DNA of 64,000 nt from Desulfobulbaceae bacterium (GTDB taxonomy: Bacteria; Desulfobacterota; Desulfobulbia; Desulfobulbales; Desulfocapsaceae): NCBI GenBank assembly GCA_019163335.1, contig JAFLKM010000002.1, positions 62,001 through 126,000 of the forward strand, in the 5' to 3' direction. The position numbers and the translations under genes are program-made. Position 1 is the first letter of the stretch, and each line of letters begins with the position of its first letter. Shown here one piece after another: positions 1 to 64,000 of the stretch. The notes under the pieces are model-generated. The model ran no database searches. It saw only the letters and a program-made list of their open reading frames with translations, and had not been told where the DNA came from.

Positions 1-659
1 AGGGCCGCAGTCCCAATATCGAGGGGCTGGGGCTTACGGAAATCGGGGTTGCCCATACCGCCGCCGGGATTACGGTGGACAACCGGATGCGTACCAGTCA
101 TGGGCATATTTATGCCCCGGGCGATGTGAACGGTCGCTTTCAGTTTACCCATGCCGCCGGTCATGAGGGCGGGGTGGTGGTTGCCAATGCGGTTTTCCGT
201 TTGCCGCGCAAGGTCAATACCCGTTGGATGCCCTGGTGTACCTACTGCGATCCGGAGCTGGCCTCCATCGGCATGAACGAGAAGCGGGCCAAAGAGGCCG
301 GGATAGCTTATAGCGTGTGGACGGAAGAGTTTGCGGTCAATGACCGGGCCATTAGCCAAGGTGAGGGGCGGGGCAAGTTGAAACTGCTCCTTGATGGGAA
401 TGAAAATCCCCTTGGGGTGCAGATCCTGGGGCCTTCGGCGGGTGAGATTCTGGGGGAATGGGTGGCGGTGCTGAACAGCGGGATGAAGCTGTCCGCTCTG
501 GCCGGCGCTATCCACCCCTATCCCACCTTGAGCGAGATCAACAAGCGGGTGGCGGGTTCGTATCTCTCCCCCAAGATCTTTTCGTCCACGGTGCGCAAAG
601 GGCTCAAACTGATCTTTCAGTTAAAGGGGGCTGTCGACAACCCCTGTTCGAGGATTTGA
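1..659 (+). CDS. FAD-dependent pyridine nucleotide-disulfide oxidoreductase, C-terminal part
   Basis: The reading frame is open from base 3 and runs off the left edge, so only about the last 218 residues are present. Seen: an FAD-binding motif YAPGDVNG, and a C-terminal dimerisation domain ending in HPYPTLSE, the His-x4-Glu active-site signature of lipoamide dehydrogenase and mercuric reductase relatives. The N-terminal FAD motif and the redox-active CxxxxC would lie outside the window. The more divergent HPYPTLSE (HAHPTLSE is usual in lipoamide dehydrogenase) suggests a mercuric reductase-like or uncharacterised branch rather than a 2-oxoacid dehydrogenase E3. No 2-oxoacid dehydrogenase gene is visible nearby. 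The substrate is not known. The next gene starts 6 bases downstream, so they are probably cotranscribed. Confidence 0.85.
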   Translation, partial: GRSPNIEGLGLTEIGVAHTAAGITVDNRMRTSHGHIYAPGDVNGRFQFTHAAGHEGGVVVANAVFRLPRKVNTRWMPWCTYCDPELASIGMNEKRAKEAGIAYSVWTEEFAVNDRAISQGEGRGKLKLLLDGNENPLGVQILGPSAGEILGEWVAVLNSGMKLSALAGAIHPYPTLSEINKRVAGSYLSPKIFSSTVRKGLKLIFQLKGAVDNPCSRI

Positions 660-665
660 ACCGGA

Positions 666-1748
666 GTGGAAGAGATTCTGCGTCAATTCTGCCCCCTTGC
701 GTCCGGGGATGTTTCGCTCAGCGTCCTTGGACAGGGGAATATCAACGATACCTGGCTGGTGCGTTCGTCAGATCGTGCCTTTGTCCTGCAACGGCTGAAC
801 AGCCAGGTTTTTCCCAATCCCCACTTGATCATGGCAAATCTGGCCACCTTTTCCCGTCACCTGCTGGAAAAGGGGAGTCCCTGCGGGCAGCGCTGGGAAA
901 ACAGCAGTCTCTTGCCGACCCGATCGGGCGCTCCCTTTTATACCGACTGGCAGGGCGATACCTGGCGGGCAATCAGCTATATTGATGGAACCATCACCCA
1001 TCAGGCCATCAGCACATCGGCCCAGGCCCGGCAAGTTGGCTGGGCCCTGGGCCATTTTCATCATCTGCTGGCTGATCTGCCGGCTGAAAAGCTCCATGAC
1101 ACCTTGCCCGGATTTCACGTTTTGCCTCGGTATCTGGAATCCTTTGATCAGGTCTTGCGTCAGGCGGCGACAAAGAGGAGTGTGGATCTCCGTTTTTGTC
1201 TCGACTTTGTCGCTGCCAGGCGGGCTGAGGCGGATCTTCTGGAGCGGGCCCGGCGGCAGGGAAAGATCACGGTGCAAGTAGTCCACGGTGATCCCAAGGC
1301 AGCCAATATCCTCTTTGATACGACCACGGATCTGGCAGTCAGCCTGATTGACCTTGATACCGTGGGGCCGGGCCTGCTGCTCTCTGATATCGGCGATTGT
1401 CTGCGTTCCTGCTGCAATGTCCATGGCGAGGAGAGCGAAGATGCGGCGGCCGTGGAATTTGATCTGGAGATGTGCCGTGCCATCCTGGCCGGGTATTTCA
1501 GTGAGGCGGAAACCCTGCTTTTAGAACATGAGCGCGATCTTATCTTTCACGCCGTGCGACTGATTGCCTTTGAGCTGGGGCTTCGTTTTCTGACCGACTA
1601 TCTGGCTGGCAGCACTTATTTCAAGGTGTCCCATACGGAGGAAAATCTGCACAGGGCCCTTGTCCAGTTTCATCTGGTGCAGAGCATTGAGGGGCAGGAG
1701 AGGGGGATAAAGGAGATTGTCAGTGATGTCCGGCGCTGCCCGGACTGA
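666..1748 (+). CDS. APH-fold phosphotransferase (NahK-like small-molecule kinase)
   Basis: The 360-residue protein has the aminoglycoside phosphotransferase/choline kinase fold signature. The catalytic loop is HGDPKAANILFD from His207, and the Mg-binding segment IDLDTVGPG follows about 20 residues later. The IDLDTVxPG form with HGDxKxxN is typical of the N-acetylhexosamine 1-kinase (NahK) type of the family, so a sugar or amino sugar is a reasonable substrate guess; this is inference. The start is GTG at 666, 6 bases after the upstream stop. It ends 38 bases from the convergent kdsB gene. No resistance function should be read into the family name. Confidence 0.7.
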   Translation: MEEILRQFCPLASGDVSLSVLGQGNINDTWLVRSSDRAFVLQRLNSQVFPNPHLIMANLATFSRHLLEKGSPCGQRWENSSLLPTRSGAPFYTDWQGDTWRAISYIDGTITHQAISTSAQARQVGWALGHFHHLLADLPAEKLHDTLPGFHVLPRYLESFDQVLRQAATKRSVDLRFCLDFVAARRAEADLLERARRQGKITVQVVHGDPKAANILFDTTTDLAVSLIDLDTVGPGLLLSDIGDCLRSCCNVHGEESEDAAAVEFDLEMCRAILAGYFSEAETLLLEHERDLIFHAVRLIAFELGLRFLTDYLAGSTYFKVSHTEENLHRALVQFHLVQSIEGQERGIKEIVSDVRRCPD

Positions 1749-1786
1749 TTTTGCCTTTCCGGTGTTGCCTAGGTTGGAATCAGGGT

Positions 1787-2536
1787 TCAATCCAGCGTGT
1801 TGCCGATAAGCATCTGCTCCACCACGGCAATATCTGCCGGACGGTCAACGCCGTGGCATTTATGGGTGGTGATGACCACTTGGATGGGGATATTATTTTC
1901 CAGCAGACGTAATTGTTCGAGGCATTCCTTTTGTTCCAGAAGACCCTTGTCGAGGCCGACAAAGCGGGCCAGGGTTTTCATCCGGAAGGCGTAGAGACCG
2001 ATATGGCCAAAATAGCCTTCTTCCTTGCCATCACGAGGATAAGGGATGGGAAGACGGGAAAAATAGAGGGCCTGGTTGTTCTGGCCCATCACCACCTTGA
2101 CCTGATCGGGATCCTGTGCCTCTTTGGCGTTTATCTGCCGGGCAAGGGTTGTGACCTGGACATCCGGCGAGAAAAAAGGGGCAATGAGCGCGCTCAGCAT
2201 CTCAGGGACGAGGGCCGGTTCATCGCCCTGAATGTTGACCACCACCCCGTCTTCGGGAATCTCCAGCAGGCGGGCCGCTTCGAGGACCCGTTCACTGCCG
2301 CAGGTATGGTCTGGGCTTGTCATGAGCACAGGAATGGAAAGGGACTCGGCCTTGTCAAAAATACGCTCATCATCGGTGGCCAGGATCACCCTCTGGAGTT
2401 GAGGACACTGGCAGGCCCGGGTGTAGACATGTTCGATCATTGGTTTCCCAAGGATGAGCGCCAGGGGTTTTCCTTCAAAACGGGATGAGGCATAGCGGGT
2501 GGGGATGATGCCGTAGCAGGGGGGGAGTTGTTTCAT
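1787..2536 (-). CDS. kdsB: 3-deoxy-manno-octulosonate cytidylyltransferase
   Basis: KdsB activates Kdo with CTP to CMP-Kdo for lipopolysaccharide inner-core synthesis in the cytoplasm. The protein from the ATG at 2536 is 249 residues, the normal family length. It begins with the nucleotide-binding signature [15 protein letters not shown] and contains NIQGDEP in the centre. The frame is open further upstream, but that part overlaps waaA in another frame and is not needed. The start codon overlaps the waaA stop as ATGA, so the two genes are translationally coupled. Both act in Kdo metabolism, which supports the calls and a Gram-negative outer membrane. Confidence 0.95.
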
Positions 2537-3825
2537 GGCGATTGTATCGGTTCCTGGATTGATGGAGGTGATGCGCTGAGAAGCTGGTTGATGATCGCAC
2601 AGGTCTTGGCGGTGCCGCCGCGACGACGCTCGACATAGGCGAGAAGCTCCTGTCGTGTCTGCTCGCGTCTGGGTGTCTCCGTACTTTGCACGAGCAGGAT
2701 CTCTGCTGCTTCCTGCCAGTCTTTTGCCTGCAAGACCAATTGCTGATCGATGATTTCCTGACCGATCCATGAAAAATTGCTCCAGTGGGGGCCTATCACG
2801 GGCTTGAGTCCACAGGTGAGCGGTTCAAGAAAATTCTGCCCCCCCACGGGTGCCAGGCTGCCGCCGACAAAGGCAGCGCGGGCAAGCTCGTAGGCCCACA
2901 ACATTTCACCCATGGTGTCCCAAAGGAGAATGCTGTGGGACACTATGGGCTCGGTGATCCGTGATCGTAAATACCATTCATATCCAAGGTTCTCAAGGAT
3001 TGTTTCCCATTTTTTGATCCGATGCATGTGGCGGGGGAAGAGGGCGATGATGACCGGTTGGTTTTTTACCCGGCTGCCATCGAGGATGGTGCATATCAGT
3101 TTTGTAATATCGTCCTCTTCCTGCTCTCTGATTGAGCCCAGGATGATGAGCCTGGCGTTGGCTGGAAAGAGCCGGGCGAGAGGATTCTCCCTTGTTGTCT
3201 GGGTATCCTGATGATCGATGCGGTCAAATTTGATATTGGATATGGTCTCCACCCCTTCCTTGCCGAAGAGGGCGGCGAAATGGGCGGCATTCTCGGGGGA
3301 GATGGCAAGAATCCTGTTCGGCCGCAGAGATTGCCACAGTGCGGGCCAAATGCAATAGCGGCTCAAGCTGCGAGCGGTCATCCTGGCATTGGCGACGAGG
3401 ATCTTCACATCGTGCTTTTTGCAGGCCCGCAGCAGTCCCGGCCAGAGTTCGCTTTCCAGCAACAGCATGAGCCGGGGACGGACGGCGGTCAGGGCCTTTT
3501 CCATCAGGGCCGGCCGGTCAAAGGGGAGGTAGGCGGTATGAATCATGAGCCTGCTGTTTTGCTGCATGGCGTAGCTTTTGCACTTTTCCAGGATCTCCAT
3601 TCCTTGACTGGTATAGGTGGTGAGCAGGATCCGTAAAGGGGCAGGTGGGTCGAGCTTTTTCAGGAGTTCTGCGGCGAGGAATGATTCACCCACCGATGCC
3701 GCCTGGATCCAGAGCTCTGCCTCTGCCGGGAGTTTTTGCAGGGTGCGCTGGTCAAAGCCCTGCCGCAGTCTTTGGTTGCGACGAAGGAAGGGAATGGCGA
3801 GGCTCCAGAGCCAGCCGTAGATCAA
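2533..3825 (-). CDS. waaA: 3-deoxy-D-manno-octulosonic acid (Kdo) transferase
   Basis: WaaA/KdtA transfers Kdo from CMP-Kdo to lipid A at the inner membrane. The 430-residue length fits the family. Seen: an N-terminal hydrophobic segment (about residues 1-15), the QAASVGE motif near residue 42, [12 protein letters not shown] in the middle, and a C-terminal GT-B donor domain with [17 protein letters not shown]. The start is uncertain. A TTG at 3825 is used because no ATG lies upstream in frame, and there is no clear ribosome binding site; the true start could be a few codons upstream. It overlaps kdsB by four bases. Confidence 0.93.
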
Positions 3826-3978
3826 AAAGACGATGCGGATGGAAAGCGGTTCTCTACTGCCTGGCTCTGGCGGGTTGTGGGATGGTTGGCTGAAAATGGG
3901 CTGATCTCCGGATGAAAAAAGTCAGTTGATGCACATTCTACATTGATCGCTGGTCAGGCTACCCAATTCCAGCCGGTT

Positions 3979-5373
3979 TTACAACTGCGGTGCGACAATG
4001 CGCATCATGTTTTCAGCTATTCGCCGCATCGTGCCCGATGGTTTCATGGTATGATGGCTCTCCTCCTGCAGTTTCAGCATCCAGTCATTCATCTCGGAGA
4101 TGATCGAGACCGAATAGGCGAAACTGACCACCTCGTAGTTCAGCAGCAGGCTGCGATTATCAATATTGACCGAGCCCAGCATGGTGCTGTCATCATCAAA
4201 GAGAATGGCCTTGGCGTGGAGCATACTTCCCTTATACAGGGCAACTTCCACCCCTGCGTCCATCAGTTCCCGCATGTAACTGCTGCGCACCAGATCAGCC
4301 AGAAGATGGTTGGATTCATAGGGGGTAATCAGCCTGACATCAACACCCCGATGATGGGCAATGATCAGGGCCTCCTGTAACGAGGTGACCGGAACAAAGT
4401 AGGGGGTGACAATCCATATCCGTTTTCTGGCGCTGTAGATGGCGCAGAGCAGGGTTTCAAAGAGGGCATCCCGGGCAATATCAGGGCCGGACGGGACCAC
4501 CTGGATATAGGCGTCACCAAGACCCGGGGGAACCACGTCCAGGGTGATCGGGATGGAGTATCCGGAGGCATAGGCCCAGTCTGAGGCAAAGATCTCAAGA
4601 TAATGAAAGACCGCCGGCCCTTCAATGAGAAAGAGCAGGTCATGCCAGCGGAGCAGGTCCGGAGATGGCCCCAGATAATCGTGGGAGAGGTTCATACCGC
4701 CGGTGAGAACAATGCGGCGGTCAAAAAGATAGATTTTGCGATGATTGCGCAGATTGATATAGTTTCGCAGCGGCATTTGCAGGATGGGCATAAAGAATGA
4801 GACCGTGCCCCCGGCCTGGCGAAGCTGCGAGAGAGGCCGCTGGAAGCAGTAGAGCAAAAGAGAGCCCAAGGAATCTATAAGCAGCCTGACCTTGACGCCT
4901 TCCTGTGCCTTCTGGATCAGGGCCTGCAGAATTTCAGCAGTGACGTCGTCATTGTTGAAGACATAGGTGCTGATAAAGATGCTTTCCCGGGCATTGCGGA
5001 TCTGCTCCATAAGGGCGCGATAGGCCTCTGTGCCATCCGTGTACAGGGCGAAGCGGTTGCCCCGGGTGCCGCCCGGGATGCCGTTGGCCCGGAGGACGCC
5101 GTCAATGGGGTTGGCCTTTTCCAGGGGAAGATCGGTTACCGACTGGAGGCTGAACATGGATTTCGTTTTGGAGCTGACGCGTTTGCGGGAACCAAGGATA
5201 AAGTAGAGCGGCACCGCCAGATGGGGCAGCAGGATGATGGCCAGCAGCCAGGAGATCATGCTGGTGGGGCTTCGCCGCTGATACATCATATGCAGGAGGG
5301 CGCTGACAAAAAAGACCTCGCCTATCACCAGAAAGATGTAGGAAAAGGTCATGCGGAGCCATTCTATATGCAT
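3979..5373 (-). CDS. cls: Cardiolipin synthase (phospholipase D family)
   Basis: The protein condenses phosphatidylglycerol to cardiolipin in the inner membrane. Two phospholipase D HKD motifs are visible: NHRKIYLFDRR in the first half and HAKAILFDDD in the second, each with the expected His-x-Lys-x4-Asp. The N-terminus has two membrane segments (SYIFLVIGEVFFVSALL and the SWLLAIILLPHLAVPLYFILG region), as in bacterial ClsA. The ATG at 5373 gives 464 residues; a second ATG 21 bases later is also possible, and neither has a strong ribosome binding site. The upstream in-frame extension to 5484 looks non-coding. The gene is divergent from the RAYT transposase. Confidence 0.9.
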   Translation of the reverse strand: MHIEWLRMTFSYIFLVIGEVFFVSALLHMMYQRRSPTSMISWLLAIILLPHLAVPLYFILGSRKRVSSKTKSMFSLQSVTDLPLEKANPIDGVLRANGIPGGTRGNRFALYTDGTEAYRALMEQIRNARESIFISTYVFNNDDVTAEILQALIQKAQEGVKVRLLIDSLGSLLLYCFQRPLSQLRQAGGTVSFFMPILQMPLRNYINLRNHRKIYLFDRRIVLTGGMNLSHDYLGPSPDLLRWHDLLFLIEGPAVFHYLEIFASDWAYASGYSIPITLDVVPPGLGDAYIQVVPSGPDIARDALFETLLCAIYSARKRIWIVTPYFVPVTSLQEALIIAHHRGVDVRLITPYESNHLLADLVRSSYMRELMDAGVEVALYKGSMLHAKAILFDDDSTMLGSVNIDNRSLLLNYEVVSFAYSVSIISEMNDWMLKLQEESHHTMKPSGTMRRIAENMMRIVAPQL

Positions 5374-5456
5374 GGATTGCAGAAAGGGGGGCGGACGAGA
5401 AAAGAAAAAGACGAAACCGGCTCGTCTGTAAATTCGAAATATTTTACCACAGAATG

Positions 5457-5480
5457 AAAAAGGGGACAGATTTATTTTTG
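5457..5480 (+). repeat. GGGGACAG-type motif beside RAYT
   Basis: AAAAAGGGGACAGATTTATT and a few following T residues lie 33 bases before the transposase start. AT-rich stretches with a GGGGACAG core often sit beside this transposase family in proteobacteria. The single copy seen here cannot prove a repeat. Confidence 0.4.
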
Positions 5481-5512
5481 ACAATGGTGCAAGAATTTGT
5501 TAGTCAGTCACG

Positions 5513-6223
5513 ATGCCACGACAATCAAGAATAGTCCTTCCAGACTACCCCCATCATATTATTCAGCGCGGTCACAACCGGGATGTAATCTTTACCGGTG
5601 ATGAGGACTATCTTTATTATCTCGACAATCTGGGCCAGTGGAAAACCAAACTTGGCTGTAAGGTCTATGCGTACTGCATGATGTCCAACCATGTGCATCT
5701 GATCATTGATCCGGGCGAGAAGCCTGAGAATCTTGGCTTGTTGATGAAGCGTATTGCCGGCCGGCAGACTCGATATATCAACAGATTGGAGGGAAGAACG
5801 GGCTCTCTCTGGGAGGGGCGTTATAAATCCAGCCCCATTCAAGCGGATGAGTATCTCCTCGCCTGTTGCCGCTATATCGAACTCAATCCGGTGCGAGCTG
5901 GTTTGGTGGATTTGCCGGGTCAATACCGATGGTCGAGTTATTCGGAGAGAATGGGGGCTGCAAGGCAATCGATTCTGGACCTTGATCCCTTTTATTTGAG
6001 CCTTGGTGACGCAGCCCTTGAGCGCGTCGAAAAGTATGAACAGTTGCTCCATGAAACAGTACCGGAACAGGAGTTGAGGCAGGTGCGGGAGGCCATTCAG
6101 AGGGGGCAGCTGACCGGAGGCAGCTCTTTTGCACGTGAGGTGTCGGAAAAATTTGGCAGGCGGCTTGAATTTCGCGGTCCGGGTCGTCCCCGAAAGCTGA
6201 GAGGTGAGGGGAATGGAAAATAA
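5513..6223 (+). CDS. REP-associated tyrosine transposase (RAYT, IS200/IS605-like Y1 fold)
   Basis: The 236-residue protein shows the Y1 transposase signature. It has HHIIQRG near the N-terminus, the metal-binding HxH in SNHVHLI (about residue 63), and a candidate catalytic tyrosine in TRYINR (about residue 88). The segments SLWEGRYKSSPI and CRYIELNPVRAGLV are typical of the domesticated RAYT class. RAYTs are usually single-copy housekeeping genes that move or process REP palindromes, not typical insertion sequences. No terminal inverted repeats or target duplications are seen. The last 11 bases overlap crcB. Whether it acts on the hairpin repeats found elsewhere in the window is unknown. Confidence 0.85.
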   Translation: MPRQSRIVLPDYPHHIIQRGHNRDVIFTGDEDYLYYLDNLGQWKTKLGCKVYAYCMMSNHVHLIIDPGEKPENLGLLMKRIAGRQTRYINRLEGRTGSLWEGRYKSSPIQADEYLLACCRYIELNPVRAGLVDLPGQYRWSSYSERMGAARQSILDLDPFYLSLGDAALERVEKYEQLLHETVPEQELRQVREAIQRGQLTGGSSFAREVSEKFGRRLEFRGPGRPRKLRGEGNGK

Positions 6224-6605
6224 ATCTATCCTCTTGTTGCCGTTAGTGATTGCCGGATTTGGGGCGTTTGGCTGTGTTGCCCGCTATTATATCTCTGGTT
6301 GGGTCTATGATCTGTTTGGCCGGAATTTCCCTTATGGAACCTTAGCCGTGAATATTGCGGGGGCATTTCTCATTGGCCTGATTATGGAGTTCGGCATGCG
6401 CAGCACATTGCTGCCCGTCAGTCTGCGTGCGGGGATTGCCATCGGGTTTCTTGGTGGCCTGACGACCTTTTCCACCTTCAGTTATGAGACTTTCCGACTT
6501 CTGGAAGAGGGGAATTTTTTTGTGGCCGCCATAAATGTTCTGGCAAGCGTTATCCTTTGTCTTTTTTTTACCTGGCTTGGTATCCATGCGGCACGGATGC
6601 TGTAA
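6213..6605 (+). CDS. crcB: Fluoride ion channel CrcB (Fluc)
   Basis: A 130-residue, four-helix membrane protein that exports fluoride. Seen: GFGAFGCVARYYIS at the start, the YGTLAVNIAGAFLIG segment with the conserved Asn, and GGLTTFSTFSYE, the phenylalanine-box region of Fluc channels. The ATG at 6213 has GTGAGGGGA in front; the upstream GTG at 6204 is less likely. It overlaps the end of the RAYT gene. The DUF190 gene follows by 35 bases, a common pairing. No fluoride riboswitch is seen, but the upstream bases are coding and leave little room for one. Confidence 0.93.
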   Translation: MENKSILLLPLVIAGFGAFGCVARYYISGWVYDLFGRNFPYGTLAVNIAGAFLIGLIMEFGMRSTLLPVSLRAGIAIGFLGGLTTFSTFSYETFRLLEEGNFFVAAINVLASVILCLFFTWLGIHAARML

Positions 6606-6640
6606 AGCTGATTTCTCACCTTTTACGTGCGAGGAAAATT

Positions 6641-6979
6641 ATGACGCGATTCATTGGTGAAAAGATATTGATGCGGATTTTCCTGGGCGAAAGCGACAAG
6701 GTTGGGCATCGTCCCCTCTATGAGGTCCTGGTGGAGTTGTTCAAAACTGAGGGGTTTGCCGGAACTACGGTATTGCGCGGCATTGGCGGGTTTGGTGCTC
6801 ACAGTGTTTTTCATACCGACAAGATTCTACGGCTGTCCCTTGATCTTCCCATAATCGTGGAGGTTGTCGAGAGTCAGGAAAAGATTGATGCCCTTATGCC
6901 GCGGATTGACGAAATGATGAGTGGGGGTATGATCACCCTCGAAAAAACCACCGTGATTCGCTATACCCATAAAAGTTAG
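6641..6979 (+). CDS. DUF190 family protein, CrcB partner
   Basis: A 112-residue soluble protein of the DUF190 family, with a PII-like fold in known members. Recognisable parts are the N-terminal LMRIFLGESDK and the central GFAGTTVLRGIGGFG. The ATG at 6641 follows GAGGAAAATT, a good ribosome binding site; the frame is open upstream to 6557 but that part overlaps crcB. The gene is often next to crcB, and a role in sensing or regulating fluoride export has been proposed for the pair. That role is inference here. Confidence 0.85.
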   Translation: MTRFIGEKILMRIFLGESDKVGHRPLYEVLVELFKTEGFAGTTVLRGIGGFGAHSVFHTDKILRLSLDLPIIVEVVESQEKIDALMPRIDEMMSGGMITLEKTTVIRYTHKS

Positions 6980-7573
6980 ATTCAAGTTCCAATATAGTAT
7001 CTGTTCTGCTTTGATCCCGTCCTCAATTTTAACCTCATATTGATCAAAATTCTGGAAATCTGTTCTTGAAGAATGCCCGATGGCATGTAAAAGAATCGAT
7101 TTCTCGCCGCCTGCACCTGGAATTCCTGGAAAACAACTTGGTCACGCCTTGAACATCCTCCCCATGTACCATGGATACTAGTAACCAGTGTCGTGTGCCC
7201 AAGTGTGTCCTAAAGCTAAGCTCTTCGACCTGGATTGATTCTTTTGCTGTGGACGCAGGATTTCCGCATCGTCTTAACAGGATCAGCAGGGAGGTATGGG
7301 GTAGCCTAGCCCCATCCCGGGCAGGATCTGCCTTCGTTATAAGGGCTGCAAGTTTAGGCTAATTTCCCTGAGAAGATTAACGGCGAGGGGGCATGGGTAT
7401 CAATTTGGAATTGCAGCAGGAGTTATTACAAACAAGGAGTGTCCAGCAGTACAATTTGTTAAATTGCAAAATTTGTTCATAGGAAATTTCAATGCTAATA
7501 AATTTTGTATTGACCACTATAAGGGCTGGTGGTAACGTGAAAAAAATTTTGACTAAGAGGCATAGTTTGCATA
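6980..7573. other. Intergenic region before the [NiFeSe] hydrogenase operon
   Basis: About 590 bases with no convincing gene. Short palindromes occur at about 7295-7316 (ATGGGG and CCCCAT around an 8-base loop) and 7322-7334 (GCAG-GAT-CTGC), suggesting a structured RNA or an old remnant; neither could be identified. A possible sigma70 promoter for the operon is TTGACC at 7510-7515 and TAACGT at 7533-7538 with a 17-base spacer; it is weak. Confidence 0.35.
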
Positions 7574-8068
7574 ATGGAACCAGTAAAGTATTCAACAATG
7601 ATTTTTGGTTGTGGTAATGTAGTGATGGGTGACGATGGTTATGGGCCGGCAGTGGTCGATATGCTGAACAGTCAGCACACCCTGCCTAAAGACGTCCAGG
7701 CCGTTGATGCCGGAACATGTGTCAGGGAATACCTTTTTGATTATCTGCTCACCGACGAGGGCAGGCCGGAGACGATAATCATCCTTGATGCTGTTGATTT
7801 CCCTGACCGTAAACCGGGCGAAGTGTTTGAGATTGACCCTTCGTCTATACCCCCTAAAAAAATTCACGATTTTTCTCTTCATCAGTTCCCCACCGTTAAT
7901 CTGTTGTTAGAGCTTGAACAGCATACCGGCGTACGAGTGATTATACTTGCCGCCCAAGTTGAGTATATTCCGGCCGAAATTACTCCGGGACTCACTGATG
8001 CCATGTCTGCTGCGGTCTCTGTTGCATGTGCGAAGGTTGTACAAATTCTTTCTGAAAAAGCTAAATGA
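7574..8068 (+). CDS. Hydrogenase maturation endopeptidase (HyaD/HycI/FrcD type)
   Basis: The 164-residue protein has the family signature: FGCGNVVMGDDGYGPAVV at the N-terminus (the Asp of MGDDG and a later Asp/His bind nickel), VDAGT, then IILDAVDF and the HQF segment around residue 100. These proteases remove the C-terminal tail of [NiFe] hydrogenase large subunits once the metal centre is in place. As first gene of the operon ending in the Sec-containing large subunit at 14126-15574, it probably processes that protein. The ATG has only GAGG 12 bases upstream. A second, divergent protease lies beside the all-Cys cluster, so each hydrogenase seems to have its own. Confidence 0.9.
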   Translation: MEPVKYSTMIFGCGNVVMGDDGYGPAVVDMLNSQHTLPKDVQAVDAGTCVREYLFDYLLTDEGRPETIIILDAVDFPDRKPGEVFEIDPSSIPPKKIHDFSLHQFPTVNLLLELEQHTGVRVIILAAQVEYIPAEITPGLTDAMSAAVSVACAKVVQILSEKAK

Positions 8069-8079
8069 GGTGACAATTT

Positions 8080-9531
8080 ATGATGTATGAATTTAAAGTC
8101 AACGAAATGGCAGAGGAATTTGGTGTACATCGGAATACCATAAGAAACTGGATTAACGCCGGTACCCTTCCTGCCAAGGAAGGTCCAGGGCGTAAGTATC
8201 TTATGAAATTCCAGGATTACCAAATCCTTTGTGAGAAGTTTGGTCGTGAACCCCATTTCCGACCAAACAGTACCATTGATCAGGCAAAGGTTAAGCCTCT
8301 GGTAAAGGCGGCTGTTGAGCCGTATCTTCTCAAGAACAACGCCGGCACACTGACAGCCGATGCTTCATGGGCTGACGCTTGTTTGACCTGTGGTACCTGC
8401 GCCAGCGCCTGCCCGATAGCAGGGGTTGACGGTCTTGATCCGCGTAAAATTGTCCGTATGGCGGTTTTGGGCATGGACAAGGAGTTGGTGGAATCAAACT
8501 GGGCGTGGAAATGCACGATGTGTGCCAAGTGTGAAGAAGCCTGTCCAGCCAATATTAAGATCATCGCCTTGATGCGGAAAATCCGTGGAACCCGCGAAAG
8601 AAGTAAGGTGCCGGGCCCGATCCATAAAGGGGTGCAGATGTGTCTGGAGCGAGGGAACAATCTTGGGATTCCCAAGGATGACTTCGTTTTTCTCTGTGAA
8701 GAGCTTGGGCAGGAACTGGCCGAAGCCGAATGTCCCGGATTTGTCACACCCATCGATGTCCATGGGGCTCGAATTATGATTACGGTGAACTCAAAGGAGC
8801 CCTTTGCCGAGCCGGATGACATGAAGTGGTGGTGGAAGATTTTCTACGCTGCCGGCGAATCCTGGACCATCCCTTCCGAACATTGGGAAGGGGTCAACTG
8901 GGGTCTTTTCTCCGGTGATGACGTCTCCATGAAGATCATTGTTGGTCGGATTGTAGACAACCTGCGGAGGTTGCAATGCAAGGCTCTTCTCTTACCCGAG
9001 TGAGGCCATGCCTATTTTGCAACCCGGTCCGGGTTGAACCGATGGTTTCCTGAAGTTTTCAAAGAGTTCAAAGTCTATTCCGTATTCGATCTTCTGCTCG
9101 AATACATCCATGAAGGCAGAATCAAGCTGGATAAAAGTATCCATTCGATGACTGCCGCCTATCATGATCCCTGTAATTATGGCCGGAAGTCCCTGAAGGC
9201 CTTTGGTCAGGCCTATTTTGAAGAAGGTCGTGAAATAACGAAAAATTGTGTTGAAGATGTGCGTGAACTCAACCCCAATCGCAACGGAGCATACTGCTGC
9301 GGTGGCGGTGGCGGAGCCTGGGCATTGCCCTATTCCGATGAGCGGGTCTATTATGGTCGGATCAAGGCCAGACAGATTTCAGAATCCGGCGCCCATTTGA
9401 TTGTTGCCCCCTGTCATAATTGCCGCGATACGATCATGAAGTCCTTGAACAAGGAATATGATCTGAATGTCGAAGTTAAGTATCTCTGGGAGCTGGTTGC
9501 GGATTCACTGATCATGCCTGAAAAGGAGTAG
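8080..9531 (+). CDS. HTH-HdrC-HdrD fusion, selenocysteine-containing heterodisulfide reductase-like subunit
   Basis: Read through an in-frame TGA (9001-9003) as Sec308, the frame gives 483 residues. Residues 1-60 form a MerR/excisionase-like helix-turn-helix (EFGVHRNTIRNWINAGTLPA). Residues about 100-175 hold two [4Fe-4S] motifs, CLTCGTCASACP and CTMCAKCEEACP, as in HdrC. The C-terminal half is HdrD/TmcB/HmcF-like: LLPEUGHAYFATR, where relatives have ECGHA, then HDPCNYGR, CCGGGGGAW and APCHNCRD. The downstream part keeps frame and family similarity, so TGA is not a true stop. It probably passes electrons from HdrA to a disulfide-like acceptor. The role of the DNA-binding-like domain is unknown. 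The start ATG follows TGAGGTG. Confidence 0.9.
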
Positions 9532-9544
9532 AGCCAGTACAGAT

Positions 9545-9601
9545 GGTTTCGGGCGATTCGAGCTGTTGCATTGAATCGCGACGAAACCTGCTGTTTTTTT
9601 T
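9545..9601 (+). terminator. Hairpin plus T-tract inside the hydrogenase-Hdr operon
   Basis: GGTTTCG-g-GCGATTC (9545-9559) pairs with GAATCGC-ga-CGAAACC (9573-9588), followed by tgctg and eight T residues. It sits between the HdrD-like and hdrA genes, which otherwise look like one operon. It may cause partial termination or protect an RNA end. Confidence 0.7.
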
Positions 9602-9638
9602 ATAAAGTATTGAAGAAATAATAAAGAGGAGACAATTC

Positions 9639-12600
9639 ATGCTGGACAATAAAAAAGTTGGATCGGTGATGATTGTGGGGGGGGGAGTCACGGGAATGCA
9701 GGCAGCCCTGGATCTTGCTGATTCCGGATACTATGTGTATCTCGTTGAAAAATCGGGTGCCATTGGTGGCGCCATGGCTCAACTGGATAAGACCTTTCCC
9801 ACGAATGATTGCTCGATGTGAATTATCGCGCCAAAGTTGGTTGAGTGCGGTCGGCACTTAAATATTAAGCTTATGACCCTCAGCGAAGTTACCAATATCG
9901 CTGGAAATGCCGGTAATTTTCAGGTCACGGTGAAGGAAGCTCCACGTTACGTGGATGTGGAAAAATGTATTGCCTGTGGGGCTTGTACGGAAAAATGCCC
10001 GAAAAAGGTGGATAGCGAATACAATGCAGGCACTGGAAAAAGAAAAGCAATTTATGTCAAGTACGCCCAGGCTGTTCCGCTGAAGTATCAGATTGATCCT
10101 GAGGCCTGTATCTGGCTCAAGAAGCCTGGTGCCTGTGGGTTTTGTCAAACAGTGTGTGACGCTGGTGCCATTAATTTCAATGATACCGAGAAAATCCACG
10201 AAATCAACGTTGGCGCAGTAGTTCTGGCGCCAGGCTTTGAATCGTTTGATCCCACGGAAGCCAAGGTTTGGGGTTACGGTGTTCAACCCAATGTCATCAC
10301 GGCTATGCAGCTGGAGCGCTATTTGTCGGCTTCCGGTCCAACGGAAGGACATCTGGTCCGTCCTTCTGATCATAAGGCGGTCAATAAAGTCGCTTTTCTG
10401 CAGTGTGTCGGTTCCCGCGATGAAAATCTCTGCGGCAACGGCTATTGTTCTTCGGTCTGCTGTATGTACGCCATCAAGGAAGCGGTTATCGCCAAAGACC
10501 ATGTTCCCGGCCTGTCTGCGACCATTTTCTATATGGATATGCGGACTCATGGCAAGGAATTTGAGCGCTATCTGGAACGGGCAAAATCCGATTCAGGTGT
10601 GCGGTTTGTCCGTTGTCGGGTGAACGGCGTGGAATCCGAAGGCAATACGAACGATCTGCGTATCCGCTATGTTAATGAGCAGGGTCGTCAGATTGAAGAG
10701 TTTTTTGATATGGTTGTCTTGTCCGTCGGACTCCAGACTCCGAAGCATGTCTTGGCCCTGGCAGAGACTGCCGGTATTCAGATGACCGCAGATAAATTTG
10801 CGGCAACTTCTGATTTTGCTCCTGTCCAGACTTCGCGGGAAGGTATTTTTACCTGCGGTGCCTTTGCCGGTCCGAAGGATATTCCGCAATCAGTGGTGGA
10901 AGGTTCAGCCGCTGCTGCTGCAGTCGCCGATCTTTTGGCCCCTGTCCGGCATCAGTTGTCAACGGAGGCGACCTTTCCTACGGAAAAAGATATCTCCACT
11001 GACGAACCGCGTGTGGGTGTCTTTATCTGTCATTGCGGCTCCAACATTGCCAGTGTCGTTGATGTTGCCAAGGTTGAAGAGTATGCCGCGACCCTGCCCC
11101 ATGTTACATATGTTGAGCGCAACCTGTTCTCCTGTTCGCAGGACACCCAGGATATGATTGTTAAACGTATTCAGGAGCAGAATCTCAACCGTATAGTTAT
11201 TGCGGCCTGTACCCCAAGGACCCACGAACCCTTGTTCCGTGAAACCCTGAAGGCGGCAGGACTCAACGAGTATCTGGTGGAGATGGCAAATATCAGGAAT
11301 CACAACTCCTGGGTTCATACCAAAGATCCAGTCCATGCCACCGCCAAGGCCAAAGATCTGGTGCGGATGGCTGCTGCCAAGGTCACTTTCTGTACCGCAC
11401 TGAAACCAATTTCAGTGCCAATTACTCAGAAAGGTTTGGTGATTGGTGGCGGGGTGGCTGGCATGACCGCAGCGCTGAATCTTGCCGAACAGGGATTTGA
11501 GGTCCATTTGGTTGAACGGACCGACACCCTCGGCGGCAATGCCCTGTATCTGAAGCATACCTGGTCAGGGGAGCATATTCCCACTCAGGTGAAAAAACTT
11601 ATTGATAACGTTATGAGCAATGACAAGGTCATCATTCATAAAGAGTCTGAAATCAGTAAGGTTGAAGGTTTTGTTGGTAATTTCGAGACCACCATCAAAA
11701 ACAGAGACGGAGGAACAAAAGTCATTGCACACGGTATCGGCATTATTGCCACCGGGGCTGGGATTATGACTCCTGATGAGTATTGTTATCAGACCAGTAA
11801 GCGGGTTGTTACTTCCGTGGAGTTCGACAGGCTGCATGAGTTGAAGGAAAAGCATGTCCGAGCTGCCAATAGTTTTGTCTTCATTCAGTGTGTTGGTTCC
11901 CGCGAGGGCGATGCAATGTACTGCTCCAAGGTCTGTTGTACCCATTCGGTCCAGTCGGCCATCGAGATAAAGGAAGAAGATCCGTCACGCAATGTTTACA
12001 TTCTTTATCGTGACATGCGGACCTATGGCCAGCGTGAAAAGCTCTACCGTCAGGCTCGTCAGATGGGGATTATCTTTATCAATTACGAGCTGCACGGGAA
12101 ACCCCAGGTCATTGATAAGGGAGACAAAATGGAGGTTATGGTTCATGACCATATTCTTCATAGGCCATTGAAGATCGAGGCTGATATTGTGATCCTTGCC
12201 ACTGCAATCCGGCCTCAAACAGATGCCAAAGATTTGGCCAACCTCTTTAAGGTTCCGGTCGATGGCGATGGTTTCTTCCTCGAGGCCCATGCTAAGCTGC
12301 GGCCGGTTGATTTCTCCACAGACGGTATGTACGTTGCCGGCCTGGCCCATTATCCTAAACCCATTGAGGAGGCAGTAGCGCAAGCGCTGGCCGCTTCGGC
12401 ACGGGCCGCGACCCTTTTGTCGAAGAAGGAAGTGTCCCTCGATGCGATCAAGGCAACAGTCGATCCGGATTTCTGTGATGGCTGTGCGCTCTGTATTGAT
12501 GTCTGTCCTTTCCATGCCATCACTCTGGTAACGAAGGAAGTGGATGGGAAAGTTGGAAAACTGATCAGTGTTAACAAGGCGAAGTGCAAGGGCTGTGGTC

Positions 12601-12695
12601 TGTGTCAGGGAACCTGTCCGAAACGTGGCGTGTATGTCGGCGGGTTTACCATGCAGCAGATCAGCAGTCAGATTGAGGCAGCCTTGGCGGTCTGA
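9639..12695 (+). CDS. hdrA: Heterodisulfide reductase subunit A, selenocysteine-containing
   Basis: Read through TGA 9819-9821 as Sec61, the protein is 1018 residues. HdrA is the FAD-binding, electron-bifurcating core of Hdr complexes in the cytoplasm. Seen: an N-terminal FAD motif [33 protein letters not shown] with Sec in place of the usual second Cys, an [4Fe-4S] motif [12 protein letters not shown], and a second FAD/NAD-type domain with [19 protein letters not shown] (about residue 605). Two C-terminal ferredoxin motifs follow: [12 protein letters not shown] and [12 protein letters not shown]. It is longer than the all-Cys HdrA here (675 residues) because it has a doubled oxidoreductase core. 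AGAGGAGACAATTC precedes the ATG. The true continuity across the TGA is supported by conservation on both sides. Confidence 0.93.
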
Positions 12696-12750
12696 TGTTC
12701 CATGATCAGACTACTGAAACAAACTGTGAATAGAATAAGGAGTTGATACT

Positions 12751-13170
12751 ATGAGTTTTGAGCCGAAAATCATTGCATTTTGCTGCAACTGGTGCTCGTA
12801 TGCCGCCGCTGATCTGGCTGGTATATCCAGGATGCAGTACCCGCATAATGTGCGGATTATACGTGTGATGTGTTCCGGGATGGTTCATCCCGAGCTCGTC
12901 ATGGATGCTTTAGGGCAGGGTGCCGATGGGGTCATGATACTTGGCTGACACCTCGGAGAATGTCATTACCTGGATGGTAATTATAAAGCAATGAGTCGCT
13001 CCAACATGATCGTAGAATTGTTGGAGGATTTTGGATATGAAAGTGACAGGTTTGAAATATCCTGGGTTTCATCCGCTGAGCCGGATAAGTTTGTCAAGGC
13101 AGTTACAGACATGACAAACCGTATTAAGCGCTTGGGGCCGATTAACAGTCAGAATGCCGATGCGGCATAA
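12751..13170 (+). CDS. mvhD: Hydrogenase iron-sulfur subunit MvhD, selenocysteine-containing
   Basis: MvhD carries electrons from the hydrogenase to HdrA through a [2Fe-2S] cluster. Read through TGA 12946-12948 as Sec66, the protein is 139 residues, the normal family length. Seen: [15 protein letters not shown] at the N-terminus and [15 protein letters not shown], where the paralogue at 52087-52515 has GGCHFGDCHY. A Sec at this position is known in VhuD of some methanogens. RBS AAGGAG lies 8 bases before the ATG. Mistaking TGA for a stop would give a 65-residue fragment without the second half of the cluster site. Confidence 0.93.
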
Positions 13171-13181
13171 AGGAGGACGAT

Positions 13182-14123
13182 ATGGGTGTAACTACCGCTT
13201 TGGAATGGTTGAGTTCATGTTCCGGCTGCGAGATTTCGATCCTCAACATTGGCGAAGATCTTATCCCGATCATTACCGAAGCACTTGATATTGTTCATGC
13301 TCCGGTTTTGATGGACCACAAGTATTTTGGTCAGACCGGTGAAGGGACTGTGCTGACTATCCCCGAGGCAACGGTGGGAATTGTGACTGGCGGCGTGTCC
13401 AATCACGAGCATCTGGAAGTGTTGGAAGAGATGCGGCGAAAATGTACAGTGCTGATTGCCCTTGGGACTTGTGCAACTCATGGCGGGATTCCGGCATTGA
13501 TGAATGGTCAGAACCGGAAGGAGAGCTGGGAAGGGATTTATAAGACCAGAGGTACCGATCCTGGCGCCCAAGTTCCCACCATCGAGGTGCCTGCTCCCCT
13601 TGATCGGGTGTACGCCTGCGACGAGAAGGTGAAGATAGATATGCACGTTCCCGGTTGTCCGCCGAACCCTGCTCATATTGCTGAGGCTATTATTTCGCTT
13701 TTGGAAAATCGTCCGGCGGTACTGCCAACCAAGAGTGTTTGCGATACCTGTCCGACCAGACGGGAAGGCAAGGGCGAAGTGCACATGTTAAAACGTTTTC
13801 TTACCAATGCAGAGTTCAATCCCACCGAGCCGATCAGTGAAATGCGCTGTCTTCTTGAACAGGGGTATCTTTGTATGGGGCCGGTCACCGCCGCTGGCTG
13901 TGCTAAACGCGGTGCGCCAAGTTGTATTTCGGCGCGGGTGCCTTGTCGGGGCTGTTTTGGCCCGGTTCGCAGGGAGGGGAATCAGTTGCTTGATATGATG
14001 AATGCCCTGGCGAGCAATGGCATTGACTATAATTCTGTTATTGACCGTCGCTCCCTGCTTCGCTTCTCGGGAGCCCACGGATTGCTAAAGCCGTTAATAA
14101 AAAAAGAAGTTGAGGAGGAATAA
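13182..14123 (+). CDS. mvhG: F420-non-reducing-type hydrogenase small subunit
   Basis: The 313-residue protein is the small, Fe-S cluster-bearing subunit of a group 3 cytoplasmic [NiFe] hydrogenase. It starts with the proximal cluster motif LSSCSGCEISIL. Further cluster ligands are in ALGTCATHGG, HVPGCPPNPAHI, VCDTCPTRREG, EQGYLCMGPVT and SARVPCRGCFGP. There is no twin-arginine leader, so it stays in the cytoplasm. The RBS AAAGGAGGACGAT is strong. The large subunit starts two bases after its stop. Confidence 0.93.
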   Translation: MGVTTALEWLSSCSGCEISILNIGEDLIPIITEALDIVHAPVLMDHKYFGQTGEGTVLTIPEATVGIVTGGVSNHEHLEVLEEMRRKCTVLIALGTCATHGGIPALMNGQNRKESWEGIYKTRGTDPGAQVPTIEVPAPLDRVYACDEKVKIDMHVPGCPPNPAHIAEAIISLLENRPAVLPTKSVCDTCPTRREGKGEVHMLKRFLTNAEFNPTEPISEMRCLLEQGYLCMGPVTAAGCAKRGAPSCISARVPCRGCFGPVRREGNQLLDMMNALASNGIDYNSVIDRRSLLRFSGAHGLLKPLIKKEVEEE

Positions 14124-14125
14124 AA

Positions 14126-15574
14126 ATGGGAACTGTATTAAATATTGCGCCGGTTTCCCGCATTGAAGGACATGCCAAAATTGCCATACATCTCGATGAT
14201 GCCGGCAATGTGGAGGATGCATTCCTTCATATCCAGTCTTTGCGCGGGTTTGAAAAATTTATCGAGGGACGTCCGGCTGAGGAAGTTCCGCGGATTGTCA
14301 ACCGGATCTGCGGCATCTGCCCGTGGATGCATCATCTTGCCTCAAACAAGGCGGTTGATGGATGCTTTGGGGTTACTCCGACTCCCACAGGTCATAAGCT
14401 GAGGGAAATGTGTCAGGTCTTGGCCCATATCAATGACAAGATCCTACATTTCTTTTTCCTCGCTGCCCCGGATTTCGTGCTGGGGCCGGATGCGGATTAT
14501 TCGGTGCGGAACGTTATCGGTATCGTCAAGGCTGCACCGGAATTGGCAACCCAGGTGGTAAAGATGCGTCAGCTCGGGCAGATGATGCTCGAGCGCTTTG
14601 CCGGTAAGGCAATTCATCCGATCGCTGGTGTGGTAGGTGGTTTTGCTAAGCCATTGCTGGAGCAGGAGCGATTGGATTTATTGACTGATTGCAGAACATT
14701 GCTCGATTTCGCCTGTTATACCCTGGATTTCGCCAAGGCGAACGTTTTCTCCAAATACCTTGATGTTATCTGCAGTCTTGGGGTGATTACTACCGGCTTC
14801 CTTGGCACCGTTGATCGTGTGGATGGTTCCATGCGGTTGTATGACGGTAAGCAGCGCCTGATGAAGGCCGATGGTACGTATGTCGACTTTGAGGGTGAGG
14901 ACTACGGCAATTATCTGGGTGAACATGTTGAGCCTTGGGCCTATTCAAAAATGCCTTATGCCAAATCCTGGAATGAAGGATTTGATCTGAATCTGGATGC
15001 CCCGAAAGGGATCTACCGTGCCAATACCCTGGCCAGGATCAACGTCTGTGATAAGATGTCGACCCCCAAAGCCCAGGCTGCTTTGGAAGAGTTCCGGGCA
15101 ACGTTTGGCCGTCCAGCCCAAGCGACGCTTCTGTATCATTATGCCCGTCTGATCGAATTGATCTATTCCTGTGAGCGGACGATCGAACTGCTCGAATGGG
15201 AAGGCATCACTGATACCAATGTCCGCGCTAAGGTTGAGCCTAAGGCCGGACGTGGCGTAGGTATTGTCGAAGCACCGCGTGGCACTCTGATTCATGATTA
15301 TGTAACGGATGCCAATGGATGCATTGAAAGTGCCAACCTGATCGTCGGGACCACTCATAATATCGCGCCCATGAATATGAGCGTAAAACAGGCCGCAACG
15401 ATGTTGATTAAAGATGGTAAGTATGATCAGGGACTGCTGAATCGGGTGGAGATGGCCGTCAGGGCCTACGACCCCTGAATGTCCTGCGCAACCCACCGCC
15501 TGGATGGCGGCATCCCAATGTCAGTAAGCATCGTCAATGCAAAAGGTAAAGAGATCGATCACATTACCAATTGA
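14126..15574 (+). CDS. mvhA: [NiFeSe] hydrogenase large subunit, selenocysteine in the active site
   Basis: The catalytic subunit that splits or makes H2. The N-terminal metal ligand motif is RICGICPWMHH (about residue 61). The C-terminal motif is DPUMSCATH: TGA 15476-15478 is read as Sec451, the position of the first Ni-binding cysteine in other enzymes, followed by Cys454 and His457. After His457 the frame continues 25 residues to TGA 15572-15574, the tail normally removed by the maturation protease. Stopping at 15478 would remove half of the nickel site, so readthrough is the only sensible reading. VhuU of methanogens has the same DPUxxCxxH motif on a separate peptide; here it is in one chain. 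A strong terminator follows. Confidence 0.95.
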
Positions 15575-15577
15575 TGT

Positions 15578-15617
15578 AAAAAAACAGGGAGACCCGCTCC
15601 TGGGTCTCCCTGTTTTT
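15578..15617. terminator. Strong bidirectional terminator after the [NiFeSe] operon
   Basis: AAAAACAGGGAGACCC, loop GCTCCT, then GGGTCTCCCTGTTTTT: a 16-base stem of which the ends form the T and A tracts. It lies just past the stop of the large subunit, which supports the reading that the gene ends at 15574. Confidence 0.92.
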
Positions 15618-15636
15618 CTGGTCAGCAGTTGAGGGC

Positions 15637-15658
15637 CTCTTCGTAAGAGATTTTTTTT
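15637..15658 (+). terminator. Second small hairpin with T-tract
   Basis: CTCTT-cgt-AAGAG followed by A and eight T residues. It probably backs up the preceding terminator. The stem is only five pairs. Confidence 0.5.
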
Positions 15659-15763
15659 ATTTATTATTGAGCTGAAGAATGCGAAGAATATCCTGCGAAG
15701 GAGACGCTATTTTTTGCTGACTCATCTTTCGGAACAGCGAATGTTCGAGATAAGGAGAAAAAA

Positions 15764-16018
15764 ATGTCAGATACACCAGAAAAAGCAGCACGTCATCAAG
15801 TACGTGCAGAGAATCCGTCCGGAGCATGTGGCCATATTGAGCACATGACTATTGATCAATTGAGAGCACGTGCGGTAAGCGAAGATTTTGACGCGACGTG
15901 CCCGGCCTGTGGATTATTTCATCTGACTCAGGCGGAAATAGACAAATTGAACAGTGAGAAAGTCACTGAGTCGGATCATTATATTGCGATGAAGAATGCG
16001 GCGGAAGACAAGCCCTGA
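15764..16018 (+). CDS. Small conserved-looking protein with a CPAC motif
   Basis: 84 residues, hydrophilic, with a Cys pair in ATCPACGLFHLT (about residues 46-55) and a further Cys in PSGACGHIEH; these may bind a metal. I do not recognise the family. AAGGAGAAAAAA before the ATG is an excellent ribosome binding site, and a terminator follows about 80 bases after the stop, so it is a real single-gene unit. It lies directly behind the hydrogenase operon but is separated by terminators, so a shared function is not shown. Confidence 0.7.
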   Translation: MSDTPEKAARHQVRAENPSGACGHIEHMTIDQLRARAVSEDFDATCPACGLFHLTQAEIDKLNSEKVTESDHYIAMKNAAEDKP

Positions 16019-16100
16019 TTGTTTTTGGTTGGCGGTCTGCTGTCATTTCAGCTGATCTCGCCAATCTCGACAGTTCAACTTCATAGAAAAAAACAGTGAG

Positions 16101-16138
16101 AACCGGATGAGGCCAATAAGGCTTCATCCGGTTTTTTT
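16101..16138. terminator. Terminator after the CPAC small gene
   Basis: AACCGGATGA-GGCC, loop, GGC-TTCATCCGGTT followed by T residues; an A-tract on the other side makes it work for the minus strand as well (NifU-like gene). Confidence 0.9.
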
Positions 16139-16204
16139 GTGTGAACAAGGATGAGCCCCGAGAGATGTTGATTTTCCGCACCTACTCATTGCTCCGAAAA
16201 AGGT

Positions 16205-16627
16205 TCAAGGACGGTGGCAGCAGACGGGGCCCTGTTTGGTAAGATAATTTTTTATTGCCATTTGTAGTGTCGTTTCAGCAAGTTGCGCGCAGTGAAGATG
16301 GGTCTCAGGCAATTGACCCACCTCCTCCATGATGGTGATCATATTGATTTTTCGGAGTTGATCAATCTCCTTGTTGCGGGAGAGCATCGCCGCTGCCTCG
16401 AGGCATGCCTTGCTGAACGAGCAGCCATTGGTCCAGGTGGAGGTATTGCAGACCCGGCCATCCTTGAATTGCAGAGCGATTTCCATGGTGTCGCCACAGT
16501 TGCCGGTAATTCTGGCGCTGCCGTCCGGGGCTTCGATTTGTTTATTGGTGAGATAATGAAAACCAAACCAGCACAGGGCAAGCAGGAGAAGAACGAAAAA
16601 AGCGAGGAGGATGTGAAGGATTTCCAT
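16205..16627 (-). CDS. Membrane-anchored NifU/IscU-like protein
   Basis: 140 residues. Residues 4-26 form one hydrophobic segment (LHILLAFFVLLLLALCWFGFHY). The rest matches the NifU N-terminal/IscU scaffold pattern with three cysteine positions: ITGNCGDTMEI, NGCSFSKACLEA and THLHCAQLAE. In IscU these three cysteines hold a nascent Fe-S cluster. A membrane anchor on such a scaffold is uncommon. The C-terminus CCHRP adds two cysteines. It is single and not beside iscS. An Fe-S or metal-handling role at the membrane is inferred; another use of the fold is possible. Confidence 0.75.
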   Translation of the reverse strand: MEILHILLAFFVLLLLALCWFGFHYLTNKQIEAPDGSARITGNCGDTMEIALQFKDGRVCNTSTWTNGCSFSKACLEAAAMLSRNKEIDQLRKINMITIMEEVGQLPETHLHCAQLAETTLQMAIKNYLTKQGPVCCHRP

Positions 16628-17123
16628 GGGGATTGTTAGAAATGGTATAAGTTAGAGGGATAACAGGCAGTTTACTCTTTGCCCAATCCAGTCTCCGTCC
16701 CATCACGGGACAGGCCATATCGGATTATATCCTGATTTTGAATGGAATTCATATCGGAAATGAAGGAAGAGTTCCCGGACCTGCTCCTTTGATTTGGCAG
16801 AACAGTATGAACGCCATTGTATAAAAGCATACTTTTGGTTCCAACTCAACTCTTTCGGTAAAACGTCGCTGTACAGTTGTCCGATGAATCCTTTTCAGTT
16901 GAGAAACCACGAAATAACCAGACAAAATGACTCGCCTGTCAAAGAGAGCTGTTTCATTTTGTCCTAAGGGACTATAAGGTATTTTCATCGACGATGCACA
17001 GAGGGGTAACGGGCAATTTTTTTTCCTGGGCCCCATTTGGCTTTTTTTTGTTGAGTCATATTGTCCTCTTTGCTGCGAGGAGAATACCATCTAATTTCTA
17101 ATAATAACAGGTTGTTATATTGT

Positions 17124-17140
17124 TGGCACATATATTGCTT
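17124..17140 (+). promoter_or_regulatory. Sigma54-type -24/-12 promoter
   Basis: TGGCAC at 17124-17129, five bases, TTGCTT at 17135-17140. This matches TGGCAC-N5-TTGCW exactly. The next plus-strand gene starts 350 bases further (17492). No activator binding site was identified. Confidence 0.65.
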
Positions 17141-17275
17141 AAAAAAATTGGCACATTATACAATGGTGCCCGGCAATTTTTGTGAGAAATTCCAGGCTGT
17201 CAGCATTGAAGCAGGAAGGAGTCAATCAAATATCCTTGCTTTCCTGACCGGATTTTGTTACGGAAATCCATTGTC

Positions 17276-17354
17276 TTAGTGACTTGCAGATCCTTTTCTT
17301 GTTTTTTTGTAAGAAAATAATCTATGAAAGGCACTTATCTCGTTCATCGGGATT
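17276..17354 (-). repeat. Hairpin repeat, copy D
   Basis: On the minus strand it begins CCCGATGAACGAGATAAG, then TGCCTTTCATAGAT, an internal stem with AAAAAAACAAGAAAA, and ends near GCAAGTCAC. It shares the order and most bases with copies at 40472-40541, 56771-56846 and 61057-61132. It is the most diverged of the four. Confidence 0.75.
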
Positions 17355-17491
17355 AGATGAAATGTTTTTTCTTGTGCCGCTTGATCAGGGTAACACGAGA
17401 TGAAGCGGGTTAAAATCGTGTTTCCAGGGTACAGGGCTTGCAAATATCACCTGGAAGTCCAAAACGAATATTTACAGCCGGAATGAGGACT

Positions 17492-18475
17492 ATGAAAGAT
17501 CTCTCCACCAAATATCTTGGGTTGGAATTACAGTCTCCCCTTATTGTCGGGAGTTGCGGGCTGACAAAGACGGTTGAGTCCATTAAGCTCCTGGCAGAAA
17601 ATAAAGCTGGAGCCGTTGTCCTCAAGTCGCTCTTTGAAGAGCAGATTGAGGCTGAGCTCTCCCAAAATCTGGAAAGCTATCAGGCCGATTATCCTGACGC
17701 CTTTGACTATATCCGAAGCTATACTAGGGAAAATGCCCTGTCGGAGTATCTTGATCTCATTGCCGATGCCAAGAAAGCAGTGGATATCCCCATTATAGCC
17801 AGTATCAACTGTATCTCGGGCAGCGAATGGGTTGCCTTTGCCAAATCCCTTGAAAAGGCCGGTGCCGATGCCATAGAGCTGAATGTGTCACTGCTGCCGA
17901 GTGACCCCCGGATGAATAGTCAGGAGAGTGAGAGACATTATTTTGATATCGTCGAAAAGGTCAGCACCATTATCAGTATTCCCCTGTCTTTGAAAATGAG
18001 CAGTTACTCGTCGGCCCTTGCCAATCTGATTACCCGTTTAAGCTGGACCAACAAGGTGGCGGGATTTGTTCTATTTAACCGCTATTATCGTCCGGATGTT
18101 GATATTCAGAAGATGAAGGTGACCAAAGCGGATATCTTCAGCACACCATCGGAAATGACGGAATCTTTGCGCTGGATAGCCCTGCTTTCCGGTCAGGTTG
18201 AAAGGGATTTTGCTGCGTCCACGGGTGTGCACGACAGTGAGGGACTGATTAAGCATCTGCTGGTTGGTGCGGCGGCCGCTCAGGTGGTGACCGCTGTGTA
18301 CAAAAACGGACCCGGATATATTTCCACCATGTTGCAGGGCTTGGAAAACTGGATGGATGAGAAGGGTTTTGACCGGCTTGCTGATTTTCGTGGTTTTTTG
18401 AGCTACCGAAATGCGGAAAATCCGGCGGCCTTTGAGCGCATTCAGTTTATGAAGCAGTTTGGTGGTATTGCCTGA
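17492..18475 (+). CDS. Dihydroorotate dehydrogenase-like flavoprotein
   Basis: From the ATG at 17492 the protein is 327 residues, the usual size of the DHODH-like family. Motifs: KYLGLELQSPLIVGSCGLT at the start, SINCISGSEW and DAIELNVS in the middle, a C-terminal phosphate-binding segment with TGVHDSEGLIKHLLVGAAAAQVVTA, the FMN site of the TIM barrel. The catalytic base seen in true PyrD (Cys or Ser in an NxSxPN context) is not obvious, so a role in pyrimidine synthesis is doubtful. Another ATG at 17483 is possible. It stands alone upstream of rnf and may be linked to redox metabolism; this is a guess. Confidence 0.8.
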   Translation: MKDLSTKYLGLELQSPLIVGSCGLTKTVESIKLLAENKAGAVVLKSLFEEQIEAELSQNLESYQADYPDAFDYIRSYTRENALSEYLDLIADAKKAVDIPIIASINCISGSEWVAFAKSLEKAGADAIELNVSLLPSDPRMNSQESERHYFDIVEKVSTIISIPLSLKMSSYSSALANLITRLSWTNKVAGFVLFNRYYRPDVDIQKMKVTKADIFSTPSEMTESLRWIALLSGQVERDFAASTGVHDSEGLIKHLLVGAAAAQVVTAVYKNGPGYISTMLQGLENWMDEKGFDRLADFRGFLSYRNAENPAAFERIQFMKQFGGIA

Positions 18476-18695
18476 TTTTTTCAGCTTGCGCGCGACCATA
18501 CAAGAGCGAAATGGTTTTAACGAAGTAAAAAAGAGCTTTAGTTTTTAAGGTTTACGAGGTTGTACAACTGATCATGATACCTTCAACCCAGACAATCGAG
18601 ATCCGCTCCTTTTGGAAAAAGGTTACGCAACAAGGCTTTTCCAGGGGGCTATCAGGTTTCGGCGTCGCAGATTCTTCCAGGCAGCATCCAATATT

Positions 18696-20015
18696 ATGAA
18701 TTCCTTTCTGACTTTCCCCAAAGGCGGTGTTCATCCACCGGAAGCAAAGGGGCAGACTGCTGGTCTGGCCATAGAGCGCATGCCGGTCCCCGATGAACTT
18801 GAGATTATTCTTGGTCAGCATATTGGAGCACCTTGCACACCAACCGTGAAAAAACGTGATGTGGTGGTGGAAGGTGCGATGATCGGCGAAGTCCAGAAGG
18901 GATTGGGAGTGCCCTTGCATTCACCCGTTGCCGGGACGATCAAGGATTTCGGCATGTCTGCCCATCCGATGCGGGTCACGTCGCCCTCCATTACCATTAC
19001 TGTCGATCACACTGCCGACCCGGCGATCTATCCCCGCAACGACTGGAGCGCCTTGACGGCGGCAGAACTGCTGGGCAGGGTTCACGATGCCGGTATTATC
19101 GGGATTGGCGGTGCAGGCTTTCCCTCCCATGTGAAGCTCAAGCCGCCGCCTGACGCCAAAATTGACAAGCTGCTCCTGAATGGCGCTGAATGCGAGCCTT
19201 ACATCACCGCTGATCATCGGCAGATGCTTGAAATGGCTGCTGATATTGTGGAAGGAGCTAAAATTATCGTTAAAATCCTGGGCATACAGGAATGCATCAT
19301 CGGCATTGAGCGAAATAAGCCGGATGCCATCCAGGTCATGACCGAGGCTGCCCGGGCTGGAAGCAGTGCCGGCTGTTCGATCAGCGTTCAGGGCTTGGAG
19401 GTGAAATATCCGCAAGGGTCGGAAAAGCAACTGATTCAAGCGCTGACCGGCCGCAAGGTGCCTTCCATGGCCCTGCCTTCCACAGTGGGCGTGGTGGTTC
19501 ATAATGTGTCCACGGCGCGAGCCATCTGTGATGCGGTTGTTTGTGGCAAGCCGCTGTATGAAAAAGTCATGACCATTTCCGGTGGCGGTATCACACGGCC
19601 TGCCAATCTGCTGGTCAAGGTCGGGACCAAGGCCTCTGATATTGTTGCCTATCTTGGCGGCGTTAAGCCGGAGCTTGCCAAGGTCATCATGGGTGGGCCG
19701 ATGATGGGTTTTGCTGTCTCCAATCTTGATGTTCCGGTGACGAAAACCACCTCGTCGATCTTGTTTTTGACCGAAAAAGAGATTGATATCCGACCTTATT
19801 CCCAGTGTATTCGCTGCGGCTGGTGCCTTGAGGCCTGTCCCATGGGGCTTGAACCAAAAGAGATCGGTGTGTTTGTGGAAGCGAATCGGGCCGAAGATAC
19901 GGCCCCGTTCGGGGTCTTCGATTGTTTTGAATGTGGCAGCTGTGCCTTTATCTGCCCTGCTAAACGGCCCTTGGTACAGTTTATCCGCCTGGCCAAGATG
20001 AAGGCAAAGAGATAG
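18696..20015 (+). CDS. rnfC: Rnf complex subunit C
   Basis: RnfC is the peripheral subunit that binds NADH, FMN and two [4Fe-4S] clusters in the membrane-bound ferredoxin:NAD oxidoreductase. Seen: FPKGGVHPPEAKG near the N-terminus, GIGGAGFPSHVKL (nucleotide loop, residue ~130), LLNGAECEPYITADHR, and two cluster motifs at the C-terminus, CIRCGWCLEACP and CFECGSCAFICP. The ATG at 18696 matches the normal RnfC N-terminus; the frame is open to 18612 but the extra residues are Arg-rich and unlike the family. No clear ribosome binding site is present before 18696, so the start is moderately sure. In Desulfovibrio a multiheme cytochrome gene precedes rnfC; none is found here. Confidence 0.93.
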   Translation: MNSFLTFPKGGVHPPEAKGQTAGLAIERMPVPDELEIILGQHIGAPCTPTVKKRDVVVEGAMIGEVQKGLGVPLHSPVAGTIKDFGMSAHPMRVTSPSITITVDHTADPAIYPRNDWSALTAAELLGRVHDAGIIGIGGAGFPSHVKLKPPPDAKIDKLLLNGAECEPYITADHRQMLEMAADIVEGAKIIVKILGIQECIIGIERNKPDAIQVMTEAARAGSSAGCSISVQGLEVKYPQGSEKQLIQALTGRKVPSMALPSTVGVVVHNVSTARAICDAVVCGKPLYEKVMTISGGGITRPANLLVKVGTKASDIVAYLGGVKPELAKVIMGGPMMGFAVSNLDVPVTKTTSSILFLTEKEIDIRPYSQCIRCGWCLEACPMGLEPKEIGVFVEANRAEDTAPFGVFDCFECGSCAFICPAKRPLVQFIRLAKMKAKR

Positions 20016-20045
20016 TTTTTACAAACGGGTAGTTGGAAGGGTGAG

Positions 20046-21149
20046 GTGAATCTGCCCTCACACAGACGATGTAACTTGTTCGGAAGGAGAATCGCCATCG
20101 AAACGCAAGCGCCGGAAGACCAATCATTTTCCTCACAGAAGAACTGGATCGTCTCAGTTTCTCCCCATGTGAAGAGTAATGAATCGGTTGAAAAAATCAT
20201 GTGGACCGTGTTGGCCTGCCTGATGCCGCCATTGATCCTGTCGGTCTTTATTTTTGGAATCCAGACCCTGATCATTACCGCTGTCTCGGTCATCAGCTGC
20301 ATGCTGGTAGAGGCCGTAAGCCAGAAGGCCCTTGGTCGGCCAATCACCATCAGGGACGGCAGTGCCGCTTTAACCGGGGTGCTGATCGCCTTCGTCATTC
20401 CCCCTGGAGTTTCCTATCTGCTGCCGGTGCTGGGCGCGGTTATGGCGATCTATATCGGCAAACATCTGCTGGGGGGGATCGGCTACAATATTTTCAATCC
20501 TGCCCTTTTGGGGCGCGCCTTTCTTCTGGCGACATTTCCGGTGGCAATGACCTCCGCCTGGCTGCCGCCCCTGGATGATCTGTCGATCTTCAGCTATCTC
20601 GGCTCCGGTGTTGATGCGGTGACCGCCGCTACTCCCCTGGCAGTAATGAAGGAGCAAGGGATGGCGGCCTTTACCCAGGCCTTTGGCTCCGGTACCAGTC
20701 TTTACACCTCCTTCTTCCTTGGCTGGCGTCCCGGTTGCATAGGAGAGACCTCCGGATTTATGCTCGTGCTGGGCGGGTTCTATATGCTGTACCGTGGATA
20801 TATTACCTGGCATATCCCGGCTTCGGTTCTGGGGACCATCGCCCTTCTGTCCTGGATTTTCGGGGGAGAGGCGCTGTGCAGCGGTGATCCCCTGCTGGCA
20901 ATTCTGTCAGGAGGGGCGATCCTGGGTGCGTTCTATATGGCCAATGACTACGTTACTTCGCCCACCAACAAGACATCACAGCTTATCTATGGCGTTGGGA
21001 TTGGAGGCTTGACCGTGCTGATCCGGCTGAAAGGCGGGTATCCGGAAGGAATTTGTTATGCCATCCTGCTGATGAATCCTCTCAGCTCAGTGCTGGACAG
21101 CTTCTTTAAGCCGAAACGCTTTGCGCCCCCGGTTGGAGGTGACAAATGA
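20046..21149 (+). CDS. rnfD: Rnf complex subunit D
   Basis: A membrane protein with about eight to ten helices and a covalently bound FMN. The likely flavinylation threonine is in DAVTAATPLA (about residue 195), with the xxAT sequence recognised by ApbE. Segment HLLGGIGYNIFNPALLGRAFLLATFP is typical of the RnfD/NqrB family. The start used is GTG 20046, preceded by GGAAGG. A stronger AAGGAG at 20084-20089 lies inside the frame but is followed only by ATC codons, so a later start would need a rare codon. The gene overlaps rnfG by four bases. Confidence 0.93.
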   Translation: MNLPSHRRCNLFGRRIAIETQAPEDQSFSSQKNWIVSVSPHVKSNESVEKIMWTVLACLMPPLILSVFIFGIQTLIITAVSVISCMLVEAVSQKALGRPITIRDGSAALTGVLIAFVIPPGVSYLLPVLGAVMAIYIGKHLLGGIGYNIFNPALLGRAFLLATFPVAMTSAWLPPLDDLSIFSYLGSGVDAVTAATPLAVMKEQGMAAFTQAFGSGTSLYTSFFLGWRPGCIGETSGFMLVLGGFYMLYRGYITWHIPASVLGTIALLSWIFGGEALCSGDPLLAILSGGAILGAFYMANDYVTSPTNKTSQLIYGVGIGGLTVLIRLKGGYPEGICYAILLMNPLSSVLDSFFKPKRFAPPVGGDK

Positions 21150-22051
21150 AAGATATCATGAGTATTGTCTTCCGTCTGACCCTGACCTGCCTGATGGCAG
21201 CGACGGTTATGGGAGCCGCTTTTATCATCACCAACAAGGCAAAAAAACATAATGAGCATGTCCGTGAAGAGCGAACCATGTATGCGCTGCTCGGATACAG
21301 TGAGTCAAAACCGGCACCGGTCTCCATCGTCCTGCATCAGATTTACCGCTATATCATCACCGAAGGGGAAGTGCAGTTTGTCAGCTATCTGATCCCGACG
21401 GGATCCGGTAAATCCGGCGCAGCAGATGCCTATTCCCTGGTTTCCCTTGATCTTCAGGGGAAGATGGTCGATCAGAAACCCGTTGCCATCGATGGGGAGA
21501 AGATTCGTGAGCGGGAGGATCGGGACAAGGCGGTTATCGCGGTGGCTGGTCCCGGCAAGGAGGTACGTTTTGCCGACCATACCATCATTGTCACCGACAA
21601 CGGGAAGAGGATTGCCTACCTGCTGGGGGGGAAATTCCCCGGGTTTAAAACATTTATTGGCGTGATGCTGGCTCTCGATCCTCAATATACCATGGTTGGC
21701 ATGGAGATCCTTGAACATGAAGAAGATCCGGGACTAGGTGCGGAGATTGAGCAGGATTATTTTAAAAACCAGTTTCAGGGAAAGGCCTTTACTACCCTGA
21801 AAGGCTTGAAGGTCGTCAAAGAGCCTTTGCCGGCTGACTATCAGCAGGCCCTGGAAGGTGGACTCGCTGAGGCGGATATGGCCAAGGTCATGGAACAGTA
21901 TAAGGAAAAGGATATTTATGCCTTGACTGGAGCTACCATTTCCTCGAAATCGGTGACTGATGGCGTCAAGGGGATGGTCAAGAAATTTGCCTATCGGCTC
22001 GATAGCCTTGATAAAGTACTGAAAGAACAGCAGATTGCTGTCTCGTTTTAA
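21146..22051 (+). CDS. rnfG: Rnf complex subunit G
   Basis: One N-terminal membrane helix (residues about 10-28) and a periplasmic FMN-binding domain. The flavinylation motif is ALTGATISSKSV near residue 265. The GLGAEIEQDYFKNQF segment is a hallmark of RnfG/NqrC. The 301-residue length is above the usual ~200: residues 60-150 hold an insertion with no clear match. The ATG overlaps the rnfD stop. Confidence 0.93.
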   Translation: MKDIMSIVFRLTLTCLMAATVMGAAFIITNKAKKHNEHVREERTMYALLGYSESKPAPVSIVLHQIYRYIITEGEVQFVSYLIPTGSGKSGAADAYSLVSLDLQGKMVDQKPVAIDGEKIREREDRDKAVIAVAGPGKEVRFADHTIIVTDNGKRIAYLLGGKFPGFKTFIGVMLALDPQYTMVGMEILEHEEDPGLGAEIEQDYFKNQFQGKAFTTLKGLKVVKEPLPADYQQALEGGLAEADMAKVMEQYKEKDIYALTGATISSKSVTDGVKGMVKKFAYRLDSLDKVLKEQQIAVSF

Positions 22052-22071
22052 CCTTAACCTGAGGAAACAAC

Positions 22072-22692
22072 GTGACGAATACTAAATCCATCGGGCAGTT
22101 GCTGAGTCGAGGTATCCTGAGCGAAAACCCGATTTTCAAGCTGGCCCTTTCCATGTGTCCGGCGGTGGGAATTTCAACCACGGTTATGAACGGTGTCATG
22201 CTGGGGGTGGCCGTGTTTTTTGTGCAGGTCTTCTCCAGTGTGACCATCTCCCTGTTTAAAGACCAGATTCACCCGCGCATTCGGATTCCCTCCTATACCC
22301 TGACGATTGCCACCTGGGTGACCGTGATTGATCTGGTACTGGCGGCCTATATGCCAGGGGCCTATGCCAAGATGGGAATTTTTGTGAAACTGATTGTCGC
22401 CTTCGCAATCATTACGATGCGCCTCGAGATGTTCGCCTGCAAGGAAAAGGTCAAGGACTCTTTCTGGGATGGCGTCGGCATGGGCTTAGGGTTTCTGGTC
22501 GGGATGGTGGCGATTGGCTTTGTCCGTGAACTTCTTGGTTCCGGTACCATTCTCGGCTATGACGTCCTTGGGTTTAAACCCTTGCTGTTCTTCATTCTGC
22601 CCTGTGCCGGCTTCTTTGTGGTGGGTCTGATGATGGCCTTCTTTAATTGGATCGAGGTGGTTTATAAGCAAAAAAGAGGAGTCAGGTCATGA
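22072..22692 (+). CDS. rnfE: Rnf complex subunit E
   Basis: A six-helix membrane subunit of the RnfA/E family. Seen: GILSENPIFKLALSMCPAVG at the N-terminus, with Cys28 a candidate ligand of the in-membrane [2Fe-2S] cluster shared with RnfA, and ELLGSGTILGYDV in the fifth helix region. The start is GTG 22072 after CTGAGGAAACAAC. It overlaps rnfA by four bases. Confidence 0.93.
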   Translation: MTNTKSIGQLLSRGILSENPIFKLALSMCPAVGISTTVMNGVMLGVAVFFVQVFSSVTISLFKDQIHPRIRIPSYTLTIATWVTVIDLVLAAYMPGAYAKMGIFVKLIVAFAIITMRLEMFACKEKVKDSFWDGVGMGLGFLVGMVAIGFVRELLGSGTILGYDVLGFKPLLFFILPCAGFFVVGLMMAFFNWIEVVYKQKRGVRS

Positions 22693-23630
22693 GAATCAAA
22701 TTGCGTCAGGTGATCCTCCTTGCCTTCGTGCTGCTGTTTCCCGGAGTTCTCCAAGCTGCGGAGACGGATATGATAGCCGAGAAGTCCTTTTCCGGTACCA
22801 ATGAGATCAAGGTGCTGTTTGCCGCCAAGGTGAACACGGCCATTGCCGGGGATATGTCCCGCTATACCGTCTATGAGGAAAACGATCCCGACATCAAGTT
22901 AGCCCTTACAGCGGCAACGATCACGGACGAGGGCCGGGGAGTTACCCTGAAATTCGCGGAACCGTTAAACTCGGCAAACACCCATGTGGTCTCGATCCGC
23001 GATCTGAAAGGTGAGGGTGCCATTGATTTCAAGGTGTCCAAGTCCTACCTCGGCTATCTGTTGTCGATCTTGATCTCGGCGATGCTCATTAACAACTTTG
23101 TCTTTACCAAGTATCTCGGCCTGTGCGTATTCTTCGGCACCTCCAAGCGGAAAAGCACGGCCAAGGGGATGGGCGTGGTGTTCACCATCGTCATGCTGGT
23201 GTCGGCCAGTATGAGTTGGTTTTTTTACCAGTACATCCTCATTCCCTATAATCTTAACTTCCTTCAGATCGTTGTCTTTATCGGTCTGGTGTCGCTTACC
23301 GTGCAGGCCGTGGATACCATTCTTCGCAAGGTGAATCCGGTGCTTTTCAACTCTTTTGGCGTGTTTCTCGTGCTGGTTATCGCCAACTGCATCATCATTG
23401 CGGTGCCACTTATTCTGGCAAACAATAACTACAACTATCTCGAAACCTTCATGCTGGCCCTGGGGGCCGGCGGCGGCTTCCTGCTGGCTCTCTACTTGAT
23501 GAGCTCGGTGCGCGAGCGGCTTGAAATTGCAAAGATTCCGTCATCTTTCAAAGGCTTGCCCATTGCCTTTATCGTTGCCGGACAGTTTGCCATGGCTTTT
23601 CTTGGGTTTTCCGGTCTGAAACTGTTCTAG
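22689..23630 (+). CDS. rnfA: Rnf complex subunit A with an extra N-terminal periplasmic domain
   Basis: RnfA forms a membrane pair with RnfE and holds the in-membrane Fe-S cluster. The RnfA part starts near residue 118 (YLGYLLSILISAMLINNFVFTK) and has KYLGLCVFFGTSK with the ligand Cys, then the other helices through GQFAMAFLGFSG. The normal length is about 190 residues; this protein is 313. The additional 117 residues begin with a signal peptide-like stretch (IKLRQVILLAFVLLFPGVLQAA) and go on with a beta-rich, Ig-like domain (LFAAKVNTAIAGDMSRYTVYE). It would lie in the periplasm. The start is supported by GGAGTCAGGTC and by the ATGA overlap with rnfE, so the extension is real in this genome. 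Confidence 0.92.
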   Translation: MRIKLRQVILLAFVLLFPGVLQAAETDMIAEKSFSGTNEIKVLFAAKVNTAIAGDMSRYTVYEENDPDIKLALTAATITDEGRGVTLKFAEPLNSANTHVVSIRDLKGEGAIDFKVSKSYLGYLLSILISAMLINNFVFTKYLGLCVFFGTSKRKSTAKGMGVVFTIVMLVSASMSWFFYQYILIPYNLNFLQIVVFIGLVSLTVQAVDTILRKVNPVLFNSFGVFLVLVIANCIIIAVPLILANNNYNYLETFMLALGAGGGFLLALYLMSSVRERLEIAKIPSSFKGLPIAFIVAGQFAMAFLGFSGLKLF

Positions 23631-23677
23631 TTCGGAAAGAGCTGAAATTTTTAACGGATTTATGTGAGAGTGGTGAA

Positions 23678-24553
23678 ATGGAACCGGAATTATTTAAAAT
23701 TGCATTAGGTGGTTTGGTCCTACTGGGTTGCATTGGCCTCTTTTTCGGGATTGGTCTTGCCATAGCAGCCAATAAATTTGCGGTGGAGAGCAATCCTCTG
23801 ATTGAAAAGGTGCTCCATTCCCTGCCCCTGGCCCAGTGCGGTGGTTGCGGGTACGCTGGTTGTGAGGGATATGCCATTGCGGTGGTGACGAACCCTGATG
23901 TGCCGCCGAATCTCTGTTTTCCCGGTAAAGAGGCAGTGGCGGCAGTTGTCGCCGAGTTGACCGGTAAGAAAATGGTCGAGGTCGAGGATCAGATTGCCGT
24001 TGTGCGATGTTCGCGGGTGGAAGGACGGGTCAGTCACAAGCATCACTATATTGGCTTTCCTTCCTGCACGGCGGCGAATCTTGCCTTTGGCGGACCATCT
24101 CAATGCCAGTATGCCTGCATCGGCCTTGGTGAGTGCGCACAGGCCTGTCCCTTTGGTGCCATCGAGATGGTGGATAATTTCCCCATCATCAATCCGGACA
24201 AATGTGTCAGCTGCGGAGTCTGTGTCCGGACCTGCCCAAAGAAGATCATAGAGTTGCAGACCCTGAAGGCCAGAGTCTATGTGCCTTGTTCATCCAAAGA
24301 TCTTGGCAAGGATGTCAAGGCGGTGTGTGAGGTTGGTTGTATCGGCTGTAAGCTGTGCGTCAAGGTTTGTCCGGCCCAGGCGGTGACGTATGTGGGTGGG
24401 CTGATTGTGATCGATCATAAGGCCTGCATTGCCTATGGCCCTTCCTGTGAAGAGGTGTGTGTTGCAAAATGCCCACGCGATATTTTCAGGAAATATGAAG
24501 GACGAAAGATCATCGCCCGCAATGTCGCGGATGGTCTGAAAATGGCTGCTTAA
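23678..24553 (+). CDS. rnfB: Rnf complex subunit B, multi-cluster ferredoxin-type
   Basis: RnfB takes electrons from ferredoxin. Residues 10-30 form a membrane helix. An Fe-S domain follows with CGGCGYAGCEGYA and PPNLCFPG, then ferredoxin-like motifs CIGLGECAQACP, CVSCGVCVRTCP, CIGCKLCVKVCP and CEEVCVAKCP. That is enough for several [4Fe-4S] clusters, as in anaerobic Rnf complexes. 291 residues. It ends 24 bases before apbE. Confidence 0.93.
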   Translation: MEPELFKIALGGLVLLGCIGLFFGIGLAIAANKFAVESNPLIEKVLHSLPLAQCGGCGYAGCEGYAIAVVTNPDVPPNLCFPGKEAVAAVVAELTGKKMVEVEDQIAVVRCSRVEGRVSHKHHYIGFPSCTAANLAFGGPSQCQYACIGLGECAQACPFGAIEMVDNFPIINPDKCVSCGVCVRTCPKKIIELQTLKARVYVPCSSKDLGKDVKAVCEVGCIGCKLCVKVCPAQAVTYVGGLIVIDHKACIAYGPSCEEVCVAKCPRDIFRKYEGRKIIARNVADGLKMAA

Positions 24554-24577
24554 CATTAACACTGATTGGGAATCGAT

Positions 24578-25615
24578 ATGAAAACTTCCTTGACTGCATG
24601 TGATCAGAAAAGACGATCGTTTTTGAAGTTATCCGGCCTTCTTGGCTTGGGTGTGGCCTCCGCTGCCCTGTTGCCCCTTGAAAAGGCAGAAAGTCTACTC
24701 TTGCGCAGAAATGAATACAAGGTCAGCAGTACTCGTCTGGCGATGGGCACCTTTGTTGACATGACCGCCATTCACCATTCACGGGACGAGGCAGAGGATG
24801 CCATCGGCAAGGCCTTTGCCGAGGTGGATCGTCTCTGTGCGATGTTGACCCGGTTTGATAACAAGTCGCCGGTTGCCGAGTTGAATGCCCTCAGGAGACT
24901 GGAGCAGCCGACAGCAGAAATCCAGGAACTGATCGCCCGCTCGTTGTATTTCCATCGCGACACCCAGGGCGCCTTTGACATCACCGTCAAACCGCTCATT
25001 GATCTCTATCAAGATCGATTTGCCTCAGGGGTTCAGCCCAACGACACCGATATTGATGCTGTCTTATCCATAGTTGGTGTTGAGAAGCTACGCTTTCAGC
25101 AAGAGGGTCTGTTATTGCCCGAGGCCGGTATGGGCATAACCCTGGATGGATTGGCCCCTGGATATATTGCCGACCGGGCATCGGAGATACTGACCAAAAA
25201 CGGGATCACCAATCACCTGGTCAATGGTGGAGGGGAGATTCGGGTGAGTGGTTCTGCTGCCAAGGAACAGTCCTGGACGGTGGCGATCCAGGATCCTAAC
25301 AAAAATAAGAACTTTCCGGACGTGATTAAGCTGGGCGAGGGGGCTATCTCCACCTCTGGTAATTATGAGGTCTTCTATGATCGGGAGAAATTGTTTCATC
25401 ACATCGTCAACAGCAAGACCGGACATTCGCCTCACCTGTCGGCAAGCGTCACGGTGATGGCTCCGACCGCGATGGATGCGGATATTCTGTCAACCGCAGT
25501 CTATGTCATGGAGCCCGAAGCCGGGCTTGCCTATATTAATTCCCGGCCTGGGTATGAATGTTTTATCCTCGATGGCCATGGGCGCAGTCTGAAGTCCAGC
25601 GGCTGGCCTGTCTGA
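24578..25615 (+). CDS. apbE: FAD:protein FMN transferase
   Basis: ApbE attaches FMN to threonines of RnfD and RnfG. The 345-residue protein starts with a Tat-like export signal (KRRSFLKLSGLLGLG), as expected for work in the periplasm. Family motifs: STRLAMGTFVDMT, LTRFDNKSPVAELN, ITLDGLAPGYIADRA, NHLVNGGGEIR, and STSGNYE. The ATG at 24578 is preferred; the frame includes an upstream TTG. The position right behind rnfB, ahead of a terminator, shows it is the last gene of the rnf operon. Confidence 0.93.
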   Translation: MKTSLTACDQKRRSFLKLSGLLGLGVASAALLPLEKAESLLLRRNEYKVSSTRLAMGTFVDMTAIHHSRDEAEDAIGKAFAEVDRLCAMLTRFDNKSPVAELNALRRLEQPTAEIQELIARSLYFHRDTQGAFDITVKPLIDLYQDRFASGVQPNDTDIDAVLSIVGVEKLRFQQEGLLLPEAGMGITLDGLAPGYIADRASEILTKNGITNHLVNGGGEIRVSGSAAKEQSWTVAIQDPNKNKNFPDVIKLGEGAISTSGNYEVFYDREKLFHHIVNSKTGHSPHLSASVTVMAPTAMDADILSTAVYVMEPEAGLAYINSRPGYECFILDGHGRSLKSSGWPV

Positions 25616-25644
25616 TTTGGGCGGGGGGTGCCACTGATAAAATG

Positions 25645-25675
25645 AAGGAGATCCTTTATCGGGTCTCCTTTTTTA
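25645..25675 (+). terminator. Terminator of the rnf-apbE operon
   Basis: AAGGAGATCC, loop tttatc, GGGTCTCCTT, then TTTTATTT. Ten pairs including one G-U. Confidence 0.9.
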
Positions 25676-25815
25676 TTTGGGGCTACAAGTTCTGGTAATA
25701 ACTTCAGTGAATTTTAGTGCCTTACTGATTATTAGGGTTAGAATATTGCAGGAATAACGGTGTATTGTTGGAGGTGGCAGCATTGGAAAATAATGGAAAG
25801 ATACCGGAGTGGCCA

Positions 25816-26253
25816 ATGAGTTGGGAACCAGGGATTGTTGTCTTTTGCTGCAACGCGAGCTGTTGTGCAGGGGAGTCCCATGCTTCTGGAGTCAGTTTTC
25901 CGTCCCCCCCCACGGTCAGAATTGTCCGGGTTCCCTGTGCCAGCCTGGTCAGTGAGTATATGATCATGTCGGCGCTCCGCTCCGGGGCCGATGGGATTCT
26001 TGTGGTCGGCGGCGCTGCTGGCGACTGTCAGTCTGCAAGGGGACAAGAGGGAGACCGACGCCGATTTGTTCTGCTGGGCAATCTTCTTGAGTTCATTGGG
26101 ATTGAGCCGGGGCGGGTCCATATTGCCTGGGAGTCTGCCTGGACAGGTGAACAGGTAATGGGTCTTGTCCAGGATCTGATCGAAAAGGTGAAGGCGCTCG
26201 GGCCGGCACGCAGGTTGGTGAAACAACTCGAACCCCTGCAAGGTGAGGAGTAA
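25816..26253 (+). CDS. flxD: FlxD, MvhD-like iron-sulfur subunit
   Basis: 145 residues, related to MvhD. N-terminus WEPGIVVFCCNASCCAGE compares with [12 protein letters not shown] of the paralogue at 12751. At the second cysteine site it has VVGGAAGDCQ: the position used by Sec in one MvhD and Cys in the other is absent, with one residue missing. In Desulfovibrio FlxD is part of FlxABCD-HdrABC, which couples NADH with ferredoxin and a thiol acceptor. The ATG at 25816 with GGAG before it is chosen; an upstream TTG at 25765 is less likely. Confidence 0.8.
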   Translation: MSWEPGIVVFCCNASCCAGESHASGVSFPSPPTVRIVRVPCASLVSEYMIMSALRSGADGILVVGGAAGDCQSARGQEGDRRRFVLLGNLLEFIGIEPGRVHIAWESAWTGEQVMGLVQDLIEKVKALGPARRLVKQLEPLQGEE

Positions 26254-26262
26254 AAGAAGCGT

Positions 26263-27366
26263 ATGGCGACAATTAACGACAAGATAACGGATGCAATCCG
26301 GGCTCAGGCTCGGAAACTTCTCGAGACAGGGGAGGTGGCAGCGCTTATCGGCTATGCTGCCGGGTCGCTGCCGATGACGGTTAAGCCTCTGGTTGTGCGG
26401 CGGCCGGAAGAGTGTGATCGGCTGGTCTGGAACACCTTCTGCGTCTTGAATCTGGCGACCTATCTCCCGGAGGTGTTGAGCTCAGTGGAAATACCACGCG
26501 ACCTGCGTGACCCCAAGCCGGAGGAACCCCAGGCCAAGGTGGCGATTCTTGCCACCGGCTGCTGGTCTCGTAATATCGTGGTCCAGATCCAGGAGAAACG
26601 GGTGGCCCGGGAACGGGTGGTGGTCGTTGGCGTCGGCAGTCGTGGCATGGTGAGTCGGGCCAAGGTCAAGGCGCTTTTTCCTGGACAGGAAATTTTGACA
26701 GTGGAAGAGGGCGATCATGACCTCGTTGTGCAGGGCCTTGATTTTACCGAGACCATCAATCGGTGGTCGGTGGTGCGGGATAATTGTCAGACCTGCGCTC
26801 ATCCTGATCCGGTGCTGGTGGATATCCGCATTGGTGAGCCAGTCTCCGAGCGGAAGAATCCTCATCCTTATAAGCAGGTGGAACTCATAGAGCAGAGATC
26901 AGTTGATGAGCGCTGGGCCTGGTTTACCGCTGAGTTTGCCACCTGTATTCGCTGCTATGCCTGCCGCAATGTTTGTCCGCTCTGTTACTGTCCCACCTGT
27001 TTCGTCGATGATGCCAAACCCCAGTGGTTGGGGAAGAGTCTGGATGCCGTGGATACCGGCCTGTTCCATATTCTGCGGGCCCATCACTGTGCCGGGCGCT
27101 GCACCGACTGCGGGGCTTGTGAATCGGTCTGCCCCATGGGAATTAATATGCGGATGCTGACTAAAAAGCTGAATAAGGATGTCCTGGAGCTTTTCGGGAT
27201 TGAGGCGGGCATGGAGCCAGAGGCCCCCCTGCAACTAACGATGTACCCCTCTGCCAGTCCTGAGTTTATTGTGACCGACCTTGCCCCTGTGCCAGTTCCA
27301 TCCCGGAAACCATTTGAGTCTGCAGGAATACCATCAGCAGAGGGAGATACATCATGCAAACCGTGA
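26263..27366 (+). CDS. flxC: FlxC-like 4Fe-4S dicluster subunit (FrhB/FdhB-related)
   Basis: 367 residues. Seen: an N-terminal domain with ILATGCWSRNIVVQIQE and GVGSRGMVSR, DNCQTCAHPDPV, and two cluster motifs CIRCYACRNVCPLCYCPTCF and CAGRCTDCGACESVCPMG. The first resembles the F420-dehydrogenase beta/HdrA-interacting family. The last 13 bases overlap flxB. The last 50 residues are low-complexity (Pro, Ser, Glu). It would transfer electrons between the FAD subunit and the MvhD-like subunit. The subunit letter is given by order and is not certain. Confidence 0.75.
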   Translation: MATINDKITDAIRAQARKLLETGEVAALIGYAAGSLPMTVKPLVVRRPEECDRLVWNTFCVLNLATYLPEVLSSVEIPRDLRDPKPEEPQAKVAILATGCWSRNIVVQIQEKRVARERVVVVGVGSRGMVSRAKVKALFPGQEILTVEEGDHDLVVQGLDFTETINRWSVVRDNCQTCAHPDPVLVDIRIGEPVSERKNPHPYKQVELIEQRSVDERWAWFTAEFATCIRCYACRNVCPLCYCPTCFVDDAKPQWLGKSLDAVDTGLFHILRAHHCAGRCTDCGACESVCPMGINMRMLTKKLNKDVLELFGIEAGMEPEAPLQLTMYPSASPEFIVTDLAPVPVPSRKPFESAGIPSAEGDTSCKP

Positions 27367-28400
27367 TGATTTCTCCTGCCGAACTGGACGCACTGATCGA
27401 GAAATGGCAGACATACTATGCCGTCTATGTCCCGGCACTGGCCAAACCGGCTGCAGCCACCACGGATTGGGCCCCTGGCTGGCGAAGATTCGTAGAAGGC
27501 GAGCCATTGATCCTGCCGGTGGGGCCCACACCGGCTTCGGTGAAGACATTTTATTTCCCCCAGCCGGAAACCCTTCTGAGCTTTAGCCTGGAAGAGAATC
27601 ACCCCGACAAGGGGGCAATGCGGGAACCCGTGAAATCCCAGGGAATGCAGGTGGTGCTAGGGGTGCGGCCCTGTGATGCCGCAAGCGTTCTCCTCAACCA
27701 GCTGCCGTTTATTGAAGATCCTTTGTATATGGCGAATTGTCAGCGCACGGCCCTGGTCGGATTTACCTGTACTTCAAGGCTCTCCACCTGCTTCTGTACC
27801 GAGATGGGAGGCTCGCCGCTCCACTCCGCTGGGCTGGATTTGGCCCTTTCTTCTCTGGAGGACGGATTTATCCTTGAGGTGCTCAGCGAAAAAGGCGAAA
27901 TTCTGGTGGCTGGCTGCAATCTGGTTCCGGCATCGGCAAGTGATATGGCAGGCCTTACCGCCCGACGTCAAGGGGCGGCACCCGGCGATTCCGTCCAGCT
28001 TCAGCTACTGAGATCATGTGCGCTGAACCGGCTCTATGAGGCGCCAATGTGGCAGGCCCTTGGGGAGGCGTGCATCAACTGCGGGGCCTGCACCTTTATC
28101 TGTCCCACCTGCTTCTGTTTTGATATACAGGATGAGGTGGTGCAGGGCCAGGGCCGGCGCATCCGCTATTGGGATTCCTGCATGTTTCCGCTCTACAGTC
28201 AGCACACCTCAGGACATAATCCCCGAGGCAAAAAACTGCAACGCACGCGCAACCGCTTTCTCCATAAATTGAAATATTTTCCCGATCGATTCGGCCCGTT
28301 CTCCTGTGTGGGCTGCGGACGCTGTATCGGGGACTGCCCCGTCAACATTGATATCCGTGAGGTTCTCAGCGATCTGGTGCGCTGCACGGAGCTGGAGTAA
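27354..28400 (+). CDS. flxB: FlxB-like 4Fe-4S subunit (AsrA/HydB-related)
   Basis: 348 residues. Family motifs include VVLGVRPCDAASVLLN and FTCTSRLSTCFCTEMGGSP in the first half. Two [4Fe-4S] motifs in the second half are CINCGACTFICPTCFCF and CVGCGRCIGDCPVNIDI. Related proteins work as the electron-transfer partner of the FAD/NAD subunit that follows. Overlaps flxC at the start; 3 bases separate it from flxA. Confidence 0.8.
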   Translation: MQTVMISPAELDALIEKWQTYYAVYVPALAKPAAATTDWAPGWRRFVEGEPLILPVGPTPASVKTFYFPQPETLLSFSLEENHPDKGAMREPVKSQGMQVVLGVRPCDAASVLLNQLPFIEDPLYMANCQRTALVGFTCTSRLSTCFCTEMGGSPLHSAGLDLALSSLEDGFILEVLSEKGEILVAGCNLVPASASDMAGLTARRQGAAPGDSVQLQLLRSCALNRLYEAPMWQALGEACINCGACTFICPTCFCFDIQDEVVQGQGRRIRYWDSCMFPLYSQHTSGHNPRGKKLQRTRNRFLHKLKYFPDRFGPFSCVGCGRCIGDCPVNIDIREVLSDLVRCTELE

Positions 28401-28403
28401 GCG

Positions 28404-29234
28404 ATGATTTCCTTTATGCCCTATCCTGTCCGGATTGAAGACATTGTGGTTGAGACGGAAGACGGAAGCCTCAAGACCTTTACCCTTGCCTTTGAACAGG
28501 AGCGCCACCGAAAGGGCTGGCAGCATGTGCCGGGCCAGTTTGTCATGCTGTCGGTGGCCGGTGCCGGAGAGGCTCCTGTGGGGCTTGCCTCTTCGCCCAC
28601 AGAAGAGACCCTGCTCTGTACGGTCAATCGGGCCGGAATGGTGACCACCGCCCTGCACCAGTTGAAGGTCGGCGACCGTTTGGGCTTGCGTGGCCCGCTC
28701 GGCAATGGTTTTCCTTTGGATGGGGAGATGAAGGGCAAGAACATCGTGATGATTGCCGGTGGGTTTGCGGTGACGATTCTGCGGGCAGCCCTGATGGCAG
28801 TGCTGGCCCGTCGTCAGGACTATGGCAGGGTGACCTTTATTTATGGTGCCCGCAGCCCTGGCATGCTGTTGTATCAGCAGGAGTTGAGGCAGTGGGCGCA
28901 GCGGGGCGACATTGATCTTTATGTCACCATTGACCGGGAAGCACCGGGCTGGGCTGGGCTGGTTGGCTTTGTTCCGACCATAGCCGCTCAGGTAGCACCC
29001 TCACCGGAGAACAGTGTGGCCCTGATTTGCGGGCCGCCGATCATGATCAAGTTTACCATGCCGCCCCTGGAGGCCATCGGCTGGAAGGATGAGCAGGTCT
29101 ATCTTTCTCTGGAGAATAGAATGAAATGCGGGCAGGGACTCTGTTGCCATTGTAACGTTGGCCCGACGCTGGTCTGCAAGGATGGGCCGGTGTTTACCCG
29201 TGCCCAGGTGAAGCGGTTACCTATGGAATACTAA
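28404..29234 (+). CDS. flxA: FlxA-like FAD/NAD(P)-binding oxidoreductase subunit
   Basis: 276 residues. It has the ferredoxin-NADP reductase-type FAD domain (PGQFVMLSV; GLRGPLGNGFPL), a nucleotide-binding part (GGFAVTILRAALMA; YGARSPGMLLY; ICGPPIMIKF), and a C-terminal [2Fe-2S] motif of the DHOD-B type, KCGQGLCCHCNVGPTLVCKDGPVF split over three cysteines plus one. NADH is probably the substrate, as in Desulfovibrio Flx. It ends the operon at 29234. Confidence 0.82.
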   Translation: MISFMPYPVRIEDIVVETEDGSLKTFTLAFEQERHRKGWQHVPGQFVMLSVAGAGEAPVGLASSPTEETLLCTVNRAGMVTTALHQLKVGDRLGLRGPLGNGFPLDGEMKGKNIVMIAGGFAVTILRAALMAVLARRQDYGRVTFIYGARSPGMLLYQQELRQWAQRGDIDLYVTIDREAPGWAGLVGFVPTIAAQVAPSPENSVALICGPPIMIKFTMPPLEAIGWKDEQVYLSLENRMKCGQGLCCHCNVGPTLVCKDGPVFTRAQVKRLPMEY

Positions 29235-29255
29235 GGGGAACTGGTCGTAAGAGAT

Positions 29256-29391
29256 AAAAAAACTCATTCCAGAATCCGGGGCTGGGGGGCAACACAGAAA
29301 CTGGAATGAGAGGGAAAAATCCCTTTTTTTAGAGGTAAAAAAAACAGACCCGGTTCCCGCAACAAGGAGGGCGCCGCAGAAACCGAATCTG
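29256..29391 (-). terminator. Tandem terminator hairpins with similar loops
   Basis: First for minus-strand transcripts: CAGATTCGGTT pairs with AACCGGGTCTG (29345-29391), followed by eight T. Second: CTCATTCCAG pairs with CTGGAATGAG (29263-29310), followed by seven T. Both loops contain GTTTCTGyGkyGCCC. A third small hairpin GGGA-AAAA-TCCC with T7 (29312-29327) serves the plus strand after flxA. The tandem lies between convergent flxA and tauE genes. Confidence 0.8.
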
Positions 29392-29401
29392 GAGGGACAG
29401 C

Positions 29402-29791
29402 TTAATAGACTCCCAGCAGGTTCAGACCAAGCAGGAGCAAGCCGGCACAGGCAATACGTTTTACAACGGTCGGACTGACTTTTTTGGCAATCATGGGCCC
29501 GATATAGCCGCCGATAATCGCTGCCGGGAACATGGCCAGGAAAAGGACCATGTCAAAGTTGCCGAACTGGATGTGGCGCGCCGTACCCATGGCGGTGTTG
29601 AAGAAGATGGCCAGCAGCGAGCTGCCGACAACAATATACATGGGCAGTCGGAGAGCGACGGTCATCAGTGGCACCATAAAGGGCCCACCGCCAAATCCGA
29701 ACATCGATGACATAATGGCGATGAGAAAGCCGCCAACACAGCCAACAAACATGTTGACTTGAAATTCCTGACCCCAAAATTCTACTTTCAT
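29402..29791 (-). CDS. TauE/SafE permease, second half
   Basis: 129 residues with four predicted helices, matching one repeat of the TauE/SafE anion exporter family (AIMSSMFGFGGGPFMVPLM is the G-rich signature). A usual member has two such repeats in about 250 residues. The other half is encoded just upstream at 29819-31084, so the permease is split over two chains. Its ATG is 27 bases from that stop. Substrate probably sulfite or an organosulfonate, unproven. Confidence 0.82.
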   Translation of the reverse strand: MKVEFWGQEFQVNMFVGCVGGFLIAIMSSMFGFGGGPFMVPLMTVALRLPMYIVVGSSLLAIFFNTAMGTARHIQFGNFDMVLFLAMFPAAIIGGYIGPMIAKKVSPTVVKRIACAGLLLLGLNLLGVY

Positions 29792-29818
29792 AATGGATTC
29801 CTCCAGATAGGTTACTGT

Positions 29819-31084
29819 TTAGCCTTTTGCCTTGGCAGCTTCTTCGGCCCGTTTTTTGAACTCTTTCATGATGGCCTGTTCTTTTTTATTGTTGGCAAGA
29901 TAGCCAGGGGTCGTCTGCCAGAACATCAGGGCCGCCAGTACCAGGAGAACCCAGCCAAAGAGAAACTTGAACTGATCCAAGGTGATCATCTCAGTCAGTT
30001 TCGGGCCGATAAATCCGCCTACCAGCATGGCAGAGCCAATACCGATACCCAGTTTCCAGTTGATGAATTTAACCTTGTTGTAGTTCATAATACCGGTTGC
30101 CTGGGCAAAAAGAACGGTGGGCATAACCGTACCGGCAACGATGGTGTGGGGCAGTGGGAAGAGAGTAACCAGAATGGGGTTGAGAATAAAGCCACCACCT
30201 GCTCCCATGAGAATACCGAAAATGGAAATAACCAGACAAAGAAGGAACGGCCAGAGCAGGTTGATGCTGGTTCCTGCGTTATTCAGGTACACGGTGGGGA
30301 AGCTGATCTTGTTCTCAAAGGAAGCCACTTCACTCTTAACTTTCTTGACGGTTTCTTTGTCCCCTTCCTTGATGCGCTCTGTGACCGCAGTGACGGTGAC
30401 GTTGTATTTCCCAGGGGCCTGACTTGCGGGAAGATTGATCTTGGCGGTGTACGATCCATCGGGTTGGCTCTCTACGGTTGCACCCAACAGTTTACCCACA
30501 CTGCCAAAACGTCCCTTGGCAAGTTTCATGGATTCACTTTTAGTGGCTTTTTCATCCATTTCCGGCAGCAGGGTGCCTCGGGAGCCAATGATACTGGCCA
30601 TAATGGTGGCCTGATAGTTATCAATTTTGATTTTAGAAGGAGCGCTGTAAGCGGCATCGGCGCCAACTTTTTTCAGGACTTCAGAATATTTCCATTTCTT
30701 GCCTTCATCCTTGGCCTTTTCAAGTTCGCCGGCCATTGCTTTGGGCACAAAAATTTTATAGTAGGCGGGCATATCGGTGGTGATATAAAACTTGTAGGGG
30801 ATCTTCCCTGTTTTTTCATCTTTTTTGCCGTCAAAACGGTTGGCCCGGACTTTTTTGTCGGAAGAAAAGACCTCCACGTAGACTTGTGCTCCGGCCGGAG
30901 CCTTGCCGCTGACGGTGAGCTCACCGCCATCATCTAAGGATGTTTTGTCAACATTGATCGTTACTCCAGCAGAACTGGCAACAGCGGCAGGTGCAGCGGC
31001 AGGTTGTTCGGCCTGCACCCTTGGCGCGAAAAGTAAGGCCATCGCCAGGGCGATTATCGGCAAAACACGAAACTTGATGTTCAT
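29819..31084 (-). CDS. TauE/SafE permease, first half, with a periplasmic N-terminal domain
   Basis: 421 residues. A signal peptide (residues about 1-25, ending VQAEQ) is followed by about 230 residues of periplasmic beta-rich sequence, with Ig-like features (SAGVTINVDKTSLDDGGELTVSGKA at the start, TVTAVTERI later). From residue ~275 four helices form the TauE repeat with GILMGAGGGFILNPILV. The C-terminus is a charged cytoplasmic tail (KEQAIMKEFKKRAEEAAKAKG). It would pair with the 129-residue half. The domain may bind a sulfur ligand or partner; that is inference. The ATG overlaps the stop of a 26-residue leader ORF. Confidence 0.82.
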   Translation of the reverse strand: MNIKFRVLPIIALAMALLFAPRVQAEQPAAAPAAVASSAGVTINVDKTSLDDGGELTVSGKAPAGAQVYVEVFSSDKKVRANRFDGKKDEKTGKIPYKFYITTDMPAYYKIFVPKAMAGELEKAKDEGKKWKYSEVLKKVGADAAYSAPSKIKIDNYQATIMASIIGSRGTLLPEMDEKATKSESMKLAKGRFGSVGKLLGATVESQPDGSYTAKINLPASQAPGKYNVTVTAVTERIKEGDKETVKKVKSEVASFENKISFPTVYLNNAGTSINLLWPFLLCLVISIFGILMGAGGGFILNPILVTLFPLPHTIVAGTVMPTVLFAQATGIMNYNKVKFINWKLGIGIGSAMLVGGFIGPKLTEMITLDQFKFLFGWVLLVLAALMFWQTTPGYLANNKKEQAIMKEFKKRAEEAAKAKG

Positions 31085-31161
31085 TTAGTCCACCTCCTGT
31101 CTGAAATGAAAATGTCTTGATAAAAAGACGGCATTGTTGCGATTTCCTTCTGCGGTACCAT
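31081..31161 (-). CDS. 26-residue leader ORF coupled to the TauE gene
   Basis: ATG at 31161 follows GGAGGTCAA, an almost perfect ribosome binding site. It encodes MVPQKEIATMPSFYQDIFIS then DRRWTK and stops with TGA overlapping the ATG of the next gene (ATGA). The downstream gene has its own GGAGGTGG site inside this ORF. It could be a regulatory leader peptide or a small protein. No ribosome-stalling codons stand out. Confidence 0.55.
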   Translation of the reverse strand: MVPQKEIATMPSFYQDIFISDRRWTK

Positions 31162-31724
31162 TTGACCTCCTTCGTGGAATTTTACTGATTATTCATTGAC
31201 CAGCGAACGCAAACTTTTGTCACAAGGTTGGCGCTTGCTATAATGTTGTATCGTACTAGCAATAATGGCGCCAATTTTCTGTGATGATAAGTGTTTTTTT
31301 GTATCATGTTGAATTTATAATGTTTATTGAATATTCTCAGCGGGAAAACGAGTGAAATACGACAATATGGATTTCTAAATATGCAATAAAAAAAATGCAC
31401 CGCTATTTTATTGTTGCATATGCAGAAGATAAGGAACCTCTGACTGCATTTTTATGCCTGCAAATCCTCGTGCCAGCCTGAAATGAAGTCCCCTGTTCCC
31501 CCATGTCTAAGATGGGTTTGAGAGGCTGGAATGTGCCGACATGGGCCTGAAAAGAAGATAAAGGATGACGAAGCCGTGTTGCTTGAAGCGTTGCATGAAG
31601 GAAGATGCAGCGTTCTTGTGCGGGAGGAGAGAACGGTAACATGAGCAAAACTTCATGGTGCTCAAAGATCCAAATCACCAAGAGGTTTCAGGTTTTACTT
31701 CAAACGCTGTTCATCGCAGGCGAT
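31162..31724. other. Intergenic region between split TauE and the chemoreceptor
   Basis: About 560 bases without a convincing gene. A minus-strand frame at 31403-31681 lacks a ribosome binding site and motifs. A terminator at 31725-31769 points to a plus-strand transcript ending here. Confidence 0.5.
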
Positions 31725-31769
31725 GGCGGAAACTGTTCAGTAACGGAACAGTTTCCGCCATGTTTTTTT
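31725..31769 (+). terminator. Strong terminator for a plus-strand transcript
   Basis: GGCGGAAACTGTTC, loop agtaacg, GAACAGTTTCCGCC, then ATG and seven T. A 14-pair stem. The minus-strand chemoreceptor stop codon overlaps the T-tract, but the T-tract only works for plus-strand transcription. Confidence 0.85.
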
Positions 31770-33996
31770 ATACCTTAAAGCTGCCCAACAACTGGTTCAG
31801 TTCCGCGGCCATGTTCTGCAGGCCATCGGCGCTTTCCTTGATTTTGTTGCTGCTTCCGGAAATTGATTCGGCGGCGGAGTTGACCATGGAAATATCCTTG
31901 GCGATGTCCGTGGCGACCTTCGAGCTCTGGCCGACATTCTCATTCACCTCCTGGATTCCGATGGAGGCCTGAGCGATGTTTTCTGCGATCTCCTGGGTTG
32001 ATGAGGACTGTGCCTCGACATCTGCGGAAATATTGGCGACGATATCGTTGACTTTGGTGATGACATCAGCAATCAGATCGATCTCCTTGACGGTCTCTGA
32101 GGTTGTCGACTGGATCTCTTCAATCTGCCTCTTGATGTCCAGAGTTGCCGTAGCTGTCTGGCGCGCCAGATCTTTAATCTCATTGGCGACAACGGCAAAG
32201 CCCTTGCCTGCTTCACCGGCCCTGGCGGCTTCGATGGTTGCGTTGAGAGCGAGGAGATTGGTCTGTTCGGAAATCTCGGTGATCGTCTCGGTGACCTGGC
32301 CAATGGAGATGGCCGCCCGTCCGAGGACAGCCATCTTGCTGGCTGTTCCCGCTGTCTGGTCAACGGCCTTGCCGGAAATGGCCGTGGCATTTTCAACATT
32401 GCTTACAATATTGCCAAAGGTTGCGGCCATCTGTTCAGCAGCATTGGACACCATGGAGGCATTGGTGGAGGACTCCTCCATGGCTGCTGCTACGGCATTC
32501 AGGTTCGAGCTCATCTCCTCGGCGGCGGTGGCCACATTCCTTGCCCGACTGGAGGTGTCGTTGGATTGTTCAGCCATCTCGAATGAGATTCCCCGCAGAT
32601 CCTGGGATGATTGCGCGACCGCTGCGGTGTTGGTGGAAATATTGGTGATGATGCCCTGCAGTTTCTCAATAAAGACGTTGAACCAGCGGGCCATCTCGCC
32701 AATCTCGTCACTGCTGGTGCATTCCAGGCGCATGGTCAAATCTCCTTCACCTTCAGCAATGTCCCGCAACCTGTTTGCTGCGTTCTGGACTGGGCGGGCG
32801 ATACTTCCGGCCACAAAATACCAGATAATACTCGCTACCGCGATGGAGATAAGAATCAGGCTGACCATCCAGATCAGGCCTTGCCGGGCCTTTTGCTCGA
32901 TGAGTTTGACTGAGCCGAGTATCTCGGACTGAAAGGTTTCGGCAATAATGATCCAGTCCCATTTTTTGAAATAGGTATATTTGAAGATCTTCACCTGCTC
33001 GTCCTTCTCACCATCTACTTTCCAGGACGTCTGTAATTCGGCCACTTCCCCAGGCGCAAGAGTGGTGGCTTTTTTTATGATCTCCTCCATATATGGAAGA
33101 CCTGCGGCATCCTTCCGATCAAGGATTACCTTGCCGTCCTCCTTGCCCTCCTTTGAGATAACAAAAGTCCCTTTGCTGTCGACGACCTGAACGTGGCCCG
33201 TCTTGCCTACCACCATCGCCTGGATGGCCTTGCGCAGAGAGACGGTACTCTCTTGCGGCACACCAACAAAGAGCATGCCGATAATTTTTTGGTCGCTATC
33301 TTTTATTGGTTTATAGGCGGTGATATACCAGGCGTTCACGACAAAAGCACGTCCGACAAAGGTTTCCCCTTTCATCACGGCCTGGAGCACCGGATTGGCC
33401 GTTCCATCGGTGCCGAGATGGGGGATAAAGGTGCCTATGGCCCGTTGACCTTCGGTGTTCATCACGTTTGTTGCCACCCGCAGCATATCACCGCCGTCAT
33501 TCATTTTTTGAAAGATGGTACAGGTGGTCTGCAACAGTTTTTGGATCTCATCCACCACCGGCACAGCGGTTCCCTTCTCCTTCACCTGGCCCAGCCACTC
33601 CGATCCGACCTGCATTTTCGGCAAGGTAACGGAGACGGCCTCCTTGCTCAGCTGATTGACCGCCTTCCAGGCAATGGATTCCTCTCCCAGGTTGAGTCCT
33701 CCTTTGAAGCGAGCCTGGTCTTCAGCCACATTGAGGGATGCGGCAATCTGCTTTTCGAGGAGTTCCTGCTGGGTGATTGCCAGGGTAGAGACCCCCTGTA
33801 CCAGGTGAGTAAAATCGGCATCGGCGAGCTTCATACTCTCTACCCGGGCGGTTTCCGTACTCTGGTTATTCTGGAGAAGAACCAGGGCCATGGCAGACAG
33901 GAGCGGGATGACGGTTAAGGTTATGCCGATCAAAAGCAGGCGTTTTTGTAACTTCATCTTTTTAAGCATCTGGATGAACCTCCATTGAGAGTGCAT
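31768..33996 (-). CDS. Methyl-accepting chemotaxis protein with periplasmic Cache domain
   Basis: 742 residues. A first membrane helix (about 19-41), a large double-Cache sensory domain (about 45-375, with [20 protein letters not shown]), a second helix (about 385-408), a HAMP domain (about 409-460), and the cytoplasmic signalling domain to the end. The hairpin tip contains [21 protein letters not shown] and [15 protein letters not shown] (around residue 600). No CheR-binding pentapeptide at the C-terminus. Cache domains of this type often bind organic acids or amino acids; the ligand is unknown. It stands alone. Confidence 0.93.
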
Positions 33997-34558
33997 AAAC
34001 TGTTAGTTTTCATTAGTATTAATAAATACCACTCTTTGTGTTTAATGATAATTGAATAAATGTCAAACAATAAAACATGCGGTCGTTATTATCGGCGAAA
34101 CATTTTTACTTACAATAGTGCATCTTAGCGCATCTTGTTTTCCGCATTGCAGTTACCTTTCGTTTGTTGAGGGTATTTGTCAGATTGCTGGCCCTTGGAA
34201 TGACCTTTAGGGTTCGCGGAGGAAGGACTTTGCACGAGATTTCTCATCGCTAGTCTTGACGATAGACGCGGATATTTTAGTGAATCTTTCCAGATTGATA
34301 CTAAAATAGAGGCGGCAATAAAAGCATTGGCCTTGTGTGTTATAAAATGTTATTTTTTCCTGAATTTTTCATGAATATCCGATCTGCTTCGTCATCGGCC
34401 TGCCCATGGACGAATGAGTACATTTGCAGACCTTTTACCCGCATCTGAGGTTGGACTGAAGTTGTTAATTCACCAAAGTTTTTACGGATTTCTGGGTATG
34501 CGATTGTGGTTTTTGTATCTATTGGGTATAAAGTCTGAAAATTGGTGACAACCAATGA
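33997..34558 (+). promoter_or_regulatory. Leader region upstream of mobB
   Basis: Open reading frames here are short and not convincing. An inverted repeat TATTTTAGT ... ACTAAAATA (34273-34281, 34300-34308) and a hairpin ATTGGT-gaca-ACCAAT (34541-34556) precede the terminator at 34559. TTGACG at 34256-34261 could be a -35 box. This looks like a transcribed leader, but I could not match it to a Moco or tungsten riboswitch class. Confidence 0.35.
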
Positions 34559-34587
34559 CGGGCTCCAACAAGGGAGCCCGTTTTTAT
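34559..34587 (+). terminator. Terminator/attenuator directly before mobB
   Basis: CGGGCTCC, loop aacaag, GGAGCCCG, then five T. It ends ten bases before the mobB start. No gene upstream is on this strand, so it would act on a leader transcript and may be an attenuator for the Mo-cofactor operon. Confidence 0.75.
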
Positions 34588-34596
34588 TCAACGGGA

Positions 34597-35271
34597 ATGA
34601 CAATGGCTCCAATCATTACATTTATCGGCTGGCATGACAGTGGAAAAAACAGTCTTGCCGTCCAGGTGGTCGGTCACTTGAAGGCCTTTGGGTATAAGGT
34701 GGCGGTGATCAAGTCGAGCAATGAATCAGGGATTCTTTTCGATACCCCCGGGACGGATACTGACAAACATCGGCAGGCCGGTGCTGATTCGATTCTTTTT
34801 GTCGCCCCGGATCAGATGGTATTGCAGACAAAGGGCAGCAATCTTTCCTTAAACACCTTGGTCCATCGCTTTTTTCCCGACGCCGATATCATTATCGGGG
34901 TGGGGTTTAAAGGGGCTCGGCGCGTTTCAAAAATTGAGGTGGTGCATGACAAGAATCAGATGTTGCGCAGCGAGGTTCATGGCGTAATTGCTGTGGTCAC
35001 CGACCTTGATATTGCCGCCGAACATATTTTTCGAATGGACCAGGCGGAAGAACTGGCCTATTTTATCCGAAAGAGATTTTTGCTGGCCGGGAGAAGGCCT
35101 GAAAACAGTCTTTCACTCCTGGTGGATGGCAAGAATATTCCCCTGAAGCCCTTTGTTCAGGAAGTGCTGGCCGGAACCATTGTCGGGTTTATCGATTCGT
35201 TGAAATTTGCTGACGGTGCGACGGAAATCGATCTCAGGATTAAGCTTGACCGTCCAGCCGGAACACCATGA
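34597..35271 (+). CDS. mobB: Molybdopterin-guanine dinucleotide biosynthesis protein B
   Basis: A P-loop GTPase that helps insert or make the guanylylated molybdenum cofactor used by formate dehydrogenase. Seen: FIGWHDSGKNSLAVQ (P-loop), FDTPGTDTDKHRQAGADS (typical of MobB), and IIIGVGFKGARRVSKIEV. The C-terminal 60 residues are extra to the shortest MobB forms. ATG 34597 or 34603; the first is used. Upstream codons overlap a terminator and are not coding. The two moeA genes follow. Confidence 0.9.
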   Translation: MTMAPIITFIGWHDSGKNSLAVQVVGHLKAFGYKVAVIKSSNESGILFDTPGTDTDKHRQAGADSILFVAPDQMVLQTKGSNLSLNTLVHRFFPDADIIIGVGFKGARRVSKIEVVHDKNQMLRSEVHGVIAVVTDLDIAAEHIFRMDQAEELAYFIRKRFLLAGRRPENSLSLLVDGKNIPLKPFVQEVLAGTIVGFIDSLKFADGATEIDLRIKLDRPAGTP

Positions 35272-35397
35272 TTTTGATGCCGGCCTGGTGTGTTGAGCAA
35301 GGCGTGGCAAAGGAGGCCTCTTTGGGGCTGAATATTAAGCAAGTCAATATTAATTTGGTTATTCAGGGCTCTTTCCGCTGGAGGAGTAAAACTGCTA

Positions 35398-36663
35398 ATG
35401 TCTGAAATCACACGCGACATGCTCGGCCGTCAGGGGCTCACCCGTGTGGATGAGGCCCTGGAGATCCTGCTCTCCCGATTGGAAACAGTCACCCCAGAGA
35501 CGGAGACGGTGTCGCTCTCGGCGGCTCTGGGACGGATCACGGCAAGGCAGATCATCTCCCTGGAAGACCTGCCCGCCCATACCAGATCAACGATGGATGG
35601 ATTTGCCGTCCAGGCGGTGGATACCTTCGGGGCCAGTGAGTCCATGCCCGGCTACCTGCGGATTATTGGCGAGGTGGTCATGGGCGAGCAGTCCTCTCTT
35701 GTCGTTGACCGCGGATGCTGTGTTCGCATTCCCACTGGCGGGCTGCTGCCAGCCGGAACCGATGCCGTGGTCATGCTGGAAAATACCGTGCCCATTGACG
35801 AATCAATGATTGAGGTCGTCAAGGCCGTCGGGGTGGGCACAAACCTGATTGCCCCGGGGGAAGACATTGGGAAAGGCACTCCGGCCCTGCCGGCCGGTTA
35901 TTGTTTGCGGCCCCAGGATATTGGGCTGCTGGCCGGGCTGGGCATGGACCGGATTGAGGTCTATCGTGAGCTCAGGGTGGGCGTTTTGTCCACCGGCGAT
36001 GAAATTGTGCCGTACACTGAGGTGCCGCCGCCGGGGAAGGTTCGGGACATCAACGGCATCACCCTCTCCAGCCTGATTCAGAGGGCTGGGGCTACGGCAA
36101 ACCTGTATGGAATTGTGTCTGACCGGAAAGACGTTTTTTTTCCGGCTGTGGAAAAAGCGGTGGCCGAAAATGATATCGTCCTCTTCTCGGGCGGCAGCTC
36201 GGTGGGGATGCGTGATCTGGGCGAGGAGGCCATCTCGTCCCTTGGCAACCCAGGCATCCTGGTGCATGGGGTTGCCCTTAAGCCGGGGAAGCCGATTATT
36301 ATTGGTCTCACCGGAACAACGCCGATATTCGGCCTGCCCGGTCATCCTGTCTCGGCCATGGTCTGTTTTGAATTGTTTGTCGAGCCGACCATCCGGCACC
36401 TCTCCGGACTTGCTGTCCGAGAGGTGTTGCCCCAACCTGTGGTTCTTGCCCGGCTGGGAAGAAACATCAATTCCGCGCCGGGGAGGCGTGACTTGATCCG
36501 CGTTCGATTGTCGAAACAGGACAGCGGATGGGTTGCCGAACCGGTCTTAGGAAAATCAGGTGCAATAACGACTATTTCCCGTGCCCATGGCTATTTTCTC
36601 ATCGATGAAGACAGCCAGGGCCTCACCCAAGACAGCGAAGTGAAGGTAGTCCTTTATCTATGA
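35398..36663 (+). CDS. moeA: Molybdopterin molybdotransferase MoeA (first copy)
   Basis: MoeA inserts molybdate into adenylylated molybdopterin. 421 residues, the family size. Seen: HTRSTMDGFAVQAVDT (domain 3 signature), PTGGLLPAGTDAVVM, GVLSTGDEI, FSGGSSVGMRDLGEE, and GLPGHPVSAMVCFEL. RBS GGAGGAGT lies before the ATG. The stop overlaps the start of the next gene (ATGA at 36660). Two moeA-type genes in line may handle Mo and W or different cofactor pools. Confidence 0.95.
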   Translation: MSEITRDMLGRQGLTRVDEALEILLSRLETVTPETETVSLSAALGRITARQIISLEDLPAHTRSTMDGFAVQAVDTFGASESMPGYLRIIGEVVMGEQSSLVVDRGCCVRIPTGGLLPAGTDAVVMLENTVPIDESMIEVVKAVGVGTNLIAPGEDIGKGTPALPAGYCLRPQDIGLLAGLGMDRIEVYRELRVGVLSTGDEIVPYTEVPPPGKVRDINGITLSSLIQRAGATANLYGIVSDRKDVFFPAVEKAVAENDIVLFSGGSSVGMRDLGEEAISSLGNPGILVHGVALKPGKPIIIGLTGTTPIFGLPGHPVSAMVCFELFVEPTIRHLSGLAVREVLPQPVVLARLGRNINSAPGRRDLIRVRLSKQDSGWVAEPVLGKSGAITTISRAHGYFLIDEDSQGLTQDSEVKVVLYL

Positions 36664-38582
36664 ATAGAACAATCTATGTTTCCAACAAACCCCTGGATGA
36701 AGCGAAACGCATCTGGCGGCAGGCCCTGACTGAAACGAATTTCTATGGCCGCTTCCCGGTTGAATCGATCAGAGTTGACGACAGTCTGGGCAGGCTCACT
36801 GCTGAGCCGGTCTTTGCGGCGACCTCATCTCCCTCCTACAATGCCGCCGCGATGGACGGGATAGCTGTTCACTTCGAAGATCTGGCTGGCGCAAGTGAGA
36901 GCGCACCGGTCTGTCTGTCGCGGGATCGATACCAGCCAGTGAACACCGGCAATGCGCTGCCCCCGGGTTTTAACGCGGTGGTGATGATCGAGGATGTTCA
37001 TCAGGCGAGTGATACCGAGGTCGAGCTTGCCATGTCGGCCCCACCATGGCAGCATGTCCGCACCATCGGCGAGGACATCGTTGCCACTGAACTCATCCTG
37101 CCCGAGGGTCACAGGATCCGCCCCATCGATCAAGGAGCGATGCTTGCCGCCGGTGTCACCGAGATCAAGGTGAAACAGATTCCCAAGGCAGTGGTGATTC
37201 CCACCGGCAGTGAACTGATTCAGCCTGGTGAGCCTGCCAAGCCCGGCCAGATTATCGAATTCAATTCCCGCATTTTAGCAGGCTCCCTCCAGGAATGGGG
37301 GGCTGATGCCCGGCGGGCCGCCCCTGTAGACGATGATCCGGAGAGGCTGCGGAAGGTGATCCTGGCTGCCACCCAGGAGAATGATATAGTCATTCTGAAC
37401 GCTGGTGCCTCGGCCGGCACCAAGGATTTCACCTCCATGGTACTCGCCGATTTGGGCAGAATCATTGTCCATGGGGTTGCCATCAAACCGGGAAAACCGG
37501 TGATTCTGGCCATCGTCAACGACACGCCGGTGATTGGCCTGCCCGGCTATCCGGTTTCCGCATTCCTGACCATGCGCCTCTTCGTCCGCGAGATGATTGC
37601 GGGCTTTCTGGGCATGGAAGATCCCGCCCCGCAGATCATCGAGGCCACGATCTCCCGGCCCTTCCATTCGTCAATGGGGGTTGATCAGTTCGTCCGGGTA
37701 ACGCTTGGCAATGTTGGCGGAACATTGATGGCCACTCCATCCGGCAAAGGTGCGGGTGCCGTGATGTCCCTTGTCCGGGCCGATGGGATCTTGACCATCC
37801 CCGCCGGTAGTGAAGGCGTCGGGGCTGGCGAAAAGGTGGCCATTGAACTGGTCAGGCCAAAGGTGGAAGTCGATTCCACCCTGGTCTTCATCGGCAGCCA
37901 TGATAATATTCTCGATCTGATCGCCAATCAATTACACCGACATCGACCCAGCATTCGAATTTCTTCAGCCCATGTCGGGTCCATGGGTGGCATCATGGCC
38001 ATTCGGCGGGGCGAGGCCCATCTTGCTGGTTGTCATCTGCTTGATGAGGAGAGCGGTGAATATAATATTCCCTTTCTTCAACGCTTTTTGCCCGCCCTGT
38101 CCCTTCGGCTTATCAATCTCTGTTATCGCCAGCAGGGCTTTATCGTCCGAAAAAATAACCCGAAAAATGTCCATAGCTTCCGGGACATTGCCGAGAATCA
38201 ACTGATTTTTATCAACCGCCAGGCCGGTGCCGGAACCCGTCTTCTCACCGACAAAATCCTGAAAGAGGCAAATATTAGGCCAGCGGAGATTCAGGGATAT
38301 ACCCATGAAGAATATACCCACATGAGTGTCGCTGCGGCGGTTGCCAGTGGCAGTGCTGACACTGGATTGGGAATCCTGGCTGCTGCCAAGGCACTGGATC
38401 TTGATTTTATTCCGGTGGCCGAAGAGCGCTACGATCTTATCATCCCGGAGCAATTCATCTCCGATCAGAAGGTGATGGCGGTCCTTGAACTGATGGTGTC
38501 TAGCCAGGCCTTCCATGGCGAGATCCTCTCGCTTGGCGGCTATGATCTCAGGGACTGCGGCAAGATCATGTACCGTCAGTAA
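36660..38582 (+). CDS. MoeA fused to a periplasmic-binding-like (LysR-type substrate) domain
   Basis: 640 residues. The first ~410 residues are a MoeA: YNAAAMDGIAVHFED, NTGNALPPGFNAVVM, VIPTGSELI, LNAGASAGTKDFTSM, and GLPGYPVSAFLTM. From ~415 a second domain follows: VFIGSHDNILDLIANQL, SIRISSAHVGSMGGIMAIRRG, INRQAGAGTRLLTDKIL, SGSADTGLGILAAAKAL. That is the PBP-like fold found in ModE-related and MoeA fusions, where it is thought to bind a metal oxyanion or to sense it. Function of the fusion is inferred. A 98-base gap leads to fdhD. Confidence 0.92.
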   Translation: MNRTIYVSNKPLDEAKRIWRQALTETNFYGRFPVESIRVDDSLGRLTAEPVFAATSSPSYNAAAMDGIAVHFEDLAGASESAPVCLSRDRYQPVNTGNALPPGFNAVVMIEDVHQASDTEVELAMSAPPWQHVRTIGEDIVATELILPEGHRIRPIDQGAMLAAGVTEIKVKQIPKAVVIPTGSELIQPGEPAKPGQIIEFNSRILAGSLQEWGADARRAAPVDDDPERLRKVILAATQENDIVILNAGASAGTKDFTSMVLADLGRIIVHGVAIKPGKPVILAIVNDTPVIGLPGYPVSAFLTMRLFVREMIAGFLGMEDPAPQIIEATISRPFHSSMGVDQFVRVTLGNVGGTLMATPSGKGAGAVMSLVRADGILTIPAGSEGVGAGEKVAIELVRPKVEVDSTLVFIGSHDNILDLIANQLHRHRPSIRISSAHVGSMGGIMAIRRGEAHLAGCHLLDEESGEYNIPFLQRFLPALSLRLINLCYRQQGFIVRKNNPKNVHSFRDIAENQLIFINRQAGAGTRLLTDKILKEANIRPAEIQGYTHEEYTHMSVAAAVASGSADTGLGILAAAKALDLDFIPVAEERYDLIIPEQFISDQKVMAVLELMVSSQAFHGEILSLGGYDLRDCGKIMYRQ

Positions 38583-38680
38583 TTTCTATTCATCAGCACT
38601 GACAGCAGGGAAAATTATCTGACTGCTGTCATTCCGCGCTTTGACGCCATATTCTATTAAAGAGAAATTTTTAACCCATC

Positions 38681-39448
38681 ATGACCAGCAAAATAACACT
38701 TCCGCACACTTCAACCCTGATTTCACCGGAGGGATACGTACAGCAAGAAGAAACACTGGCCATTGAGACCCCTTACACGGTTGCCCTCAACGATGTCACG
38801 ATTGGCGCATCCATGGTTCTGCCGGTGGGCCTGGAGGAGTTTGGGGTGGGGTTCCTGTTCGGGCAGGGATATATAAAGTCAGTGGGAGAAGTGAAGGAGG
38901 TCATCGTCTGTCCTGAAGGACGGATCTCGGTTTACGCTGATGTGGAAAGCATGGAGCCCAAGGAGGTTATCATTACCTCGGGCTGCGGAGGCACGGGCAA
39001 GATCTCGAAGGAGATGTTTACCGGGGCCTTTGAGCCACTTTCGGAATGCACGATCAGCTTCCCCGAGATTAGAGACTTTATCCATCAGGTTCTTCGCGCC
39101 TCCACCCTCAACCAGGATACCCATTGTGTCCATGGCTGCGGGCTCTGGGCGGATGGAAAACTGAGGGCCTTTTTTGAGGATGTCGGGCGCCACAATGCAG
39201 TGGATAAGATCATGGGCGCTATTCTGCTGGGCAGGGCTCCAAGCCGTGCCGCTGTCTATACAACAGGAAGGTTGACGTCGGATATGGTTTTAAAATGCGC
39301 CCGCATAGGGATCCCGATTATCATGTCACGAACCGCACCTTCTTCTTTGGGACTGGCCATCGCCGATCGGGCAGGGGCCACCCTCATTGGCTATGCACGG
39401 CCGGAAAGGCTCAATGCCTTTACCCATCCTGAGCGGGTTGTGCTTTAG
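38681..39448 (+). CDS. fdhD: Formate dehydrogenase sulfurtransferase FdhD
   Basis: FdhD brings sulfur from a cysteine desulfurase to the Mo-bis-MGD cofactor of formate dehydrogenase. 255 residues. Seen: CGLWADGKLRAFFEDVGRHNAVDK, a family hallmark, and the loop VIITSGCGGTGKI. In Escherichia coli this loop has a CxxC pair; here only the first cysteine is present and Thr replaces the second. Related proteins also lack it, so it need not be inactive. It faces the formate dehydrogenase operon on the opposite strand. Confidence 0.92.
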   Translation: MTSKITLPHTSTLISPEGYVQQEETLAIETPYTVALNDVTIGASMVLPVGLEEFGVGFLFGQGYIKSVGEVKEVIVCPEGRISVYADVESMEPKEVIITSGCGGTGKISKEMFTGAFEPLSECTISFPEIRDFIHQVLRASTLNQDTHCVHGCGLWADGKLRAFFEDVGRHNAVDKIMGAILLGRAPSRAAVYTTGRLTSDMVLKCARIGIPIIMSRTAPSSLGLAIADRAGATLIGYARPERLNAFTHPERVVL

Positions 39449-39473
39449 TCTGGAGAAGGTTCCCTTGTAGATC

Positions 39474-39500
39474 ACCCTTTATCGTCGATAAAGGGTTTCT
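39474..39500 (+). terminator. Terminator after fdhD
   Basis: ACCCTTTATC, loop gtc, GATAAAGGGT, followed by a weak T-rich stretch. Lower T content than the others. Confidence 0.65.
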
Positions 39501-39570
39501 CATCTGTTTCCTTTGATTTCTCCGCCATAGAATGCCCCTTGGTCTTATTGAAAAATTGAAGGCCATGGGT

Positions 39571-39612
39571 TTCTAAAAAAAAAGGGCTGTTCAAAATGAA
39601 CAGCCCTTTGTC
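39571..39612. terminator. Bidirectional terminator between fdhD and fdhE
   Basis: GGGCTGTTCA, loop aaa, TGAACAGCCC; nine A on one side give a T-tract for the minus-strand operon ending with fdhE. Confidence 0.88.
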
Positions 39613-39687
39613 TCTCATTCCACCCTGCAAGAGTGAAAAACGAAGATCACCCTGAGCGCAAATGCAGTTAAACTGGTCTGATTTTTT

Positions 39688-40458
39688 TTAGGCCATCTTT
39701 TTCAAGCTGATCGGATTTGGCGCCGTGCGCATGTACCCCTTTTCCTGAGCCACGATGTCGAGGGGAAGGCTTGCCATATCTGCAAGGTCCAATGACATTT
39801 CCTTCAGAGCCGGGCCTTCCAGTACCTTGACGTAGGTGTGGCATGCATCACAGGTGGCAATCCGGTACCCTGGTTCATCTTCCGACATGATGGTGTTGAG
39901 CTTTTCTGCATCCACGCTCTCACAGTTTGGACAGCCGATGAATCGATACGGGCCGGAGGTTCCGCAGAAGGAACAGTGTAAGCGGCGCAAAGGGCCCTCC
40001 AGGATGGAGGTGAGGGCTGACTGTGCCGAACAGAGGGGACAACGGCCATTCTCCCACTGCTTGCCGTCCAGCGGGTAGGCCTCTCGCAATGCGATGAAAT
40101 AGGGCCTGCTCAGCAGGAACAGGATCGAGGTCAGTTCCTCTTTGCTGCAAGGAACAGTGGGAAAATCAGGAAATTCGTCGAGGGGAAACCGCATAAAGTC
40201 AATGGCACCGTTTTCCAGGGCTTGACATATCGGGTCAAAATCCTCAACAGGCAAATCGAAAATGGAGGCAAACAAGCGAAAAACAGCACCCGCACTTTCC
40301 TGGGGATAGCCCTTGGCATCCATGGGTGATATGGCAGATCTCGATTGGGGAAGAAGTTCACCGATCTCGCGGTGAAATTGCTGCCATTTGGCGTAGAGCT
40401 CAAGCGGCTCTTTGAGGTGCGGCCGTTGTTCGATCAACGCCTGGGTATCTATGGTCAT
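39688..40458 (-). CDS. fdhE: Formate dehydrogenase accessory protein FdhE
   Basis: FdhE is a zinc- or iron-binding factor needed for the assembly of respiratory formate dehydrogenases. 256 residues. Four CxxC motifs are visible in the C-terminal half: CPLCSAQ, CSFCGTSG, CPNCESVD and CDACHTYVK, the typical rubredoxin-like fold. RBS TAAGGAGAACC before the ATG. A copy of the hairpin repeat lies between it and the upstream peroxidase gene. Confidence 0.9.
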   Translation of the reverse strand: MTIDTQALIEQRPHLKEPLELYAKWQQFHREIGELLPQSRSAISPMDAKGYPQESAGAVFRLFASIFDLPVEDFDPICQALENGAIDFMRFPLDEFPDFPTVPCSKEELTSILFLLSRPYFIALREAYPLDGKQWENGRCPLCSAQSALTSILEGPLRRLHCSFCGTSGPYRFIGCPNCESVDAEKLNTIMSEDEPGYRIATCDACHTYVKVLEGPALKEMSLDLADMASLPLDIVAQEKGYMRTAPNPISLKKMA

Positions 40459-40471
40459 GGTTCTCCTTAAT

Positions 40472-40541
40472 ACCTTACAGATTGTTTTCTTGTTTTTTCA
40501 TAAAAACAATCTGTAAGGCGCTTATCCCGTTCATCGGGGTT
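40472..40541 (-). repeat. Hairpin repeat, copy C
   Basis: Minus strand: CCCCGATGAACGGGATAAG, then CGCCTTACAGATTG, loop with ATGAAAAAACAAG, then CAATCTGTAAGG. The outer hairpin is near perfect. The first bases overlap the stop codon of the cytochrome c peroxidase gene. Same order as the copies at 17276, 56771 and 61057. Confidence 0.85.
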
Positions 40542-41595
40542 ATGGAATTTTGGGGGGGGTAAAGGCGATCGGCGCACCGGTCAGCCCTTCTTCGAGGAAA
40601 ATCCGCAGTTCTTCTTTTTCCAGAGAGGTAAGCTGCAGGGCATTCAGCGCGGAGTTTCCCTTGCCGCCTCCAGCGTGGAAGAATTCGATGACTTCATCAA
40701 GGGTCGCGTAGATTCCGTTGTGCATGTAGGGAGCCGTTTTGGCGATCTCTCTGAGTGTGGGAGTCCTGAATGCCTTCCAGTCCTTCTGGTCTTTGGTGAT
40801 AAGGTATCTTCCAGGATCTTCAGAGAGGGTCCGGAATTCCTCGAAATGGGAGATCTTGGCGACAAACCGACGTGTTGCTGCGATCCGTGGATCTTTCAAG
40901 TGCTCAGGGTTTTCGGGGACGTTGAGCACATGAAAACGGTCGTCCGCCAGACTAACACCGTAATGACATTCGGTGCACTTCCCTTTGCCGATGAAGAGTT
41001 CGTATCCTTTCAACGCCTTTGGTGAGAATGCTTTGGTGTCTCCGCTCAAGAAGCGGTCAAGGGGCGTATCTCGGGAGACAAGGGTTCGCTCAAAGGCGGC
41101 GATGGCCATGGCAACACGCTCCCGGGTTACATCGCCGTCGCCGAACACTTTAGTGAATTCTGCAACATATTCCGGCACGGTACGGATCTCTTCCTCCATG
41201 AAATCGAGGTTCTGGTTCATCTCAAACGCCGACATCATTGGAAACAGGGCCTGTTCCTCAAGGCTTGCTGCTCGTCCGTCATGGAAGAGAGACCGCTGAA
41301 ACGCCACGCCTATGAGCGTGGGAGAGTTACGCCAGTTGCGGGTTGTGGGATAGTTCAGCGAGATATCGATGCCGTCGCTGAAGCCCTGCTCGGGATCATG
41401 GCAGGTTCCACAGTTCATGGTCCCATCGCCGGACAGGCGCCGATCGAAAAAGAGCTTCTTGCCCAGCTCAATCTTAGCCGGTGTCTGCGGATTCTGCTCC
41501 GGGACGGGGACATCCCTGAATGGTTCCAGTTTGCCTGCCAGAAGGCCTGTGGGAAGACACAGGCCCGCCAGCAATATCCACAATAATACTCTCAT
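40540..41595 (-). CDS. Di-heme cytochrome c peroxidase
   Basis: A periplasmic enzyme that reduces hydrogen peroxide with cytochrome c. 351 residues, with a signal peptide (residues 1-20). Two heme c sites: CGTCH (about residue 62) and CTECH (about residue 210). GTMNCGTCHDPEQGFSDG and YMHNGIYATLDEVIEFF are family motifs. The gene starts four bases after the stop of the selenocysteine DsbA-like gene, with GAGGTGACGGT as ribosome binding site, so the two are cotranscribed. MauG-like enzymes also have two such hemes, but the context favours peroxidase. Confidence 0.9.
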   Translation of the reverse strand: MRVLLWILLAGLCLPTGLLAGKLEPFRDVPVPEQNPQTPAKIELGKKLFFDRRLSGDGTMNCGTCHDPEQGFSDGIDISLNYPTTRNWRNSPTLIGVAFQRSLFHDGRAASLEEQALFPMMSAFEMNQNLDFMEEEIRTVPEYVAEFTKVFGDGDVTRERVAMAIAAFERTLVSRDTPLDRFLSGDTKAFSPKALKGYELFIGKGKCTECHYGVSLADDRFHVLNVPENPEHLKDPRIAATRRFVAKISHFEEFRTLSEDPGRYLITKDQKDWKAFRTPTLREIAKTAPYMHNGIYATLDEVIEFFHAGGGKGNSALNALQLTSLEKEELRIFLEEGLTGAPIAFTPPKIP

Positions 41596-41599
41596 ACCG

Positions 41600-42196
41600 T
41601 CACCTCTGTGTTTTGTTCAGCTGCTCATCGATGATCTTTTTGAAATATTCGAAAGGTCGGTCACCAACCACCTGTCGGCCGTTGATATAGAACGTTGGTG
41701 TGTTGTAGAGATCAATGGACTCGGCAAGCTTCAGGTCAGTGTCAATATCCTTCGCATGGGCCCCTTTGTCAATGGACTCGGTAAACTTCTTGAGGTCAAG
41801 GCCCAGTTCTCCGGCATAGGCAATCAGGCTGGCTCGATCCAGCTTCGGCGAACGGGTGATGAGAATGTCGTGCATCTCCCAATACTTGCCCTGATCTTTT
41901 GCGGCCAGGGATGCCTCAGCGGCGATTCTTGCGAAATCACGGTATTTGTAGGGATAATTTTTAACCACCAGCCGGATCTTGTTGGGGTAGGCCTGGAATA
42001 TCTGTTTGACGGTCGGACCGGCCGCCACACAGTGGGCTCACTGGAAATCGATAAACTCAATGATTGTCACCGGGGCGTCGACTGGCCCCTTGGATGGTGA
42101 GTTACCTATCGGGATTTCAATTCCCTTCTCCTCTGCCGCCTGCGCTACCCCAAAGAGCAGCAACGCACATACAAAGATCAGTAGTCTTTTTATCAT
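41600..42196 (-). CDS. DsbA-family thiol oxidoreductase with a selenocysteine active site
   Basis: Read through TGA 42038-42040 as Sec53, the protein is 198 residues, typical for DsbA/DSBA-like thioredoxin-fold proteins. Signal peptide: MIKRLLIFVCALLLFGVAQA (residues 1-20). The active site reads FIDFQUAHCVAAGP where relatives have DFQCPxC, so it is UxxC. Further family motifs: VRLVVKNYPYKYRDFARIAAEA and TPTFYINGRQVVG. Starting after the TGA would leave no signal peptide and half an active site. It would act in the periplasm, reducing or isomerising thiols or peroxides. It sits between formate dehydrogenase and cytochrome c peroxidase. Confidence 0.92.
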
Positions 42197-42203
42197 ATCA
42201 AAT

Positions 42204-42239
42204 AAAAAAGGGGATACAATGAATGGTATCCCCTTTTTT
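42204..42239. terminator. Bidirectional terminator between formate dehydrogenase and DsbA-like genes
   Basis: GGGGATAC, loop, GTATCCCC with A6 and T6 on either side. Minus-strand transcription from the formate dehydrogenase operon would stop or weaken here, eight bases before the DsbA-like start. Confidence 0.85.
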
Positions 42240-42274
42240 CCTCATAATTGAATAGAGTTATAATGAGCCAGGGG

Positions 42275-42880
42275 CTACATCTTCCCGATCGCTTTTATCC
42301 ATTTTGGATGTTTCTTCCGGGCATCCTTAAGAGGCATCATCCCGTTCACCATAATCTGCAAGGTCCCTGGATTTGCCAGGGTCCCAAGATACATATGAAC
42401 CGGAACTGCGATCACCAAAACGACGAATGACACATTATGAATAATATGGGAAAGGAGCATTACGGTCCTATTATCTTGAAAGAACCATAAGCCGATTCCA
42501 GAAATGATGATGGCAAATCCGAACGCGACAACGGCTAAATAATAGAGCTTCTGGCCGGGATTGTATTTCCCCATGGGTGGAACCTTTACCTTGTGGGAGA
42601 GGTAGCCGCCTGCCACCTTGAACCATTGCAGGTCATCGGCATCGTATTCAAGGGATTCAATGAGATAATGATGCAGTGAATAAAGAAGGGAGAGCGCAAA
42701 GGCTATTCCCAACCAATTATGCACTGTTTTCATGGTATTGAACCCGCCGAACACGGAACCGATGGCGTCGACATGGAACAAAAAGCCAAATCCCGTCAAC
42801 ATCAGCAGGATACAGGAGCCGGCCAGTATTAAGTGGTTCACGATCTCGTCGGTACTTGATTTTCTTATCATCTCTACCAT
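42275..42880 (-). CDS. fdnI: Formate dehydrogenase cytochrome b subunit
   Basis: A membrane subunit with four helices that holds two b hemes and passes electrons to quinones. From the ATG at 42880 it is 201 residues. Seen: NHLILAGSCILLMLTGFGFLF, VHNWLGIAFALSLLYSLHHYL, VAFGFAIIISGIGLWFF, HIIHNVSFVVLVIAVPVHMYLG, with His residues in the second and fourth helices. AGGAGGTGTGAT lies before the start; upstream codons overlap fdnH and are not used. Confidence 0.9.
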   Translation of the reverse strand: MVEMIRKSSTDEIVNHLILAGSCILLMLTGFGFLFHVDAIGSVFGGFNTMKTVHNWLGIAFALSLLYSLHHYLIESLEYDADDLQWFKVAGGYLSHKVKVPPMGKYNPGQKLYYLAVVAFGFAIIISGIGLWFFQDNRTVMLLSHIIHNVSFVVLVIAVPVHMYLGTLANPGTLQIMVNGMMPLKDARKKHPKWIKAIGKM

Positions 42881-42881
42881 A

Positions 42882-43661
42882 TCACACCTCCTCTTCCTTT
42901 TCCTCTTCCTTGTGGGGGCCAATGGCCAGATAGTGAATCGCTGCTGCTGCAACTACACCGCCCAGACCGATTAACGAGAGTGGTTTTAAATACGTGTGCC
43001 AGAAGACCACGCTGGTTGGGATGGTTGGATTCTCAAGCATCCCGTAAAGTTTTGGTTCATCCTTGAATGCGTAGATCGTGCCCAGGCCACCCAAGTCTTT
43101 TTCGCCGTAAATTGTTTTGAAGCCCTCTTTTTGGGCAGCACTGATCAGTTCATCCCGATCCCCAAACTTTAAGGCACCGGTGGGGCAGGTCTTCACACAG
43201 GACGGTGTCATGTCAGCTGCTATACGATCGGCACAGAGATTACATTTGGACATCTTGCCATCTGCACCGTAGCGGGGGACATCAAAGGGGCAGGCGCTGG
43301 AGCAGAGTTTGCACCCGATGCACTTTTTGTGGTCAAAGGCCACGGCGCCTTCCGGTGTTCTGAATAAAGCACCAGGAGAGGGACAGATTGTCATACAGCC
43401 GGCATCGTCGCAGTGCATGCACCGCCTGCTCAGAAAGAGCCAGCGCACTGGATCTATCTGTGATGGGACTTCACTGAACTGAATGATATTAAAGGCGGTA
43501 CCGGCCAGATCCGGTGGGTTCTGGTAGGTACCGTTGTTCTTGGTCTTGATCGGGTCGAGCTGGTTCCAGGACTTGCAGGCGACCTGGCAGGCCCTGCAGC
43601 CGATGCAGTTCTCCGGTGTTACAAGGATCGCCTTGCGTTTTTTTGTGGTATCGTTTGTCAT
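42882..43661 (-). CDS. fdnH: Formate dehydrogenase iron-sulfur subunit
   Basis: The beta subunit with four [4Fe-4S] clusters. 259 residues. Motifs: CIGCRACQVACKSWN, CMHCDDAGCMTICP, CIGCKLCSSACPFDVP, and CNLCADRIAADMTPSCVKTCP. The C-terminus has a membrane helix (SLIGLGGVVAAAAIHYLA) that anchors it to the membrane. Starts 10 bases after the stop of the catalytic subunit and is followed directly by fdnI. Confidence 0.93.
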   Translation of the reverse strand: MTNDTTKKRKAILVTPENCIGCRACQVACKSWNQLDPIKTKNNGTYQNPPDLAGTAFNIIQFSEVPSQIDPVRWLFLSRRCMHCDDAGCMTICPSPGALFRTPEGAVAFDHKKCIGCKLCSSACPFDVPRYGADGKMSKCNLCADRIAADMTPSCVKTCPTGALKFGDRDELISAAQKEGFKTIYGEKDLGGLGTIYAFKDEPKLYGMLENPTIPTSVVFWHTYLKPLSLIGLGGVVAAAAIHYLAIGPHKEEEKEEEV

Positions 43662-43671
43662 GATGTCCCCC

Positions 43672-46600
43672 TTATGCCTTCCGGACGTTGACCATGAAGG
43701 CCTTCGACTCGGGTATCATTGTATTAGCGTCGCCCACGTTCGGCGTAAGCAGGTTGGCGCTGTCATAGCCGCTGCCATCCTCGGGAAACTGCCAGCCGAA
43801 ATGCCAGGGAATACCGACCTGATGAACGGTGGAGTTCATGATCTTAAAGGGTTTGAAACGTTCGGATACCATTGCGACGGCCTTGACTTCGCCGCGTCCG
43901 GAGGAGACGATAACCGTCTCTCCATTGGTGAGTTTCAACTCCTTGGCAAGCTCGATACTCATTTCCACGAAGTTCTGTGGCTGCATTTCCAGTAACCACG
44001 AACAGTGTCGCGTCATACAGCCGGTCTGCCAATGCTCTGATACTCGATAAGTGGTCCCGACAAACGGAAAACGGGCGTCGCAGGAGTAAGAGACATCTAT
44101 CTTGTCACCAAAGATCTTGATGGTCGGATTGATCCGCTGCTTGGACATGGCATTTTCCTCGAGTGGACATTCCAGAGCCTCATAATGTTCCGGAAACGGA
44201 CCCTCCACGAGGCCGGGCCCGAAAATTGAGGCGACACCGTCCGGCTTCATGATAAAAGGAAACTTTCCGCCGGCTTCGGCCATGGGAGGAGCTGGTCCAT
44301 CGGGGATATCGCCTTCCCAGACTCCTGGCTTGCCGGTTGGCGCAAGCTTGGTGGCATTCCATTTGAGGAGCTGCCGGGTTGCATCCCATGGTTTACCCTG
44401 CTGGTCCACTGAGGCGCGGTTATAGATGATCCGCCGGTTTACCGGCCATGCCCAGGTCCATCCGGGGTAGAGGCCAAGCCCGGTGGGATCTTCCTTGCCC
44501 CGTCGTTGCATCATGTTGACGGCTTTTCCATCCTTCTGGATATAGGAATTGCAGTATATCCAGTTGCCGCAAGAGGTGGTTCCGTCCGCCTGCAGAGAGG
44601 GGAAGCTTGTGACCAGATCCCCTTTCTTGCCGATGAGTTTCGGTGGATCAACCTTGGTGTCATAGACATCTTCAAGCCAGTAGCCATTAATTTCTTTGGC
44701 AATGCTATGAATGTCGACATGCTTGACCTTGCCGGCAGCATCCTTTTCCCCGTAGTTCCAGGTCAGGTTCATGATCGGATCGGAGTAAGCACCGCCTTCT
44801 TTTTTATAAAGTTCTTTGACCTTGAAAAAGAGCTCGTTGATAATCTCGGCATCGGGCAAGGAGTGGCCGATGGGTTCTATGGCCTTGTAGCGCCACTGGG
44901 CCCAACGTCCCGAGTTGGAAATACTTCCTTCTTTTTCCATCGATGAGCAGCACGGCAGCATGAACACCTCGGTCTGGATGTCCTTGGGATTCATCCCGGG
45001 CCCACGCCAGAAGGAGCCGGTCTCATTGTCGAAAAGGTTGACATTCACCAGCCACTTGAGCTTGGTCATGGCCTGGCGGGTCTTGTTGGAGTTCGCCCCT
45101 GAACAGGCAGGATTCTGGCCCCAGGCGAAGAAACCCTCAAATTCTCCCTTGTACATCTTGTCGAAAATCGTCAGCCATGAAGCGTTCATTCCCACATCCA
45201 GCTTCGGCATCCAGGAATAACCAAAATCATTCTCCTTGGTCCCTGCGGCACCGTAAGTGGCCTTGAGATAGCTTGTGATGTATTTATTGCGATTGCCCCA
45301 CCAGTTAACGCTCTTTGGTTCTTTGGTCGTGGGGGTGTTGTCCTTGATATAGGTCGCAAGGTCTACCTGGGCTGCATTTGGTACTGGGTTGTAGCCGGGC
45401 AGGATATGGAACAGAAGTCCCTGGTCGGTGGAGCCTTGGACGTTGGCCTCACCACGCAGGGCGTTGATGCCGCCGCCGGCGATGCCCATGTTACCGAGCA
45501 GAACCTGAATGATGGTCATGGCCCTGATATTCTGGGTGCCGACGGTATGCTGGGTCCAGCCCATGGCATAGCACTCGGTGCCGGCCTGGTCTGGTTTGCC
45601 AGTTGCTCCGAACAGCTTGTAGACCGCCATAAGCTTATCCATGGGGGTTCCGGTGATATTGACGACTTTTTCCGGAGTGTAGCGGGCGTATTGTTTTTTC
45701 AACAGCTGGAATACGCAGTTCGGGTTTTCCAGGGTGGGATCTTTCAGGGCAATGCCATTTTCATCCTTCTGGAAGGACCAGGTTGCCTTGTCATATTTTT
45801 TCGTCTCCGCGTTGAACCCGGAGAACAGGCCATCCAGATCCGCCGGGCCTTTGAAGTCCGGGTTGACCAGAAAGGAGGCATTGGTATAGTCAACAACGTA
45901 TTCTTTGAAGTAGAGGTTGTTGTCAAGAATGTATTTGATCATGCCGCCAAGGAAAGCGAGGTCTGTTCCGGAACGGAGGGGCGCATACAGATCTGCTTTT
46001 GCGGCAGTCTGGGTGAACCGTGGGTCTACACAGATGAGTTTCGCACCCTTATCCTGGGCGCGCTTAATCCACTTCATTGAAATGGGATGATTTGAGGCAG
46101 GATTGCTTCCCATCGCCAGGATAACGTTGGCGTTTTTCAGGTCAATCCAGTGATTTGTCATTGCACCGCGTCCGAACGACTCTGCCAGAGCCGCAACAGT
46201 TGCGCTGTGTCAGATACGCGCCTGGTGTTCTACATACACCAGGCCCCAGGACCGGACAAGTTTTTGCAGCAGGTAGCACTCCTCATTGTCAAGGGCGGCG
46301 CTGCCGATGTGGGCGATACTGTCCATCCGGTTGACCACAAATTCCTTCTCGACCATGATCTCGGTGCCATCGGGTTGCTTTTCCTTGACCTTGGCCTTCT
46401 TGACTGTCTTGAAGTTCTTGTCCCGGGAGTCCTTGACCAGACGGGCAATTCTGTCCAGTGCCCAGTCCCACTCCACTTGTTTCCACGCCGTTGCACCGGG
46501 CTCGCGATACAACGGTTTAGGTACCCGCGTCTCGTTGTTGACAAGTTGGATCACCGAAGAACCCTTGGCGCAGAGAGCACCTTCATTGATTGGATGATCA

Positions 46601-46815
46601 GGATCGCCCTCGGTATTGATAATCTTGCCATTTTCCTGGTAGACGATGATGCCGCATCCTACGGAACAATAAGGACAGACAGTCGTCGTTTGCTTGGCGT
46701 TCTTGATCCTCAAGTCCTGGGCATAGGCCTTTGCAGGGTTGAGGTTGACGCCAAGCGATGCGACCAGCACGGTGCCGCCTGACAGTTTTAGAAAATCCCG
46801 CCTTGATACTCCCAT
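43672..46815 (-). CDS. fdnG: Selenocysteine formate dehydrogenase, catalytic subunit
   Basis: Read through TGA 46210-46212 as Sec202, the protein is 1047 residues. It oxidises formate to CO2 with Mo- or W-bis-MGD. A Tat signal SRRDFLKLSGG (residues 4-14) sends it to the periplasm. An N-terminal [4Fe-4S] site is CPYCSVGCG. The active site reads VEHQARIUHSATVAALAESF; relatives have Sec or Cys with His next to it. Other motifs: NVILAMGSNPASNHP and, near the C-terminus, TGCMTRHCSWLLEMQPQNFVEMS. The hairpin GGCTCT/AGAGTC right after the TGA could belong to the SECIS element. The downstream half starting at 46161 must not be called a separate gene. Confidence 0.96.
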
Positions 46816-47696
46816 TGAAGACTCCTTTCTTGTGTATCACAAGTGAGGTAAGAAGTGTGAAGCCCGGCACACCTGCACCGGACCGTATCCCATATCTTAT
46901 CGCGTCTTCCAGTTCCTTTCTTGCCAAACATAAGGAAACTGGATCGAGCGACCCTGCCATGGACGTAGAAAAATTATTCTGTCCATAACACGGAAATGAA
47001 AGGAAGCCACACCATGTAGATAGCAAGGGGGATGATTTCCTAATCAAATCTAAGGAAATTATATATAACAGGGAGATAGAAAATACATCAGTATATTCCT
47101 TTTTTTTATGTAAGGAGATTGCTGATATATATGTAAGGAATAAACCTACATGGAGGGGATGGGGAAGGGCGATGGATGGGTTAACGCTCTGTAAAAAGAG
47201 GTAAAAGCATTTTTCAGGTTGAGAAATTAGTTCAAAACAAGAAAAAATCAAGGGTTCAAAAAACGAATCATCATGTCTCAATAACAGCGTATGGGTTACT
47301 TTATAAACGATCTTTTTAGCATGTCAACGACAAAGCTAAGAACGAACCAGTACTAACCAATACAGACAATGAGAAGATTGGGCTAAATGGTGGGAGTAGG
47401 ATTAAGATTTTAGCGGGATACAATTATATCCGTGGGTAACGTGAGGGGAGCAACACGAAGCTGGTGCTTTTTCTCCCCTACAAAGATAGTAAGCTCTCTT
47501 AGAGAAATACCTATAGGGACTGCATGCAGAAAAGCAACAACTCTGCCGGCAAATATGTTGCTTATGCGGTTTAATTGGGTGGGCGGGGGGCTGGTTCAGC
47601 GAGGTATATGGTCATCGGGGGATAGAGGGGAAAGTCTGGAAGAGTTAGGCGTGGGTGGACAGAAGAAGCTGAAGGCTGAAAGGGCAAGCCTGATTC
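46816..47696. other. Regulatory region upstream of formate dehydrogenase
   Basis: About 880 bases with no convincing gene. TAAGGA occurs at 46930, 47051, 47111 and 47134, and the inverted form TATTCCTT at 47093-47100. The spacing suggests binding sites or an AT-rich promoter. The G+C content is low. Confidence 0.4.
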
Positions 47697-48191
47697 TCAG
47701 GGGGCTTTGCAGAGGGCGCAAAAGATGGTGCGTAGAGTCTGTTCGTCAATGGCGGTCTTGAGCTGCTCTTCGTACTCGTCCTGTTCTTCCTCGTACTGGT
47801 CAATGACAAGCGGAATGGAGAGTGCCTCCAGCGGTGTATGGGGAATGGGTTCAGAATCAATCTGATCCAGGTAGTAGCGGTTGTTCTCGATCCAACGCTG
47901 GCAGTCGTCATGGCTGCCAATATAGGTGAAGATCAAGAACTGATCGCGTTTCAGGGCGATCGAGCGGAATCCGCAGGAAAGATCGTATTTACGACAGTCA
48001 TTGAGCCGCACTTCGCCATGGCGGGTGCGTTTGCATTCCGCTTCCTCGTGCAGGGGGTTGGCTTGGAGTTTGGCGATAATCTGTCTGGTCCTTTCAGCCA
48101 CAATACGTTCGTTCTTGCCGGCCTTGGACATGAAAATCAGTCGTTTGGCAAATCGACGGGTCTGATGAATCTCCAGGGCAATATTTTCCAT
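47697..48191 (-). CDS. RelE-like protein with an acidic C-terminal extension
   Basis: From the ATG at 48191 the protein has 164 residues. Residues about 10-105 fit the RelE/ParE toxin fold: FAKRLIFMSKAGKNERI, LQANPLHEEAECKRTRHGEVRLN, RKYDLSCGFRSIAL and FTYIGSHDDCQRWIENNR. The extra 60 residues are acidic (DQYEEEQDEYEEQLKTAIDE). No antitoxin gene is next to it; the acidic tail could serve as one or bind nucleic-acid-like partners. A non-toxin role is possible. Upstream in-frame sequence overlaps the HesB-like gene. Confidence 0.65.
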   Translation of the reverse strand: MENIALEIHQTRRFAKRLIFMSKAGKNERIVAERTRQIIAKLQANPLHEEAECKRTRHGEVRLNDCRKYDLSCGFRSIALKRDQFLIFTYIGSHDDCQRWIENNRYYLDQIDSEPIPHTPLEALSIPLVIDQYEEEQDEYEEQLKTAIDEQTLRTIFCALCKAP

Positions 48192-48265
48192 AATGTATTG
48201 TTTTAGCGTACAGGAAGAATGTTCATGGTTGCGGAGCCAGGATAAAGAGCTCCGCAACCCCGAGA

Positions 48266-48616
48266 TTAGCAGCCGCAGGAACCACTGGAACAGGAACCGC
48301 TGGAGCAGGACCCTGCTGCAAGTTTGTTTTCGGAACTGACCGAGAAGCCGCTGCTCCCGCCACACCCGCAGCCGGAGGGCTCGACATAATCGATCTTGAT
48401 GGCCCCGGTGGTTGTAAACAGGGACTTGTCCACAAGAAACATGACGCCATCCTGTTCAAAAACCTGATCGGAGATTTTCTTGTCATCATCCAGTCCAAGG
48501 CCGAGGTTCGTTCCCGAACAACTGCTCTGCATGAGCACTCGGATGGCTGAGCTGATGTTGTTTTTACTCATATACTCTTTGAGATTTTGAACGGCAGATT
48601 CTGAAATTTCAAGCAT
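48266..48616 (-). CDS. HesB/IscA-like protein with a Cys-Ser-Gly tail
   Basis: 116 residues from the ATG at 48616 (RBS AGGAGAAAAAC). The domain matches the A-type Fe-S carrier family: LEISESAVQNLKEYM, SCSGTNLGLGLDD and VEPSGCGCGG. IscA has C-x60-CGC; here SGCGCG fits and the first Cys is in SSCSG. The tail AAGSCSSGSCSSGSCGC has four further cysteines and could bind metal or act in redox. Selenocysteine HesB-like relatives exist elsewhere; this one has only Cys. Its leader is related to that of hdrA at 53969. Confidence 0.78.
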   Translation of the reverse strand: MLEISESAVQNLKEYMSKNNISSAIRVLMQSSCSGTNLGLGLDDDKKISDQVFEQDGVMFLVDKSLFTTTGAIKIDYVEPSGCGCGGSSGFSVSSENKLAAGSCSSGSCSSGSCGC

Positions 48617-48699
48617 GTTTTTCTCCTTTTTCGTCGGAATGGATGGGGTGGTCAATGGACTGGTGATTCGGATCATTGGCCTTTATTGTCTCGGATGCC

Positions 48700-48895
48700 A
48701 TGAATAATGAACTACTCTCTGAAGCAATTGTTCTTCGCAGAATGATGATTCGTAATCCTTCAGCAATAGCTAGCGGCAACACTATCGTTTTCCGGATTCA
48801 ATCATGTCCTTGCTACCGGCACATAATCGATCTTTATTATCTATATGTCAAATTTATATTTTCTATGATTACAGAGACAGGAATTGGTTCTATAG
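48700..48895 (-). promoter_or_regulatory. Conserved leader region, copy 1 (HesB-like gene)
   Basis: A ~190-base segment that can be aligned with 56015-56208. Shared pieces include AATAATGAACTAC, CGCAGAAT, AATCCTTCAG, CTATCGTTTTCC, GTCAAATTT and GAATTGG, in the same order and spacing (plus-strand writing). It sits upstream of the HesB-like gene. Confidence 0.7.
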
Positions 48896-49069
48896 ATAGT
48901 AAATATCTGCTCGCGATGGCGAGTATTTATGATTAAAGCCACTTAAATCAAATAGTTACTTTATGGCAACATCGTTGCGGAAACTTTGTACAGCGAAAGG
49001 CCCCGAATGTTTTCTTGCCGCTGGTGTTGAACCTAAAGCGCACAGCAGGAACAAATTGCACATGTCCAC

Positions 49070-49564
49070 CTAAAGATATAAGGGGGCAAGTGGTGGATCA
49101 GGCAGGCTTGTCTCGGCAAAGTGAGAGTGGATCATGTCTACAACCTCACCAATGGCCTTTTCCACCGAGGGGCTGCAGTCGCGGGTGAATTCAAAATAGT
49201 CCTCTGCCTCAATGAGCAGAATCCTCAGTCGGGGAGGCATTTCCTCTGGAAAGAGATCATAGCCGACCTTCAGGGTAGAGCCAAGGGTAACAGCATGGGA
49301 GGATGCCAGAAGGTGATTCGCAAAGATGTCGTCAATCGTCACCTCAGTGATAGTCCCTCCTGGATAGCCGACCATGGCGGCATCAATGATGATGACATCT
49401 TCATACCCCATGATCTTGTCGTTGACCTCAAACCCGACACCAAAAATTATTTCCACATCAACGGCCAGGCCCGAGCGCGAGATACGTTCGGCTACCTCGA
49501 TACCCGCCCTGTCGTCTTTCAACATGGGATTACCGATTCCACAGACAAGCGATTTGTGTTTCAT
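49070..49564 (-). CDS. Hydrogenase maturation endopeptidase (second)
   Basis: 164 residues from the ATG at 49564. Seen: SLVCGIGNPMLKDDRAGIEVAE, IIIDAAMVGYPGG, and SSHAVTLGSTL, the parts that bind nickel in HycI/HyaD-like proteases. It follows the large subunit gene at 49627 by 62 bases and is likely specific for it. It differs clearly from the protease at 7574. Confidence 0.9.
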   Translation of the reverse strand: MKHKSLVCGIGNPMLKDDRAGIEVAERISRSGLAVDVEIIFGVGFEVNDKIMGYEDVIIIDAAMVGYPGGTITEVTIDDIFANHLLASSHAVTLGSTLKVGYDLFPEEMPPRLRILLIEAEDYFEFTRDCSPSVEKAIGEVVDMIHSHFAETSLPDPPLAPLYL

Positions 49565-49626
49565 AAGAAAACTCACAGAGGTGCTGGGCAGCCCTCTTAG
49601 GGCTGCCCAGCAAAGGAAAAAGAGAT

Positions 49627-51090
49627 TTAGAAATTCTTCAAGGTTTGCGTTAATTCCTTCCGGTCGTTGTAGATCTTTATTTCAACCGGTGAGGAGCCTG
49701 GACGGACAGCATGGGTAGCGCAGCCAAGACAGAGGTCGTAGGGCCGGTAGGCCATCTCGATATGATTGAGAATGCCCTCGTCAACCTTGCCGTTTCTGAT
49801 GAAGTGTTTCGCTGCCTTGCGGACCGCCAGGTTGATGGGCCCCTTGTTATGGGTGGTGGCAACGACGATATTGGCATCGGTGACGATCCCGTTTTGATCC
49901 GTGGTGTAGTGGTGAATCAGGGTTCCGCGTGGAGCCTCAATGATTCCGACGCCCTCCCCGGTCACTGCACCGAGTGGCGCCCGCGCATCCTTACTGGTGA
50001 TTTCGGGATCCTTGGCCAGCATGCGAATCCTTTCCGCGCAGTGGAGCAGCTCGATGGCTCTGGCCCAATGATATCCGAGGATATTGTGGACCGGCTTGCC
50101 GCCAAAGGTGGCAAAAAACTGCTGAAAGGCCTCGTTCGCAAGTGGCGTGGTCAGCCCCTTGCCCACATTAAAGCGGGCCAGTGGGCCCACGCTGTACAGG
50201 CTGGTTCCCTCTCCTTCGACAATACCTTTCCAACCGATCTTCTTCTGATAGGGCATCTTCAGATAGGTCCAGGGCAGCACTCGCTCGGAAATGTAGTCCA
50301 TATACTCCATCCCGGAGAAGGAGTAGAGTTCCTTGCCGTGCATATCAATAACTTTCTGGGTTCCGTCATACAAGGCGATATACCCATTTTCGTCAACGGA
50401 GCCCATATAGTTCACCGGCACCTTGTACATCTCGCCGGTGACAAGTTCCATATAGGCAGGATTCTTGAGCACGACATCGTCGAAAACCTTCAAGGTCAGC
50501 TGACCGAGTTCCACGAGTTCTTCCGACCATGCCTCGATATCTTTCCGCTCTTCCTCATTGAGAGTCTTGGACCAACCGCCGGGGATGGCGGCGACCGGAT
50601 GGATTGGCTTGCCCCCAAGCAGTTCAAAGATTTTAACCGCCAAACCCCGTTTACGCAGCACTTCACGGCCAAGATCAGCGCCAACGGCATTGATCAAGCC
50701 GATCACATTCCGTTGTGCGGCAGGTGCTGATGGCCCGACAACAAAATCAGGAAGCCCTAAGGCATAAAGAACAACCGCATGGTCCTCTACATAATGGGCA
50801 TTGAAGTAGAGCTCACGAAGTTTGATGGCCGTCGGTGTCGGCACCACCCCATAGACCCCGTCAGAGGCCTTCATGGCGGCGGTAAAATGAACACCACGAC
50901 AGACGCCGCAGATGGTTGAAACGGTTCGAGGAATTTCTTCAATGGGCAGGCCGACGAGGAACTTCTCAAAACCGCGAAACTCAACGACCTGGAAAAAGGC
51001 CTCATCGACATTGCCGTTTTCATCAAGGAAAATGGCGATCTTGCCATGTCCCTCAAGTCGGGTGAGCGGGTTTATTTCTATTTTTTTCAT
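49627..51090 (-). CDS. mvhA: [NiFe] hydrogenase large subunit, all-cysteine type
   Basis: 487 residues. N-terminal ligand motif TVSTICGVCRGVHF; the arginine often found before CGxC is replaced by Thr. C-terminal motif YDLCLGCATHAV, with Cys where the enzyme at 14126 has Sec. A tail of about 30 residues follows the His and would be cleaved. Group 3 cytoplasmic type. It lies 32 bases after the small subunit. Confidence 0.94.
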   Translation of the reverse strand: MKKIEINPLTRLEGHGKIAIFLDENGNVDEAFFQVVEFRGFEKFLVGLPIEEIPRTVSTICGVCRGVHFTAAMKASDGVYGVVPTPTAIKLRELYFNAHYVEDHAVVLYALGLPDFVVGPSAPAAQRNVIGLINAVGADLGREVLRKRGLAVKIFELLGGKPIHPVAAIPGGWSKTLNEEERKDIEAWSEELVELGQLTLKVFDDVVLKNPAYMELVTGEMYKVPVNYMGSVDENGYIALYDGTQKVIDMHGKELYSFSGMEYMDYISERVLPWTYLKMPYQKKIGWKGIVEGEGTSLYSVGPLARFNVGKGLTTPLANEAFQQFFATFGGKPVHNILGYHWARAIELLHCAERIRMLAKDPEITSKDARAPLGAVTGEGVGIIEAPRGTLIHHYTTDQNGIVTDANIVVATTHNKGPINLAVRKAAKHFIRNGKVDEGILNHIEMAYRPYDLCLGCATHAVRPGSSPVEIKIYNDRKELTQTLKNF

Positions 51091-51122
51091 GTAAAACCTC
51101 CTTTAAAAAGCCCTGATTGAGA

Positions 51123-52094
51123 CTACATCTTCCGGGGAAGAGTGCCTGATGGAAGGGCATAACGGTAAAAGAACTTAGCCAGATTTGGATATTTTTCCAT
51201 GAGGCTCGCCGTAGCGTCCTCGCTGCCGAGAATGGAAGCGATGCTGGTGAGGGCCTGGGCGCCGTAATCCTCGTTGCCGGGGATCGGCCCGCCGCAGCCC
51301 CGGCAGGGGATGTTCACGTTGAGGCAGGAGCCGCCGCAATCCCCTTGGGTGATCGGTCCAAAACAGAGATAGCCCTGCTGCAGAAGACAGACGTTATCAT
51401 CGGGAATCCCGTCCACCATGCGCAGGACCTTGTCCACCATGATCCGGCCGCCGTTTCCATTGCGGGTAGGATTGCGCTTGCACACATCGCAGACGGCCTT
51501 GCCGTTGGTGATCCAGGAGCCTTTGGGAGGCAGCTGTTTTGTGACCAGCGCGCCTATAGCAACTTCCACGTGGGAATGATGCGGAGGGCAGCCGCCGATA
51601 TAGTAGTCCACATCGACAATCTGGTTGAGGGTTCGGACCTTATCCTCGTAAGCCGGCAGGGTCAGGTCATACTTGCCGTCCACCAGACAATGGGGAGAAG
51701 GATAAACATTGTCCGGGTTGTCGGTGGTGGTGGTATTTTTAAATGCCTTGGAGAAGAGTTCCTCTTTGGTATGCAGACTGCCCATTCCGGCGGTGCCGCC
51801 AAGGGCTGCACAGACCCCGAAGGCGATCAAGGTCTTGGCTTTTTTACGCATGACCTTGGCCATATGAATATGTTCATCAAGACGAATCATGCCGTCGATA
51901 AAGGCGACATCGATATACCCGTCGTCCATCGCTTCAAGGTCATGGTATTTCACATCGGCCACGGTGGGAGCCCAGAAAACTACCTCAAGATGGGCCAGGG
52001 CATCGACTAGCTTTTCTGAGAGGTCAACAACGGCCATTTCACAGCCGGCACAACCACCCAGCAGCAGAAAACCAACTTTTAATTTTTCACTCAT
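51123..52094 (-). CDS. mvhG: [NiFe] hydrogenase small subunit
   Basis: 323 residues. Cluster motifs: LLLGGCAGCEMAVV at the N-terminus, IAFGVCAALGGTAG, YIGGCPPHHSH, VCDVCKRNP, LQQGYLCFGPIT, and NIPCRGCGGPIPG. No signal peptide. The start overlaps mvhD by 8 bases. Confidence 0.94.
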   Translation of the reverse strand: MSEKLKVGFLLLGGCAGCEMAVVDLSEKLVDALAHLEVVFWAPTVADVKYHDLEAMDDGYIDVAFIDGMIRLDEHIHMAKVMRKKAKTLIAFGVCAALGGTAGMGSLHTKEELFSKAFKNTTTTDNPDNVYPSPHCLVDGKYDLTLPAYEDKVRTLNQIVDVDYYIGGCPPHHSHVEVAIGALVTKQLPPKGSWITNGKAVCDVCKRNPTRNGNGGRIMVDKVLRMVDGIPDDNVCLLQQGYLCFGPITQGDCGGSCLNVNIPCRGCGGPIPGNEDYGAQALTSIASILGSEDATASLMEKYPNLAKFFYRYALPSGTLPRKM

Positions 52095-52515
52095 TTATCA
52101 ATTCCTCCTCTTTTTTCAAGGGATTGGGACCAAGGGCAATTAGTTCTTCGGTGAACTCGGTGATAACCTTGGCAAATTTCTGTCCCTCTGCCCCGGAGAT
52201 CCACTCAAGCCTGAGACGACGGGGATCAAATCCCATATCCGCAATAAGTTTAGAGAGCAGATCCATACGATTTTTTGTCTTGTAATTGCCATCTTTATAG
52301 TGACAGTCACCAAAATGGCACCCGCCGACAAGAACGCCGTCAGCGCCTTGGGCAAGAGCCTGGAGGACATACTCGGGCTTTACCCGACCCGAACAGGGAA
52401 CCTTGATCAGTTTCACGGTGGGGGGATATTTGCAGCGCAGATTGCCGGCAAGATCTGCACCCGCATAGGTGCACCATTGACAGGCAAATCCAACGATATT
52501 TGGACTAAATGACAT
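52087..52515 (-). CDS. mvhD: Hydrogenase iron-sulfur subunit MvhD, all-cysteine type
   Basis: 142 residues. N-terminus FACQWCTYAGADLAG, VPCSGRVKPEYVLQALAQGADG, and VGGCHFGDCHYKDGN, with Cys where the subunit at 12751 has Sec66. It links the hydrogenase to HdrA. The gap to hdrB is only two bases. Confidence 0.94.
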   Translation of the reverse strand: MSFSPNIVGFACQWCTYAGADLAGNLRCKYPPTVKLIKVPCSGRVKPEYVLQALAQGADGVLVGGCHFGDCHYKDGNYKTKNRMDLLSKLIADMGFDPRRLRLEWISGAEGQKFAKVITEFTEELIALGPNPLKKEEELINE

Positions 52516-52517
52516 AA

Positions 52518-53435
52518 TTACATTCCCTCCTTGATGCGACGGTTGTCGCTTTGAATCTCAGCTATGATCGGATTACGGTCGATTTGGGAAATACTGGCCA
52601 CCTGCTGGGGTTCAAAGCCCATGGCCAGGGCCAGTAACTGGGTGTAATAAAAGGTGGGGATAGGCTCGAAATCAATCTCCCCACGCCCTTTTAAAATCGG
52701 TTGCGACATATCAAACTGCATAAAACAGGAGGAGCAGGTGGTGACGATCATGTCGGCATCGGTTTCTTCTTTGATCGAGAGCAGTTTTTCTTTAAAGAGC
52801 TTGAGGGATTTCTCCGCATCGGTGGAGCGCATCCCGCCCATGCCGCAGCAGCCTTCGAGACGGGAGTAATGACATACCGTCGCGCCTGTCACCTCACACA
52901 ACTCTTTTAACATCGTCGGGTAGTAGGGATTGTCCTCTTTAACCTTATAGACATCAGAGGGCCAGAGGGTGTGACAGCCGGTCTGGACGGCTATCTTCAA
53001 ACCATCCAGCTTATATTTGAGGTTCTCCCGTATTTTCGTGAGGCCGATTTTCTTGTGGAGTACATGGCCCACATGATAGATATCGGACGTTCCCTTGTAT
53101 TCGCGGTTGATCTTGGCCAGACTATTGTTGACAGCAGTTCGGGTCGCGGGGGTTTCCAGAAAATGCTTGGCCTCGGAGAGCACCCCGAAGCAGGAGTTGC
53201 AGCCGGTCATGATGTCGACATTTTTCCCCTCCGCGATGGTGATATTCCGGCTGGAGATGGCGCACCAGGTGTTCAGATCAAAAGACGGGGCAGTGCCCCA
53301 GGCGGGACAGCAGCCCGCACCTTCAAGATCCACCGGCTGAACACCCAGAGCTGGGAATATCTTCCTGAATGACTGCTCTATATCTGGATTCTTGAGCGGA
53401 ATATTGCATCCGAGATATAATCCAATTTGTTCCAT
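52518..53435 (-). CDS. hdrB: Heterodisulfide reductase subunit B
   Basis: 305 residues with two CCG domains that carry the noncubane [4Fe-4S] clusters. First: LGCNIP, GAGCCPAWG and TGCNSC. Second: TGCHTLWPSD, EGCCGMGG and TTCSSCFMQ. In methanogens HdrB reduces the CoM-CoB heterodisulfide; in sulfate reducers the acceptor is not known (DsrC-type disulfide has been proposed). Confidence 0.94.
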   Translation of the reverse strand: MEQIGLYLGCNIPLKNPDIEQSFRKIFPALGVQPVDLEGAGCCPAWGTAPSFDLNTWCAISSRNITIAEGKNVDIMTGCNSCFGVLSEAKHFLETPATRTAVNNSLAKINREYKGTSDIYHVGHVLHKKIGLTKIRENLKYKLDGLKIAVQTGCHTLWPSDVYKVKEDNPYYPTMLKELCEVTGATVCHYSRLEGCCGMGGMRSTDAEKSLKLFKEKLLSIKEETDADMIVTTCSSCFMQFDMSQPILKGRGEIDFEPIPTFYYTQLLALAMGFEPQQVASISQIDRNPIIAEIQSDNRRIKEGM

Positions 53436-53454
53436 TATTTTCTATCTCCTAAGG

Positions 53455-53958
53455 TTAAAATAATCCCAGTTCACCCATGGGACTATTGTCCATGAGAGTC
53501 CGAATCTCTTGTTGGGCTGCCTCGTTAAAGGCAGAAGTGGGGGTCTCTTCAGGCAGGCCGACCTTTCTGCGGGCCTCCTTCGGATCGGTGAAGACGGCGT
53601 GACCGGTCTCATACAGATTCATCTGACTGGTGACGGATGAGGTCGAGAATGCCAGCTCATTGGCCTGATAGCGCCGGAAGGCAAAGACAACCTCCTGCGG
53701 ACGAACACCCTGGGGACAGACCTCGGTGCAGCGATTACAGGCTTGGCAGCCCCAGCTTGAAGAATTTTCGATATTTTCCTCGAGCTGGCCATTCAGCAGG
53801 TCTTTTATCAGTGCCCTGCAGAGCAAGGGGAAACCGGCCTTGACGCCTGGACAGATTGCTGAACAAGCACCGCACTGGACACACTTCTGAATGCCGTGCC
53901 CACCGTTAGCCTTGATGATCTTGATGGTTTCATCAATTTTTTTCTGGTCGATAATCAT
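53455..53958 (-). CDS. hdrC: Heterodisulfide reductase subunit C
   Basis: 167 residues. Two [4Fe-4S] motifs: CVQCGACSAICPG and CQACNRCTEVCP. It transfers electrons from HdrA to HdrB. 10 bases separate it from hdrA, 19 from hdrB. Confidence 0.94.
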   Translation of the reverse strand: MIIDQKKIDETIKIIKANGGHGIQKCVQCGACSAICPGVKAGFPLLCRALIKDLLNGQLEENIENSSSWGCQACNRCTEVCPQGVRPQEVVFAFRRYQANELAFSTSSVTSQMNLYETGHAVFTDPKEARRKVGLPEETPTSAFNEAAQQEIRTLMDNSPMGELGLF

Positions 53959-53968
53959 GTTTTTCTCC

Positions 53969-55996
53969 TTATGCTGTCAGGGCAGCGATCTGTGCATAGA
54001 TCTGCTCATCTTCATAACCGTGCAGTTTGATGGCGGCAGACGGACAGGCGGATGTGCAGACACCGCAACCTTTACACGATGACATTTCAATAACGGCGTG
54101 GCGTTCGATGACACCGCGTGCCCGGTCGGTATAATCCCGCATACTGATGGCATGATACGGACAGAGCGGCTCACAGATCCCGCAACCGCTGCATTTTTGC
54201 GAATCAATCTCGGAGATGGTTGCCTCGATTTTCACTCTTCCCTGGGCAAGGGGGACGGCAGCAGCAGCGGCGGCACCTTTGGCCTGGGAAACGGTATCTG
54301 GAATATCCTTTGGTCCCTGGCAGCAACCGGCGATGAAGAGTCCGGCTACAGCGGTCTCCACTGGCCCGAGTTTGGGGTGGAGTTCACGGAAGAAATCGTT
54401 GCCGCAGAACTGCAGACCAAGCTTTTGGGCAAGGGACGTGGCATCGGGCGGCAGTTCGACGGCAGTGGCCAGAATAACCAGATCGGAGTTGTATTCGATG
54501 CTTTGACCGGCCTCCATGTCGTAGGCCAGAACTCGCAGTTGATCACCGGGCAGCATCTCTAGGCCGCCAACCTTGCCTTTGAAGAAGTTGATGCCCATCT
54601 CGCGGGCGCCGGTGTAGTACTCGTCGTAGCCCTTGCCGGCGGAGCGGACATCAATGAAATGCATGTTAATGACCAGATCCGGATATTTTTCTTTTAGGAG
54701 CCGGGCCTGCTTGATCATGTACATGCAGCAGAAACGCGAACAGTGGGTATGGAAATTGACATCGCGCGAGCCCACACAGGAGACAAAGGTCATGGTATGT
54801 GGTTTCTCGTTGTCGGAGGGGCGCAGCAGCTTGCCGCCGGTGGGGCCGGTTGCCGAGATGAGGCGTTCGAGTTGCAGAGCGGTGATGACATTTGGTGACG
54901 CCGGAGCCATTTCTTTGAACCAGCCCTTGTCCATGACCTGATAGCCGGTGGCAACGACAATGGAGCCGACCTTGATTTCCTTGATGGTGCCGCCTGGATC
55001 AAGGGGAAGGGAGCGATCGATGGCTCCAGCCCGGCAGGCCCGTTCGCAGGGGGCAAGGATTGCTTTGCCGGTTTTTTCGTTGATTTTTGGCTGGGTACCG
55101 ATGGTTCGACCGGCACAGTTGATGCAATGTTCGATATCAACAACGGCCTTCTTTGGCACAGCCTGGGGAAACATAATATAGGCTGCCCTTCTGTCGGAGA
55201 GGCCGCCGTTGAAGAGATCGGGGGTCTTGGATGGGCATTTGTCGGCGCAGTCGCCACAACCGGTGCATTTTTTCCAGTCAACATAGGTCTGTTTCTGCCG
55301 AACCTTGACATTAAAATTGCCGATATAGCCATCAACGTCGGCGACCTCGGAGTAGGCCAGGGTCTCGATATTCGGATGATTGAACGCCTGAACCATCATC
55401 GGTGTAAGGATACAAGCTGAGCAGTCGTTGGTGGGGAAGGTCTTGTCGAGCTGGGCCATGATTCCGCCGATTGATGGCTCTTTTTCTACCAGGTAGGTTT
55501 TGTGGCCCATATTGGCGAGTTCCAGGGCGGCACTGATACCGCCGATGCCGGCACCAATCACGAGGGCCGCATTGGTCACATCGACAAACTTGTCGTGCAG
55601 GGGGTGAAGGTAGCGGGCCTTTCCCACGGCTGAAGCAACCGCGAGTTTTGCTTTTTCGGTGGCTCCCTCGTGGTCGTTTCCGTGCACCCAGCTTGCCTGG
55701 TCACGAATGTTCGCCATTTCGAACAGGTATTTGTTTAATCCGGCCTTTTCAATGGCGGCCCGGAAGATCGGTTCGTGGGTTCTTGGCGTACAGGCCGCCA
55801 CAACAACCCTATCGACCAGTCCGTCGCGGACATCCTGTTTGACCATTTCCTGTCCGGAATCCGAACACATGAAAAGATCTTTACGGGCGATCACCACGTC
55901 CGGCAGCGATTCTGCAAAATCGCGCACCGCCGAGACGTCGATGACGCCCGCAATATTTGAACCACAATGACAGACATACACCCCAACTTTTGCCAT
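53969..55996 (-). CDS. hdrA: Heterodisulfide reductase subunit A, all-cysteine type
   Basis: 675 residues from ATG 55996. N-terminal part [38 protein letters not shown] as FAD site, [16 protein letters not shown] with Cys where the other HdrA has Sec61, CTGCGDCADKCP, and two C-terminal ferredoxin motifs CSGCGICEPLCP and CKGCGVCTSACP. GGAGGCAAAA is directly before the start; another ATG at 56014 has no such site. First gene of hdrACB-mvhDGA and protease, preceded by a leader related to that at 48700. Confidence 0.95.
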   Translation of the reverse strand: MAKVGVYVCHCGSNIAGVIDVSAVRDFAESLPDVVIARKDLFMCSDSGQEMVKQDVRDGLVDRVVVAACTPRTHEPIFRAAIEKAGLNKYLFEMANIRDQASWVHGNDHEGATEKAKLAVASAVGKARYLHPLHDKFVDVTNAALVIGAGIGGISAALELANMGHKTYLVEKEPSIGGIMAQLDKTFPTNDCSACILTPMMVQAFNHPNIETLAYSEVADVDGYIGNFNVKVRQKQTYVDWKKCTGCGDCADKCPSKTPDLFNGGLSDRRAAYIMFPQAVPKKAVVDIEHCINCAGRTIGTQPKINEKTGKAILAPCERACRAGAIDRSLPLDPGGTIKEIKVGSIVVATGYQVMDKGWFKEMAPASPNVITALQLERLISATGPTGGKLLRPSDNEKPHTMTFVSCVGSRDVNFHTHCSRFCCMYMIKQARLLKEKYPDLVINMHFIDVRSAGKGYDEYYTGAREMGINFFKGKVGGLEMLPGDQLRVLAYDMEAGQSIEYNSDLVILATAVELPPDATSLAQKLGLQFCGNDFFRELHPKLGPVETAVAGLFIAGCCQGPKDIPDTVSQAKGAAAAAAVPLAQGRVKIEATISEIDSQKCSGCGICEPLCPYHAISMRDYTDRARGVIERHAVIEMSSCKGCGVCTSACPSAAIKLHGYEDEQIYAQIAALTA

Positions 55997-56014
55997 TTTT
56001 GCCTCCGTTGACAT

Positions 56015-56208
56015 TAATAATGAACTACCGTTTGGACCAACTGCAACCCCGCAGAATTATGACCAGCAATCCTTCAGGAACTGCTGTCAATAACCCTATC
56101 GTTTTCCCTACTTAACCATGCCTTTTGTTCAAGTTGTGCATGCTTAATTGATATTTTCCATAAGTCAAATTTGTATTATCTATGACTTCGTGTGCAAGAA
56201 TTGGTTGT
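56015..56208 (-). promoter_or_regulatory. Conserved leader region, copy 2 (hdrACB-mvhDGA operon)
   Basis: Directly upstream of hdrA. On the minus strand it shows GTCAAATTT-type AAATTTGACTTATG, then GGGAAAACGATAG, CTGAAGGATTG, AATTCTGCG and GTAGTTCATTATT. The same elements in the same order occur at 48700-48895. It may be a shared promoter/operator or a leader RNA. Confidence 0.7.
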
Positions 56209-56950
56209 TTGAATAACAGGAAGGTTTGTGGATGGCTTTTTGTCGTGATTAGTTGTTTTAAATTAATTGTTTAGTTCATCATGAATTGTTGATGACGTTG
56301 TCCATCTGATTGCGCCAAGGGGTTTCTTAGGCTTTTTAATTTAAAAAAATATGCACAGTAGGCACATAACGCACACTGGAATGGTGAATGGAAGTCTTGC
56401 CGAGAAGTAAGACGCGGGAGGTTGGCGATGGTGTTGGGATAAGTAGGGAGGTTCACAGACGGGTTGTATCATGACGGAGTGGTGCGCCATTTGTTCAGGG
56501 CTGTTTTTTATGGGAGCCAGGGGAGGAGCAGGGTGATGGTGGATGGCATAGAGAGGTTAGTCTCCGGGAATTAGGGGGCTTCCCGGAGACTAACGAATAC
56601 GGAGGGGGATGGTGTGTAGATTGAGGTAAAATCCATGGATTTAATGCCCCGGCCAAGGTGTGTGTAAAGAGCTCTTTGCACACAGCCCGGTGAACAGAGG
56701 GTGCTGCTGTTCATAGGCAAGATCCTTTAGGCAGTGCAGGTGTTTAGAGATCAGGCAAATGATTTATTCTAACCCCGGTGAACGGGATAAGTGCCTTATC
56801 AGAAAAAATTCATTTAAAAAACAAGAAGTTTTTCTGTAAGGCACTAAAATCTTACCCAAAGCCAGAGACTGCCAAGCAGGAAAGGGTGAGTATTGTTCCG
56901 AACCTTAATTCCGGAGCCTGTTTGTCAACAGAGAGCAATCGCTCTCATGT
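56209..56950. other. Intergenic region with large palindromes
   Basis: About 740 bases between the Fe-S dehydrogenase gene and the hdr leader. Contents: a perfect 15-base inverted repeat, GTTAGTCTCCGGGAA (56556-56570) and its complement at 56580-56594; a near-perfect 26-base palindrome TGTGTGTAAAGAGCTCTTTG with CACACA (56659-56684); and repeat copy B. Neither palindrome has a T-tract. No gene is called. Confidence 0.6.
56771..56846 (+). repeat. Hairpin repeat, copy B
   Basis: AACCCCGGTGAACGGGATAA, then GTGCCTTATCAGAAAAA, loop with AAAAAACAAG, TTTTTCTGTAAGGCAC. Same structure as the other copies, with a GG pair change in the first hairpin loop. Confidence 0.85.
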
Positions 56951-58291
56951 TTAGTTTTTTTCCTTTCGGTAGGATTCTGCGAGCAGGGAAATATAGTGAA
57001 CCACCGCTTGCTCTTCGCCGCCGCGGTGGACATTGTCGAGAAGCTGCATCATGCAGGCAGGGCACCCAACGGAGACCGTGTCTGCCTTGGTCCGGTTGAT
57101 ATCTTCTATCTTTTTGCGACCGATGATGGAAGATGTTTCATAGTGCGACAGGACATAGGATCCGCCGCTGCCGCAGCAGGCGTCGGGAGCCGACATCTCC
57201 TTGAAGGTAATGCCGGGAATGCTTTTGAGAATCTCACGCGGTTCGGCAAAGACCTTCATCGATTTTTTGAGATGACAGGAGTCGTGGTAGGTCACCACCC
57301 GTTCCACCCGGCCTTTGGGCTGCCGCAGAGTGATTACCCTGGTGAGAAAGGTGGAGATATCATAGGTTCGTTTCGCCCAGTATTCGGCCCTGGGAGCGTA
57401 GACCGGATCCGCTGCCAGAATATCGCTATAGTCGTGCTGCCAGGCACCGCCGCAGGAACCGCAGCCGGTGATCAGATACTCGCAGCCGGTTTTGTCAAAG
57501 GCGTCGATGTTGTTGCGGGCAAGGGTCCGCACCGTTTCGATGTCGCCATGCACCAGGACCGGCACGCCACAGCAGTTCTGGGCCTTAGGGATATGAATCT
57601 CGATATTGTTGGCGGTCAAGACCTCGATCAGATCCATGCCCGCATCCGGATAGAAGTAGTTGAGGGAGTCGCCGGTGAAAAATGCCACCTTCATCCATGC
57701 GTTGTCGGCATTGACAACCTCTGGCACCCGTTCGCGCAGGGGGGTGATGTTGAGAGCAGGCATCTGGCGATCCCCATCGAAGCCGATGCCCCCGCCCACG
57801 AGGGCAAAGGGGGAGCGGGGCGAGATCGCCTTGCCTGTTTTGTCACTCTTGAAAGCCAGCGATTGCATGGCAGCACCGATACGCAGACCGGCGTCAAAGA
57901 GTTTGGGGTGTTTCATGGTGGAGAAGATCATCTTTTTCAGCCAGGGTAGGCCGTTTTTCCGCACCAGGGCTGCCCGCAAGGCGACGATGATCCTCCCAAA
58001 ATCGACCTTGGTGGGGCAACCGGTCATGCAGGACTTGCAGACCAGGCAGTTGAACAGCATGTCGTACACCTGCGGATCGTCGAGCTCCAGTTCCCCATCC
58101 AGGACTGCTTCGGCCACCGCTATTTTTGAGCGGGTGACCGAGGTTTCTAGTTTCTCGGCACCATACACCGGGCAAACGGACATGCAGTTGCCGCACTTCA
58201 TGCACTTGTCGAGTTCTTCACGGACAATGGCAAGGTCGTCGTGGTAGGTTTTTCCGCCCGGAGTCACCGGAGACTTTTCTGTGGTTGTCAT
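56951..58291 (-). CDS. Iron-sulfur subunit of an FAD-linked lactate/glycolate dehydrogenase
   Basis: 446 residues. Two [4Fe-4S] motifs at the N-terminus: CMKCGNCMSVCPVYG and CLVCKSCMTGCPTKV. The C-terminal half has two CCG domains: NCCGVPVLVHGD, GCGSCGGAW, YHDSCHLKKSM, ACCGSGGSYV and GCPACMMQLL. This is a GlcF/LldF-like electron-transfer partner for the FAD subunit encoded upstream. RBS CAGGAGAACTGATC overlaps the end of that gene. The regulator and permease beside it suggest lactate. Confidence 0.9.
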   Translation of the reverse strand: MTTTEKSPVTPGGKTYHDDLAIVREELDKCMKCGNCMSVCPVYGAEKLETSVTRSKIAVAEAVLDGELELDDPQVYDMLFNCLVCKSCMTGCPTKVDFGRIIVALRAALVRKNGLPWLKKMIFSTMKHPKLFDAGLRIGAAMQSLAFKSDKTGKAISPRSPFALVGGGIGFDGDRQMPALNITPLRERVPEVVNADNAWMKVAFFTGDSLNYFYPDAGMDLIEVLTANNIEIHIPKAQNCCGVPVLVHGDIETVRTLARNNIDAFDKTGCEYLITGCGSCGGAWQHDYSDILAADPVYAPRAEYWAKRTYDISTFLTRVITLRQPKGRVERVVTYHDSCHLKKSMKVFAEPREILKSIPGITFKEMSAPDACCGSGGSYVLSHYETSSIIGRKKIEDINRTKADTVSVGCPACMMQLLDNVHRGGEEQAVVHYISLLAESYRKEKN

Positions 58292-58293
58292 GA

Positions 58294-59688
58294 TCAGTTC
58301 TCCTGCAGGGGGACCATTTTTCCCGGATTAAGAATATATTCGGGATCAAGGGATTCCTTGATGCTGCGCATCAGGTTGAGCCCGCTTTGACCGAGTTCGT
58401 CGCCCAGATACTTCATCTTGGCAACCCCAATGCCATGCTCACCCGACAGGGTGCCGCCGAAACTGAGGGCCACCTTGAAGATTTCATCCACGGCCTGATG
58501 CACCCGCCCTATTTCTTCCAGGTTGTGTTTGTCACAGAGGATGGTGGGATGGAGATTGCCGTCACCGGCATGACCGAAGGTGCCCAGGGTCAGGTTGTAT
58601 TTTTTGCCGATGCCCTCGCAGGCGATCAGCATATCGGTGATGCGTGAGCGCGGTACCGTGGCGTCTTCAAGGACAACGGTGTTGTTGAGGGAGGCCAGAG
58701 CAGGCAGGGCGTTACGGCGGGCAAGCCAGAGCTGGTCCCGCTCCTGGTCGGTTTCAGCCGCTTTCAAATCGCCGTTGTTGTCCTTGACAACCTGCATGAC
58801 GGCCTCGGCCTCGGTGTGCACAAGATCCTCAGACATGCCGTCAACCTCGATCAGTAGCAGGGCCTCGGCTTCCACGGGCAGACCGATGTGGGCGAAATCC
58901 TCGACGGTGCGGATGGTCATTCGGTCCATGATCTCGAGGGTGGCCGGAATGACATGGGCTGCGATGATGCCGGCCACGGCGTTGCCCGCATCGGTGAGGG
59001 TCTTGAAAATACCCATCATGGTGCGGCGGTATTTGGGGGCCGGGATCAGTTTTGCGGTGAGCTCGGTAATAATGCCCAGAGTTCCCTCGGAGCCGACAAA
59101 GAGATTGGAAAAATCGTAGGCGGTGACGTTCTTCACGGTCTTGCCGCCGAAGCGCACCTTCTCACCATTGGCCAGCACCACCTCCATGCCCATGATGTAG
59201 TTCTTGGTGACGCCGTATTTGAGACCACGCAGGCCGCCGGAGTTTTCTGCGGCCGAGCCGCCCATGGTGGCGGTGGCCACCGTGCCGGGATCGGGCGGAT
59301 AGATCAGTCCATGGGGGGAAACGGCGGCATTGAGGGCGGCGATGATCACGCCGGGTTGGACGACAGCGGTGAGGTTGGCGGCGTCGACCTCAAGGATCTT
59401 GTCCATCTTCTGGAAGGAGAGGACGATGCCCTTTTTCAGGGGCACCGCGCCGCCGCTCAGGTTGGTGCCGGCGCCGCGCGGATAAATGGCAATTTTATGT
59501 CGGCGGGCCAGATTTACAATTTCCTGGACCATTTCGGCGCTGGTTGGGAACACGACGATGTCTGGAGACTGTCGGGGGAGATCGGCGGTGGCATCGTAGC
59601 TGTAGGCCACCATATCGACCTTGCTGGTCAGTACATTGTTTTTTCCTGCCAAAGTCTCGAGCTGTTCAATAATGATTTTGTCAAGCAT
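58294..59688 (-). CDS. FAD-binding D-lactate/glycolate dehydrogenase subunit
   Basis: 464 residues from ATG 59688 (RBS AGAGGAGGACAGTCGT). Family FAD_binding_4 with GlcD-type C-terminus: FPTSAEMVQEIVNLARR, YPRGAGTNLSGGAVPLKKG, TMGGSAAENSGGLRG, GSEGTLGIITELTAKL, TFGHAGDGNLHPTIL, and SGEHGIGVAKM. It oxidises a 2-hydroxy acid and gives electrons to the Fe-S subunit. A lactate permease and LldR-like operator support lactate; glycolate cannot be excluded. Confidence 0.92.
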   Translation of the reverse strand: MLDKIIIEQLETLAGKNNVLTSKVDMVAYSYDATADLPRQSPDIVVFPTSAEMVQEIVNLARRHKIAIYPRGAGTNLSGGAVPLKKGIVLSFQKMDKILEVDAANLTAVVQPGVIIAALNAAVSPHGLIYPPDPGTVATATMGGSAAENSGGLRGLKYGVTKNYIMGMEVVLANGEKVRFGGKTVKNVTAYDFSNLFVGSEGTLGIITELTAKLIPAPKYRRTMMGIFKTLTDAGNAVAGIIAAHVIPATLEIMDRMTIRTVEDFAHIGLPVEAEALLLIEVDGMSEDLVHTEAEAVMQVVKDNNGDLKAAETDQERDQLWLARRNALPALASLNNTVVLEDATVPRSRITDMLIACEGIGKKYNLTLGTFGHAGDGNLHPTILCDKHNLEEIGRVHQAVDEIFKVALSFGGTLSGEHGIGVAKMKYLGDELGQSGLNLMRSIKESLDPEYILNPGKMVPLQEN

Positions 59689-59772
59689 ACGACTGTCCTC
59701 CTCTGGATTGCCCATAATGGGTTAGCCTGTGCGCCGCAATCACCTGATGCTGGTTGCTCATTGAGCGGCGGT

Positions 59773-59814
59773 ATTGTTGTAATACCAATTATCACTTAAG
59801 AACTATTCTGTCAA
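59773..59814 (-). promoter_or_regulatory. Promoter with GntR/FadR-type operator for the dehydrogenase operon
   Basis: Minus strand: TTGACA (59809-59814), 17 bases, TAATTG (59786-59791), overlapping AATTGGTATTACAACAA. The operator part (59773-59790) matches the TGGTnnnACCA-like sites of LldR. The same layout lies in front of the permease gene. The -10 box overlaps the operator, so binding would repress. Confidence 0.7.
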
Positions 59815-60061
59815 ATAAAAAAGACAGGGGGTCGCCCTCTTATTTCATTTCGATAGGAAGAATACAGTTCTTGAAATGCTCATGCCGAAGGTAAAAAGCC
59901 CTGCTACAAAAACGAGCAACGGGGACTTGGGAAATGAAGGGTGACAATTGAGGGACGTGAAGGTAAGACGGCAGGCAGGCCAGGGGAAGGCGTTGTCCTT
60001 GTGAGGGGGAAAAAAGATTGCCGGGAAAAAAAACTTCCCGAAGGGGTTGCGGAGGACAGGG

Positions 60062-60781
60062 TCAGGCAGGAATGCCAGCCACGTAAGCCATGCTGCGTTT
60101 TTCAGCAAAGGTGAGATGCTGCATCATCGCATTGCGGGCGCCTTCAGCATCTTTAGCACGAATGGCATCGAGGATGGCAAAATGATGGTTGTAAAGCAGG
60201 TTGTGATCTTCCTCGGTATTGTACACCGCCCGCCAGACACCGCGCTGAAACTCCTTCATCGCGTCAAAGATGGAATGCATCAGGTGCATCCAGACGATAT
60301 TGTGGGTGGCCCGGGCAATGGTAATGTGGAAGTTGGCATCGAAATCTTCAGGGGGAAGATGTCCTTTCAGGTTTTTGTCCATGCCTGTGACGATTTCCTC
60401 AAGGCGGCGCAGATCTTCGGGCAGGGCGCGCTGGGCAGCATAGAAGGCGGTCCAGGATTCCATGCATTTACGAACCTCAATCACCTCCAGGGCTCGCTCC
60501 TGCTCGTTCCGGATCAGCTCCCTGAGGGAATTGCCCTGATTGGGATCGACCAGGGAGAGCACCACCGTGCCGCCACCCTGATAGGACATGACCAGGCCGG
60601 CTGAGGAGAGGATGTTCAAAGCCTCACGAACCGAAGGCCGGGAAACGCCGAACATCTGGGAGAGTTCCCGCTCGGGCGGTAATTTTTCGCCGGGGGTGAA
60701 ATCACCCGCAAGAATCGACTCGCGGATCTGGTCGGCAATCTGGTTGGAAATTTTCTTGGGCTTGATCGGCTGGAATCGCAT
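60062..60781 (-). CDS. GntR/FadR-family transcriptional regulator (LldR/PdhR-like)
   Basis: 239 residues. Winged helix at the N-terminus: LPPERELSQMFGVSRPSVREALNIL, with the FadR recognition helix. The C-terminal FCD domain (about 90-235) has the metal-binding histidines and Asp in DFDANFHITIARATHN and NLLYNHHFAILDAI. It lies between the dehydrogenase and permease genes on the same strand, and operators of its type are in front of both. It probably senses lactate or a related acid. RBS AGGAAG. Confidence 0.92.
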   Translation of the reverse strand: MRFQPIKPKKISNQIADQIRESILAGDFTPGEKLPPERELSQMFGVSRPSVREALNILSSAGLVMSYQGGGTVVLSLVDPNQGNSLRELIRNEQERALEVIEVRKCMESWTAFYAAQRALPEDLRRLEEIVTGMDKNLKGHLPPEDFDANFHITIARATHNIVWMHLMHSIFDAMKEFQRGVWRAVYNTEEDHNLLYNHHFAILDAIRAKDAEGARNAMMQHLTFAEKRSMAYVAGIPA

Positions 60782-60964
60782 GGGCTTCCTGTAAAAAAAA
60801 AAGAAATGTTAACAATTATGTCAGGTCAATAGCATAGAACCTCTGAAAATGCAACGGTTTATCCATGGATTGAATTCGCGAATTTTTTTGTGACCGCCTG
60901 GTCCAGGGTAACAATAGTGTCGATCATGCTCTGCAACCCTTGTTTGAAGGGTCAGGTTTAAAGC

Positions 60965-61006
60965 TCAAAAAAGGCATCGGACGACAAGAAGGTCGTCCGA
61001 TGCCTT
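60965..61006 (-). terminator. Terminator after the lactate permease
   Basis: AAGGCATCGGACGAC, loop aagaag, GTCGTCCGATGCCTT: a perfect 15-pair stem with six T on the minus strand. It lies between the permease stop and the regulator start. Confidence 0.92.
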
Positions 61007-61056
61007 TTCCCCTGCTTCTGAGGGCATCATCCGGCAACTGCGAAGATCATGCCCTG

Positions 61057-61132
61057 ACCCCGATGAACGGGATAAGTGCCTTTCGCAGGTTCTTTTCTTG
61101 CAAAAAACAGGAAAAGAACCTGCAAGGCACTA
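61057..61132 (+). repeat. Hairpin repeat, copy A
   Basis: ACCCCGATGAACGGGATAAG, TGCCTTTCGCAGGTTC, loop with AAAAAACAGG, GAACCTGCAAGGCAC. The outer stem is about 15 pairs. Its 5' part is almost identical to copy C over 25 bases. Confidence 0.85.
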
Positions 61133-61157
61133 AGAAGGGCCGGGTGACGAGCAGGGA

Positions 61158-63104
61158 TTATGGAATCATCCACTGAAAATAATAGGCCTGGAGATAGACA
61201 ATAATACAAACCAGGAAGGTCAGGAACAGTGAGTGCTTCAGGGTAAAACGGAACAGGGTGCCTTCCTCGCCGACCATGCCGCAGGCGGCGGTGGCCACTG
61301 CCAGGGACTGGGGAGAAATCATCTTGCCCATGACGCCACCGCTGGTGTTGGCCGCACCGGTGAGAATCGGGTTGATGCCCAGTTGTTCAGCGGTAGCCTT
61401 TTGCAAGCCGCCAAAGAGAACGTTGCTCGAGGTGTCGGAGCCGGTAAGAAAAACGCCGAGCCAACCGAGGATTGGGGCAAGAAACGGGAACCAGTGGCCG
61501 GTTTTGGTGAAGACCAGACCCAGACAGTTGGTCATGCCGGAGGAGTTCATGATATAGGCCAGGCCAAGAACCGAGGCAACGGTCAGGGCCGGAAAGCGCA
61601 TGTCAAACAGGGTCTTGCCGGCGATTTTAGCAACATCGCCGAAACCTACGCCGCAGATCATGGCGGACAGGAAGGCGGCAATGAGGATGGCGGTACCGGC
61701 AGCGGACATGAAGTTAAAGTTATATTTTGCGGCGATCTTGATCGGCAGTTGGTCGGCTATTGCCTTGGTCAAGGCCTTGAACTGATCCTTTTCCACCAGT
61801 TTGTCCTTGATCAGGCCATCGCTCAGTTTTTTCAGTTCGTCGGATTTCTTGAAGATCGGTTCAAGGGCCTTGAATCGTTCCTCCGGCATGATTGCACCCT
61901 TGCCGGCGAGTTGCTGCTCAACCGTGGCCATCCCGGCCTCAAGCGCCTTGAGTTCACCGAGGACGGTGATTGCCTTAGTCATCTTTTCGTCGGCCTTGGG
62001 AAGGGCGGCAGTCAGCTTGTCGATCTCGGAGGTGATCACGGTGATCTTCTGCAGGCCGACCTCAGGGGTGGTGACTTTTTTGATGATCATATTGTCAAGG
62101 CCGGTGACGGGAATGACGACCATACTCTTGTTAAGCATGGTTTTGATCGAGGGGATGCCCCAGAGCAGAACCATCAGGGTGAGAAAAAGATACGGGGTCC
62201 AGGCGCGGAAGATCTGACCGCTGGTGTAGTTGTGCTGTTCTTTGGTGGCGGCCTCTTCGTGGTCAAAGACAAAGTTTGTCTTGGGTTGCCAGACGCGCAG
62301 AAGAAGAACCAGGGCAGCCATGGAGCTCAGGGATGCAGTGATGTCCGGCAGGTAGGGGCCGACAAAACTGGCTGTCAGGTACTGGGCCACGGCGAAGGTG
62401 ACCCCGCAGACGAGAATGGCCGGCATAACTTCGAGGGCCTTTTTGAATCCGGCAATAAGTACGATTACATAGAAGGGGATCAGAATTGAAATAAAGGGTA
62501 ATTGATGGCCCACCATCTTGGAAAGTTTCATCATGCCCACATCGTCATAGCCCATGACCGCAGAAAGGGCGACGATGGGAATTCCAATGGCCCCGAAGGC
62601 CACCGGCGCGGTATTGGCAACCAGGCAGACGCCGGCGGCATAGAGCGGCCGGAAACCAAGGCCGACCAGGGTGGCACCGGCGATGGCAACAGGTGTGCCG
62701 AATCCTGCCGCGCCCTCGATGAAGGCGCCAAAGCAGAAGGCGATGAGCAGGGCCTGGATGCGGCGATCAGCGGTGAGCCCGGCCAGAGAGGCGCGGATAA
62801 TCTCGAACTGCCCGCCTTTCACGGTGATGTTGTAGAGGAACAGGGTGGTGAGAACGATGTAGAAAACAGGAAAGAGACCAAAGGCTGCGCCCTGACCAAA
62901 AGCCAGTCCGGTAAGTTTCGCGGGCATTCCCCAGACGGTGACGGCAATGGCAAAGGCGGAGGCAACCGCCAGCATGGCCGCCTTGTGAGCCTTCATCTTC
63001 AGTACCGCAAGGCACACGAAGATGATGACCAACGGTACAGCGGCAACAAGCGCTGACATTCCGAGGCTTCCCCCTAAGGGGGTGTAATTTTGTATCCAGG
63101 GCAT
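61158..63104 (-). CDS. L-lactate permease (LctP/LldP family)
   Basis: 648 residues with about 13-14 membrane helices. Seen: FCFGAFIEGAAGFGTPVAIAGATLVGLGF, the family signature, and NPILTGAANTSGGVMGKMISPQSLAVATAA near the C-terminus. The middle (about residues 335-465) is a long charged, helical cytoplasmic insertion (KAITVLGELKALEAGMATVEQQLAGKG) not present in the short E. coli LldP. It takes up lactate by proton symport. The operator and promoter at 63326-63366 lie 220 bases before the start. RBS AAGGAGAG. Confidence 0.92.
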   Translation of the reverse strand: MPWIQNYTPLGGSLGMSALVAAVPLVIIFVCLAVLKMKAHKAAMLAVASAFAIAVTVWGMPAKLTGLAFGQGAAFGLFPVFYIVLTTLFLYNITVKGGQFEIIRASLAGLTADRRIQALLIAFCFGAFIEGAAGFGTPVAIAGATLVGLGFRPLYAAGVCLVANTAPVAFGAIGIPIVALSAVMGYDDVGMMKLSKMVGHQLPFISILIPFYVIVLIAGFKKALEVMPAILVCGVTFAVAQYLTASFVGPYLPDITASLSSMAALVLLLRVWQPKTNFVFDHEEAATKEQHNYTSGQIFRAWTPYLFLTLMVLLWGIPSIKTMLNKSMVVIPVTGLDNMIIKKVTTPEVGLQKITVITSEIDKLTAALPKADEKMTKAITVLGELKALEAGMATVEQQLAGKGAIMPEERFKALEPIFKKSDELKKLSDGLIKDKLVEKDQFKALTKAIADQLPIKIAAKYNFNFMSAAGTAILIAAFLSAMICGVGFGDVAKIAGKTLFDMRFPALTVASVLGLAYIMNSSGMTNCLGLVFTKTGHWFPFLAPILGWLGVFLTGSDTSSNVLFGGLQKATAEQLGINPILTGAANTSGGVMGKMISPQSLAVATAACGMVGEEGTLFRFTLKHSLFLTFLVCIIVYLQAYYFQWMIP

Positions 63105-63325
63105 AATGATCTCTCCTTACTGTTGGATGGTTAGCTTATTCTAAGTCGTCTTCAAACCAAACCTTCGTCGACTGCACCGACTCCTTTAGCGTACTTCCTG
63201 TAACGCTTTGTCGCCGCTCGCCTGTCGTCTTGGCCTTGTTCTGAATACAACGTAGAATTACCACCTCAAGGGTTGGGGTGGTGAGGGGTTTTCAGAAAGG
63301 ACGCGCATTCCTTTCTGGATTCAAA

Positions 63326-63366
63326 TATTGGTAATACCAGTTATAGTATTCTGCAAAAGTTGTCAA
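63326..63366 (-). promoter_or_regulatory. Promoter with GntR/FadR-type operator for the lactate permease
   Basis: Minus strand: TTGACA (63361-63366), 17 bases, TAACTG (63338-63343), overlapping ACTGGTATTACCAAT (63327-63341). The operator is a near-perfect inverted repeat and matches the E. coli LldR-type site. Same order as at 59773-59814. Confidence 0.75.
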
Positions 63367-63397
63367 TAATATTTTTATTATGCATAAAAAAAGCATG

Positions 63398-63427
63398 TTG
63401 ACAAGGACTTATGATTTGCAATATGAT
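63398..63427 (+). promoter_or_regulatory. Promoter for the LUD-domain gene
   Basis: TTGACA at 63398-63403, 18 bases, TATGAT at 63422-63427. It runs opposite to the permease promoter, 30-60 bases away from its operator, so one regulator could control both. Confidence 0.6.
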
Positions 63428-63582
63428 AATTCATCATTTGGTTTTACAACTTGCTATATAGTTTCACAAGGGATGTTATAGCATCCGATAACAGGACCAG
63501 TGCTGAGGGGCGGATCTAAAAAAGGCCAACGGCATGGCTGGTCAAACTTCGCCCGGACGAGAGCCGGGAAAAGGGAGGGGCA

Positions 63583-64000
63583 ATGTTCGAGCAATTCAAA
63601 ACCAGGGCTGAAGGGGTCAGTGCCGAAGTGCATCGTTTTACAACGGAGGCAGAGGCGCTTGCTTTTCTCGTTGGATTTTTGCGTACCGAGGGTGTCGCCG
63701 ATGCCCCCGGGCAATATGCTGTTTTCGCTGACTGTCCCTTTCTGCAGGGTATTGATCGGCAGCAACTGAAGGAGGTGGGCGGCCTGTGGCTTGAGGTTAC
63801 CCGTGAGCGGGCGGCCGGAGCAAAGGTCGGCATCAGTCAGATGGATTGGGCCCTGGCCGATACCGGTACCCTTGTCCAGGACGCCAGTGCCGTTGACAAA
63901 CGACTGGTCTCGTCCCTGCCGATTATTCATGTTGCCCTGATCGCCACCTCGGGCTTGCGGCCCGACATGCCCACCTGGCTGAGCGAGGCCCGGCCGGACA
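63583..64000 (+). CDS. LUD-domain lactate utilisation protein (LutC/LldG-like), N-terminal part
   Basis: Open from ATG 63583 to the right edge (139 codons, incomplete). RBS AAGGGAGGGG. Seen: an N-terminal helical part, VGISQMDWALADTGTLVQDA, and LPIIHVALIATSGLRPDM, all typical of the LutC/LldG family: GISxxDxAIADTGT and PxxHIALV. LutABC is the iron-sulfur L-lactate dehydrogenase; its other subunits would lie to the right of this window. Position and divergent promoter fit lactate use. Confidence 0.85.
   Translation, partial: MFEQFKTRAEGVSAEVHRFTTEAEALAFLVGFLRTEGVADAPGQYAVFADCPFLQGIDRQQLKEVGGLWLEVTRERAAGAKVGISQMDWALADTGTLVQDASAVDKRLVSSLPIIHVALIATSGLRPDMPTWLSEARPD

Follow-up and report, generated by a model that had tools for sequence, protein, structure and literature searches.

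What is the role of a DsbA-type selenoprotein in a formate dehydrogenase (FDH) operon? This question is raised by a locus from a Desulfobulbaceae bacterium, in which a short gene with an in-frame TGA lies between the FDH genes and the gene of a di-haem protein. The window, i.e. the whole stretch of 64,000 nucleotides analysed here (positions 62,001 to 126,000 of contig JAFLKM010000002.1), had been described before from its letters alone. That preliminary description proposed a periplasmic selenoprotein of the DsbA type, in which the TGA stands in place of the first active-site cysteine. All positions refer to the window.

41600..42196, minus strand: gene of the DsbA/BdbD-type selenoprotein, 198 aa, Sec53, signal peptide at about residues 1-20, Thr-cisPro motif NTPT at 165-168
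42038..42040, minus strand: in-frame selenocysteine TGA (UAHC), conserved as TGA in 16/16 relatives and in 76/76 additional loci
42008..42026, minus strand: SECIS-type hairpin, 7-bp stem with GGUCC loop, columns 15-33 of alignment A2 counted from the U of UGA

The minus-strand frame opens with ATG 42196, closes with the TGA stop at 41600-41602 and is interrupted solely by TGA 42038-42040. Its translation (MIKRLL...DFQ-U-AHC...NKTQR) comprises 198 aa plus stop. An export signal, MIKRLLIFVCALLLFGVAQA-AEE, can be read directly in the translation, in agreement with the signal peptide claimed before; no lipobox was seen on reading the sequence. The active site is UAHC in the window and UPHC in most relatives. 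The corresponding table 11 ORF has 142 aa, starts at GTG 42028 and contains neither the signal peptide nor the first active-site residue, so the earlier warning that an annotation halted at the TGA loses both signal and active site was justified. Since this ORF begins after the TGA and no NCBIfam model matches above its cut-off, the selenoprotein is likely missed by standard annotation.

The simplest alternative is that the TGA is an ordinary stop in a pseudogene or the product of an assembly error. The orthologues contradict this. An in-frame TGA is found at the active site in all 16 orthologues including the window, with identity down to 56%. A scan of genome contigs yielded a second collection of 80 loci from Desulfobulbaceae and Nitrospirota, with L137 (25% identity) as outgroup to the orthologous loci. 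Here, TGA is present at each of the 76 orthologous loci showing the site and TGC or TGT at none. All 92 orthologous reads showing the site therefore have TGA and none has Cys (81 distinct 48-nt sequences), the two sets being partly overlapping with some genomes in both. The 395 genomes of the phylum contain 13 orthologues with TGA. Five weaker stop-free matches in these genomes are other proteins or a fusion. Of these, L195-L198 were rejected as FDH-linked Cys orthologues; the exception is a fusion of DsbA and peroxiredoxin, L199, which is discussed below.

The preliminary description had named homologues with a normal stop and no conservation beyond it as the observation that would speak against a selenoprotein. 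Instead, protein identity continues past the TGA in the orthologues, with about 60 invariant columns in the alignment of 16 sequences. At codons +4 to +10 after the TGA synonymous divergence drops to 0.15 compared to 0.51 elsewhere, the lowest value of 153 windows. This description had also suggested a SECIS search after the TGA and a comparison with Cys homologues. The search revealed the 7-bp hairpin, which begins 14 nt downstream of the U of the UGA, and the comparison gave Sec throughout the orthologues. Over 46 distinct sequences 87% of the cells in the stem are paired, with compensatory changes at 5 of the 7 pairs. The covariation score was reached by none of 500 shuffles, and sliding the partners destroys the hairpin. 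The stem of the window sequence has one internal C.A mismatch.

The genome encodes SelB (387 bits, cut-off 242) and a tRNA-Sec (70.6 bits, tca anticodon). The one observation in favor of an ordinary stop is the lack of a selA match in the window's genome, G000, a draft assembly of 103 contigs, despite its TGA-containing FdhA and DsbA-like genes. Of 16 relatives searched, 14 have a full-length selA and a 15th has fragments of it; several of these genes are located about 600 nt from the end of a contig. A selA gene was also not found in G020, a single-contig genome encoding TGA-containing FdhA and DsbA-like genes. The absence from the window's draft is probably due to an assembly gap. With TGA in every orthologue, coding conservation beyond it and a covarying hairpin, an ordinary stop is hardly credible, and it is practically certain that the DsbA-type protein is a real selenoprotein.

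In Pfam the protein belongs to Thioredoxin_4 (3e-23, with the TGA inside the match) and DSBA (2.5e-18). Its AlphaFold model has a pLDDT of 89 and, among solved structures, comes closest to B. subtilis BdbD (Z 23.3, 1.7 Å, 171 residues), ScsC and DsbA proteins. The model shows a thioredoxin fold with a helical insert, UxxC for CxxC and a cis-Pro loop, as is characteristic of DsbA/BdbD proteins; T166-P167 (Thr-cisPro) are invariant in alignments of 16 and of 38 sequences. Together with the hairpin, SelB and tRNA-Sec, the confident model matching BdbD bears out the claim of a periplasmic DsbA-type selenoprotein.

A second DsbA-like family of about 300 aa occurs in the same genome group, and its active site has either Sec or Cys depending on the species (L019, L024, L028, L029, L030 versus L002, L018, L020, L031). 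Where tested, these paralogues score below the cut-off of NF041057. Because they use either residue, the strict Sec of the FDH-linked family is notable, and its persistence across two phyla suggests a need for selenium chemistry itself. Separately, L197 and L198 (G074, G228) carry tandem DsbA-like genes with UPFC and CPFC active sites, away from FDH.

The neighboring genes of the operon are:

43672..46815, minus strand: FdhA, catalytic subunit of the formate dehydrogenase, with Sec and a Tat-type signal (RRDFLK), 1256 bits against D. vulgaris FdhA
42882..43661, minus strand: FdhB, iron-sulphur subunit, gene order conserved
42275..42894, minus strand: cytochrome b561-type FDH membrane subunit (PF01292, TIGR01583)
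40540..41595, minus strand: di-haem CCP/MauG-family protein, 351 aa, signal peptide, two CxxCH, PF03150 8.7e-49
39688..40458, minus strand: FdhE-like accessory protein at the operon end (TIGR01562 / PF24860)

The order FdhA, FdhB, a membrane subunit, DsbA(Sec) and MauG-like protein, usually followed by FdhE, is found in 15/15 relatives and is conserved in Desulfobulbales and Nitrospirota. FdhA lies upstream of the selenoprotein gene in 51 of the 52 loci with 6 kb of flank, and a MauG-like gene follows directly in 71/74. The preliminary description had linked the selenoprotein to the di-haem protein and the FDH and had suggested a co-occurrence analysis of DsbA-like and CcpA genes; the association proved far tighter than proposed there, as it extends over two phyla. 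The membrane subunit varies between cytochrome b561 and NrfD, the latter occupying the corresponding position in L109. Consequently, the selenoprotein and di-haem genes vary less between loci than the membrane partner of the FDH itself. Of 58 relatives, 17 have an orthologous FdhA (>60% identity). The selenoprotein is present in 16 of these and in none of the 41 others; in the 17th genome FdhA runs into a contig end. Two loci deviate: L092 has the selenoprotein and MauG-like genes without FdhA in 8 kb, and L131 has FdhA and the selenoprotein without a MauG-like gene. In one Desulfobulbaceae locus a carboxymuconolactone decarboxylase/AhpD-like gene (L100:9995-10306, plus strand) is located just after the MauG-like gene. 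A species available in culture, Desulfoprunum benzoelyticum (L062), is among those with the operon. A DsbA-fold selenoprotein with an export signal and a MauG/CCP di-haem protein are fixed parts of this FDH operon.

The selenoprotein stop and the di-haem start codon are 4 nt apart, as stated before, and a GAGGTG overlaps the stop; gaps of 2-8 nt occur in many loci. This spacing and the overlapping GAGGTG make translational coupling of the di-haem gene to readthrough of the Sec codon probable. Such close adjacency, together with the DsbA/ScsC-like fold, would fit a maturation factor, with the selenoprotein forming or reducing disulfides for FdhAB assembly or for haem attachment to the CxxCH motifs of the di-haem protein. 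Against this, no conserved Cys beyond CxxCH was found in the di-haem protein alignment, L131 combines FDH and selenoprotein without any di-haem gene, and L199 pairs its DsbA domain with a peroxiredoxin instead. We therefore regard a maturation factor as distinctly unlikely.

The di-haem protein itself had been called a di-heme peroxidase. With PF03150 and two CxxCH it belongs to the Di-haem CCP/MauG superfamily, and it keeps the Gln/Pro/Glu residues of bacterial CCP. Its best NCBIfam scores are those of MauG (TIGR03791, 220.5 bits) and MbnH (TIGR04039, 200.7 bits), far below the curated cut-offs of 443.85 and 362.85. Hence, the family assignment holds, and peroxidase activity can be suggested at the level of the family only. 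In the alignment, Phe predominates at the C-terminal distal-ligand position, whereas Tyr is present there in a related di-haem enzyme with a solved structure; Met or Tyr is the expected distal haem ligand in this superfamily. An AlphaFold model of the protein was too poor (pLDDT 55) and was set aside. The MauG and MbnH scores could indicate an enzyme that modifies a residue of FdhA or of the selenoprotein, with the latter keeping the thiol state of the substrate right. Given the distance to both cut-offs and the mostly Phe residue at the position of the MauG tyrosine ligand, this is very improbable.

Protection of the FDH, as proposed before, is plausible, and FdhA offers a more specific candidate target in the form of a cysteine pair that the preliminary description had missed.

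46210..46212, minus strand: FdhA TGA (Sec202), stop codon at the site in 69/69 linked FdhA showing it
44167..44169, minus strand: FdhA Cys883, by alignment the equivalent of D. vulgaris C845
44080..44082, minus strand: FdhA Cys912, by alignment the equivalent of D. vulgaris C872

Split by Sec202, the window FdhA would appear as two ORFs under table 11. It aligns over its full length with D. vulgaris FdhA, both allosteric cysteines being present. According to PMC11323313 and PMC13397495, the C845-C872 disulfide of D. vulgaris FdhA is closed in a low-activity, O2-stable form and open in the active, O2-sensitive form. The pair is present in 78/78 FdhAs of the first loci and in 79/80 of all linked FdhAs, the sole exception being L187 with Cys/Asn. 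FdhA paralogues without the module in the same genomes have Gly/Ala at these positions. A strict two-way rule between pair and module was rejected, since 79/80 linked but also 64/85 unlinked FdhA homologues (first set) carry the pair. Linkage to the module is thus nested within the pair-bearing FdhAs. Since the FdhA tree shows only about 7 changes in linkage, the association does not represent many independent events and is to be taken as support, not as proof.

Peroxide-related genes occur beside other FDHs as well. In L199 (6679-7965, minus strand; G082:C24) one frame combines a DsbA domain (CSFC) with an AhpC/TSA peroxiredoxin, whose peroxidatic residue is a TGA (TPVUARQ). The fusion is located 159 nt upstream of FdhA-FdhB, and both switch cysteines are present in this FdhA; genes for a Fur-family protein, desulfoferrodoxin and ferritin belong to the same cluster. 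In the collection searched, the class of G082 is represented by one genome, and no further DsbA-peroxiredoxin fusion was found among the 395 phylum genomes save one possible partial (G211:C30:16677-17333). In 11 other FDH loci a peroxiredoxin gene lies within 5 kb on the same strand, all without a DsbA gene. Six of these FdhAs have both cysteines and five do not, so peroxiredoxin linkage was rejected as a marker of the pair. In L238, L243, L257, L269, L284 and L297-L301, from several Desulfobacterota families, AhpC/TSA genes were noted on the FdhA strand at a distance of about 1.4-3.2 kb, beside FdhAs that have the cysteine pair as well as FdhAs that lack it. Judged from the DsbA(Sec)-MauG module, the fusion and the nearby peroxiredoxins, FDH operons have recruited peroxide-reducing or peroxidase-like partners more than once; a DsbA domain is part of two of these arrangements.

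A rival reading follows the preliminary description, namely a general periplasmic peroxide or thiol defence. Here the Sec protein would repair oxidised periplasmic thiols and the di-haem protein would use electrons from formate to reduce H2O2, the FdhA thiols being no specific target. The conserved CCP residues, the peroxiredoxin-type genes adjoining other FdhA genes and the Fur-family, desulfoferrodoxin and ferritin genes of L199 are in line with such a defence. Such a defence would, however, not have to be tied to a single FDH operon across two phyla, and with mostly Phe at the distal-ligand position peroxidase activity is not assured. This makes a general defence possible, albeit somewhat unlikely.

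The conserved module rather suggests a dedicated redox guard or switch for the oxygen-sensitive FDH. As the reading with the best support, we propose that the selenoprotein and the di-haem protein are dedicated redox partners of the FDH. The FdhA disulfide would most likely be their point of action, and peroxide would be dealt with by the di-haem protein; we tentatively assign this reading a probability of about 0.4. The selenoprotein (UPHC/UAHC) would undergo fast thiol-selenol exchange with the surface residues Cys883/Cys912 of FdhA. Depending on the periplasmic redox state, it would close the disulfide, giving the O2-tolerant, low-activity form, or open it, giving the active form, while the di-haem protein would remove peroxide or pass an oxidising signal on.

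Several observations argue for this redox guard. The operon is kept in 15/15 relatives, with FdhA in 51/52 and the MauG-like gene in 71/74 loci, and the selenoprotein occurs in 16/17 genomes with the FdhA orthologue and 0/41 others of the 58 relatives. The Cys pair is present in 79/80 linked FdhAs and replaced by G/A in module-free paralogues, and in the D. vulgaris enzyme it controls activity and O2 tolerance, as described in PMC11323313 and PMC13397495. The L199 fusion of DsbA with a Sec peroxiredoxin, the 11 peroxiredoxin-linked FDH loci and the use of Sec, never Cys, in the orthologues point in the same direction. The FdhA disulfide is the likely target of the selenoprotein. On the other hand, the pair is ancient and widespread, being retained by most unlinked FdhAs with no DsbA gene in the vicinity and shared by D. 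vulgaris FdhAB, so that in these cases either other proteins serve the switch or it needs none. The Cys/Asn of L187, the roughly 7 changes on the tree, L092 without FdhA and the occurrence of peroxiredoxins with both kinds of FdhA also count against a redox guard.

A further extension is speculative and, in our opinion, unlikely: the Sec-DsbA protein would set the FdhA thiol switch, and the di-haem protein or the fused selenoperoxiredoxin would feed in the peroxide signal, resulting in a periplasmic relay from peroxide to enzyme thiol. If this were true, a CO2/formate enzyme would be shielded from oxygen by a peroxide-to-thiol relay.

Compared with known systems, the folds of BdbD from Bacillus subtilis (PDB 3eu3/3eu4) and of ScsC/DsbA proteins resemble that of the selenoprotein, but these proteins share 22-24% identity with it and have Cys in place of Sec. 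Their roles are in general oxidative folding or copper tolerance. The DsbG-like thioredoxin-like (seleno)lipoproteins of NF041057 (Rcas_1661) belong to the same superfamily; the selenoprotein scores 82.1 bits, below the cut-off of 190, and has no lipobox. The di-haem neighbor shares PF03150, two CxxCH and the conserved Gln/Pro/Glu with MauG, MbnH and bacterial cytochrome c peroxidase, and differs from MauG and MbnH in its scores below both cut-offs and, by alignment, in the residue at the expected C-terminal haem ligand.

The selenoprotein is of a known kind, since UxxC DsbA-like selenoproteins are already catalogued (form 1, PF01323, PMC13188914; family in PMC1794560), with which it shares the DsbA domain, UxxC and a bacterial origin. 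The available portions of these catalogues name no operon context, whereas the selenoprotein described here always has Sec, and its gene is linked to FDH and a di-haem protein. What appears to be new is the conserved setting in an FDH module; our literature search found no description of it and no publication on an FDH-DsbA-MauG operon. A related system is the allosteric redox switch of D. vulgaris FdhAB, in which a surface disulfide controls one of the leading catalysts of CO2 reduction; its FdhA is homologous and has both cysteines in common with the window FdhA. The accessible text of PMC11323313 and PMC13397495 names neither a physiological partner nor a dedicated thiol oxidoreductase for this switch. 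A thiol-selenol enzyme that is genetically locked to pair-bearing FDHs is a concrete candidate for such a partner.
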